Part shown: piece by piece, positions 1 to 32,071 of the stretch | How the letters are laid out: the number at the start of each line of letters is the position of its first letter | Numbering within the stretch: position 1 is the stretch's first letter | Virus record (IMG/VR): IMGVR_UViG_3300045996_000175 | Coordinates: 1 to 32,071 of that record | Source: a virus | Direction: 5' to 3' (one strand) | DNA length: 32,071 nucleotides | Made by a program: the position numbers and the translations under genes | Notes under the pieces: generated by a model | What the model was told of the DNA's origin: nothing | What the model saw: only the letters and a program-made list of their open reading frames with translations | Database searches by the model: none

Positions 1-16
1 CCGCGTCCTGATTCCT

Positions 17-36
17 GCACACGGCCGATAGTGTGC
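17..36. other. Hairpin just upstream of the first gene
   Basis: GCACAC (17-22) and GTGTGC (31-36) form a perfect 6-bp stem with an 8-base loop, ending 4 bases before the GTG start at 41. No Shine-Dalgarno sequence is visible between them and no T-run follows, so it is not an obvious intrinsic terminator. It could influence translation of the following gene or be chance. Confidence 0.3.
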
Positions 37-40
37 GGTC

Positions 41-1696
41 GTGACGACTGAGACATTAACCAGCGGGACCAGTTGGCAAGCGCCGGCAGGCGTAACGAGT
101 GTCCAGGTCCAGTGCTGGGGCGGTGGTGGTGCGGGCGGTGGTAACTCCACCACGGCAGACGGCGCGGGCGGTGGCGGGGGTGGCGCGTATGCCATCTTTC
201 AAGACACCGTCACGCCGGGCAATAGCTACAGCTACAGCATCGGCGCTGCCGGCACTCCGTCCTCCGGCGCGAACGGCGGCAACGGTGGCAATACCACGTG
301 GCGCTCGACCGTCGTCGTGGCGGTGGGTGGTGAGGGTGGTAAATCACCTGTAGCGGGTGCTGCAGGTGTTGGCGGTGCCGGGGGTTTAGCCTCGGCCTGC
401 ACGCCGACCACTGGTGCGTTTAGCGGTGGTGCCGGTGAATACGGCATCAACGCTGCAAACGGTCGTGGTGGGTACGGTGGTTCGTCCGCCGGCACTGCGG
501 CGAACGGGTTCAGCGGGCCGACGACGTACAGCACGGCGACCTACCCCACGGGCTCAACCCCCACGGGCGCGGGTCACGGTGGCGACGGTGGCGGCAGCAA
601 CACCGCTGCGGGTTCCGCACCTGCCTCGGGCTACGGTGGCGGTGGCGGCGGTTCGGCTGAGAACGTCACGGGCGGTGCGGGGTTCCAGGGCAAGATCGTC
701 CTCACCTACACCGCGACCTTCAGCGGTTCGGGTGGCGCAACGCTGCCACTGCTCACCGCGAGCGGCACGGGCAAGCAAGGTCATCCGGGCAGCGGTGGCG
801 GAACGCTCCCACTCCTCACGGCGAGCGGCGAAGGCTCATCGTCTGAGCCTGGGGCCGAGCACACCGGGTCAGGCGCGGCGACGCTGCCCTTGCCGACCGC
901 GAGCGGTTCGGCCATCTGGACCACGGAACGTCCCGACGACGGGGTGTTCACGCGGCTAGGACTCTCGGGCGCGCCCTCGCAGAACTACGGGGCGTTCACC
1001 CGGCGACAGACGCGCGAGGGTGACGGTGCGGCAACGCTGCCGCTCCTGACTGCCTCTGGCGCAGGCACGAAGGCACGGAAGGGCGACGGTGCCCCCACGT
1101 TGCCGATCCTCACCGCTTCGGGCGCGGGGACGAAAGAACGCAAGGGCGAGGGCGAAGCCACCCTCCCGCTTCTCACCGCAGCGGGTGAGGGGTTCGCGGG
1201 CGACATCGTGTGGACGGGCTCGGGTGCTGCCACCCTGCCCATCCTCACGGCCGAGGGCACGGGCACACGGGCGCTCCTCGGCTCGGGCGAGGCAACGCTC
1301 CCCCTGCTCACGGCAGCGGGTCAGGACGCCCCACCGCAGGTCTACAGCGAGACCCCTGCGGGCCGTGGTGGAAACAACAGACGACGGCGCAAGTACGTCA
1401 TTGAGATCGACGGACGCGAGTTCGTCACGGAATCGCTGGGAGAGGCGCACGACCTCCTCACGCGGGCGAAGGGGGTCGCTGAGACCCACATCGCCAAACA
1501 GGTCGAACGTCCCGCGCCACAGAGGGCGAAGTGGATCGGGTCAGTACCGAAGATCACGGCACCCCCGGAGCTGGAGCCCCAAGTCCAGGCCATTCGACAG
1601 GTCTACTCAGACGCGCTGAGGGACGCAGAGATACAGGTATTGCTCGCCCTGCAAGCCGAGCACGACGACGAGGAGGCCATCCTCCTCCTGATGTGA
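41..1696 (+). CDS. Glycine-rich repeat tail-type protein
   Basis: This 551-aa protein starts at GTG 41; an in-frame TAG at 29-31 excludes a longer form. The N-terminus (SGTSWQAPAGVTSVQVQCWG) followed by long Gly runs to about residue 225 resembles the glycine-rich domain found at the ends of phage tail fibres and other virion proteins. Residues 229-427 hold eight imperfect copies of a motif like GSGAATLPLLTASGxG, separated by variable charged linkers. The last ~100 residues are different: a short beta-like segment (YVIEIDGREFV) and an acidic helical tail ending DDEEAILLLM. It lies directly upstream of the terminase genes, so in a circular genome it could follow other late genes left of the window. 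A virion surface or tail decoration role is inferred; no enzyme motif is seen. Confidence 0.7.
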   Translation: MTTETLTSGTSWQAPAGVTSVQVQCWGGGGAGGGNSTTADGAGGGGGGAYAIFQDTVTPGNSYSYSIGAAGTPSSGANGGNGGNTTWRSTVVVAVGGEGGKSPVAGAAGVGGAGGLASACTPTTGAFSGGAGEYGINAANGRGGYGGSSAGTAANGFSGPTTYSTATYPTGSTPTGAGHGGDGGGSNTAAGSAPASGYGGGGGGSAENVTGGAGFQGKIVLTYTATFSGSGGATLPLLTASGTGKQGHPGSGGGTLPLLTASGEGSSSEPGAEHTGSGAATLPLPTASGSAIWTTERPDDGVFTRLGLSGAPSQNYGAFTRRQTREGDGAATLPLLTASGAGTKARKGDGAPTLPILTASGAGTKERKGEGEATLPLLTAAGEGFAGDIVWTGSGAATLPILTAEGTGTRALLGSGEATLPLLTAAGQDAPPQVYSETPAGRGGNNRRRRKYVIEIDGREFVTESLGEAHDLLTRAKGVAETHIAKQVERPAPQRAKWIGSVPKITAPPELEPQVQAIRQVYSDALRDAEIQVLLALQAEHDDEEAILLLM

Positions 1697-1730
1697 GGCG
1701 ACCAAGCCGCAAGGCAGTCGCTATAAACAA

Positions 1731-2009
1731 GTGAGTGATACAGGGAAGAGGAAACCCCCGAACGCCGGCAAGGGTCGCCCCAAGGGGGCACTAAACGCCA
1801 CCACGCGCTCTGCAAAGGAAGCAATCGAGGCAGCCGCAGAGGGGCTAGGGGGCGTCACAAGGCTCATCCAGTGGGCTCAGGAAGCGCCTGAGAACGAGCG
1901 GGTGTTCTGGGGCACGGTGTACCCGAAACTCCTGCCGCTGAATGCGCAGGTCTCGGGGAACCTGAGCCTGTCGTGGCCGCTGCCCAAGTCCAAGGTGCCG
2001 GGTGCCTGA
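1731..2009 (+). CDS. Terminase small subunit candidate
   Basis: This 92-aa basic protein has an N-terminal Lys/Arg/Pro/Gly segment (AGKGRPKGALNATT) typical of small phage proteins encoded just before the large terminase, followed by a helical region and a C-terminal WGTVYPKLLPLNAQV segment. Small terminase subunits recognise the packaging site and hand DNA to the large subunit. The GTG start is chosen because no better in-frame start exists; the ribosome site is weak. Its TGA overlaps the GTG of the large terminase by 8 bases. Function rests mainly on position and the KGRPKGA-type N-terminus, so it could be another DNA-binding packaging accessory. Confidence 0.6.
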   Translation: MSDTGKRKPPNAGKGRPKGALNATTRSAKEAIEAAAEGLGGVTRLIQWAQEAPENERVFWGTVYPKLLPLNAQVSGNLSLSWPLPKSKVPGA

Positions 2010-3246
2010 GTACACCCCGAGGGACCAGTTCCTACCGTTTCACGAGCGGGAACAACGCTGGGCCGCGATCATCGCTCACCGCAGAGCGGGCAAGACGGTC
2101 GCCTGCATCATGGACACCGTGACGATCGCGGTGGGGACGGACAAGCGGGCAGCGCGTTATGCGTACATCGCCCCGTTCTACTCGCAGGCCAAGCAGGCGG
2201 CGTGGGACTACCTCAAGTTCTACACCCGCGACATCGCTGCGAAGGTGTCGGAGTCGGAGCTGTCGGTTGAACTGCTGAACGGCTCCCGCATACGCCTGTA
2301 CGGGGCGGACAACCCCGACGCGCTACGCGGTATCTACCTCGACGGCGTGGTGATGGACGAGTTCGCGGACATGCGCCCGACGGTGTGGGGCGAGATCATC
2401 CGCCCGCTGCTCACCGACCGTAAGGGCTGGGCGGTGTTCATCGGGACGCCGAAGGGCAAGAACGCCTTCTACGAGTTGTTCCAGGCGGCCAAGGATGACC
2501 CTGACTGGTTCACCCTGACGCTCCGGGCCTCGGAGACCGGGATCATCCCCGCCGAGGAGTTGGCCGACTCCCGCAAGGTGATGACCGACTCGCAGTACGA
2601 GCAGGAGTTCGAGTGCTCGTTCGATGCGGCGATCGTGGGTTCGGTTTACGGCAAGGACATCGCCAAGGCACGGAACCAAGGGCGCATTGGTCGGGTGCCG
2701 TGGGAACCCGCCAAGCTCGTCAACTGCTCGTTCGACATCGGCTACGGCGACTCCACGGCCATCTGGTTCTGGCAGGTCTACAGCGGTGAGGCGCGCTTCA
2801 TCGACTTCTACGAGTCGAACGGCGAGCCGATCACGCACTACTTGGGCGTGCTGCAGCGTCGCGACTACAACTTCGACACGCTGTGGCTGCCGCATGACGC
2901 GGAGACGAACGGCAAGTTCGCGACCGGCAAGTCCATCGCCGAGATCGTGCGTGAGAACGGCTTTAAGGTCCGCATCGCGCCGAACCTGAGATTGGAGGAG
3001 GGGATCAACCAGGGCCGGCTGATGATTGCCCGTGCGCTGATCGATGAGAAGAAATGCGCGGCGGGGATTGAGGCGCTGGCGGCCTATCGCTGGGATTACA
3101 ACGAGCGGCTGGATGAACTCAAGTCCATCCCCGTGCATGACTGGGCCTCGCACGCGGCCGACGCTTGGCGCTATGCCGCCGTGAGCATGAAGGTCGCCGA
3201 TCCCAGGCCGAAAGCCATCAAGTACGACTTGCGGGGGATTGTTTGA
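2002..3246 (+). CDS. terL: Terminase large subunit (ATPase-nuclease)
   Basis: A 414-aa packaging motor that translocates DNA into the prohead through the portal and cuts concatemers. The ATPase domain shows a Walker A-like loop AHRRAGKT (residues 25-32), a Walker B GVVMDE with the acidic pair at 119-120, and a coupling motif FIGTPKG (146-152). The C-terminal RNase H-like nuclease shows candidate metal ligands D245 in SFDIGYGDS, D299 in LPHDAE and D380/D387 in HDWASHAADAWRY. The length suits compact phage large terminases. The GTG start overlaps the preceding small subunit gene, and its TGA overlaps the next TTG start, which suggests coupled translation. Confidence 0.95.
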   Translation: MPEYTPRDQFLPFHEREQRWAAIIAHRRAGKTVACIMDTVTIAVGTDKRAARYAYIAPFYSQAKQAAWDYLKFYTRDIAAKVSESELSVELLNGSRIRLYGADNPDALRGIYLDGVVMDEFADMRPTVWGEIIRPLLTDRKGWAVFIGTPKGKNAFYELFQAAKDDPDWFTLTLRASETGIIPAEELADSRKVMTDSQYEQEFECSFDAAIVGSVYGKDIAKARNQGRIGRVPWEPAKLVNCSFDIGYGDSTAIWFWQVYSGEARFIDFYESNGEPITHYLGVLQRRDYNFDTLWLPHDAETNGKFATGKSIAEIVRENGFKVRIAPNLRLEEGINQGRLMIARALIDEKKCAAGIEALAAYRWDYNERLDELKSIPVHDWASHAADAWRYAAVSMKVADPRPKAIKYDLRGIV

Positions 3247-3374
3247 ACGACTTTCAGTCACTGCTGCGGCGCGTCGCCGAACTCGAACAACTGGTCGCTG
3301 AACTGCAGCGCCAACTGAACGCTCTACAGGAACAACGGAATGCCCGATCTCGACAAACTCTTAGCCGCAATTGA
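3243..3374 (+). CDS. Tiny coiled-coil protein between terL and portal
   Basis: This 43-aa ORF begins at TTG 3243, sharing TTGA with the terL stop and preceded by a GGGGGA ribosome site. It reads LNDFQSLLRRVAELEQL and continues as a leucine-heptad coiled coil rich in Glu, Gln and Arg. It overlaps the portal start (3340) by 35 bases. Very small proteins with an N-terminal FQxLLRRVAELE pattern are common in phage structural regions, though no role is established for this one. The coupling, heptads and ribosome site support it; its short length and TTG start keep confidence moderate. Confidence 0.55.
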   Translation: MNDFQSLLRRVAELEQLVAELQRQLNALQEQRNARSRQTLSRN

Positions 3375-5544
3375 TGCGGCCGAGGAGAACGCCTACGGGT
3401 CGGACAACGACGGTGGGCTGGCGGCAGACCGGGCACTCCTCATCAACCTGTACGTGGGGCAGAACGTCGATCCCGCCCCTGAAGGTCGCTCGCAGGTTGT
3501 CGATCGCTCAGTGTTCGAGACGATCCAGTGGATTCTCCCCTCGCTCTGTCGCATCTACGCCAGTGGGTCGGACTTGGTCTCCGTCCCGCCACTGGGACCG
3601 GACGACGAGGACGCGGCCAAGCAGGAAGCGGAATTCATCAACCACGTGATCCAGGACCGCAATCCGTGGTTTGAGCTGTTCAACACGTGGAGCACGGACG
3701 CGCTCCTGACCCGCAATGCGTACTTCATGGCCTACATGGACAAGAAGCGCATCACGGAGGTCGAGAAGTACGAGCGGCAGACGGAAGCCGGCGTGGCGAT
3801 GCTGCTGCAGGAAGAGGGCGTCGAGGTCGTGGGGTCGCAGCAGTACCCCTCGGACGAACCCCCGCAGGTTGACCCGATGACCGGGCAGCCTATGCCCCCG
3901 GAAATGCTCTATGACTTGGAGATCCGCCGGGTCAAGGAGAACCGCGAGGTCACGATTCGCGTTCTACCCCCGGAGCGGGTGAAGGTCAGCCAGTACACGC
4001 CCTCCTATCGCCTGAACGAGTGCGACTACTTCGAGTTTTACGAGGACTGCACGCTCTCGAAGCTCCGTGCGGATGGCTTTGACGTACCGGACGACATCGC
4101 CTCGGACGAGGAGAGCTACGACACCGAGGAGGATCAGGCCCGCGACCTCTACACCGAGACGCGCGACGACCAGCAGTTAGACCCCTCGATGCGCCGCGTC
4201 CGTGCCCGGATGATCTGGATTCGGCACGACTACGACGAGGACGGCATCGCGGAGCTGCAGTACGTGCTCCGTGTTGGCCGAGAGATCCTGTACCGGGAAG
4301 AGGTGGGCTCCATTCCTGTCGCGTGCTCTGTGCCGTCTCCGTTGCCCCACAGACACATCGGGATGTCGATCGGTGACATGGTCGCCGACATCCAGCGCAT
4401 CAAAACGGCGATCCTTCGACAGGGGCTGGACAACCTCTACCTCTCGAACAACCCGCAGAAGGTCATCAACCAGAACGTCGTCAATCTCGATGACGTGATG
4501 AAGTCCATTCCCGGCGGTGTGACGCGGGTGGACGGCGACATCGACGCGATCCGCTACGAGAAGCACCCCTTTGTATTCCCCGAGGCCATGCAGGGCCTGG
4601 AGTACATGGACCAGATCCGCGAGAACCGCACGGGGACGAATCGGTACTTCACCGGCATCGACCAGAACTCGATGAACAAGACGGCGACGGGGATTCAGAC
4701 CCTGTCCACGATGGCTGCTCAGAGAGTGGAGCAGATCGCTCGCATCCTTGGGTCGGGGATTGAAGACCTCGCCCGCATCGTCCACGAGTTGATCCTGAAG
4801 AGCGGCCATAAGACCGAGGTTGTGCGTCTCCGGGGGCAGTGGGTCGAGGTCGATCCTGCGACGTGGCGCAAGCGTGGCGACTTCAAGATCGCCGTGGGCT
4901 TTGCCTCGGGCAACAAGGACGCGATGGTCCAGCGCCTGATGATGATCCTGCAGACGCAGATGCAGGCGATCGAGATGGGCATTCCGATTGCCCAGCCGCA
5001 GAACATCCACGAGACGGTGATCGAACTGACCAAGGCCGGCGACTTCGCCTCGCCTGAGCGGTTCTGGACCGACCCGGCCAAGGTGGAACAGGCTCCACCC
5101 CCGCCCGACCCGCAGATGGTCAAGACGCAAGGGGATCTGGCTGCCAAGGAAGCCGAACTCAACCTCAAGCAGGAGGAGACGGCGGCCGAGATTCAGCTCA
5201 AGGAGATGGAGCTTCAACTCAAGCAGTACGAACTGCAGGCGAAGCTGGAACTTGAGAAGTACAAGATCGACAAGCAGGCCGAGACTCAGATTGCGCTCGC
5301 GCAGTTCTCGCACGAGTCCGCGCTGATCCAGGGCGAGCAGTCGATCCACGGCGAGCGCGAGAAGGAGAAGTTCAAGGCTGAGTCCAAGGAACAGGCCGAG
5401 AAGCCTGCCAAGGAAGCCGAGAGCGCCAAGGAGGACGCCCGCGTCTCCGCCCTCATGGAGGCGGTCAAGAGCCTCAAGGAAACGCTCTCCAAGCCCCGCA
5501 AGGTCGTTAGAGGCAAGGACGGCCGCATCGAGGGCGTGCAGTGA
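3340..5544 (+). CDS. Portal protein
   Basis: This 734-aa protein forms the dodecameric ring at one capsid vertex through which DNA enters and leaves. Supporting segments are the N-terminal helical DRSVFETIQWILPSLCRIYA region, a central clip/stem-type region around LDNLYLSNNPQKVINQ, and the NRTGTNRYFTGIDQNSMNKT / TGIQTLSTMAAQRVEQIARI stretch characteristic of portals of short-tailed phages. From about residue 593 to 697 there is a long Lys/Glu/Gln-rich coiled coil, comparable to the extended helical barrel of P22-type portals. It starts at ATG inside the preceding tiny gene and ends in a GTGA overlap with the next gene. Confidence 0.93.
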   Translation: MPDLDKLLAAIDAAEENAYGSDNDGGLAADRALLINLYVGQNVDPAPEGRSQVVDRSVFETIQWILPSLCRIYASGSDLVSVPPLGPDDEDAAKQEAEFINHVIQDRNPWFELFNTWSTDALLTRNAYFMAYMDKKRITEVEKYERQTEAGVAMLLQEEGVEVVGSQQYPSDEPPQVDPMTGQPMPPEMLYDLEIRRVKENREVTIRVLPPERVKVSQYTPSYRLNECDYFEFYEDCTLSKLRADGFDVPDDIASDEESYDTEEDQARDLYTETRDDQQLDPSMRRVRARMIWIRHDYDEDGIAELQYVLRVGREILYREEVGSIPVACSVPSPLPHRHIGMSIGDMVADIQRIKTAILRQGLDNLYLSNNPQKVINQNVVNLDDVMKSIPGGVTRVDGDIDAIRYEKHPFVFPEAMQGLEYMDQIRENRTGTNRYFTGIDQNSMNKTATGIQTLSTMAAQRVEQIARILGSGIEDLARIVHELILKSGHKTEVVRLRGQWVEVDPATWRKRGDFKIAVGFASGNKDAMVQRLMMILQTQMQAIEMGIPIAQPQNIHETVIELTKAGDFASPERFWTDPAKVEQAPPPPDPQMVKTQGDLAAKEAELNLKQEETAAEIQLKEMELQLKQYELQAKLELEKYKIDKQAETQIALAQFSHESALIQGEQSIHGEREKEKFKAESKEQAEKPAKEAESAKEDARVSALMEAVKSLKETLSKPRKVVRGKDGRIEGVQ

Positions 5545-5819
5545 TCGACTTGGACGAGGAGGGCCGCGTAGACCGTGGCATCCGGGCCGAGCGCCTGCTC
5601 AAGGACAGTCTCTACGTCGAGGCGTGGGACAAGGTCCGCTCGGCGATTCTGGACAAGATCGAGCACTCCCCCGTCCGTGACAAGGAAGGGCGGGAGTACC
5701 TGTATCTGATGTTGAAAGCTCTCTCAGACGCGAGGGGAGCCGTGGAGCACGTGATGCGTGACGGGAAAGTCGCCATTCACCTCCGCGAGGAGAAGCGTCG
5801 ATTCAAGTTGTTCAGGTAA
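5541..5819 (+). CDS. Small conserved post-portal protein
   Basis: A 92-aa helical protein (RGIRAERLLKDSLYVEAWDK ... REYLYLMLKALSDARG). Proteins of this size and pattern, with an N-terminal RGxxAexLL segment and a central tryptophan or aspartate helix, are often encoded between portal and scaffold/capsid genes in short-tailed phages. Its function is unknown to me. GTG start coupled to the portal stop through GTGA; 3 bases separate its TAA from the scaffold start. Assembly or DNA packaging accessory is an inference from position only. Confidence 0.75.
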   Translation: MIDLDEEGRVDRGIRAERLLKDSLYVEAWDKVRSAILDKIEHSPVRDKEGREYLYLMLKALSDARGAVEHVMRDGKVAIHLREEKRRFKLFR

Positions 5820-5822
5820 ACG

Positions 5823-6725
5823 ATGGAAAACGCACAGCCCACCGACCAAGCCCCCGTGCAGTCGATGGAGGATCGGATCGCAGCACAGTTCGGCCTCACC
5901 GACGACCAACCGGAAGAGCAGCAGCAGCCCGAAGTCGAGGTTTCTGCCGATGAGGAGCAGACCGAGGCTCCCCCGGAGTCCGACGACGTAGAGATCGAAC
6001 TGGAGGGTGAGAAGTACCGCGTCCCCAAGAAGCTTGAGAAGGCTTTCCTGCAGGAACGCGACTACACGCAGAAGACTCAGGCCGTCGCCGAACAGCGCCG
6101 GATCCTTGAGCAGACCCAGCACGCGATGAAGCTCGCCCAGATGGAGCAGGAGTTTCAGCGTGAGGCGGCGACCGAAGTGCAGCAGTTGCAGTACCTGGAC
6201 CAGTACATCCAGTCGCTCAATCAGCAGAATTTCTCGCAGATGACGACGGATGAAAAGATGGACGCGCTGCTGAACATCCAGCAGGCCGAGCGTCACAAGG
6301 AATCGCTCAAGGCGACCTTGGAAACGAAGAAAGGTGACTACCAGAAGAAGCTGGACGCCGCCGTGGATGAGGCCAAGTCGAAGGCGCGAGAGGTCCTGAA
6401 GTCTCAGGGCGTCTCCCCCGACAGCATCAAGGCCATGCGCGACTACGCCAAGAATCTCGGGTTCACCGATGTGGCCCTTGATGCGATCGAGATGGACGTT
6501 CGGTCCACCCTCGTGCTGCACAAGGCTCGGCAGTTCGATGAACTGCAGGCAACCAAGACGGCATCCGTGCAGAAGTTGAATGCTCCGGTGGTCAAGCCGG
6601 GCTCCTCGCGCCCGATGCCCGACTCAGTCAAACAGGACCTGGCTTTGCGTAAGGCGTTCAAGACCGCCAAGAGCAAGCCGGAACGCGACGCGATCATGCA
6701 AAAGCGCGTCGAGAATCTTTTCTAA
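5823..6725 (+). CDS. Capsid scaffolding protein
   Basis: A 300-aa, highly charged, almost wholly helical protein placed immediately before the major capsid gene. The first ~60 residues are acidic and Gln/Pro-rich and probably disordered, then EGEKYRVPKKLEKAFLQERD opens a long Gln/Glu/Lys coiled coil (about 60-200), and the C-terminus is basic (AFKTAKSKPERDAIMQKRVE), like scaffold tails that bind coat protein. Scaffolds direct procapsid assembly and then leave. Composition, size and gene order support this; there is no visible protease motif. Confidence 0.88.
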   Translation: MENAQPTDQAPVQSMEDRIAAQFGLTDDQPEEQQQPEVEVSADEEQTEAPPESDDVEIELEGEKYRVPKKLEKAFLQERDYTQKTQAVAEQRRILEQTQHAMKLAQMEQEFQREAATEVQQLQYLDQYIQSLNQQNFSQMTTDEKMDALLNIQQAERHKESLKATLETKKGDYQKKLDAAVDEAKSKAREVLKSQGVSPDSIKAMRDYAKNLGFTDVALDAIEMDVRSTLVLHKARQFDELQATKTASVQKLNAPVVKPGSSRPMPDSVKQDLALRKAFKTAKSKPERDAIMQKRVENLF

Positions 6726-6737
6726 GGAATTACAGCG

Positions 6738-7751
6738 ATGGCAATGCTTTCAGGCACGACGGTCAGCTACGGCGTGACCTCTGCGGGTGGTATGCGTGAA
6801 GACCTCTCGGACGTGATCTTCGATCTCTTCCCTGAGGACACGTGGGCACTGACCCACTTCGACCGTGAGGAGGCCAATTCCACCTATACGGAATGGCTCG
6901 CTCAGGAACTGGCGGCTCCGGGTGCCAACGCCCGCGAGGAAGGCAACGACGCGAGCTTCACCTCGCTGACCTCGCCCACTCGGTACGGCTCCTATCTCCA
7001 GATCAGCGACAAGACGTTCCTCGTCTCCGACTCGTTGGAAGCGGCGACGAAGGCCGGCCGTAAGTCCGAACTCGCTCGGGGTGCCATCGTCAAGATGCGC
7101 GAACTCAAGCGGGACATGGAATATACGATCATGGGCCGCCAGATTTCGACCGAAGGCGGTGCCGGTACGGCCCGCACGACGGCCGGCATCGAGGCGTGGA
7201 TCGGTGACGCCACGGCGTCGGCCGGTGGCCCGTCGCACGTCGTTCTGGCAACGACCACGTCGAGCTACACGACCCCGCCGGTGACGAGCGGCAAGCCGGG
7301 CACGGCCACCACGATCGGCTCGACGCCGACCACGGGTGCCTTCACCTCGGCCTCGCTCAACTACGCCCTTCAGCAGGCGTGGGAGCAGGGTGGCGATGCG
7401 CGCGTGATCCTGGCGATGGCCGGGCAGAAGCGTGCGATCGACGCCTTCACCTCGGTTGCCACGCGCTTCGTGGACGTGGGCCGTGCGAACGAGGCGTCCA
7501 TCACGGGCGCTGCCAACCTGTACGTGTCGGACTTCGGTCGCCATCAGGTGATCCTGAACCGCTACGGTCAGGCGGGCATCGTGCTGTGCCTCGATCCGTC
7601 GTACTGGGCCGTGCGCTACCTGCGTAAGCCGCTCAAGCGTGAGCTGGCTCGCACGGGTGACGCGGTCAAGTACCAGATCGTCACGGAATGGGCGCTGGTT
7701 GCTCGCAACTGGAAGGCCAACGCGAAGGTCGTGGGCTGCGCCGACGCGTAA
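6738..7751 (+). CDS. Major capsid protein, SU10/DUF5309 type
   Basis: This 337-aa protein is the main shell subunit. The N-terminal pattern GGMREDLSDVIFDLFPEDT followed by a WLAQELAAPGANAREEGNDA segment, then SYLQISDKTFLVSDSLEAATKAGRKSELA and ELKRDMEY, matches the SU10-like (DUF5309) capsid family, which has the HK97 fold. The C-terminal part ends with YQIVTEWALVARNWKANAKV, also typical. A Ser/Thr/Gly-rich insertion lies at about residues 160-200. Ribosome site AAGGAA lies upstream of the ATG. It ends in TAATG with the next gene, so the glycosyltransferase that follows may be co-translated with the most abundant virion protein. Confidence 0.93.
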   Translation: MAMLSGTTVSYGVTSAGGMREDLSDVIFDLFPEDTWALTHFDREEANSTYTEWLAQELAAPGANAREEGNDASFTSLTSPTRYGSYLQISDKTFLVSDSLEAATKAGRKSELARGAIVKMRELKRDMEYTIMGRQISTEGGAGTARTTAGIEAWIGDATASAGGPSHVVLATTTSSYTTPPVTSGKPGTATTIGSTPTTGAFTSASLNYALQQAWEQGGDARVILAMAGQKRAIDAFTSVATRFVDVGRANEASITGAANLYVSDFGRHQVILNRYGQAGIVLCLDPSYWAVRYLRKPLKRELARTGDAVKYQIVTEWALVARNWKANAKVVGCADA

Positions 7752-8257
7752 TGCTGGTGATTGTCGGGCACGGCCCTAGCGTCGTCGGAAAGGCGCTAGG
7801 GTCATGGCTCGACGGGCAGACGGTCGTTCGGCTGAAACATGCTGAACGACCGAATGCCGTGGACTGGGGGACTCGCACGGATTACGTCTGTGCGAGTTCT
7901 CCCTCGTTCTGGACCGACAAGCGACGACCGGATTTCCCCGATGCGGAGTGCTGGGTACTGGCTGACAAGGCCGTCCCTAAAGGCACGTGGCGCATCGCAG
8001 ACCGCAAGTGGCTCGACCACTACCGGACGTTCAATCCGTCGTTTCCTAAGCCCTCTACGGGGCTCAAGGCTGTCTTTTGCGCGATGGAGTTCCTGGCCCC
8101 GAGTGAGATCGGGCTGCTGGGGTTCGATCGCATCCTGCGACCCGACGTGCCGACCTCGAAGTGGTGGCACGAACCGGGCAAATATCTATATGGCCACGAT
8201 GCCCACGCCGAGCATCGTTGCCTGACTACGCTAGGCGTGCAGATCACGGAGCTGTGA
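7751..8257 (+). CDS. GT29-like (sialyltransferase-fold) transferase
   Basis: The 168-aa product starts at ATG 7751, overlapping the capsid stop by one base; longer upstream starts would run deep into the capsid gene. The N-terminus LVIVGHGPS (2-10) and WGTRTDYVCAS (39-49) resemble the nucleotide-sugar binding motif of glycosyltransferase family 29. KPSTGLKAVFCAMEFLAPSE (100-119) with GLLGFDR corresponds to the conserved 'STG' region, and GHDAHAEH (148-155) offers a candidate catalytic histidine. The protein is short for GT29 but similar compact forms occur in phages. Donor and acceptor cannot be told from sequence. It opens a cassette of glycan and methyl enzymes. Confidence 0.68.
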   Translation: MLVIVGHGPSVVGKALGSWLDGQTVVRLKHAERPNAVDWGTRTDYVCASSPSFWTDKRRPDFPDAECWVLADKAVPKGTWRIADRKWLDHYRTFNPSFPKPSTGLKAVFCAMEFLAPSEIGLLGFDRILRPDVPTSKWWHEPGKYLYGHDAHAEHRCLTTLGVQITEL

Positions 8258-8620
8258 ATGGCTGAGTTCCTCGACTTCGATCCTCACACGGGCATCGCGC
8301 ATTACTTCTCGCACGACGAGATGACCAACGAATCGAAGATCCATTACGTACAGGACGTGCAGCCGATTGTGGATTACGCCAAGTCCCTCGCGAACAAGGG
8401 TGGGACCGACAAGGGCATCAAGGCCGGCTGGTGGAAGTACGCGATCATCCCGGCCATCGTGCAGGTGCAGTTGAAGCAGAAGGGCATCGACTTGAACGAC
8501 CCCGGCTCCACGAAGCGGATCATCGAAGAGATCAACACGAACTACCCGCACCTGAAATGCACGCAGAAGTCCGACGGCGGCAAGCTCAAGCAGTTTTTCG
8601 TGGTGGGCGATGCTAAGTAA
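8258..8620 (+). CDS. Conserved phage protein of unknown function
   Basis: This 120-aa protein (MAEFLDFDPHTGIAHYFSHD...) starts immediately after the previous TGA. It has a central segment VQDVQPIVDYAKSLANKG and KGIKAGWWKYAIIPAIVQVQ, then a helical IDLNDPGSTKRIIEEINTN tail. I recognise this pattern as one recurring in phage structural regions but know no function. It overlaps the next gene by 11 bases. A small virion or assembly factor is as likely as a role in the surrounding modification cassette. Confidence 0.75.
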   Translation: MAEFLDFDPHTGIAHYFSHDEMTNESKIHYVQDVQPIVDYAKSLANKGGTDKGIKAGWWKYAIIPAIVQVQLKQKGIDLNDPGSTKRIIEEINTNYPHLKCTQKSDGGKLKQFFVVGDAK

Positions 8621-10040
8621 GCAGGAACACCGCGACCTCGTTCGCGCCCGTGAGTTGTGGGAGCGCGACAAGGTAGACGACGCATGGGCGCTGGTGCAGA
8701 AGCTCATGCTGGAGCACCCCTTCGATGCGGTGCTCTGCCAGATGGGCGGGCACATCTACGAGAAGGCCGGGAACATGCCGGTCGCCTATCACCTGTTCCG
8801 CACCGCGACAGAGCAGGATCCCCGAGAGGCGACGAACTGGCTCAACTTCGGCCGGGTGGCCGAGGAACTGTGGCGCACCAGTGAGGCTGAGCGTGCGTAC
8901 CAGAAGGCGCTCAAGTACGCCAATCGCGACGAGACGATCCGCTGCACCTACGGCAACCTGTCCGCGCTGTGCATCGATAACGCCCGCTATAAGGAAGCCG
9001 AGGAGTGGGCGCGCAAGTGCCTCGACCGCTGGCCGGATGATGCGCAGACCCTCGCGAACCTGGGCTTCGCGCAACTCGGTCTCCAGAACTGGAAAGAGGG
9101 CTGGAAGAACTACCGCAATATCCTCGGTTCCCTTGCGCGCACGAAGATGCAGTACGCCGGGGAACCGGAGTGGGATGGAACCCCCGGCAAGACGGTCGTG
9201 CTCTACGGCGAGCAGGGGATTGGCGACGAGATCAGCTTCGCCTCGATGGTTCCCGATGCGGTCAGGGACTGCAAGAAGGTCATCCTCGACTGTGACGTGA
9301 GGTTAGCCAACCTGTTCCAACGGTCCTTCCCGCAGGCGAAGGTCTACGGCACCCGCAAGGTGAAGCCGTACTCCGAGAAACCCCTGAAGTGGATGCCCGA
9401 GGATCGCGAGTTCGATGCGTCGCTGGCGGTGGGGCAGATCGGGGAGTACTACCGAACAGACACCTCGGACTGCCCCGGCACGCCTTACCTCGTCGCAGAC
9501 CCCGAGCGGGTGCTGATGTGGAAGTCGCTGTGGGCCACGAAGAAGAAGCCCGTCATCGGCATCGCGTGGCAGGGCGGTATCCCGAAGACCGGCGCGCACA
9601 TGCGTCGCTGGACGCTCGAAACCCTGCTCCCGGTGCTGCGCTCCGTCGATGCCCACTGGGTCGTGCTGGAGTACAAGCCGGCCGGTGGTGAGCTGGACGT
9701 GTTCCGCGCCAAGTATCCCGAGATCGACATTCGGGAATACCCCCACGCGACGCTCACCAAGGACTACGACGACACCGCTGCGCTCGTGGCCTCACTCGAC
9801 CACGTGTTCTGCATCCAGACCGCCGTGGCGCATCTGGGCGGGGCGCTTGGGGTTCCCACGTGGGTCTGTGTCCCTCCCTGCTCACAGTGGCGCTATGGCT
9901 CCGAGGGTGAGTCGATCCCCTGGTACAAGTCCGTGCGAGTCATTCGCCAGACCAAGGGCCAGTGGAATTTCGCAACGATGGCCGAGGAATTGCGTGCTCA
10001 TTTCAGCCGACTATCAGAAGCAGCAACAAGAGCTGCATGA
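8610..10040 (+). CDS. TPR-glycosyltransferase fusion
   Basis: A 476-aa protein with two parts. Residues 5-170 are a run of about four tetratricopeptide repeats (AYHLFRTATEQDPREATNWL, EAERAYQKALKYA, EAEEWARKCLDRWPDDAQTL), which usually bind protein partners. Residues 195-455 resemble a GT-B glycosyltransferase of the GT9/GT41 kind: GEQGIGDEISFASM (200-213), GIAWQGG (317-323), and DHVFCIQTAVAHLGGALGVP (397-416), the segment that in heptosyl- and O-GlcNAc-type enzymes forms the donor site. TPR plus GT-B is the layout of protein O-glycosyltransferases and of many bacterial TPR-GTs. A protein acceptor, possibly a virion protein, is an inference. Confidence 0.82.
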   Translation: MLSKQEHRDLVRARELWERDKVDDAWALVQKLMLEHPFDAVLCQMGGHIYEKAGNMPVAYHLFRTATEQDPREATNWLNFGRVAEELWRTSEAERAYQKALKYANRDETIRCTYGNLSALCIDNARYKEAEEWARKCLDRWPDDAQTLANLGFAQLGLQNWKEGWKNYRNILGSLARTKMQYAGEPEWDGTPGKTVVLYGEQGIGDEISFASMVPDAVRDCKKVILDCDVRLANLFQRSFPQAKVYGTRKVKPYSEKPLKWMPEDREFDASLAVGQIGEYYRTDTSDCPGTPYLVADPERVLMWKSLWATKKKPVIGIAWQGGIPKTGAHMRRWTLETLLPVLRSVDAHWVVLEYKPAGGELDVFRAKYPEIDIREYPHATLTKDYDDTAALVASLDHVFCIQTAVAHLGGALGVPTWVCVPPCSQWRYGSEGESIPWYKSVRVIRQTKGQWNFATMAEELRAHFSRLSEAATRAA

Positions 10041-10572
10041 CACCGGTGGCTATGGGGGCATGGGTCAATCCCCCTATGGCGACATGGTGGCGCAGATGAT
10101 TAACCGGCTGGAGGTGGGTCACGTCCTCGATTACGGATGTGGCTCCCGCCTCTCGCTCGCGAAGGCGTTGACCGGCAAGGTCGAACACGGCTTCAAATAC
10201 CAGGCTTATGACCCGTGCGTAGAAAAGTACGCAACACCACCCATCCCGGCAGAGATGGTGGTGTGCCTTGACGTTCTGGAACACATCGAAGAGGACTGCA
10301 TCGATGAGGTGCTGGATCACCTGATGCGGCTGACGGAGTCGGTGGGGTTCTTCTCCATCGACACCGGTCCCGCAGTGAAGCACCTCCCCGACGGCAGGAA
10401 TGCCCATGTTCTTCAGCGACCCCCGGAATGGTGGTTGCCCCGGCTCATGTGTCGCTTCGATGTCCAGACGTATCAGGTGGTGTGGAAGGACGACGGCCAC
10501 TACAAGTTCTACGTGGTGGTCAACGCCTATCCGCGCCAGATAGAGGATACCGACGGAAATAAACTCAGTTGA
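9994..10572 (+). CDS. Class I SAM-dependent methyltransferase
   Basis: The start is placed at GTG 9994 (MLISADYQKQQQELHD), which has GAGGA six bases upstream; it overlaps the end of the TPR-GT gene by 47 bases. The 192-aa product has motif I VLDYGCGSR (44-52), the SAM-binding glycine loop, and CLDVLEHIEE (91-100), the motif IV equivalent often seen in small-molecule or sugar methyltransferases. A later FFSIDTGPAVKHLPDGRNAH stretch fits the fold's post-motif strand. The substrate is unknown; the neighbours suggest a glycan. It ends in a TTGA overlap with the radical SAM gene. Confidence 0.8.
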   Translation: MLISADYQKQQQELHDTGGYGGMGQSPYGDMVAQMINRLEVGHVLDYGCGSRLSLAKALTGKVEHGFKYQAYDPCVEKYATPPIPAEMVVCLDVLEHIEEDCIDEVLDHLMRLTESVGFFSIDTGPAVKHLPDGRNAHVLQRPPEWWLPRLMCRFDVQTYQVVWKDDGHYKFYVVVNAYPRQIEDTDGNKLS

Positions 10573-11522
10573 CCATTACCCAGAGAATCGACGCCACCAC
10601 ACACATTCCTGCCACGTACCGCCACCCGATCGTTCCCGCTCCCCGGAGCGTGAAGATCGAGATCACTGGACGGTGCAACCTGCGCTGCTCGTTCTGCTCC
10701 CTGAGAACGCGCGACGCGCAGCCGAAAGACGACATGGACTTCGCGCTGTTTCAGCGCATCACGGAGGAGATGAGGACTGCCGGGGTTGACGAGATCGGGG
10801 TGTTCTACCTCGGTGAGTCGTTCATGGCCCCGCATCTGCTGATCGACTGCATCAAGTGGGTCAAGAAGCTGGGGTTCCCCTACGTCTTCCTGACCTCGAA
10901 CGCCTCTCTCGCCAGACCCGAGTTTGTCGAGTCGTGCATGAAGGCTGGATTGAACAGCCTCAAGTGGTCCGTGAATGCCTCCGACCCGGAGCAGTACAAG
11001 ACCCTGATGCAGGTGTCGCCCAAGTATTTCCACAAGTCGCTGGAGAACATCAAGGCGGCATGGGAAGTGCGAGAGCGCGGTGGCTACAAGTGCGGACTGT
11101 ATGCCTCGTCCATCCAGTACGACGGCGAGCAGGCCGAGCGGATGCAGGCGCTCTTGAACGAGCACGTGAACCCGTATGTGGACGAGCACTACTTCCTGCC
11201 GCTCTTCGGGCAGATGACGCAGCAGACAGAGGAGAGGAGCCGTGAACTCGGGTTCGTGCCGACGGCCGGCAACCAGGGCCGCGTTGGGGCCTTGCGGGAG
11301 CCGCTGCCTTGCTGGGCGGTCTTCACCGAAGGTCACGTTACGGCGAAGGGCATCCTGTCGGCCTGCTGCTTCGATGCAGACGGCCGCTTTGGGATGGGAG
11401 ACCTTACTCGTCATAGTTTTGCCGACGCTTGGAATTCCCCCGAGTTCCAGGCACTGAGATCGGCGCACCTCCGCAAGGACGTGAAGGGAACGGTCTGCGA
11501 GGGGTGCATGGCCTATGGTTGA
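10569..11522 (+). CDS. Radical SAM/SPASM enzyme
   Basis: This 317-aa enzyme starts at TTG 10569, overlapping the previous TGA. The radical SAM cluster motif is CNLRCSFC (C36, C40, C43), preceded by SVKIEITGR and followed by VFYLGESFM (78-86), a GGE-like motif. The C-terminus carries C248, C266-C267 and C310/C313 in PCWAVFTEGH, GILSACCFDADGRFGMGDL and GTVCEGCMAYG. These fit a SPASM-type auxiliary Fe-S cluster domain, and HSFADAWNSPEFQALR is the usual linker helix. SPASM enzymes modify peptides, amino sugars and other small molecules by 5'-deoxyadenosyl radical chemistry. No precursor peptide is apparent nearby. The reaction is unknown; a part in glycan modification is inferred from neighbours. 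Confidence 0.87.
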   Translation: MTITQRIDATTHIPATYRHPIVPAPRSVKIEITGRCNLRCSFCSLRTRDAQPKDDMDFALFQRITEEMRTAGVDEIGVFYLGESFMAPHLLIDCIKWVKKLGFPYVFLTSNASLARPEFVESCMKAGLNSLKWSVNASDPEQYKTLMQVSPKYFHKSLENIKAAWEVRERGGYKCGLYASSIQYDGEQAERMQALLNEHVNPYVDEHYFLPLFGQMTQQTEERSRELGFVPTAGNQGRVGALREPLPCWAVFTEGHVTAKGILSACCFDADGRFGMGDLTRHSFADAWNSPEFQALRSAHLRKDVKGTVCEGCMAYG

Positions 11523-12111
11523 GGCAGGAGGGTTCCTCTGGACCGCTGCCGGGGCCAAGTGGTGCGCTTCTGCGTTGCTGCGGGACGTGGCAGACATCGA
11601 GCGTTGGCTCGCCTACCCGATCCGGCGGCGTGAGTGCGTGCAGGCCGGCGCGAACGTCGGGGTGTACCCAAAAGCACTGGCCGCGCACTTCGAGACGGTC
11701 TACGCGGTCGAACTCGACCCCGACAACTTCGCTTGCCTCAAGGCCAACGCGATGCCTGCCAACGTGCGGGCGTTTCACGGGGCCTTGGGTGAGCGGGCGG
11801 GCAAGGTGGGGATGCACGCATCGCTCCCCATCTCGCACTACGTCGAGGGCAGCGGGGACATCCCGGTCGTCACCATCGATGATTTCGGGCTGACGCGCTG
11901 CGACCTGATCGCACTGGACGTGGAGGGGTACGAACTCCCGGCACTCAAGGGGGCGGAGCAGACGCTTGAGCGGTGCCGCCCGGTGCTCGTGATCGAGACG
12001 AAGGGGCACGGCGAGCGATACGGCTACAGCGACGAGGACTTGGCGCAGTGGTTACAGGATCGCGGCTACACCTACGCCGAGACGATCGGCAACGACGCGG
12101 TGTGGGCATGA
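11515..12111 (+). CDS. FkbM-family methyltransferase
   Basis: A 198-aa SAM-dependent methyltransferase starting at ATG 11515, inside the last codons of the radical SAM gene. Motifs are VQAGANVGVYPKALA (SAM loop, 42-56), YAVELDPDNFACLKAN (acidic ribose contact at E65), VVTIDDFGL (118-126), and LIALDVEGYELPALKGAE (131-148), the LKIDVEGxE signature of FkbM enzymes, then PVLVIETKGH. FkbM enzymes O-methylate polyketides and sugars in many glycan clusters. The next gene starts in an ATGA overlap. Confidence 0.86.
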   Translation: MVEAGGFLWTAAGAKWCASALLRDVADIERWLAYPIRRRECVQAGANVGVYPKALAAHFETVYAVELDPDNFACLKANAMPANVRAFHGALGERAGKVGMHASLPISHYVEGSGDIPVVTIDDFGLTRCDLIALDVEGYELPALKGAEQTLERCRPVLVIETKGHGERYGYSDEDLAQWLQDRGYTYAETIGNDAVWA

Positions 12112-12794
12112 TCCCGCTCTACGTGGGGTTCGACCAGCGCGAGGCGATTGCCTTCCACGTCTTCGTCCAGTCGGTCGTGGAGCACTCATCCGTGCCCGTG
12201 CAGTTCATCCCGCTGCACGGGCCGATGCTGCGACATTTCGACGGCCAGCGAGACGGGACCAATGCGTTCATCTTCTCGCGCTACCTGATCCCCTCGCTGC
12301 AGGGGTTCAGGGGTTGGGCCATCTTCGCCGACGGCGACATGTTGTGTCGCACCGACATCGCCGAGTTGTGGCGATTGAGGGACGAACGCTACGCCGTGCA
12401 GGTGGTGCAGCACGACTACCAGACCAGTCACCCGAGGAAGTATCTAGGTACTCCCTTGGAGAACGACAACGTCGATTATCCGAGGAAGAACTGGTCCTCG
12501 CTCGTGCTGTGGAACTGCGCCCACCCGTCCAACCGGATTCTCTCGCGGGAGTTCGTGGAGGACGCGGGCGGGATCTTCCTGCACCGCTTCCAGTGGCTGC
12601 GGGACGATGAGATTGGTTCTCTACCGCTGACGTGGAACTGGCTCGTTCGGGAGTATCCCGATGCCGAGCCGCAACTGGCCCACTACACCCTTGGGGTGCC
12701 TGGGTTCGCTGAGTACCGCAACGACGACGGCGGGGAGTGGATGCACACCCTGTCGCGCGCCCTGCACCTGGAAGGCACCAAATGGCCTATGTGA
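12108..12794 (+). CDS. GT8-like glycosyltransferase
   Basis: The 228-aa product starts at ATG 12108 (ATGA overlap). The N-terminus IPLYVGFDQREAIAFHVFVQ and the following NAFIFSRYLIPSL precede FADGDMLCR, where D75-x-D77 is a DXD-type metal/nucleotide-sugar motif, with DIAELWRLRDE behind it. Later LVLWNCAHPSNRIL and HYTLGVPGFAEY fit the acceptor side of GT-A enzymes related to family 8. It closes the modification cassette; the next gene starts 13 bases inside its end and returns to virion morphogenesis. Donor sugar unknown. Confidence 0.8.
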   Translation: MIPLYVGFDQREAIAFHVFVQSVVEHSSVPVQFIPLHGPMLRHFDGQRDGTNAFIFSRYLIPSLQGFRGWAIFADGDMLCRTDIAELWRLRDERYAVQVVQHDYQTSHPRKYLGTPLENDNVDYPRKNWSSLVLWNCAHPSNRILSREFVEDAGGIFLHRFQWLRDDEIGSLPLTWNWLVREYPDAEPQLAHYTLGVPGFAEYRNDDGGEWMHTLSRALHLEGTKWPM

Positions 12795-13165
12795 CGAACG
12801 CCGAACTGCAGCAACTGGTCGCCGAGAAGCTGGGGCTTGTTCCCACCGGACAGACCGTGGCCGCTGACGACGGTGCCAAGATCGGCGAAACCCTCGTGGG
12901 ATTGCAGGAGCAATTGGCGCAGGAGCGCATCGCGTTCTTCGATGTCAATACCGGGGTGGATCCGGCGTATCAGGAACCGCTGGTCGCAATGGCTGCGGCG
13001 CATCTGGTGGACGACTTCGGCATCGCCGAACCGAGACGGTCGCAACTGGAGGCCAAGGGGTTGCTCGGGATGCCGGGGCGCTCATGGGCCGAGCGGCGCA
13101 TCCGGGCTCTTGCCGATGCACCGACCACGAAGCTCGCGACCACGATCGACTTCACGCCGCAGTAA
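12782..13165 (+). CDS. Head-tail adaptor candidate (P22 gp4-like position)
   Basis: The 127-aa protein starts at ATG 12782, overlapping the glycosyltransferase end; an in-frame upstream start would lengthen this overlap. It is helical and mostly acidic (AELQQLVAEKLG, PAYQEPLVAMAAAHLVDDFG, EPRRSQLEAKGLLG). Position directly before the gp10-like gene matches that of tail accessory/adaptor proteins which extend the portal in short-tailed phages. The assignment rests on gene order and size, not on a specific motif. Its TAA overlaps the next ATG. Confidence 0.6.
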   Translation: MAYVTNAELQQLVAEKLGLVPTGQTVAADDGAKIGETLVGLQEQLAQERIAFFDVNTGVDPAYQEPLVAMAAAHLVDDFGIAEPRRSQLEAKGLLGMPGRSWAERRIRALADAPTTKLATTIDFTPQ

Positions 13166-14475
13166 TGCTCCCCGTCGCCTCCTATAACCTGCCCTCGCGT
13201 AACAGCGGCAGGCTTCTGAACTGCTGGGCGCAGGCTTCGACGGGCAAAACCCCCGTCGAGGTCGTGGGCTTCCCCGGCGTGGCCTCTGTGCGCTCGCTGG
13301 GGGCTCCAGGGCGGGGTTTAGTCGTCTCGGGCGACCGTGTCTACGCCCTCGCTGGGAATACGCTCTATGACGTTGTGACGGGCGCTGCCGAGGGCACCGT
13401 TCCGGGTGGCGGGACGCTCATGTTCGCCCCCGTGGTGGGCGGCTTCGTGACCGACAACGGCTACCTCTTCACTGGCTCGGTGACTGCGATCACCGACGTG
13501 GACAAGGTGCCGTGGAGTGCGGTCGGTTTTGTCGATGGCTACGTGGTGGCGGTCGAGTCGGGGACGGGTCGCTTTGTCGGTTCAGCATTGAACGATGCGA
13601 CCTCGTGGGACGGGCTTTCGTTCGCCACGGCCGAAGGCTCACCGGATGACCTCGTGACGCTGGTGGTCGATCACCGGCAGGTGATCCTGTTCGGTCACGA
13701 ATCGACCGAGGTGTGGTGGAACTCCGGTGCCTCGGGCTTCCCGTTTGAACGCACTGCGTCGGGCTTCATCGAGATGGGATGCCTCGCGCGCTTAGGTGTG
13801 ACGAAGGCCGACAACTCGGTCTTTTGGCTTGCCTCGGACAGGACGGTGCGTCGTCTGTCGGGACAAACGCCGGTCAGGGTCAGTCAGATCGGGGTCGAGG
13901 AAGCCCTATCGTCATATTCGATGCTGGCCGACTGTGAGGCGTTCAGTTTCACGTGGAACGGCAACATCCACGTCGTCTTCCGCTTCCCGACCGAAGGCAA
14001 GACGTGGGTGTTCAACGTCACCACCTCCGAGTGGTGGGAGTCGGACATTCCCATTGTTGCGGCAGCGCAGCTCCAGGGCCGCACCTACGTGCAGCACAGC
14101 AATGGAACCGTTGGGTATCTCACCGAGAGCGTGCAGACGCAGTTTGGTGCCAATCCTCGGCGCGAGGTGACGTTCCAGAACCTGTATTCAGGTCAGGCGC
14201 GGGTCTTCTATAGCCAAGTGGATTTCGTGTTCCGCACCGGGACAGCACCGGCTGGAGTCATCCCCCACGTCTCGCTCGACGTGAGCCACGACGGCGGCAA
14301 TACGTGGCACTCGCTCCCGGTCAGGGAGTTGGGGCGCACGGGTGAATACGCGCACGCCGTCCGCTGGAATCGTCTCGGAAGTGGCAGGGACACGGTGTTT
14401 CGCCTGTTCTGTGGCGATGCGGTGCCGTTCCACCTGATCGACGCGCAGGTTGATGCTGTCGGAGGCGCGAAGTAA
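13165..14475 (+). CDS. P22 gp10-like tail hub / DNA stabilisation protein
   Basis: A 436-aa beta-propeller-like protein starting at ATG 13165 (TAATG). P22 gp10 plugs the portal with its partners after packaging and forms the tail hub. Matching features are the repeated short beta blades, VYALAGNTLYDV, VGFVDGYVVAVESGTGRFVG, FATAEGSPDDLVTLVVDHRQ, STEVWWNSGASGFPFERTAS and SVFWLASDRTVRRLSG, which follow the pattern of the Phage_stabilise family in order. The length is close to that of gp10 (about 470 aa). Neighbouring adaptor and ejection genes agree. Confidence 0.87.
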   Translation: MLPVASYNLPSRNSGRLLNCWAQASTGKTPVEVVGFPGVASVRSLGAPGRGLVVSGDRVYALAGNTLYDVVTGAAEGTVPGGGTLMFAPVVGGFVTDNGYLFTGSVTAITDVDKVPWSAVGFVDGYVVAVESGTGRFVGSALNDATSWDGLSFATAEGSPDDLVTLVVDHRQVILFGHESTEVWWNSGASGFPFERTASGFIEMGCLARLGVTKADNSVFWLASDRTVRRLSGQTPVRVSQIGVEEALSSYSMLADCEAFSFTWNGNIHVVFRFPTEGKTWVFNVTTSEWWESDIPIVAAAQLQGRTYVQHSNGTVGYLTESVQTQFGANPRREVTFQNLYSGQARVFYSQVDFVFRTGTAPAGVIPHVSLDVSHDGGNTWHSLPVRELGRTGEYAHAVRWNRLGSGRDTVFRLFCGDAVPFHLIDAQVDAVGGAK

Positions 14476-14853
14476 ATGGACGGACCTCCATTTGGCTTGC
14501 CCAATGCGCTGTATCGCCTCGGCAACCCCTACGGGGCCGCGAACAGCATGAACGTTGGTCAGTTCGGCGCACGGCCGGACGGCACGCAAAAGGGTACGGG
14601 GTGGCTCGGGATGCTGCCGCGCCCAGATGGCGGCGTGTCCACGGAGTTGTCAGCGGGCGTTGAGATTGGCGGCAAGGAAACGCTGATTCCCCTGCTTGTG
14701 CCGACGCTCGCGCCGGACGAGGTCAACTGGTTGCTCAAAGCCGCTGAGGACGACCCGCAGTTCTTCAACAAGATGCCGCCGTCAATTTTGGACAAGGCCG
14801 TGCAGCACGCAACGCAGCGCATCCATCTCGGCCTTAACCCGTTTGCCAAATGA
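14476..14853 (+). CDS. Conserved small phage structural-region protein
   Basis: A 125-aa protein with GARPDGTQKGTGWLGMLPRP, then STELSAGVEIGGKETLIPLL and VPTLAPDEVNWLLKAAEDD, and a C-terminal KAVQHATQRIHLGLNPFAK. This pattern (RPDGT-KGxGWLG ... TELSxGV ... PxLVPTL ... KAxxHAxxRxxxGxxPFA) recurs in short-tailed phages near the tail hub or ejection genes, but its function is not established. ATG starts at the base after the previous stop; ends ATGA into the next gene. Confidence 0.78.
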   Translation: MDGPPFGLPNALYRLGNPYGAANSMNVGQFGARPDGTQKGTGWLGMLPRPDGGVSTELSAGVEIGGKETLIPLLVPTLAPDEVNWLLKAAEDDPQFFNKMPPSILDKAVQHATQRIHLGLNPFAK

Positions 14854-15743
14854 CCGACCTCCGCAAGCATCCCCTCCCGTACCGCACGGGGAACGTGACG
14901 TGGGAACAGTTGGACGTCGTGATGCGCGAAATCCTCGCCCGTCAGGACGTGCGGAACCCGCGTAACGACTTCGCTGACGGGATCGTGGCATCGGGTACGG
15001 GGGTGACACTGGGCACTGCCGCGCTCCCCTCGGGCCGCACCGTCGCCGTTCCAACGCTGTTCCAGTACATCGGCGACACGGGGAGAGCCGCAAGCCAGCG
15101 GTTCGTCTACCCCGTGCAGACCGCGAACAAAAACAGCGTGCAAAGCACCTCGACGGTGCTCACCTCGACCTCGGGCGCATCGACCTCCACGATCTCGATC
15201 GCCGCGCACTCGGTCAAGTTCGACTTCGGCTCGGTGAGTTACGGCAGCGGCAGCATCAGCGGGCTCACGCCGGAGACGACCTATCTGGTCTACACCGACG
15301 ACCCGACGTACGCGGGCGGGGCTGTGACCTATCTTGCCACGACGAACCCCGACAACCTGATCGCCTCCGGTCGGTATTACGTCGGCTACATCATCACGCC
15401 GATCACCGGATCGAGCGAGACGATCTCTGCTGCGTCGAACGCGACCCCGGCGGTGTTCACCACCTCGACCACGCACGGCTGGTCCACGGGGCAGAGCGTC
15501 ACGTTGGCAGCGTTGGCCGGTGGCACGTGGGACACGGTCAACGGGACGTACACGATCACCGTGACAGGGGCATCCACCTTCACGACCTCCATCGACGGCG
15601 CAGCGTTGGGTGTCTACACGCCCTCCAGCGGCACGGCGACGCGCGTCACCACCGCAGCACAATCCGGCGGTGGTGGTGGAGCGGGTTCGGGTGGGGGTGG
15701 TTCTACCGGCACACGTTGGGACGGGCTCTCGAACATTCCATGA
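14850..15743 (+). CDS. Tail or head-fibre-type beta protein
   Basis: A 297-aa protein. Residues 1-80 contain a helix (WEQLDVVMREILARQD) and LPSGRTVAVPTLFQYIG. The middle is Ser/Thr/Gly-rich beta sequence (YGSGSISGLTPETTYLVYTD). A later block, THGWSTGQSVTLAALAGGTW followed by NGTYTITVTGASTF, is the repeat-like 'tGxsVti ... NGtytI' domain common in phage tail and fibre proteins. The C-terminus is a Gly-rich linker ending TRWDGLSNIP. A virion surface or tail component is likely; the exact role is unknown. Confidence 0.68.
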   Translation: MTDLRKHPLPYRTGNVTWEQLDVVMREILARQDVRNPRNDFADGIVASGTGVTLGTAALPSGRTVAVPTLFQYIGDTGRAASQRFVYPVQTANKNSVQSTSTVLTSTSGASTSTISIAAHSVKFDFGSVSYGSGSISGLTPETTYLVYTDDPTYAGGAVTYLATTNPDNLIASGRYYVGYIITPITGSSETISAASNATPAVFTTSTTHGWSTGQSVTLAALAGGTWDTVNGTYTITVTGASTFTTSIDGAALGVYTPSSGTATRVTTAAQSGGGGGAGSGGGGSTGTRWDGLSNIP

Positions 15744-15970
15744 TTAAGATCACACGCATCACTGCCGACGAGCACACGGACCAGAAGTTCCTCGTGCTCG
15801 AGGGCTCCGTTGAGGGTGTCCCACAAGTCACCAAGCGGCGCTCGATCAACGTCGCCGCACTCGTCTCGGGGGACTTGACCCTGGAGGGCGAGAAGGCCGC
15901 ATTGATTGCGGATGTCGAAGAATACCTCGCGCGCTGGGGCGCGTTGCAGCAAGCATTGCAGGAGCTATAA
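15740..15970 (+). CDS. Small hypothetical protein
   Basis: The 76-aa product starts at ATG 15740 (ATGA overlap). Sequence MIKITRITADEHTDQKFLVL gives a beta-rich N-terminal half and the C-terminal half is an acidic/Ala helix (LIADVEEYLARWGALQQALQ). No motif is recognised. Ribosome coupling and immediate adjacency to the ejection protein gene (ATG at 15971) support it as a real gene. Confidence 0.68.
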   Translation: MIKITRITADEHTDQKFLVLEGSVEGVPQVTKRRSINVAALVSGDLTLEGEKAALIADVEEYLARWGALQQALQEL

Positions 15971-16888
15971 ATGGCATTCGGATGGGATGACGCAGCCTTA
16001 CTAGGTGCTAGCGCGATCGGTGGCATCACTGGGGCGCTCGGTTCCAACTCGGCCGCCAAGGCGCAGGAGGAAGCGGCGAAGCAGCAGGCAGAGGCCGCTC
16101 GCAGGAATCTGCTGTACCAGACGCAGTTGCAGGAGCCTGCGCGCTATCTCGGCTACAACGCGATGCAGGACTTGAACGCGGAGTACGGCTACGCGCCGGC
16201 CCCGTACACCTCCGCCTCGCAGCTCGCCGCCACGGTGAACCCGCTCAAGTCGAAGCAGGTCGTGAAGGCGCTGCGGCAGGGGATTCCCCTAGAGCAGATC
16301 ATGCAGATGGGCTCGACCAAGGGGCAGTTGAACCCCAAGGCCACCCGGCGGCTCATCAAGGCCGGGCTAACCCCCGACCAGATTCAGCAGTTGTCAGCCG
16401 GTGGACGGATGCCCGGCGCTCCCGGTGCCCCGCAAGCCGCCGCTCCCGCAGCCCCGCAGGGCCGTGGCTTCATGGCCTCGCCTGACTACGCCTTCCGCCG
16501 TGACGAGGGACAGCGCGACATCGGTAACTCGTTCGCCGCGAGGGGCGGCGCTGCGTCCGGTAACGCACTGCGCGCACTGACGGAGTTCAACTCCGGTCTC
16601 GCCTCCAGCGAATACGGCAACTGGTTCAACCGTCGCGCCGCAATGGCGGGGATCGGGCAGACGGCCACGGGCGCGCAGGGTCAGGCGGGCCAGAACTACA
16701 CGAACGCGATGATGGGCTCGCAGCAGCAGGCTGGAGACGCACGGGCGTCGGGAATCATGGGCGGGGTCAACAGCGTCACGGGCGCACTCAATTCCGGGCT
16801 CAACGCCTGGATGATGAACAAGTACATGAGCGGTCCGGGTGGTGGTCTCGACTGGGGCGTTGGTCCTAAGTCTGGATGGGGCGGCTGA
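15971..16888 (+). CDS. Ejection (DNA transfer) protein candidate 1
   Basis: A 305-aa protein starting at ATG right after the previous stop. An N-terminal hydrophobic GASAIGGITGALGSNSAAKA leads into an Ala/Gln helix (QEEAAKQQAEAARRN). Then comes QEPARYLGYNAMQDLNAEYG and the block SPDYAFRRDEGQRDIGNSFA with GNALRALTEFNSGLASSEYG, a pattern I know from phage DNA-transfer/ejection proteins. The C-terminus is Gly-rich (GPGGGLDWGVGPKSGWGG). In P22-like phages three such proteins leave the virion to form a conduit across the cell envelope; this and the next two genes occupy that place. Confidence 0.68.
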   Translation: MAFGWDDAALLGASAIGGITGALGSNSAAKAQEEAAKQQAEAARRNLLYQTQLQEPARYLGYNAMQDLNAEYGYAPAPYTSASQLAATVNPLKSKQVVKALRQGIPLEQIMQMGSTKGQLNPKATRRLIKAGLTPDQIQQLSAGGRMPGAPGAPQAAAPAAPQGRGFMASPDYAFRRDEGQRDIGNSFAARGGAASGNALRALTEFNSGLASSEYGNWFNRRAAMAGIGQTATGAQGQAGQNYTNAMMGSQQQAGDARASGIMGGVNSVTGALNSGLNAWMMNKYMSGPGGGLDWGVGPKSGWGG

Positions 16889-16889
16889 T

Positions 16890-17924
16890 ATGGCACTCGA
16901 TCCCATGATCGCACGGGGCGTCGCCCCCATCGACGTGACCAACACCCTCGCGCAGGTCGCCGCATTGCGTCAGCGCGATCAGTCGCTGCAGCAGGATGCC
17001 TCGGCGAATGCGCTGATGCGGGAGCGGTTCCAGTACGGCGTGCAGCGCGACCAGACGGAGGACGAGGAAGACGAACTCGTCGCCGACCACCTCCGCAACG
17101 GGCGGATCGAGGAGGCGATGGCTATCGACCCCGAGAGCGCGCAGATGTGGATGCAGGCCAAGGGCATCGACCCGCAGAGCGTGTTCCGCAATAAGCAGTT
17201 GGAGCAGGACCAGTCGCAGCACGCGGCAACGCTCCAACAGCGACAGGCCGAGCAAGAGGCCGAACAGGCATACCGCAGGCAGCAGCTCGCGGCAGACCAG
17301 TCCTACCGTGGGCAGCAGCTGGCTCTGGAGCGCGAGAAGGAAGCCCGCTTAACGTCAACGGCGGGGGCCAAGACTGCCGACAACCCGCTCGGGCTCAATG
17401 ACCGCCAGAAGGCGGGCATGGGGATGCAGCGCGACAACGCGATCATGTACGCGGCGAGTCTCACGGGAACATCGCGCGACGAGATCGAAAAGATCCTCGC
17501 GACCGAGGGACCGGAGGGCGTCGAACGCCTCGTCAAGGAAAAGGGCAAGCGGGGGATGCAAGGCGCGTTCGCTCGCGTGCTGCAGTCCTTCCCGCTCGGC
17601 AAGACCATCGTAGAGGCGAAGAACGCTGACCTGATCGCCCCTGCCAAGGGTGGCGGTGCAGGTATCGCGCTGCTGCAGAACCCCTCGGGGCCGGTCGCAA
17701 CGGCCGACTTCCAAGCGGGCGAGGCGCAGTTCCCGAATGCGACCTATCCGCTGGAGACGCAGGCGGAAATGCTGCGCAACCTGCTCAAGGACGGCTCTGC
17801 GCCAACGCAATCGGCCGATCCGCTCGCGCAGCACGCCGGCAAGGTCATCCGTCAGGGCAACAAGCGGTATCAGGTCATCCAGGGTCGGGACGGTAAGTTT
17901 TTCGCGCAGGAACTCGGCAAATGA
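16890..17924 (+). CDS. Ejection protein candidate 2
   Basis: The start at ATG 16890, one base after the previous stop, is preferred over 16839, which lies within the previous gene. The 344-aa product is Gln/Ala/Glu-rich and mostly helical: QRDQSLQQDASANALMRERF, a long coiled coil at about 105-155 (QQRQAEQEAEQAYRRQQLAA), a central helical domain (GTSRDEIEKILATEGPEGVE), and a C-terminal KRYQVIQGRDGKFFAQELGK. The composition and place fit the second internal virion/ejection protein of P22-like phages. No enzymatic motif is visible. Ends ATGA into the next gene. Confidence 0.62.
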   Translation: MALDPMIARGVAPIDVTNTLAQVAALRQRDQSLQQDASANALMRERFQYGVQRDQTEDEEDELVADHLRNGRIEEAMAIDPESAQMWMQAKGIDPQSVFRNKQLEQDQSQHAATLQQRQAEQEAEQAYRRQQLAADQSYRGQQLALEREKEARLTSTAGAKTADNPLGLNDRQKAGMGMQRDNAIMYAASLTGTSRDEIEKILATEGPEGVERLVKEKGKRGMQGAFARVLQSFPLGKTIVEAKNADLIAPAKGGGAGIALLQNPSGPVATADFQAGEAQFPNATYPLETQAEMLRNLLKDGSAPTQSADPLAQHAGKVIRQGNKRYQVIQGRDGKFFAQELGK

Positions 17925-19525
17925 GCTTCGATCCGTCCCAGCCGTTTGAAGTGGAGGGCGGCGGGGGCTTCGACCCGTCCCAGCCGTTTGAGGTTGAGGC
18001 GAGCAAGGGACCGACGAGTCGCCCCACGAACCCGAATCGCGGCAAGTCCAGGGCCGAAATGGTGTGGGAGGGGGCTAAGCGGTTCGGTCGCGATGCGAGC
18101 CTCGGCGCTACTCAGTTAATGGCGAGCGGCCTGTCGGCCCTCGGCAACGAGCGGGCAGCGGGTCAGGTCGGTACGCTGGAGAACATTGCGGAGAACCGCA
18201 AGCTCGACCCGACGCTCCGCTCAGGCGCTGCACAAGCCGGCTACACGGGCGCAGCACTGGTCCCGGCCGTCGCCTCGGCGTTCATCCCCGGCGCGAACAC
18301 GGTGCTCGGTGCGGGGCTCGTCGGCGCTGGCATGGGTGCGGTGCAGCCCGTGGGGGAGACCGACAGCCGCCTCGCGAACTCCGCGATGGGGCTCGGTGCC
18401 GGCATGGCGGGACAAGGTGCGTTCAACATGGTTGGGCGCATGGCGCAGCCCGTCAAGCACGCGCTGAACCGCGCTGAGAGCCGCGCTGTGCAGCTTTTGA
18501 AGGATAAGGGTGTCTCGCTGTCGGTCGGGCAGCAGACGGGCTCACGGGCCGCTCAGGCAGTCGAGCGCACGCTCGCAGACAACCCGGCGGCGGCTAACGC
18601 GATGGGCCGGCAGGGGCAGCGGTTCAAGGAAACCTTCACCCGTGCCGCACTGCGGACGGTCGGGGAGAATGCAGAGGGGGCAACCCCGGAAGTCTTGGGG
18701 CGTGCTGCCACGCGGATCGGGCAGGTGTTCGATGACGTATCCAGCAAGTACGCGCTGAACGTCTCGGACCCCAGGATCGCCGCCAAGCTGACGCAGCTCG
18801 AATTCAAGGCGGGCGACGAACTACTGAACGACCCCCGCATCGCCACGCAGATCGGTAAGGTGCGGGATGCCGCAGCGCAGAACGGCGGCAGACTCGACGG
18901 CGTCGCCTACAAGAATCTCAAGACGACGCTCGATAACCTGTCAAAGCAGCAGAACGTCGGCCCGTATGCGTCTGAGCTTCGCGAGATCCTTGATGATGCG
19001 CTGCATCAGGCGACCAAGGGCACGAACGACTTTGCGCGCCTGAAGCAAGCCCGCTCGCAGTATCGGAACCTGCAGGCGATTGCGGACGTGGCAGACACGA
19101 CCGCGAACGCCCAGATCACCCCCGCCGCACTGGCCCAACGGCTCAAGTCGAGCAAGTACACCAAGGGCTCGATGCGGTTCGGTAAGGGCGACGTGGAACT
19201 GGCGAGGCTCGCTCGTGCCGGTAGCACGGTCGCCGATCGCTTCCCCAACAGTGGCACGGCTTCCCGCGCGATGGGGCAACTTGTGGCTCCCGCCGCACTC
19301 GGCGCGGGCGGCTACATGATGACCGGGGACATGGGAACGGCAGCGAAGATTGCCGCAGCGACGTGGGCGATCCCGAAGGCGGGCGGTGCCCTGATGGCTA
19401 ATCCGGCGGTGCAGAACTACCTGTCGTCAGGGGTTTCGCAGCCGTTGATCCGTAATTCGCTTCTGTTCGGGAGCGAGGCCGGACTCGGCAGCATGGTTCC
19501 GGCGTACCTGCTTTCGCAGGAATGA
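17921..19525 (+). CDS. Ejection protein candidate 3
   Basis: A 534-aa protein. The N-terminus repeats FDPSQPFEVE twice (residues 3-12 and 17-26) separated by GGGG, then a basic linker. Residues ~85-150 are Gly/Ala-rich and hydrophobic (AGYTGAALVPAVASAFIPGA, GAGLVGAGMGAVQPVGETDS), able to insert in a membrane. The rest is helical (AAQAVERTLADNPAAANAMG; LKQARSQYRNLQAIADVADT), and the C-terminus is again Gly/Ala hydrophobic. This layout is that of large DNA-ejection/internal virion proteins. No lytic transglycosylase catalytic motif is evident. Last gene before a 119-base gap. Confidence 0.7.
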   Translation: MSFDPSQPFEVEGGGGFDPSQPFEVEASKGPTSRPTNPNRGKSRAEMVWEGAKRFGRDASLGATQLMASGLSALGNERAAGQVGTLENIAENRKLDPTLRSGAAQAGYTGAALVPAVASAFIPGANTVLGAGLVGAGMGAVQPVGETDSRLANSAMGLGAGMAGQGAFNMVGRMAQPVKHALNRAESRAVQLLKDKGVSLSVGQQTGSRAAQAVERTLADNPAAANAMGRQGQRFKETFTRAALRTVGENAEGATPEVLGRAATRIGQVFDDVSSKYALNVSDPRIAAKLTQLEFKAGDELLNDPRIATQIGKVRDAAAQNGGRLDGVAYKNLKTTLDNLSKQQNVGPYASELREILDDALHQATKGTNDFARLKQARSQYRNLQAIADVADTTANAQITPAALAQRLKSSKYTKGSMRFGKGDVELARLARAGSTVADRFPNSGTASRAMGQLVAPAALGAGGYMMTGDMGTAAKIAAATWAIPKAGGALMANPAVQNYLSSGVSQPLIRNSLLFGSEAGLGSMVPAYLLSQE

Positions 19526-19568
19526 CCTAAGCCAGCGGACCCCGTCTACCAACGCCAACTTCACGAAC

Positions 19569-19586
19569 GGCGCTAGCAATAGCGCC
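19569..19586. other. GNRA-loop hairpin before the tailspike gene
   Basis: GGCGCTA (19569-19575) and TAGCGCC (19580-19586) form a perfect 7-bp stem closed by a GCAA tetraloop, in the 119-base gap between the ejection gene and the tailspike. No T-run follows on the + strand, so a classic intrinsic terminator is not supported. It may be an mRNA stability or processing element. A ribosome site GAGGA lies six bases before the tailspike ATG at 19645. Confidence 0.45.
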
Positions 19587-19644
19587 CAGATGATTTCGCG
19601 CCTCATTTACGGGGCTTTATACGCTTTTCCCTTGAGGATCGCCA

Positions 19645-21507
19645 ATGGCCGGCACGCCTTACATTCCCGTCAGACAGGTTCGCGTCAACAGCACCGGCCG
19701 CCCCCATGCAGGGGCGAGGGCTTACTTCTACGATGCCGGCACCACGTCCGCCCGGAGCGTCTACACCTCCGCCGCGCGGACGGTCGCACATACCAACCCC
19801 GTCGTCGCCAATGCCGCCGGGCTGTTCCCCGCGATCTACCTGGACCCCGCCTACAACTACCGCTGCATCACGCAGACGAGCGCCGGGGTGGCAATAGACG
19901 ACGAGGACAACATCCCCGGAACGAGCGTCACTGCAGACCAAGTGGGCCTTGCGCTCTACCCCCGCACCGACACCGAGGTCTCGGCGGGAGTCACCCCGGT
20001 CAATTACCAGTACCCGCCGGGCAACGTGCGCCGCTACGGGGCCGAGGGGGACGGCACGACGGACGACACCGCTGCATTCCTTGCCGCCTCGCAGTCAAGC
20101 GCCAACGTGGACGTGCCCGACGGCACCTACTACGTGGACGGGCTCGTGGTCGGGGAGGGCGTCCACATCTCAGGCGCGGGCACGATCAAGACCGGCAGCG
20201 AGGAGTTGATCGCGCTCCCGATGGTCAACCTCCGCCGCGACGACTCCGTGATGCGGGTCATGTTCGCCGAGTCCAATGACCTCGGATGGGAGGAGATGCT
20301 CGACATCAAGGCGTGCGGGTACAACACGATCATGGTGTACCTGTGGCACGTCGATCTGGACGACGTGATCTACAACGCCGAGGCCGTGGGGCTTAAGGTA
20401 CTGGTCCACTCGCGCATCGTCTCGGGCAACATCGCACAAGCCTCGACCCTTGCCGCTGCGGCGACTGCCTACGACGCCCGCCCCTCGGTCGTGGGCTATT
20501 ACGTGTTCGATGAGCCGGTCGGGAACAGCATCTCGGTCGGGGATCAGGACACCGTCATCACGGCGTTCCGTGCGCTCACGTACAAGCCGCTCTTTTGCGC
20601 CGAGTTCACGGTGGTCTATGCCACCACCGGCTACCTGTCGGAGAACTACGACGGCATCTTTATCGACTCGTACTACCCGACCTCCTCCAGCACCGCGAAC
20701 GATTCGCTCGCCGCGTACATCCGCTGTGCGGTGGCCTACGGCACGACGGCCCAGCGGGCGCGAATCATCCCGCTGGTCGGGCTGTTCAACGATTCCGGGT
20801 TCACCAAGTCCACCACGCTCACGCGGCAACTGGCCGAGACGCTGGTCAAGTTCTCGAAGGACGGCAGCTTCGGCGCGTTCTGCTGGAATGCGGGCACTGC
20901 GGGCACCTACGAGGGCATTCGCAACACCGCCGTCTATCGCGCGAGCGCCAAGCGGCTCGGGGCCATTGCGAGCGGGCAGAAGCCCTACACCATCGACCTG
21001 ATCCCGATCGGTACGCAGTTCTCCTCCTCCAACGCGCTCGATCGGCGTTGGGTCAACTGCGTCGATGGTGCATCCCCGAACGTCATCGGGGAATCGAACC
21101 TCGTGCCGTGGTACGTCGCAGACGTGAACCTCGCCACGGACGACCGCGAGCAGGACTTCACAGACAACGGGCTGATGCTGCAGGGCACCTCGGGGCAGGT
21201 CGGCTTTGCCGGTGCGCCCTCGGGAATTTGCTGCGGCATCCTGTACTGGGATGACCGCGACGTGACCGACGACGACTGCACGGTTGTCCTGGGCTCCTCC
21301 TCCACCAACGGTTACACGATGAGCGAGGAAATCTCGCAGGCCATCGTGAACGGTGCGGGCGCTGCGTTCTACGGGCAACTCGATTCGGGTGGGGACTTCT
21401 GGAAGATGCCCGTGTTGCGGGTGGACGTGGATAGCGCGGTCGCCTTCCCGTACTGCTTCGTCAAGGGATATCTGGCCTTCACGGACGTGCCGGAGGTCAA
21501 CTTCTGA
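19645..21507 (+). CDS. Tailspike with TIM-barrel-like hydrolase centre
   Basis: A 620-aa protein. Residues 1-125 look like a head-binding domain: TGRPHAGARAYFYDAGTTSA, NPVVANAAGLFPAIYLDPAY and a Tyr/Arg-rich beta end. Residues 128-200 hold VRRYGAEGDGTTDDTAAF, the opening of pectate-lyase-type tailspikes, and a few beta coils (VDVPDGTYYVDGL). The sequence then changes: MRVMFAESNDLGWEEMLDIK (from about 203), CGYNTIMVYLWHVDL, VVGYYVFDEPV (about 282) and YDGIFIDSYYP (about 335) follow alternating strand-helix order with acidic residues at strand ends, like a glycoside hydrolase TIM barrel. From about 450 a beta-rich C-terminus follows. Spikes of this type cut host surface polysaccharide; the substrate is unknown. 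Confidence 0.78.
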   Translation: MAGTPYIPVRQVRVNSTGRPHAGARAYFYDAGTTSARSVYTSAARTVAHTNPVVANAAGLFPAIYLDPAYNYRCITQTSAGVAIDDEDNIPGTSVTADQVGLALYPRTDTEVSAGVTPVNYQYPPGNVRRYGAEGDGTTDDTAAFLAASQSSANVDVPDGTYYVDGLVVGEGVHISGAGTIKTGSEELIALPMVNLRRDDSVMRVMFAESNDLGWEEMLDIKACGYNTIMVYLWHVDLDDVIYNAEAVGLKVLVHSRIVSGNIAQASTLAAAATAYDARPSVVGYYVFDEPVGNSISVGDQDTVITAFRALTYKPLFCAEFTVVYATTGYLSENYDGIFIDSYYPTSSSTANDSLAAYIRCAVAYGTTAQRARIIPLVGLFNDSGFTKSTTLTRQLAETLVKFSKDGSFGAFCWNAGTAGTYEGIRNTAVYRASAKRLGAIASGQKPYTIDLIPIGTQFSSSNALDRRWVNCVDGASPNVIGESNLVPWYVADVNLATDDREQDFTDNGLMLQGTSGQVGFAGAPSGICCGILYWDDRDVTDDDCTVVLGSSSTNGYTMSEEISQAIVNGAGAAFYGQLDSGGDFWKMPVLRVDVDSAVAFPYCFVKGYLAFTDVPEVNF

Positions 21508-21650
21508 TGAACCACCATGCGGCCTTTTTCACCGTGAGCCTCGCAAGCCTGTCGTGGGTGGACAAGATTGACTTGGTGCTCCGATGGGGCGCGGCCGGGA
21601 CGGCGATCGTCGTGGGCGTCATCACGCTGTACCAGCGCCTGAAAAAGTGA
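21507..21650 (+). CDS. 47-aa single-helix membrane peptide (holin candidate)
   Basis: The ORF starts at ATG 21507 in TGATG overlap with the tailspike stop and ends in a GTGA overlap with the endolysin. It has an aromatic N-terminus (MNHHAAFFTVSLASLSW), one clear membrane helix (RWGAAGTAIVVGVITLY) and a basic end (QRLKK). Small one-helix proteins directly upstream of an endolysin are often holins or pinholins. A separate 3-TM holin is encoded at 23446, so this one could be a partner or an antiholin. Confidence 0.62.
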   Translation: MNHHAAFFTVSLASLSWVDKIDLVLRWGAAGTAIVVGVITLYQRLKK

Positions 21651-22102
21651 CCCCGAAAGAGATCATCGCCGCGACGTACGCGCAAGTCCTCCCCGGCAAG
21701 TTCCACTCCCCGCAAGCCACCGTACTCCTGCACGCCATCGGTCTGCAGGAGTCGCGCTTCGTCCACCGCAAGCAGATCGGCGGGCCAGCGACGGGGTTCT
21801 GGCAGTTCGAGCGTGGAGGGGGCGTGAGAGGCGTTCTCACGCATCCGTCGAGTGCCAAGCACGCCGCTGCAGTGTGCCTGCTTCGCGACGTGCCGCCCTT
21901 CTCGCCGGACGTGCATGCGCGGCTCGTGGACGACGACATCCTAGCCTGCGCCTTCGCGCGCCTGCTGCTCTACACCGATCCCCGTGCGTTGCCCGCTATC
22001 GGGGACGTTGAGGGGGCGTGGGACTGCTACATCCGCAACTGGCGACCGGGTAAGCCGCACCGGCACACCTGGGACGCGCTCTACACAGAGGCGAGCAAGT
22101 GA
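21647..22102 (+). CDS. Lysozyme-like endolysin
   Basis: The 151-aa product starts at GTG 21647 (GTGA overlap). The block ATVLLHAIGLQESRFVHRKQ then IGGPATGFWQFERGGGV is a lysozyme/transglycosylase-type active-site region, with E35 in LQES as the candidate catalytic acid and the GFWQFE strand downstream. The helical C-terminal half (LACAFARLLLYTDPRALPAI; GAWDCYIRNWRPGKPHRHTW) completes the fold. It would cleave peptidoglycan in lysis. No signal peptide is seen, so it needs a holin to reach the wall. Confidence 0.82.
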   Translation: MTPKEIIAATYAQVLPGKFHSPQATVLLHAIGLQESRFVHRKQIGGPATGFWQFERGGGVRGVLTHPSSAKHAAAVCLLRDVPPFSPDVHARLVDDDILACAFARLLLYTDPRALPAIGDVEGAWDCYIRNWRPGKPHRHTWDALYTEASK

Positions 22103-22290
22103 CTACAAAGGTGGTGGACATTGGCGAGGAAAGAGAGAAGCGCAAGGAACTCTGCCTCTACTGCGGAGCCGACCCCCACCCGACGCAGCTCGCGTGCCCG
22201 CGCATCCTCCACGTCGAAATCGATCCCGAGTTCGGCGTCATCGTCGGCATCACTTTCCGTCGCGATCTGGCCCGGCCAGACCCCGTTTGA
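22099..22290 (+). CDS. Small Cys-rich zinc-binding-type protein
   Basis: The 63-aa ORF starts at GTG 22099 (GTGA overlap with the endolysin). ELCLYCGADPHPTQLACPRI gives C-x2-C and a later C with a His between, a likely small zinc site, followed by beta-like LHVEIDPEFGVIVGITFRR. Small proteins of this pattern occur in many phage genomes without known role. The +1 frame continues past the stop as an acidic tail (DDLPDEDFEDDVPESDV, to 22342), discussed under findings. Confidence 0.68.
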   Translation: MTTKVVDIGEEREKRKELCLYCGADPHPTQLACPRILHVEIDPEFGVIVGITFRRDLARPDPV

Positions 22291-22343
22291 CGACCTGCCC
22301 GACGAGGATTTCGAGGACGACGTACCCGAGTCCGACGTTTAAC

Positions 22344-22358
22344 CCCGCATTTCGCGGG
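22344..22358. other. Short hairpin before the metallophosphoesterase gene
   Basis: CCCGC (22344-22348) and GCGGG (22354-22358) pair around an ATTTC loop in the gap before GTG 22373. No T-run follows. It may be a weak structure around the ribosome entry region of the next gene, for which no clear Shine-Dalgarno is seen. Confidence 0.25.
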
Positions 22359-22372
22359 CACACAAACACTAT

Positions 22373-23137
22373 GTGAAACGCATTTTAGTGGTTCCTGACA
22401 CTCAGGCTCGGCCGGGTGTCCCGCTGGATCATCTCGACTGGGCCGCCAAAGCAATCGTTGAGTACCGCCCGGACATCGTTGTCCACATGGGCGACCACTG
22501 GGACATGCCGTCCATGTCGGCGTGGGAATCGCCCGGCAGTTTGGCGACAGAGGGCGCGCGGTACGAGGACGACATCGACACCGGCAACGAAGCCTTCGAG
22601 CGTCTGTGTCTGCCGATGGAGAAGGAACAGAAGCGCCTCGCCAAGGGCCGGCGCAAGCGGTGGAACATCGAGAAGCATTTTCTATTCGGCAACCACGAGG
22701 ACCGCATCGACCGCGCTCTACGGAAAGAGCCGAAGTACACCGGCATGATCGGCCGGCACCACTGCCTCACGCGAGACTGGCAGCGCCACGAGTTTTTGGA
22801 GGTCGTTCCCCTTCAGGGGATTCTCTTCTCGCACTACTTCGCGAATGTGAACTCGGGCCGACCGATTGGCGGGTCGATTGACACACGCCTGAACAAGATC
22901 GGCGAATCGTTCGTGCAAGGGCACGAGCAGGGGTTCCTGTACGGGTGTCGGCAGTTCCCGTCCGGCAAGACGCGCCACGGGCTCGTGGGCGGGTCGTACT
23001 ACCTCCACGACGAGGACTACAAGGGCCGGCAGGGCAACGGTCACTGGCGCGGCCTCGTGGTGCTGCACGAAGCGCACGACGGGGACTACGACATTATGAA
23101 ATTGAGCATGCCGTACCTGCGGCAGAAGTACGCATGA
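22373..23137 (+). CDS. Calcineurin-like metallophosphoesterase
   Basis: The 254-aa protein starts at GTG 22373; an ATG two bases earlier runs into TGA at once. The metal-binding motifs are in order: VVPDTQ (D9 at 9), VVHMGDHWDM (36-45), FLFGNHEDR (103-111), and later His-containing segments ILFSHYF and GHEQGFLYG. These are the GD-x-x-D and GNHE motifs of binuclear phosphoesterases. Phages commonly carry such enzymes; proposed roles are in nucleotide or nucleic acid turnover, or signalling, but the substrate here is unknown. Cytoplasmic by sequence (no signal peptide). Ends ATGA. Confidence 0.88.
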   Translation: MKRILVVPDTQARPGVPLDHLDWAAKAIVEYRPDIVVHMGDHWDMPSMSAWESPGSLATEGARYEDDIDTGNEAFERLCLPMEKEQKRLAKGRRKRWNIEKHFLFGNHEDRIDRALRKEPKYTGMIGRHHCLTRDWQRHEFLEVVPLQGILFSHYFANVNSGRPIGGSIDTRLNKIGESFVQGHEQGFLYGCRQFPSGKTRHGLVGGSYYLHDEDYKGRQGNGHWRGLVVLHEAHDGDYDIMKLSMPYLRQKYA

Positions 23138-23442
23138 CTTCGCTTGTCGATGAGATCGTCGCGGCCTTGGTCAGGCACCCGCCGCACACAAACACGCCGC
23201 TGGAAGTGCTCGCGCAGCACATGGTCCGCAGTCTGGACCTGTTCGAGCACTCGCTGATTGAGCGGGCCAACCATCCGTTTTTCGCCCCTGGCCGACAAGG
23301 TCAGCCGGAGTATCTGTATGCGCCGCGCGATAAGCCGATTGACGTTCCTCCTCCTGACCCCCGTGTTCCTGATCTTGCTGGGGATCAGTGTGGGCTGTAT
23401 CGGGATCAATTACGCCCTTGCGCGGATTGTGAGGGGGATTGA
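23134..23442 (+). CDS. Small hypothetical protein, C-terminus overlapping a nested ORF
   Basis: The 102-aa product starts at ATG 23134 (ATGA overlap with the phosphoesterase). The N-terminal half is helical (MTSLVDEIVAALVRHPPHTN ... LEVLAQHMVRSLDLFE) and the C-terminal half is Pro/Asp/Cys-rich (PEYLYAPRDKPIDVPPPDPR; CADCEGD). From 23318 onward the same DNA encodes a membrane peptide in another frame, so the Pro-rich tail may be constrained by that gene. Function unknown. Confidence 0.6.
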   Translation: MTSLVDEIVAALVRHPPHTNTPLEVLAQHMVRSLDLFEHSLIERANHPFFAPGRQGQPEYLYAPRDKPIDVPPPDPRVPDLAGDQCGLYRDQLRPCADCEGD

Positions 23443-23449
23443 CCAATGA
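23318..23449 (+). CDS. Nested 43-aa membrane peptide
   Basis: Starts at ATG 23318 with CGGAG seven bases upstream and ends in an ATGA overlap with the holin gene, the junction used throughout this genome. The peptide has a basic start (MRRAISR), then one long hydrophobic helix (LTFLLLTPVFLILLGISVGC) and a basic end. It lies almost wholly inside the 3' part of the gene at 23134. A cysteine follows the helix, but the residues before it are a poor lipobox. It may be a lysis accessory such as an antiholin or spanin-like peptide. Confidence 0.5.
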   Translation: MRRAISRLTFLLLTPVFLILLGISVGCIGINYALARIVRGIDQ

Positions 23450-23868
23450 CCCCTATCGTCGGCGGGCTCATCCAGGCCGCAATCTCCATTATCGACAAGG
23501 TCATCCCCGACCCGCAGGCGAAAGCCGCCGCGCAGCTCGAGCTGCTGAAGCTCAATCAAGCCGGGGAGTTCCGCCAGATCGAGGCCGACCTGCAAGTGAT
23601 GCAGGCGCAAGCCGAGATCAACAAGGAGGAGGCCAAGTCCCCGAACCCGTGGGTGTCGGGCTGGCGTCCCGCCGCGGGCTGGACGTGCGTCAGCGGCCTC
23701 GCGTACATGGTGCTGATCCGCCCGATGCTGCCGTGGCTGCTGCAGGTCCTCGGGGCGGATGCGCCGGGATTGCCGCCGGTGGAAACGGAAGTGCTCTACG
23801 TCCTGCTCGCCAACTTGCTCGGGTTCGGGGGATACCGCACGTTCGAGCGTGTCCGGGGCAAGGCGTGA
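23446..23868 (+). CDS. Holin, 3-TM (GTA holin) family
   Basis: A 140-aa protein starting at ATG 23446. The N-terminal KVIPDPQAKAAAQLELLKL, the following acidic/Gln helix, and NKEEAKSPNPWVSGWRPAAG are the hallmark of the three-TM holin family named for gene-transfer-agent release. The hydrophobic part follows: WTCVSGLAYMVLIRPMLPWL and EVLYVLLANLLGFGGYRTFE. Holins open the inner membrane to release endolysin at a set time. Coupled downstream through GTGA to the secreted HEXXH protein. Confidence 0.85.
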   Translation: MTPIVGGLIQAAISIIDKVIPDPQAKAAAQLELLKLNQAGEFRQIEADLQVMQAQAEINKEEAKSPNPWVSGWRPAAGWTCVSGLAYMVLIRPMLPWLLQVLGADAPGLPPVETEVLYVLLANLLGFGGYRTFERVRGKA

Positions 23869-24299
23869 GCCGCCTACTGTTGGCGCTCGCGCTGCTGACC
23901 ACCACGGTCAGTGCCGCGACCGAAGACGATGCGATGACTCAGGAGGAGTTCCGCTTCGTCTGCCGAGCACTCGGTGTGATTGGCTACAAGGTCCAGTGCC
24001 GCAACCTTCGCCCGCCTACCGTAGTCGTGTCCAAGATTGTCGGCGATGTAGCGGTCCCGCCGGGGGTCCTGCTTCGGGGCGTCACCTATGACGACGAGGT
24101 CTACATCTTCGTCAACCCCGCCCTGTCGCGCGAGGAACAGCGCGTCGTGGTCATCCACGAGGCCGTCCACTACGTCCTTTTGCAGACGTTCGGCCCCGCG
24201 ATACCGGATTGCGAGAACGAGGCGGCTGCGCGAACTGTGCATCGTCTGTGGCAGGGGCTGCCGCCGGATGAGTCTTGGCGGGTTCTGTACGGCTGTTAG
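23865..24299 (+). CDS. Secreted HEXXH metalloprotease-like protein
   Basis: The 144-aa product starts at GTG 23865 (GTGA overlap with the holin). It begins with a signal peptide (MSRLLLALALLTTTVSA, predicted cleavage near AA-TE). The mature part has VVIHEAVHYVLLQTF with HEAVH at 98-102, a zinc metallopeptidase motif, and DCENEAAARTVHRLW about 15 residues later, where E117 or E119 could be the third ligand. Four cysteines (33, 45, 116, 144) could form two disulfides in the periplasm. Its place after endolysin and holin suggests a part in envelope disruption, but the substrate is unknown and the catalytic set is unproven. Confidence 0.62.
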   Translation: MSRLLLALALLTTTVSAATEDDAMTQEEFRFVCRALGVIGYKVQCRNLRPPTVVVSKIVGDVAVPPGVLLRGVTYDDEVYIFVNPALSREEQRVVVIHEAVHYVLLQTFGPAIPDCENEAAARTVHRLWQGLPPDESWRVLYGC

Positions 24300-24350
24300 C
24301 GCACGTACAGCGGAACCCCTCCCACCATTCGCACCCATCACGGTGATCGC

Positions 24351-24554
24351 ATGACCCCCAGCCAGAAGAATGAGTTGTACCGCGCAATCTTTATCCTCAT
24401 CCTGGCGGCGGGGGTTTCTGGCGCTACTGCTCGCCTGACGATTTGTCCGCTGTGCCAGTGCCCTCGCATTTCCGGCACTGATGCTGCAGTTCATCCGCGA
24501 CGTACTCAAAGCCGCTCCCGCCGCAGACCCAGCATAGAGTCGCAGAGGGCTTAG
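24351..24554 (+). CDS. Possible small membrane protein overlapping a convergent gene
   Basis: A 67-aa ORF starting at ATG 24351 with N-terminal MTPSQKNELYRAIFILILAA and one membrane helix up to about residue 28. The remaining basic half overlaps the oppositely oriented gene ending at 24424 by about 130 bases. There is no convincing ribosome site. The membrane segment before 24424 looks coding, but the C-terminal half resembles a shadow of the - strand gene, so this may be a chance ORF. Confidence 0.3.
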   Translation: MTPSQKNELYRAIFILILAAGVSGATARLTICPLCQCPRISGTDAAVHPRRTQSRSRRRPSIESQRA

Positions 24555-24972
24555 ACGCTGCTATCTCGGCGTCTACAGCCTGCCCAAGCGTCATGCGCCG
24601 GTTGGACACCACCAGCGCCCAATTGCGCGGGTTGTCGTTGGCGATGTGCGCGTGCCGCTCGAAGTGCCGCCAGCGGGCGGCGTCCCTCGCCTCGTTGGCT
24701 TGCACGGCGGGCGGTTGATCGGCGGGCTTATCCGCGAGCATTTCGAGCGCCCTGCCGAAGAAGCCATACCCACCTAAACGAGAAGCGCCGGACGGTTGAT
24801 CCGCTGCGCCTAGCACCTCGTCAATCACGCCGGGGTAGGCGACGTCGCGACTTATGAACGCGGCCTTGCACTGCCGCACGACGGCTCGCAGCAACTCGAT
24901 CTCGGTTGCGGCTTCGTGGCAGATGGCCCGCTGCGTCGTGACTCCCTTGAGCCGTTCTACGATGTCAATCAT
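24424..24972 (-). CDS. Early-region protein with DnaJ-like zinc finger
   Basis: The 182-aa product starts at ATG 24972, fixed by ATGA overlap with the preceding gene. The N-terminus MIDIVERLKGVTTQRAICHE and AATEIELLRAVVRQC is a helical phage-type segment, the middle is charged, and the C-terminus holds CWVCGGSGFEYVADELQHQC-RKCEGTG. That is two CxxC pairs with GGSG/EGTG, as in DnaJ zinc-binding repeats. Last gene of the - strand run of small genes. Function unknown; protein or nucleic acid binding is inferred. Confidence 0.68.
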   Translation of the reverse strand: MIDIVERLKGVTTQRAICHEAATEIELLRAVVRQCKAAFISRDVAYPGVIDEVLGAADQPSGASRLGGYGFFGRALEMLADKPADQPPAVQANEARDAARWRHFERHAHIANDNPRNWALVVSNRRMTLGQAVDAEIAASKPSATLCWVCGGSGFEYVADELQHQCRKCEGTGTADKSSGEQ

Positions 24973-25211
24973 GGTTGCACCGGGGACTGTGGTTCCGAAA
25001 GTCTCACGGTGCCGCCATCCATATCGAGCGTCCACCTTTCGCCGTCCTGCACGTTGTTAAAGTCGAAGTAGGCGAGCGGCTGCTCCTTGCGGAACCAGCG
25101 CCACCGCATCAGCCACCGAGGCAGCCAGCGGAAGCGTGGCCCCTCGCCGCAGAGCATGGCGTACCTGACAACCATCGGCTCGGTGGCCGGTGGGAATACG
25201 ATGTCGGGCAT
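24969..25211 (-). CDS. Small Trp/Arg-rich hypothetical protein
   Basis: An 80-aa ORF. ATG 25211 is chosen because GAGGTG lies five bases upstream; a GTG directly before it is also possible. It contains FRWLPRWLMRWRWFRKEQPL, a strikingly Trp/Arg-rich, amphipathic stretch, then a beta-like LAYFDFNNVQDGERWTLDMD. It could associate with a membrane surface. Not recognised. ATGA coupling to the downstream gene. Confidence 0.55.
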   Translation of the reverse strand: MPDIVFPPATEPMVVRYAMLCGEGPRFRWLPRWLMRWRWFRKEQPLAYFDFNNVQDGERWTLDMDGGTVRLSEPQSPVQP

Positions 25212-25240
25212 CACTTCACCTCGGACACGGTTACAGCGGC

Positions 25241-25570
25241 TCAGATGATGACGGCGGGGCCGTCAAGGTCGAAGAGCGTTTCACAGAACACGGAGTCCCC
25301 GGCCGACTCCACGATGCGCGCGGCGTAGCCAGTCTGCGTCCCGATCAGAACGCGACCGACGTAGAACGACGCCACAGGCTCGTGCGGGTCGATTCGCACG
25401 GCAGTGCCGACGATCTGTGGCACGCGCCACGTCTTCGGCCTCCAGAAAGCCCACCAGCGCCACGCCGGGTCCGGCATGGTCACTTCCTTGACCCAAGCAC
25501 GCGACCGCGCCTGGACGTGTATAGGGCGCGAGGTCTGAATCGCCAGATTCGCCCACGTCTCATTCACCAC
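25241..25570 (-). CDS. Small hypothetical protein
   Basis: A 109-aa ORF starting at GTG 25570 (or the adjacent GTG 25567), with AGAGGTG just upstream. An alternative internal start at ATG 25477 has AAGGAAG before it and would give a 78-aa protein beginning MPDPAWRWWAFWRPKTWR, again Trp/Arg-rich like its downstream neighbour. The C-terminal part is beta-like (VASFYVGRVLIGTQTGYAAR). No motif recognised. Overlaps the preceding gene by 11 bases. Confidence 0.5.
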   Translation of the reverse strand: MVNETWANLAIQTSRPIHVQARSRAWVKEVTMPDPAWRWWAFWRPKTWRVPQIVGTAVRIDPHEPVASFYVGRVLIGTQTGYAARIVESAGDSVFCETLFDLDGPAVII

Positions 25571-25763
25571 GTTGCACCTCTGCTGCGCTGTCCGCGATTC
25601 TCACGATCCCGTATCCCTGCGCCTGCAACTCCCGCAGCAGGATCAGGCCGCGGTCGATGTAGTCGCCGCACCTCGGGTCGTCGGCAGCCTTCCTGCACGC
25701 TTCCCCGAGCCGCCACGCATCGACGTTGTCGGTCGGCTGGTCACGATAGGTGTAGACCTTCAT
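25560..25763 (-). CDS. Small hypothetical protein
   Basis: A 67-aa ORF from ATG 25763, in ATGA overlap with the upstream gene. It reads MKVYTYRDQPTDNVDAWRLG, then RGLILLRELQAQGYGIVRIA. This 'short beta start plus helix with RGLxLLxELxxxGYxIVxI' form looks like a small early phage protein, but I do not recognise a family. Confidence 0.55.
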   Translation of the reverse strand: MKVYTYRDQPTDNVDAWRLGEACRKAADDPRCGDYIDRGLILLRELQAQGYGIVRIADSAAEVQRGE

Positions 25764-25933
25764 CGAGGCACGTCTCCGCTATCCGTGGTCCTGTCTCCGC
25801 TATCCGTGGTCCTGTGCCATGTAGTCACGTTCTTCCATGTCTCCCTCGGGATCAGCACGACGTAGTGCTCGTCGCGATAATCATCGACGACGCAGTCAGC
25901 CACCGCGCGCAACAACTCCAGTGGATCGCTCAT
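25760..25933 (-). CDS. Small hypothetical protein with duplicated tail
   Basis: The 57-aa product starts at ATG 25933 (MSDPLELLRAVADCVVDDYR), the point of ATGA overlap with the upstream gene. After a beta-like HYVVLIPRETW it ends in a duplicated seven-residue unit (TTDSGDR), encoded by an exact 21-bp tandem repeat at 25772-25813. Function unknown. Confidence 0.5.
   Translation of the reverse strand: MSDPLELLRAVADCVVDDYRDEHYVVLIPRETWKNVTTWHRTTDSGDRTTDSGDVPR
25772..25813. repeat. Exact 21-bp tandem duplication
   Basis: The unit gtctccgctatccgtggtcct occurs twice without mismatch (25772-25792 and 25793-25813). Being 7 codons long it keeps the reading frame and duplicates DRTTDSG near the C-terminus of the - strand gene at 25760-25933. 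Likely recent slippage. Confidence 0.9.
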
Positions 25934-26055
25934 TCGACACCTGTCATCCGTTGTGCAATGCACCCCATTTTGGCAATCTCTCTGGAAGGCGTGCGTGCCG
26001 ATAACCAGTTCATCCGGGCGCTACCCGTCATCTCTTTAAGGCTGATAGCGACCAT
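25930..26055 (-). CDS. Small 41-aa hypothetical protein
   Basis: ATG 26055 starts MVAISLKEMTGSARMNWLSA, 20 bases inside the previous gene; the TGA overlaps the next ATG as ATGA. A longer start at 26121 would overlap the previous gene by 86 bases and is less likely. The Arg/Met-rich peptide shows no domain. Confidence 0.4.
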   Translation of the reverse strand: MVAISLKEMTGSARMNWLSARTPSREIAKMGCIAQRMTGVE

Positions 26056-26227
26056 GCGGCCCTTCCTGCGCGCCGGATGGCGGCGAGGTATGGACGCTGT
26101 CGCCAATCGCAGTGCGAACATCCTTGAGCAGATCGCACGGACCCAAGTCCCATGCGTTGAACTTCGGGTTGTCCGACATCGCGCGCTCGACGCGACGTAG
26201 CAGGGCGACCAGTTCTGACTTTTTCAT
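26036..26227 (-). CDS. Small hypothetical protein
   Basis: A 63-aa ORF from ATG 26227 (ATGA overlap). It begins MKKSELVALLRRVERAMSDN with a helix, then FNAWDLGPCDLLKDVRTAIG. The C-terminal SVHTSPPSGAQEGPHG part looks unstructured and overlaps the next small gene. Not recognised. Confidence 0.5.
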   Translation of the reverse strand: MKKSELVALLRRVERAMSDNPKFNAWDLGPCDLLKDVRTAIGDSVHTSPPSGAQEGPHGRYQP

Positions 26228-26415
26228 GGCTTGCTCGCTTTGTTCCTATCCGCTGCTAACTGCAGGGCGATCCTGACGCCCAAGGAGACGTTCCCTGCGC
26301 CGATCTGCTTGGCCTTGGCCTCGTCAGCCGGGAGCATGTAGAGCGTCACCTTGCGCCCCCTAGACGACCCGGTGAGGGGCCGCCCGCCCTTATTCGCGGT
26401 TGCAGGCGATTTCAT
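26224..26415 (-). CDS. Ribbon-helix-helix-like DNA-binding protein candidate
   Basis: The 63-aa basic protein from ATG 26415 reads NKGGRPLTGSSRGRKVTLYM, then LPADEAKAKQIGAGNVSLGV-RIALQLA. A basic GRP-rich arm followed by a short beta strand (KVTLYM) and two helices is the layout of small Arc/CopG-like ribbon-helix-helix regulators in phage early regions. Being near the promoter at 26619-26646 it could act there. The assignment is by pattern only. Confidence 0.55.
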   Translation of the reverse strand: MKSPATANKGGRPLTGSSRGRKVTLYMLPADEAKAKQIGAGNVSLGVRIALQLAADRNKASKP

Positions 26416-26578
26416 AGATCGCCTGGAAGGGCGTCAAACCGCTGTTCCGGTAATACTCCATCATTGATTCCGGGTAGTCGTGATGCACGGCCGCGAACAG
26501 CCGGTCTCCACGGTTGGCAAAGGCCGCGTCCTCGCGCGCCATTCGGTTCACTTCGGCGGTGTATTCGGTGAGCGTCAT
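26390..26578 (-). CDS. Small early protein, first after the promoter
   Basis: The 62-aa product starts at ATG 26578 (MTLTEYTAEVNRMAREDAAF) with GGAGAAGG upstream. The ORF could extend to 26641, but that would begin upstream of the predicted transcript start at about 26612. The rest reads RGDRLFAAVHHDYPESMMEY and FQAIYEIACNRE. It overlaps the next gene by 26 bases. Unknown function. Confidence 0.6.
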   Translation of the reverse strand: MTLTEYTAEVNRMAREDAAFANRGDRLFAAVHHDYPESMMEYYRNSGLTPFQAIYEIACNRE

Positions 26579-26591
26579 TTTGCCTTCTCCC

Positions 26592-26608
26592 GGCAGGGAC
26601 ATCCTGCC
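26592..26608. promoter_or_regulatory. Inverted repeat in the promoter-proximal leader
   Basis: GGCAGG (26592-26597) and CCTGCC (26603-26608) are a perfect inverted repeat with a 5-base spacer, just downstream of the - strand promoter and upstream of the ATG at 26578. A partly overlapping pair CATCC (26600-26604)/GGATG (26613-26617) also exists. It may be an operator or a leader RNA hairpin. Confidence 0.45.
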
Positions 26609-26618
26609 TATGGGATGT

Positions 26619-26646
26619 ATTATCCAGATATATCCGTACATGTCAA
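26619..26646 (-). promoter_or_regulatory. Near-consensus sigma70 promoter
   Basis: On the - strand TTGACA (26646-26641, six of six matches) is followed by a 16-base spacer and GATAAT (26624-26619, five of six). The region is AT-rich in an otherwise GC-rich sequence and sits exactly in the gap between the stop of the gene at 26650 and the start at 26578. It should drive the small-gene run from 26578 down to 24424. Confidence 0.8.
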
Positions 26647-26649
26647 CAC

Positions 26650-26871
26650 CTATTTAGCAGCCGTGTCTCCGTCCGTATGCCTCGGGGACTCCCGATCCGC
26701 GATGCTCTCCGGCTCGTTCGTCCCGGTCTGCCAGACGATGAAGTGGCTGGCCTCCAGTTCCTGAATCAGCCGCGCCCTGGCGAACCGCTGGGCCTCCTCC
26801 TCTGTGTCGGCGTCCACGTCGATGAACGTGTCTGACAGGAGCGCACGGAACTTGTGGCGGAGGAGGGTCAC
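26650..26871 (-). CDS. Small hypothetical protein
   Basis: A 73-aa ORF from GTG 26871 (GTGA overlap). It reads MTLLRHKFRALLSDTFIDVD then EEEAQRFARARLIQELEASH and FIVWQTGTNEPESIADRESP. The beta-helix-beta form is like small stand-alone phage proteins. Its TAG is followed by the -35 box of the promoter within 4 bases. Confidence 0.55.
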   Translation of the reverse strand: MTLLRHKFRALLSDTFIDVDADTEEEAQRFARARLIQELEASHFIVWQTGTNEPESIADRESPRHTDGDTAAK

Positions 26872-27080
26872 GGTTGCACCTCTGAGGCTCCATCAGTGCT
26901 GTACTCCCAGTCCCACCAACCCTCGTAAAAACAGCATCGGTAGTCGCCGCGCCGCCAGATGTATTCCAGCCAGCGGCAATCGTGGTCCGCGACTCTGACC
27001 GGACGCCACGCAAACCAAAGGTGCCACTTCCCGAGCCGGGCTTTCTTCTCGCCCCACGTCTCGCCGCAGTCCCACTTCAT
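26868..27080 (-). CDS. Small Trp-rich hypothetical protein
   Basis: The 70-aa product starts at ATG 27080 (ATGA overlap). MKWDCGETWGEKKARLGKWH then LWFAWRPVRVADHDCRWLEY and YRCCFYEGWWDWEYS give an exceptional Trp content (about ten) with four cysteines. Short 'WHLWFAWRPVRV ... WLE' proteins recur in phage early regions; their function is unknown to me. Confidence 0.62.
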   Translation of the reverse strand: MKWDCGETWGEKKARLGKWHLWFAWRPVRVADHDCRWLEYIWRRGDYRCCFYEGWWDWEYSTDGASEVQP

Positions 27081-27373
27081 GGCTGCACCTCGTTGGATGT
27101 AGGAGTGGTTACATCGTTCGGCAGCACATGCCGGTGGCAGGTCATCTTGTAACCCGTCGAGTGAGGTGTCCCCATGGACGAAATCTGTTCGCAACCCTCC
27201 GCGTCGCACAGCCCCTCGAACCCATCGCACATCTTGCAGTTCGGGCAGCCCTGGATTTCGTAGACCGGCTCCCACGGGTTCGGGGCGACCAGAAGTTGCG
27301 ACTCCTTCCCGATCCAGTGACACGCCTCGCATCGAACGCGGCGGTCCTGGCAACTGGTGTAGGTGACGCTCAT
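27077..27373 (-). CDS. Cys-rich zinc-ribbon-type protein
   Basis: A 98-aa ORF from ATG 27373 (ATGA overlap). Cysteine pairs VRCEACHWIG and GCPNCKMCDG, with further GLCDAEGCEQ and MTCHRH, suggest one or two zinc sites. The C-terminal VLPNDVTTPTSNEVQP looks unstructured. The ending SEVQP/NEVQP is shared with the neighbouring protein encoded at 26868, which may reflect a local duplication. Function unknown. Confidence 0.6.
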   Translation of the reverse strand: MSVTYTSCQDRRVRCEACHWIGKESQLLVAPNPWEPVYEIQGCPNCKMCDGFEGLCDAEGCEQISSMGTPHSTGYKMTCHRHVLPNDVTTPTSNEVQP

Positions 27374-27654
27374 GCGACACCGTCCTTGATGTCCCCTGTC
27401 AGTCGGGCCTTGATGCTCGACCAGCGGGGCTCATCCAAGTCGTTGACCTCGACCACGCAGATGCCGCCGACGATCTCGCCGTTCAGGCAGAATGGGTCCG
27501 TGAACCCACGCCGCACATCCTCGATGACCGTCGTCCTCGGAACGCCTAAGAGTCGGGCGACTTCCCCGGCGTCGATGTACCGCTTTGCGGGCCTAGTGTC
27601 TAAGAGCGTTCCACGTGGAACGTCTTTGGATTCAGTAACTTGCGATTCTGGCAT
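27370..27654 (-). CDS. Helix-turn-helix protein, excisionase-like
   Basis: A 94-aa protein from ATG 27654, with a ribosome site GAGGGAG that overlaps the edge of the att core. RYIDAGEVARLLGVPRTTVI-EDVRRG (about 25-50) is a MerR/excisionase-type winged helix-turn-helix, followed by a beta wing (LNGEIVGGICVVEVNDLDE). It is the first gene after attP, opposite the integrase. Xis proteins bend DNA beside att sites, and position and fold suit that, but a transcriptional regulator is equally possible. Confidence 0.62.
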   Translation of the reverse strand: MPESQVTESKDVPRGTLLDTRPAKRYIDAGEVARLLGVPRTTVIEDVRRGFTDPFCLNGEIVGGICVVEVNDLDEPRWSSIKARLTGDIKDGVA

Positions 27655-27660
27655 GGCTCC

Positions 27661-27705
27661 CTCTTAATCAGTAGGTCGGGGGTTCAAGTCCCTCACGGCC
27701 CACCA
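27661..27705 (+). other. attP: Probable attP core: 3' part of tRNA-Lys(CTT)
   Basis: The 45 bases match tRNA-Lys from the anticodon loop to CCA. They contain CTCTTAA (loop with anticodon CTT), TCAGT (3' anticodon stem), AGGTC (variable loop), GGGGG-TTCAAGT-CCCTC (T arm, with one G-U pair), ACGGCCC (3' acceptor strand) and ACCA. The 5' half of a tRNA is absent upstream, where a phage gene starts at 27654. The integrase gene lies 33 bases further. Tyrosine integrases commonly use such 3' tRNA ends so that the host tRNA is restored on integration. Confidence 0.88.
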
Positions 27706-27722
27706 CTTTTCCGGGGTGGTTG

Positions 27723-27749
27723 TCTAAGGTTCTAAGGTCTATCTAAGAC
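27723..27749. repeat. TCTAAGRY repeats beside attP
   Basis: TCTAAGGT occurs at 27723-27730 and 27731-27738 back to back, and TCTAAGAC at 27742-27749. They lie between the att core and the integrase stop codon, where arm-type integrase or excisionase binding sites are often found. GGTCT/AGACC (27736-27740 and 27746-27750) also forms a small inverted repeat. Confidence 0.5.
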
Positions 27750-28701
27750 CGCTGACTCTCTGGCGACGTACGTATACGGAGAGCATCCCATGTCCGTGTC
27801 CCAGAATATTTCCTGCGGCGTCACTAGCGGCCTTGGCTCGGATATCGTGAAAGTGCCAGCTAGCTCGAAGCCGCTTCCACGCCGTCTGTAAGCCGCCCAT
27901 AGTCCAGGGCTCTCCAAAGCGATTAGTAAGAACGTGTCCTCCTGCCCGTCGAGCTTGGCGGTGACGGCGCGGGTCTGCGGGGCGGGCGGCGATAGACTCT
28001 TGCCGAGCAAGTCCACGGCTGACAAAGAAGCGGAGAGCTTCAGTCCACCCGACGATGCGGAGCTTTCCCGTTTTCGCTTCATTGATGTGAATTCCATCCT
28101 CTCGCAAATCCTCGCGCCTCAAGGCGCGCAGTTCGCCCTGACGGGCACCAGTGAGCAGGGCCAGCGCCAAAACGTCCTGTAGCGGCTCTGGCGCGGCCTC
28201 AAAGGCTTCTAAGAATTCGGCGTCCGAGACGTACCGGCGGCGGGGCTGTTCCTTGTTCCGCCGGACCCCACGGCAGGGATTGCCGTTCGCCCAGCCCTGA
28301 CGCATGGCGAACTCGTAGGCCGAACTCAGCACGGCGCGCTCCCGGTTCCCCATGTGCGGGTGGCCGTCGCGTTTCCGCTTTTCGAGGTACTGCGCGACGT
28401 GAGAATGCGTGAGCGCGACGATGGGCATCCCGCCGAAGTGGTGAGCCAGCCGGGTGTCGGCAATGCGCTCATATTCTAGGCGCGTTCCGTCGGTGACTTC
28501 CGCGGAGGGCAGGTAGACCGCCAATAGCTCCGAGATCGTATGGGGAGGTTTGCCCGTAGGTGTTTCGCGCAGGGCTCGGCGTAGTGCCGTCAGTCCCTCG
28601 TCCACCCTGGTCAGCGCGATCCAGCGGTTTCGCACGACGCGATACCACCGGCCGTTTTTCTGGTAGACCCCCTTCGGGATCGTTGAGCGTGAATCCGTCA
28701 T
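27739..28701 (-). CDS. int: Tyrosine recombinase (phage integrase)
   Basis: The 320-aa protein is taken from ATG 28701 (MTDSRSTIPKGVYQKNGRWY); a GTG three codons earlier is possible. The N-terminal segment resembles the arm-binding part, and residues 55-145 the SAM-like core-binding domain. The catalytic residues are in place: R187 in TGARQGELRALR, K210 or K213 in NEAKTGKLRIV, H285-x-x-R288 in FHDIRAKAASD, H302 in ILGHGHG and Y310 in SVYVRR. It catalyses site-specific recombination between attP and a host tRNA-Lys gene. The gene points toward attP, a common prophage arrangement. Confidence 0.93.
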   Translation of the reverse strand: MTDSRSTIPKGVYQKNGRWYRVVRNRWIALTRVDEGLTALRRALRETPTGKPPHTISELLAVYLPSAEVTDGTRLEYERIADTRLAHHFGGMPIVALTHSHVAQYLEKRKRDGHPHMGNRERAVLSSAYEFAMRQGWANGNPCRGVRRNKEQPRRRYVSDAEFLEAFEAAPEPLQDVLALALLTGARQGELRALRREDLREDGIHINEAKTGKLRIVGWTEALRFFVSRGLARQESIAARPADPRRHRQARRAGGHVLTNRFGEPWTMGGLQTAWKRLRASWHFHDIRAKAASDAAGNILGHGHGMLSVYVRRQRVSGLR

Positions 28702-28864
28702 CGGCAGCACGCTGCAACTTTCGGTTCAGTGCGTCAAGGGTCGTGAATGGCTTGCCGTCCGCGTCCCTGATGTAGGACACCCCCTCGCGCTTCAGCCACG
28801 CCTTGACGGCCGTGGGCTTGGTAAGCCCCGACAGGCGCTGCAGCTTTGCGAAGGTGAGAATCAC
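28469..28864 (-). CDS. DUF4224-like protein upstream of integrase
   Basis: GTG 28864 starts VILTFAKLQRLSGLTKPTAV then KAWLKREGVSYIRDADGKPF-TTLDALNRKL. This is the pattern of the short DUF4224 proteins usually encoded just before phage integrases (about 60-80 aa; possible DNA-binding or recombination directionality helpers). The open frame runs on to 28469, 233 bases into the integrase gene, giving 131 aa. The extra Arg/Pro-rich tail looks like an out-of-frame shadow of integrase, so the natural end may be lost or shifted. Weak ribosome site. Confidence 0.6.
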   Translation of the reverse strand: MILTFAKLQRLSGLTKPTAVKAWLKREGVSYIRDADGKPFTTLDALNRKLQRAADDGFTLNDPEGGLPEKRPVVSRRAKPLDRADQGGRGTDGTTPSPARNTYGQTSPYDLGAIGGLPALRGSHRRNAPRI

Positions 28865-28884
28865 AGAGGACTCTAGGTCCGCTG

Positions 28885-29337
28885 CTATGCCGCAGACCGC
28901 TGCTGCTTGGCGAGTCTGTCGTACAGGACGACGTTCACGCAGGCGGCGAGGTTCATGCAGTATTTCGTCGGCACCTGGACCGACCACTTACAGCGGTCCG
29001 TGATGGCCTTGCCGAGCGTGCCGTCCTCGGGGCCGAAGATGTAGAACGCCCGCTCCGGGTGCGTGAAGTTCACGAGGTTCTTCGCGTTCGGCACGAGGTC
29101 CACAGCGACCGGGATGCAGTCGTATGGCACGGCCTCGAACACGTCCTCGATCCGCAGGACCGGCATATGCCGATAGGACTTCTGCGTGTCCGTGGGGAGC
29201 CGCCCCATGTACCGCTCGGGACGGTGGCCGCTGATCGCCACCAGCGCGGCGTCGTAGCAGCCAGCGGCACGCAGGACGCTGCCCACGTTCGCGCCGTTCT
29301 TCGGGTTCACCAGACCAATAGCCGCAAAGCCTCTCAC
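28885..29337 (-). CDS. SPOUT-family RNA 2'-O-methyltransferase
   Basis: A 150-aa protein from GTG 29337 (GTGA overlap). It shows the three SpoU/TrmH motifs: AAIGLVNPKNGANVGSVLRA (motif 1, with N and R), AFYIFGPEDGTLGKA (motif 2) and VPTKYCMNLAACVNVVLYDR (motif 3), which together build the knotted SAM site. Its size is that of TrmL-type enzymes, which methylate the tRNA wobble ribose. A tRNA or other RNA substrate is inferred. It occurs here between early genes and the DUF4224/integrase pair. Confidence 0.85.
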   Translation of the reverse strand: MRGFAAIGLVNPKNGANVGSVLRAAGCYDAALVAISGHRPERYMGRLPTDTQKSYRHMPVLRIEDVFEAVPYDCIPVAVDLVPNAKNLVNFTHPERAFYIFGPEDGTLGKAITDRCKWSVQVPTKYCMNLAACVNVVLYDRLAKQQRSAA

Positions 29338-29495
29338 TGCTGCGCCCTCTGTATGGCGAGGCTCAAAGCGTTCGCCGCCTTGGCCTTCGCGTCGAGTAGT
29401 TCCTTCTCCAACTTCGCCACTCTCTCGCGGGCCGCGATCACTTCCGGGTCGCGGTCCACGATGGGCTTGATCGTCTGTTCGTAGTGCGTTTGCAC
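29334..29495 (-). CDS. 53-aa coiled-coil protein
   Basis: The GTG at 29495 has CCGAGG upstream; the stop makes GTGA with the methyltransferase start. The peptide reads MQTHYEQTIKPIVDRDPEVI, then AARERVAKLEKELLDAKAKA and AANALSLAIQRAQQ, a single amphipathic, Lys/Glu/Ala-rich helix. It is a small gene well supported by tight packing. Function unknown. Confidence 0.6.
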   Translation of the reverse strand: MQTHYEQTIKPIVDRDPEVIAARERVAKLEKELLDAKAKAANALSLAIQRAQQ

Positions 29496-29508
29496 ACCGG
29501 ACCTCGGT

Positions 29509-29759
29509 TCAGTGGCTCACGGCGGGATTGCTGCCGCGCCGGTTGTTGCAGCGTCTGTGCGCGAGCATCAGATTGTCCTGAGTGCGCCCGCCGCCTTCGG
29601 ACTTACGCTGCCGTGATCCCACGTCGGCGCGAGGGCGTGGTTCGGGTGAACGTCCCAGCGCATCGGTTGCCCGCACAGCCAGCACTTGCCTTGCTGCGCG
29701 ATGAAGAACTTCTCGCGGTTGCGGGCGTCGTGCTTTTTCTTCGCGACGCTCACGGTCAC
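29509..29759 (-). pseudogene. HNH endonuclease with a frameshift
   Basis: Starts at GTG 29759 (GTGA overlap with the upstream gene). Frame one reads KKKHDARNREKFFIAQQGKC-WLCGQPM and ends TWDHGSVSPKA before TGA at 29568. Another frame supplies the missing half, RKSEGGGRTQDNLMLAHRRC-NNRRG, ending at 29509. Joined, they give a normal HNH domain with CxxC, WDH, SxGG, DNLxLAHRxCNxxRG. A missing single base in the five bases 29608-29612 (GGCAG on the - strand) would explain it. The outer stop leaves 13 bases to the next start, whereas the inner stop leaves 72, supporting an ancestral intact gene. Sequencing error or programmed shift remain possible. Confidence 0.75.
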
Positions 29760-29977
29760 TTGCACCGCTCGATGCGTTCGCGCCAGCCAGCTTCGATTTT
29801 GTCGAGTTCGCGGCGCAGATAGGACAATTGCCACGGGGCCTCAATCGCAATGATTGCCTCGTGAAACTCGCTGCCGGTCCAGTTGCGAATCGTAACCTTC
29901 GCATCTGCCCACCCTGGCGTTGCAGTGATAACGCCGTCTGCCGACAGCCGGATTCGGCGTGTTTTTTCTTTACTCAC
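29756..29977 (-). CDS. Small hypothetical protein
   Basis: A 73-aa ORF from GTG 29977. It reads MSKEKTRRIRLSADGVITAT, then a Trp-containing VTIRNWTGSEFHEAIIAIEA and a helix SYLRRELDKIEAGWRERIER. It starts 4 bases after the previous stop and overlaps the HNH start. No family recognised. Confidence 0.55.
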   Translation of the reverse strand: MSKEKTRRIRLSADGVITATPGWADAKVTIRNWTGSEFHEAIIAIEAPWQLSYLRRELDKIEAGWRERIERCK

Positions 29978-29981
29978 TTTG

Positions 29982-30230
29982 TCACTCTCCGCTGTTCTTG
30001 AACATTCGGACGTAGGGCTCTCTGACGCCCAGTAGCGCAGCCGCCGCGTTCAGTTGGTCGCAGTAGTGCTTGGCGTCCTCGCGGTGCGCGAAGTATTGCC
30101 GCTGCTCGACGCTCTCGTAGTGGAACGACCGCCACTTCGGCACGCGCCAACTGACGACCCACATCTCGACGGCGTCGATCTCTTTGGTCGCGCCCGTCGG
30201 CACCAGTAGCTTTTTGAGTTGCGGTAGCAC
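29982..30230 (-). CDS. Small hypothetical protein
   Basis: An 82-aa ORF from GTG 30230; the ribosome site is weak. It reads LVPTGATKEIDAVEMWVVSW, then RVPKWRSFHYESVEQRQYFA with EDAKHYCDQLNAAAALLGVR, and ends EPYVRMFKNSGE. The beta start followed by a helix is like small early phage proteins of the 'YxxxEDAKxYxDQL' kind. No function known. Confidence 0.5.
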   Translation of the reverse strand: MLPQLKKLLVPTGATKEIDAVEMWVVSWRVPKWRSFHYESVEQRQYFAHREDAKHYCDQLNAAAALLGVREPYVRMFKNSGE

Positions 30231-30250
30231 AGCGGATTCCTAGGACTCGG

Positions 30251-30451
30251 TTACTTCGATCCGCGCCAGCCGAACAGCCGGTCCACGATGTTGATCGTCG
30301 CGCCGCCGCCCTCGCATCGGTACGTCCGCACCGACCCGTTGACGAACACGACCGGAACGCCGTGATCCTTCGCGGCACGGAAGACTTGGTTGAAGAAGTC
30401 CCGGCCGTAGAACAGCGGCACCTTAACGACGGTCACATCAGGGTCTTTCAT
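30251..30451 (-). CDS. Small hypothetical protein
   Basis: A 66-aa ORF from ATG 30451 with GAGAGAGA upstream. It reads MKDPDVTVVKVPLFYGRDFF, then FRAAKDHGVPVVFVNGSVRT and ATINIVDRLFGWRGSK. It is a beta/alpha mix with no motif that I recognise. A short gap on each side; the ribosome site supports it. Confidence 0.55.
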   Translation of the reverse strand: MKDPDVTVVKVPLFYGRDFFNQVFRAAKDHGVPVVFVNGSVRTYRCEGGGATINIVDRLFGWRGSK

Positions 30452-30480
30452 GGTTCTCTCTCTCAGTTAACAGCGGACCG

Positions 30481-30669
30481 TTAGTCGGCTTGCTCAAGCA
30501 GGTCCTCGACCGCTTCTTTCTCCGTCGCGCCGTAGCCGACGGGGTCGAGGCTGTAATACCCGTCCTGGTCACAGTCGGCGTCGTAGTCGTCAAAGTGCGC
30601 GGACCAGTCGAAACGTCGATCGGGGATCGGCGGACAGATGCGCGTCGTAACGATGTTGCGTCCGTTCAT
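30481..30669 (-). CDS. Conserved small phage protein
   Basis: The 62-aa product starts at ATG 30669 (ATGA overlap). The pattern IVTTRICPPIPDRRFDWSAH, acidic FDDYDADCDQDGYYSLDPVG and YGATEKEAVEDLLEQAD recurs in many phage and prophage proteins ('PPIPxRxxDW ... GxGxTxxEAxxDLLE'). No biochemical role is known to me. Confidence 0.68.
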   Translation of the reverse strand: MNGRNIVTTRICPPIPDRRFDWSAHFDDYDADCDQDGYYSLDPVGYGATEKEAVEDLLEQAD

Positions 30670-30986
30670 ATGTTGCCTCGGCGTTGATTCGCCTGAATCG
30701 TTCTCCACGTGTCGATGACGATGGCTTCCGTCGCGCGCTTGTTCCGCAGGGCCTCGTAGGCTTGCAGCGTGTCGAAGTACTCGCTCATCGCGGTCTCGTA
30801 GTCCTCGGAGGCCCCGGCTTCCGCGCTGCGGTCTGCCACCGATCCAGAGAGACGCTTGAACATTGCGTCCTTGATCGCCTTGGCCTTGAACTCCGCGCGC
30901 TCCATGTTGGTTCGCAGGTACGCGCACCGCTCGTCTGTCGTGGCTAAGAACGTCAGCGCCTTGTGGAGCCGGTCGTCGTCAATCAT
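30666..30986 (-). CDS. Conserved helical early protein
   Basis: A 106-aa helical protein from ATG 30986: RLHKALTFLATTDERCAYLR, then KAKAIKDAMFKRLSGSVADR and EALRNKRATEAIVIDTWRTI-QANQRRGNI. This pattern is common in phage recombination/replication neighbourhoods (next to ERF or SSB genes), with the C-terminal RxTxxxxIxxWRxxxANxRxGNI signature. Its function is not established. ATGA coupling downstream. Confidence 0.72.
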   Translation of the reverse strand: MIDDDRLHKALTFLATTDERCAYLRTNMERAEFKAKAIKDAMFKRLSGSVADRSAEAGASEDYETAMSEYFDTLQAYEALRNKRATEAIVIDTWRTIQANQRRGNI

Positions 30987-30988
30987 GG

Positions 30989-31243
30989 CTAGAACGGTAT
31001 TGAGTCATCGAAGGGCGCGTCATTGACCGGCGCGGAAGACGGCGGGGCGGCGGCAGTGCGTGGGGCCTGCGCCTCACCACCGAAGAACTTCTCCCCGGTC
31101 TGCCCGTTGGTCTTGACCCAGTACGAGAGATAGATCGGGCCTTTGTTGCAGTACGGGCAGGTATCGACCTTGCCCCGGTACTCGGGCTGTCGTTCGTTCT
31201 CGCGCCGGTCGTTCTTGCCGACGGTTGTGTTGATCTTGCTCAT
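30989..31243 (-). CDS. Small protein with SSB-like acidic tail
   Basis: The 84-aa product from ATG 31243 (ATGA overlap with ERF) has RQPEYRGKVDTCPYCNKGPI with one CxxC pair, then YLSYWVKTNGQTGEKFFGGE and an Ala/Pro linker ending NDAPFDDSIPF. The C-terminal DDSIPF matches the acidic tip (DDDIPF) through which bacterial SSB recruits partners. But the protein is far too short for a normal OB fold plus linker. It may be a mini ssDNA-binding or partner-competing protein working with ERF. Confidence 0.62.
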   Translation of the reverse strand: MSKINTTVGKNDRRENERQPEYRGKVDTCPYCNKGPIYLSYWVKTNGQTGEKFFGGEAQAPRTAAAPPSSAPVNDAPFDDSIPF

Positions 31244-31899
31244 GCCACCACCGCCTGCGCCGCCTTCGCGGCATCAATGATCGTTTTGGACCAAGACCGC
31301 ACGTCGCTGGGCAGCAAGTCCCAAGCGTTGCGGTATGCCTCCTCGCCCTCGGCGTGGAGGTCGAGATGAAGCTGCCACAGCTTTTTTGTGTCCTTCTTTT
31401 GGAAGGCGGCCTTGAAGTTACTGGCGTACAACTGCGCCGAGATGGTCGCGTCCGTAACGCCCATCGGATCGTGAACGCCGATGCCCGTGGCTGCGCCGGG
31501 CTTGCCGGTCGCCTGATTGGCGTCGTCGTCCTCGTCGCCCACCACGTTCGCGACCGCCATCAGGTGATAGCGCCGGGCGTAGGTCGCCGCAGAGCCGAAT
31601 CCCTGCGCGTCACCCTTGCTGACGGGCATCTCCAGCGGCCCGAAGGTCAACGCCTCACCAGAGCCGTGGTAGAGCGACGTGGTGCAAGCCACACGCCCGC
31701 CTTCGGTGGTGTAGACGTTCTGGATGCAGGCGATGCCGTGCTTCGACAGGACGGGGATGACCGCATCGCGAACTGCCGCCAGCGAGGCAAACTTGTTCTT
31801 GAAGTGCGGGTTCGTCTTGTCGAACCTGGGGTTGGACATCTCGCCCTGCGCCTTGGCGAGGGCTTCGGCCAGTTTGCCGGTGGTGCCGATGACTTCCAT
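31240..31899 (-). CDS. erf: ERF-family single-strand annealing protein
   Basis: A 219-aa recombinase from ATG 31899. The N-terminal NPRFDKTNPHFKNKFASLAA, VRDAVIPVLSKHGIACIQNV, the DAQGFGSAATYARRYHLMAV segment and the acidic VVGDEDDDA follow the ERF family core in order. The C-terminal third is helical (KKLWQLHLDLHAEGEEAYRN). ERF-type proteins anneal complementary single strands, supporting recombination-dependent replication and circularisation of phage DNA. Its partner may be the SSB-tail protein encoded just downstream. Confidence 0.9.
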   Translation of the reverse strand: MEVIGTTGKLAEALAKAQGEMSNPRFDKTNPHFKNKFASLAAVRDAVIPVLSKHGIACIQNVYTTEGGRVACTTSLYHGSGEALTFGPLEMPVSKGDAQGFGSAATYARRYHLMAVANVVGDEDDDANQATGKPGAATGIGVHDPMGVTDATISAQLYASNFKAAFQKKDTKKLWQLHLDLHAEGEEAYRNAWDLLPSDVRSWSKTIIDAAKAAQAVVA

Positions 31900-32070
31900 T
31901 TACATGCCCATCCTTGATTTGAAGCCGTTGCGGTTGATCTTCCGGTGACGCTCGGCGACGCAGTCATAGTTCGGGCGACTGCGGTCGATAACCCTCACCA
32001 GCTTTCGCAAGCCGATGAACACCCAGATGAGCGCCACAGCGATGATGAAAGAGCCGAGGATTGCTTCAGC
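31900..32070 (-). CDS. Truncated small membrane protein (runs off window)
   Basis: An open frame ending at TAA 31902-31900, one base upstream of the ERF start, continues past the right edge. The visible 56 residues hold a membrane helix (ILGSFIIAVALIWVFIGLRK) followed by a basic, Asn/Arg-rich cytoplasmic-type end (DRSRPNYDCVAERHRKINRN). The start lies outside the window unless an internal GTG (AVALIW region) is used. Function unknown. Confidence 0.5.
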   Translation of the reverse strand, partial: AEAILGSFIIAVALIWVFIGLRKLVRVIDRSRPNYDCVAERHRKINRNGFKSRMGM

Positions 32071-32071
32071 C

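Follow-up and report, generated by a model that had tools for sequence, protein, structure and literature searches.

Gene organization of the head-module region

The window, a stretch of 32,071 nucleotides (positions 1 to 32,071 of IMG/VR virus record IMGVR_UViG_3300045996_000175), carries a block of head genes in which seven open reading frames, A to G (7751-12794), follow the gene for an SU10_MCP-type major capsid protein (6738..7751, + strand; PF17236, E 1.5e-75; phrog_1328), the candidate glycan acceptor. As the first-pass annotation had described, all seven are present on the + strand, each overlapping or abutting the next. This tight packing had suggested one set of genes, but they do not form a single unit, as B is a head gene and A, E, and F are optional. 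Homologs of B (8258..8620, +; phrog_3982) sit after the capsid gene also in phages that lack the cassette, which rules B out as a cassette member. B is thus an ordinary, conserved head-module gene of LUZ24-lineage podoviruses, and the modification cassette comprises A, C, D, E, F, and G. In phiM5, the homolog carries no mark of having been detected in the particle, which makes B no obvious acceptor.

The backbone, first taken to be P22-like, is that of the LUZ24 lineage rather than that of P22 itself. With phiM5, LUZ24-like phages, and phiGT1 (PMC10386132) it shares a head module of portal, small gene, scaffold, SU10-type capsid, B, and tubular-A-like connector. In most of these phages the connector comes directly after B, whereas here C-D-E-F-G are inserted between the two and A lies between the capsid gene and B; the word "glycosyl" is absent from the paper on the phiGT1 module (PMC10386132). 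The short gene after G (12782..13165, +) occupies the position of the tail-tubular-A-like connector of the relatives, and its earlier designation as a head-tail adaptor holds by position, but not by homology to their connector gene, none being detectable. A reading of this 127-aa gene as a shortened tubular-A protein was rejected (hhalign probability 0.7%). The downstream limit is set by the head closure/stabilization protein Hc3 (13165..14475, +; phrog_578, 2e-71), whose ORF is open from 13084 and whose ATG at 13165 overlaps the stop of the preceding gene. Within the region no promoter- or terminator-like sites rise above chance, and the whole cassette, searched as DNA in phage records, gave zero matches, indicating that it has no cultured close relative.

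The TPR glycosyltransferase and its partner enzymes

The core of the cassette is C (8610..10040, +), and its description as a fusion of TPR and glycosyltransferase is borne out by a TPR match (PF23914, 1e-14) and a predicted GT-B fold. The model of C (pLDDT 93.9) consists of ten helices followed by the GT-B fold and resembles XcOGT (Z 17.7), GT9 (17.6), and TibC (15.8), with SPINDLY at the top of its Foldseek list. The fold also resembles the Glyco_transf_41 and Glyco_transf_9 types, although neither of these Pfam models is reached by C and TPR models alone match at E 0.1. In Caulobacter, FlmG combines a TPR part that binds flagellin with a GT-B domain and is required and sufficient for flagellin modification (PMC7591256). 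C shares the N-terminal TPR and C-terminal GT-B arrangement and, by analogy to this O-glycosyltransferase, may likewise be cytoplasmic and soluble; it differs in lying within a phage head operon, in its shorter TPR part (about 180 versus 313 residues), and in belonging to a separate clade accompanied by methyltransferases and further transferases. Although in a separate clade, C is ~30% identical to TPR-GTs of Caulobacteraceae and Phenylobacterium that lie beside flagellin motifs, and such a motif occurs within ~8 kb in 13 of 80 bacterial C loci. Among bacterial sequences, phage C is nevertheless nearest not to the flagellin-associated clade but to TPR-GT clusters of betaproteobacteria, and two of these clusters lie near PglL/O-antigen ligase or T2SSE genes; the analogy to FlmG is therefore an architectural one.

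For A (7751..8257, +), an accessory gene present in about a quarter of the relatives (19/72), no match was found in Pfam, PHROG, or NCBIfam. Since a sequence search against the PDB was also empty (zero matches), A is placed by its fold: its AlphaFold model (pLDDT 90) matches sialyltransferases, in line with the GT29-like assignment made earlier, the best Foldseek matches being ST8SiaIII, ST6GALNAC2, ST3Gal-I, and CstII; the VIA Z score is 12.2. GT29 and GT42 are tied on the predicted fold (Z 12.1 to ST3Gal-I and 12.2 to CstII, respectively; non-sialyltransferases 9.2 and below), and "GT29-like" is accordingly as far as the class assignment goes. Among 19 sequences, H149 and E154 of an HxxxxE motif are invariant and GxGPS and KPSxGL (KPS/TGL) are conserved; we take these to be sialyl motifs, and the donor is perhaps a CMP-linked nonulosonic acid.

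The identification of D (9994..10572, +) as a class I SAM methyltransferase agrees with a Methyltransf_23 match (2e-7). Its homology begins upstream of the first in-frame ATG (10060), and the start is therefore placed at the GTG at 9994, which has a Shine-Dalgarno sequence and gives an overlap of 47 nt with C. E (10569..11522, +; TTG start) and F (11515..12111, +) likewise proved to be what they had been called: E matches Radical_SAM (PF04055, 4e-13) and SPASM (PF13186, 2e-11), and F, an FkbM-family methyltransferase, matches PF05050 (8e-18) and TIGR01444, all above cut-off. E has a CX3CX2C radical SAM core, read as CNLRCSFC, and is present in 5/72 relatives; F is also a rare accessory. G (12108..12794, +; phrog_28018) is a GT8/GT24-like GT-A glycosyltransferase with a DGD motif; the proposed GT8 likeness is reflected in a match to Glyco_transf_8 (PF01501) that misses the cut-off (19.3 versus 24.3 bits). 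Bacterial G homologs adjoin C homologs. G belongs to the core, yet it is swapped more often than C, and its divergence is almost independent of that of the capsid protein (rho 0.11).

A conserved glycosyltransferase site next to the capsid gene

Gene order was counted in 72 further viral contigs, the denominators being those contigs with enough room. Upstream of C and on the same strand, B is found in 58/58 and the capsid gene in 50/50 contigs; downstream, D follows in 41/41 and G in 39/41, also on the same strand. Relatives outside this set of 72 show the same placement. The core order MCP-B-C-D-G is thus kept in related soil phages, and the recurrence of C, D, and G at the same site in dozens of independent contigs argues that the placement is not due to chance. 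The core consists of C, D, and G, around which the presence of A, E, F, and additional transferases varies. Divergence of C tracks that of the capsid protein (Mantel rho 0.63, p 0.001) much as that of the head genes B (0.68) and scaffold (0.67) does, the value for the connector gene being 0.36; C is inherited with the capsid gene and diverges like head genes. Recent scattered insertions that are not conserved together would look different: C is fixed in place, the phage sequences form one clade, and they co-vary with the capsid. In most relatives without C the connector gene comes directly after B. MW202512 has a capsid protein of a different family (PF13252) and yet carries C-HNH-D-G at the corresponding place, while a prophage adjoining chromosomal genes has the order MCP-B-C-connector-Hc3, showing that C can stand without the other cassette genes.

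In a sister lineage, the same site between B and the connector holds a GT-A transferase unrelated to C in 74 of 76 contigs; MW202496-like phages carry this alternative enzyme. All 20 of those sampled match Anp1, and matches in the PDB are STIV A197 and Mnn9, the best by sequence being A197 (PDB 2c0n), a viral GT-A enzyme. STIV is an archaeal virus, and its A197 is related to the alternative enzyme, not to C. The STIV capsid protein is glycosylated, and A197 is thought to act on it.

Probable virion glycosylation and its alternatives

Altogether, our results support a model whereby the cassette is a module for O-glycosylation of virion proteins embedded in the head operon, to which we assign a probability of roughly 0.7, the capsid protein being the most likely acceptor. 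In this model, C would be produced late, at the same time as the capsid protein. The TPR arm of C would capture a freshly synthesized virion protein, most likely that of the capsid, while the GT-B domain, acting in the cytoplasm, would place the first sugar on Ser/Thr, much like FlmG on flagellin. G, plus A where present, would extend the glycan by further sugars, D and F would methylate its hydroxyls, and E may alter (oxidize) one sugar by radical chemistry. The cassette contains no gene for nucleotide-sugar synthesis, so the donor sugars would be supplied by the host. Swapping of A, E, F, and extra transferases might then give related phages different glycans on the same shell, where they could act as camouflage, protect the particle, or provide a binding surface. 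A longer Ser/Thr-rich capsid loop accompanies C (21 versus 13 S/T), a comparison confounded by phylogeny and with exceptions in two contigs (L051 and L158) that have C and lack the loop; as an acceptor marker the loop was set aside, being a hint at most.

Such a modification would not be unprecedented: in mycobacteriophage particles, capsid and tail tube subunits carry glycans linked to phage-encoded glycosyltransferases (Freeman et al. 2023, as described in PMC12619734). In the phages considered here, a glycosyltransferase lies in or beside the structural genes, and virion glycosylation is predicted. The present system, with a TPR-GT core in a LUZ24-lineage head module, methyl and radical-SAM tailoring genes, and a putative acceptor, would be a variant of this kind. 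Our literature search found nothing joining TPR, glycosyltransferase, podovirus, capsid, and soil.

The glycosylated tail tube subunits of mycobacteriophages, and the position of the cassette between capsid and connector genes, which makes either neighbor a possible acceptor, also suit a special case of virion glycosylation in which the glycan sits on tailspike, connector, or ejection proteins and tunes adsorption instead of shielding the capsid. We regard this as unlikely, because, of the abundant potential acceptors, the capsid protein lies nearest, and the co-variation of C with it exceeds that of the connector gene.

Enzymes of this kind could also remodel the host surface, late or in lysogens, blocking superinfection or altering adsorption, with the head operon providing late expression only. 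O-antigen loci often contain enzymes of the GT29, GT8, FkbM, and methyltransferase families, and one bacterial C homolog (L058) has a PglL/Wzy_C gene in its vicinity. The phage also encodes integrase and ERF, which, together with an integrase match in 6/16 records, suggests that some of these phages are temperate. However, no cassette protein has a typical membrane segment (KD19 max 1.48), and serotype-converter components of the flippase, GtrA, or O-acetylase type are missing from the cassette. These hydrophobicity values, the invariant position in the head module, the FlmG-like core, and the unrelated transferase in the sister lineage lead us to favor decoration of the virion, one of the two roles first proposed, with acceptor and glycan both putative, and to consider the host surface a distinctly improbable target. 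It is very improbable that the transferases glycosylate phage DNA bases as a hypermodification against restriction, since the genes sit within the head block, we know of no DNA glycosyltransferases in the TPR-GT, GT29, and GT8 families, and a thymidylate synthase/hydroxymethylase-type gene (PF00303) was found in 0/16 records of 32-48 kb, possibly fragments, even though DNA-hypermodifying phage glycosyltransferases exist. The latter are described by Pyle et al. (2024), as cited by PMC12619734.

Extending virion glycosylation to the sister lineage, we see an even chance that one podovirus lineage keeps the B-connector site as a slot reserved for glycosyltransferases, which two unrelated enzymes have come to fill independently: an Anp1-like GT-A enzyme and an FlmG-like TPR-GT whose tailoring genes can be exchanged. 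The shells would then bear methylated glycans that differ between lineages, have diversified rapidly, and come from flagellin-type cytoplasmic O-glycosylation. If the virion is indeed the target, glycosylation would be a regular feature of large podovirus lineages in soil and water, most of them uncultured, and not a peculiarity of mycobacteriophages, and the TPR-guided cytoplasmic O-glycosylation of flagella would have a counterpart on virus capsids. With one core enzyme, a fixed place, and swappable tailoring enzymes, the cassette would then offer a clean system for asking what sugars do on a phage particle, be it environmental binding, stability, or avoiding recognition, and how the choice of acceptor is programmed.

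Composition of the head-module cassette

The backbone of the window is the head module of a LUZ24-lineage podovirus, and seven packed ORFs (7751–12794, + strand) with touching or overlapping junctions lie between its capsid gene (6738–7751; SU10_MCP, E 1.5e-75) and its head-closure gene (13165–14475; phrog_578), which bears out the seven genes of the first-pass annotation. That annotation joined all seven into one glycosyl/methyl/radical-SAM cassette, a grouping that we retain for C (8610–10040), D (9994–10572), E (10569–11522), F (11515–12111) and G (12108–12794), between B and the connector, and for A (7751–8257), between the capsid gene and B, but not for B itself (8258–8620). The head modules of phiM5, SL4, Venkman, Lyrsu01 and several uncultured phages run portal, small gene, scaffold, capsid, B and tubular-A-like connector, with B adjoining the connector in most of them, and phrog_3982 is matched by B of the window, of SL4 and of MW202496. 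Because the same B occurs in phiM5-type head modules and matches this family, B is a head gene. The connector position holds a 127-aa gene (12782–13165 in the window) only in the window and its close relatives L002 and L003, and no homology of this gene to the tubular-A-like connector was detected. In the compared locus L018, a gene between the capsid gene and B (11069–11569) encodes a protein of 166 aa whose C-terminal part is Ig-like and resembles Hoc; this is likely a decoration protein, encoded where the cassette lies.

The initial domain calls stand for C (TPR-GT fusion), D (methyltransferase), E (radical SAM/SPASM) and F (FkbM), while G is GT8-like yet under the Pfam cut-off. A matched none of the sequence models searched; its predicted structure (pLDDT 90) has ST8SiaIII, ST6GALNAC2, ST3Gal-I and CstII as top Foldseek matches (VIA Z 12.2 against CstII), indicating a protein of predicted sialyltransferase fold. 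We place the start of D at GTG 9994, which has a Shine-Dalgarno sequence, because the conserved D N-terminus lies before the first in-frame ATG. D starts upstream of the C stop in the window, where the two genes span 8610–10572, and in relatives; in many relatives the C frame continues into this N-terminus in the other frame, an overlap of ~80 nt or more. From its integrase (27739–28710, − strand), ERF recombinase (31240–31899, − strand) and pectate-lyase-like tailspike (19645–21507, + strand), the phage appears to be a temperate podovirus. Its minus-strand block also encodes a SpoU-type RNA methylase domain (28885–29337; PF00588, 1e-13), unusual for a phage.

Conservation of the core and the glycosyltransferase slot

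In 43 contigs whose capsid gene is related, that gene is followed by B, C, D and G wherever the contig reaches far enough; C-D-G and C-G-D both occur as orders. A C profile search gave at least 560 confirmed matches, and among 72 freshly analysed loci from the best 80, a sample biased towards close relatives and including a few repeat views of related-capsid contigs, C is preceded, where there is room, by B (58/58) and the capsid gene (50/50) and followed by D (41/41), G (39/41) and a connector (40/41), all on one strand. A (19 loci), E (5) and another GT-A gene (3) are optional; F occurs in none of the 72 and is present in the compared locus L007. Distances correlate with those of the capsid protein for C (rho 0.63), B (0.68), scaffold (0.67) and D (0.54), but hardly for G (0.11), and the phage C sequences of these contigs form a single clade in a 107-row tree. 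An ancestral, vertically retained C with exchange of the outer enzymes is a reading that fits. Homing-endonuclease-like genes lie among the cassette genes in four contigs (L003:14805–15278, L031:11056–11610, L045:10415–10891 and L005:13930–14385), and such insertions could help to mobilise them.

Beyond this clade, MW202512 (L045, 7057–12284) has a capsid of an unrelated family (PF13252) yet carries C-HNH-D-G before a homologous connector, reflecting either capsid replacement or module transfer. A contig of a genome from the phylum of a Pyrinomonadaceae MAG (Acidobacteriota) passes from aspartokinase, CarD, ALAD and homoserine dehydrogenase into terL, portal, capsid, B, C, connector and Hc3, and is a prophage in which C stands without the rest of the cassette. 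In a sister lineage sampled as 80 loci by capsid, B and the connector are separated by a different glycosyltransferase in 74 of the 76 contigs with both neighbours in reach, an Anp1-like GT-A (L046, L047, L207, L219, L220 and L233–L312). All 20 diverse slot transferases sampled matched Anp1, and PDB profile matches were STIV A197 and yeast Mnn9. That unrelated transferases occupy this one position in two lineages suggests selection for glycosyltransferase activity at the slot itself, rather than chance insertion; the Anp1-like enzyme possibly represents a second type of virion glycosylation.

A proposed model of virion glycosylation

In the model of C (pLDDT 93.9), a TPR solenoid leads into a GT-B domain. 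SPINDLY, XcOGT and OGT head its Foldseek list, and VIA Z scores were 17.7 for XcOGT, 17.6 for GT9 and 15.8 for TibC; the rmsd of 10.4 on superposition with XcOGT reflects a different domain orientation. OGT, SPINDLY and TibC are protein glycosyltransferases. Among 80 bacterial-genome loci that carry a C homologue, a flagellin N-terminal motif lies nearby in 13 and a G homologue in about one quarter. The bacterial clade closest to phage C in the tree consists of betaproteobacterial TPR-GT clusters, two of them having PglL/O-antigen ligase or T2SSE genes nearby. In the bacterial clusters L052, L054, L055, L057, L058, L082 and L087, a G homologue accompanies the TPR-GT genes, of which there is often a tandem series; L052, L087 and L058 have T2SSE or PglL genes in their vicinity.

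In our model, C would act in the cytoplasm to glycosylate a virion protein; G and A would then lengthen the chain, D and F would methylate it and E would alter one of its sugars. The capsid protein is the first candidate acceptor because of its abundance, its proximity and its co-variation with C; phages with C have a longer Ser/Thr-rich loop in the capsid protein, in a confounded comparison. The most serious refinement places the glycan on tail or connector proteins instead. That the enzymes change the host surface is less likely: some phages of this group are temperate, which speaks for this reading, but no typical membrane segment was found in the cassette proteins, and the cassette is fixed inside the head module, where the sister lineage also has an unrelated glycosyltransferase. 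Glycosylation of phage DNA lacks a partner, as no base-hydroxymethylating enzyme was found in 16 records, some of them fragments.

Mycobacteriophage capsid and tail tube subunits bear glycans, according to a citing article (Freeman et al. 2023, as cited in PMC12619734). Given that phage virion glycans have already been reported, and that in the open-licence literature we found no podovirus head module described as carrying a TPR-GT cassette, the proposed glycosylation would be a variation on a known phenomenon.
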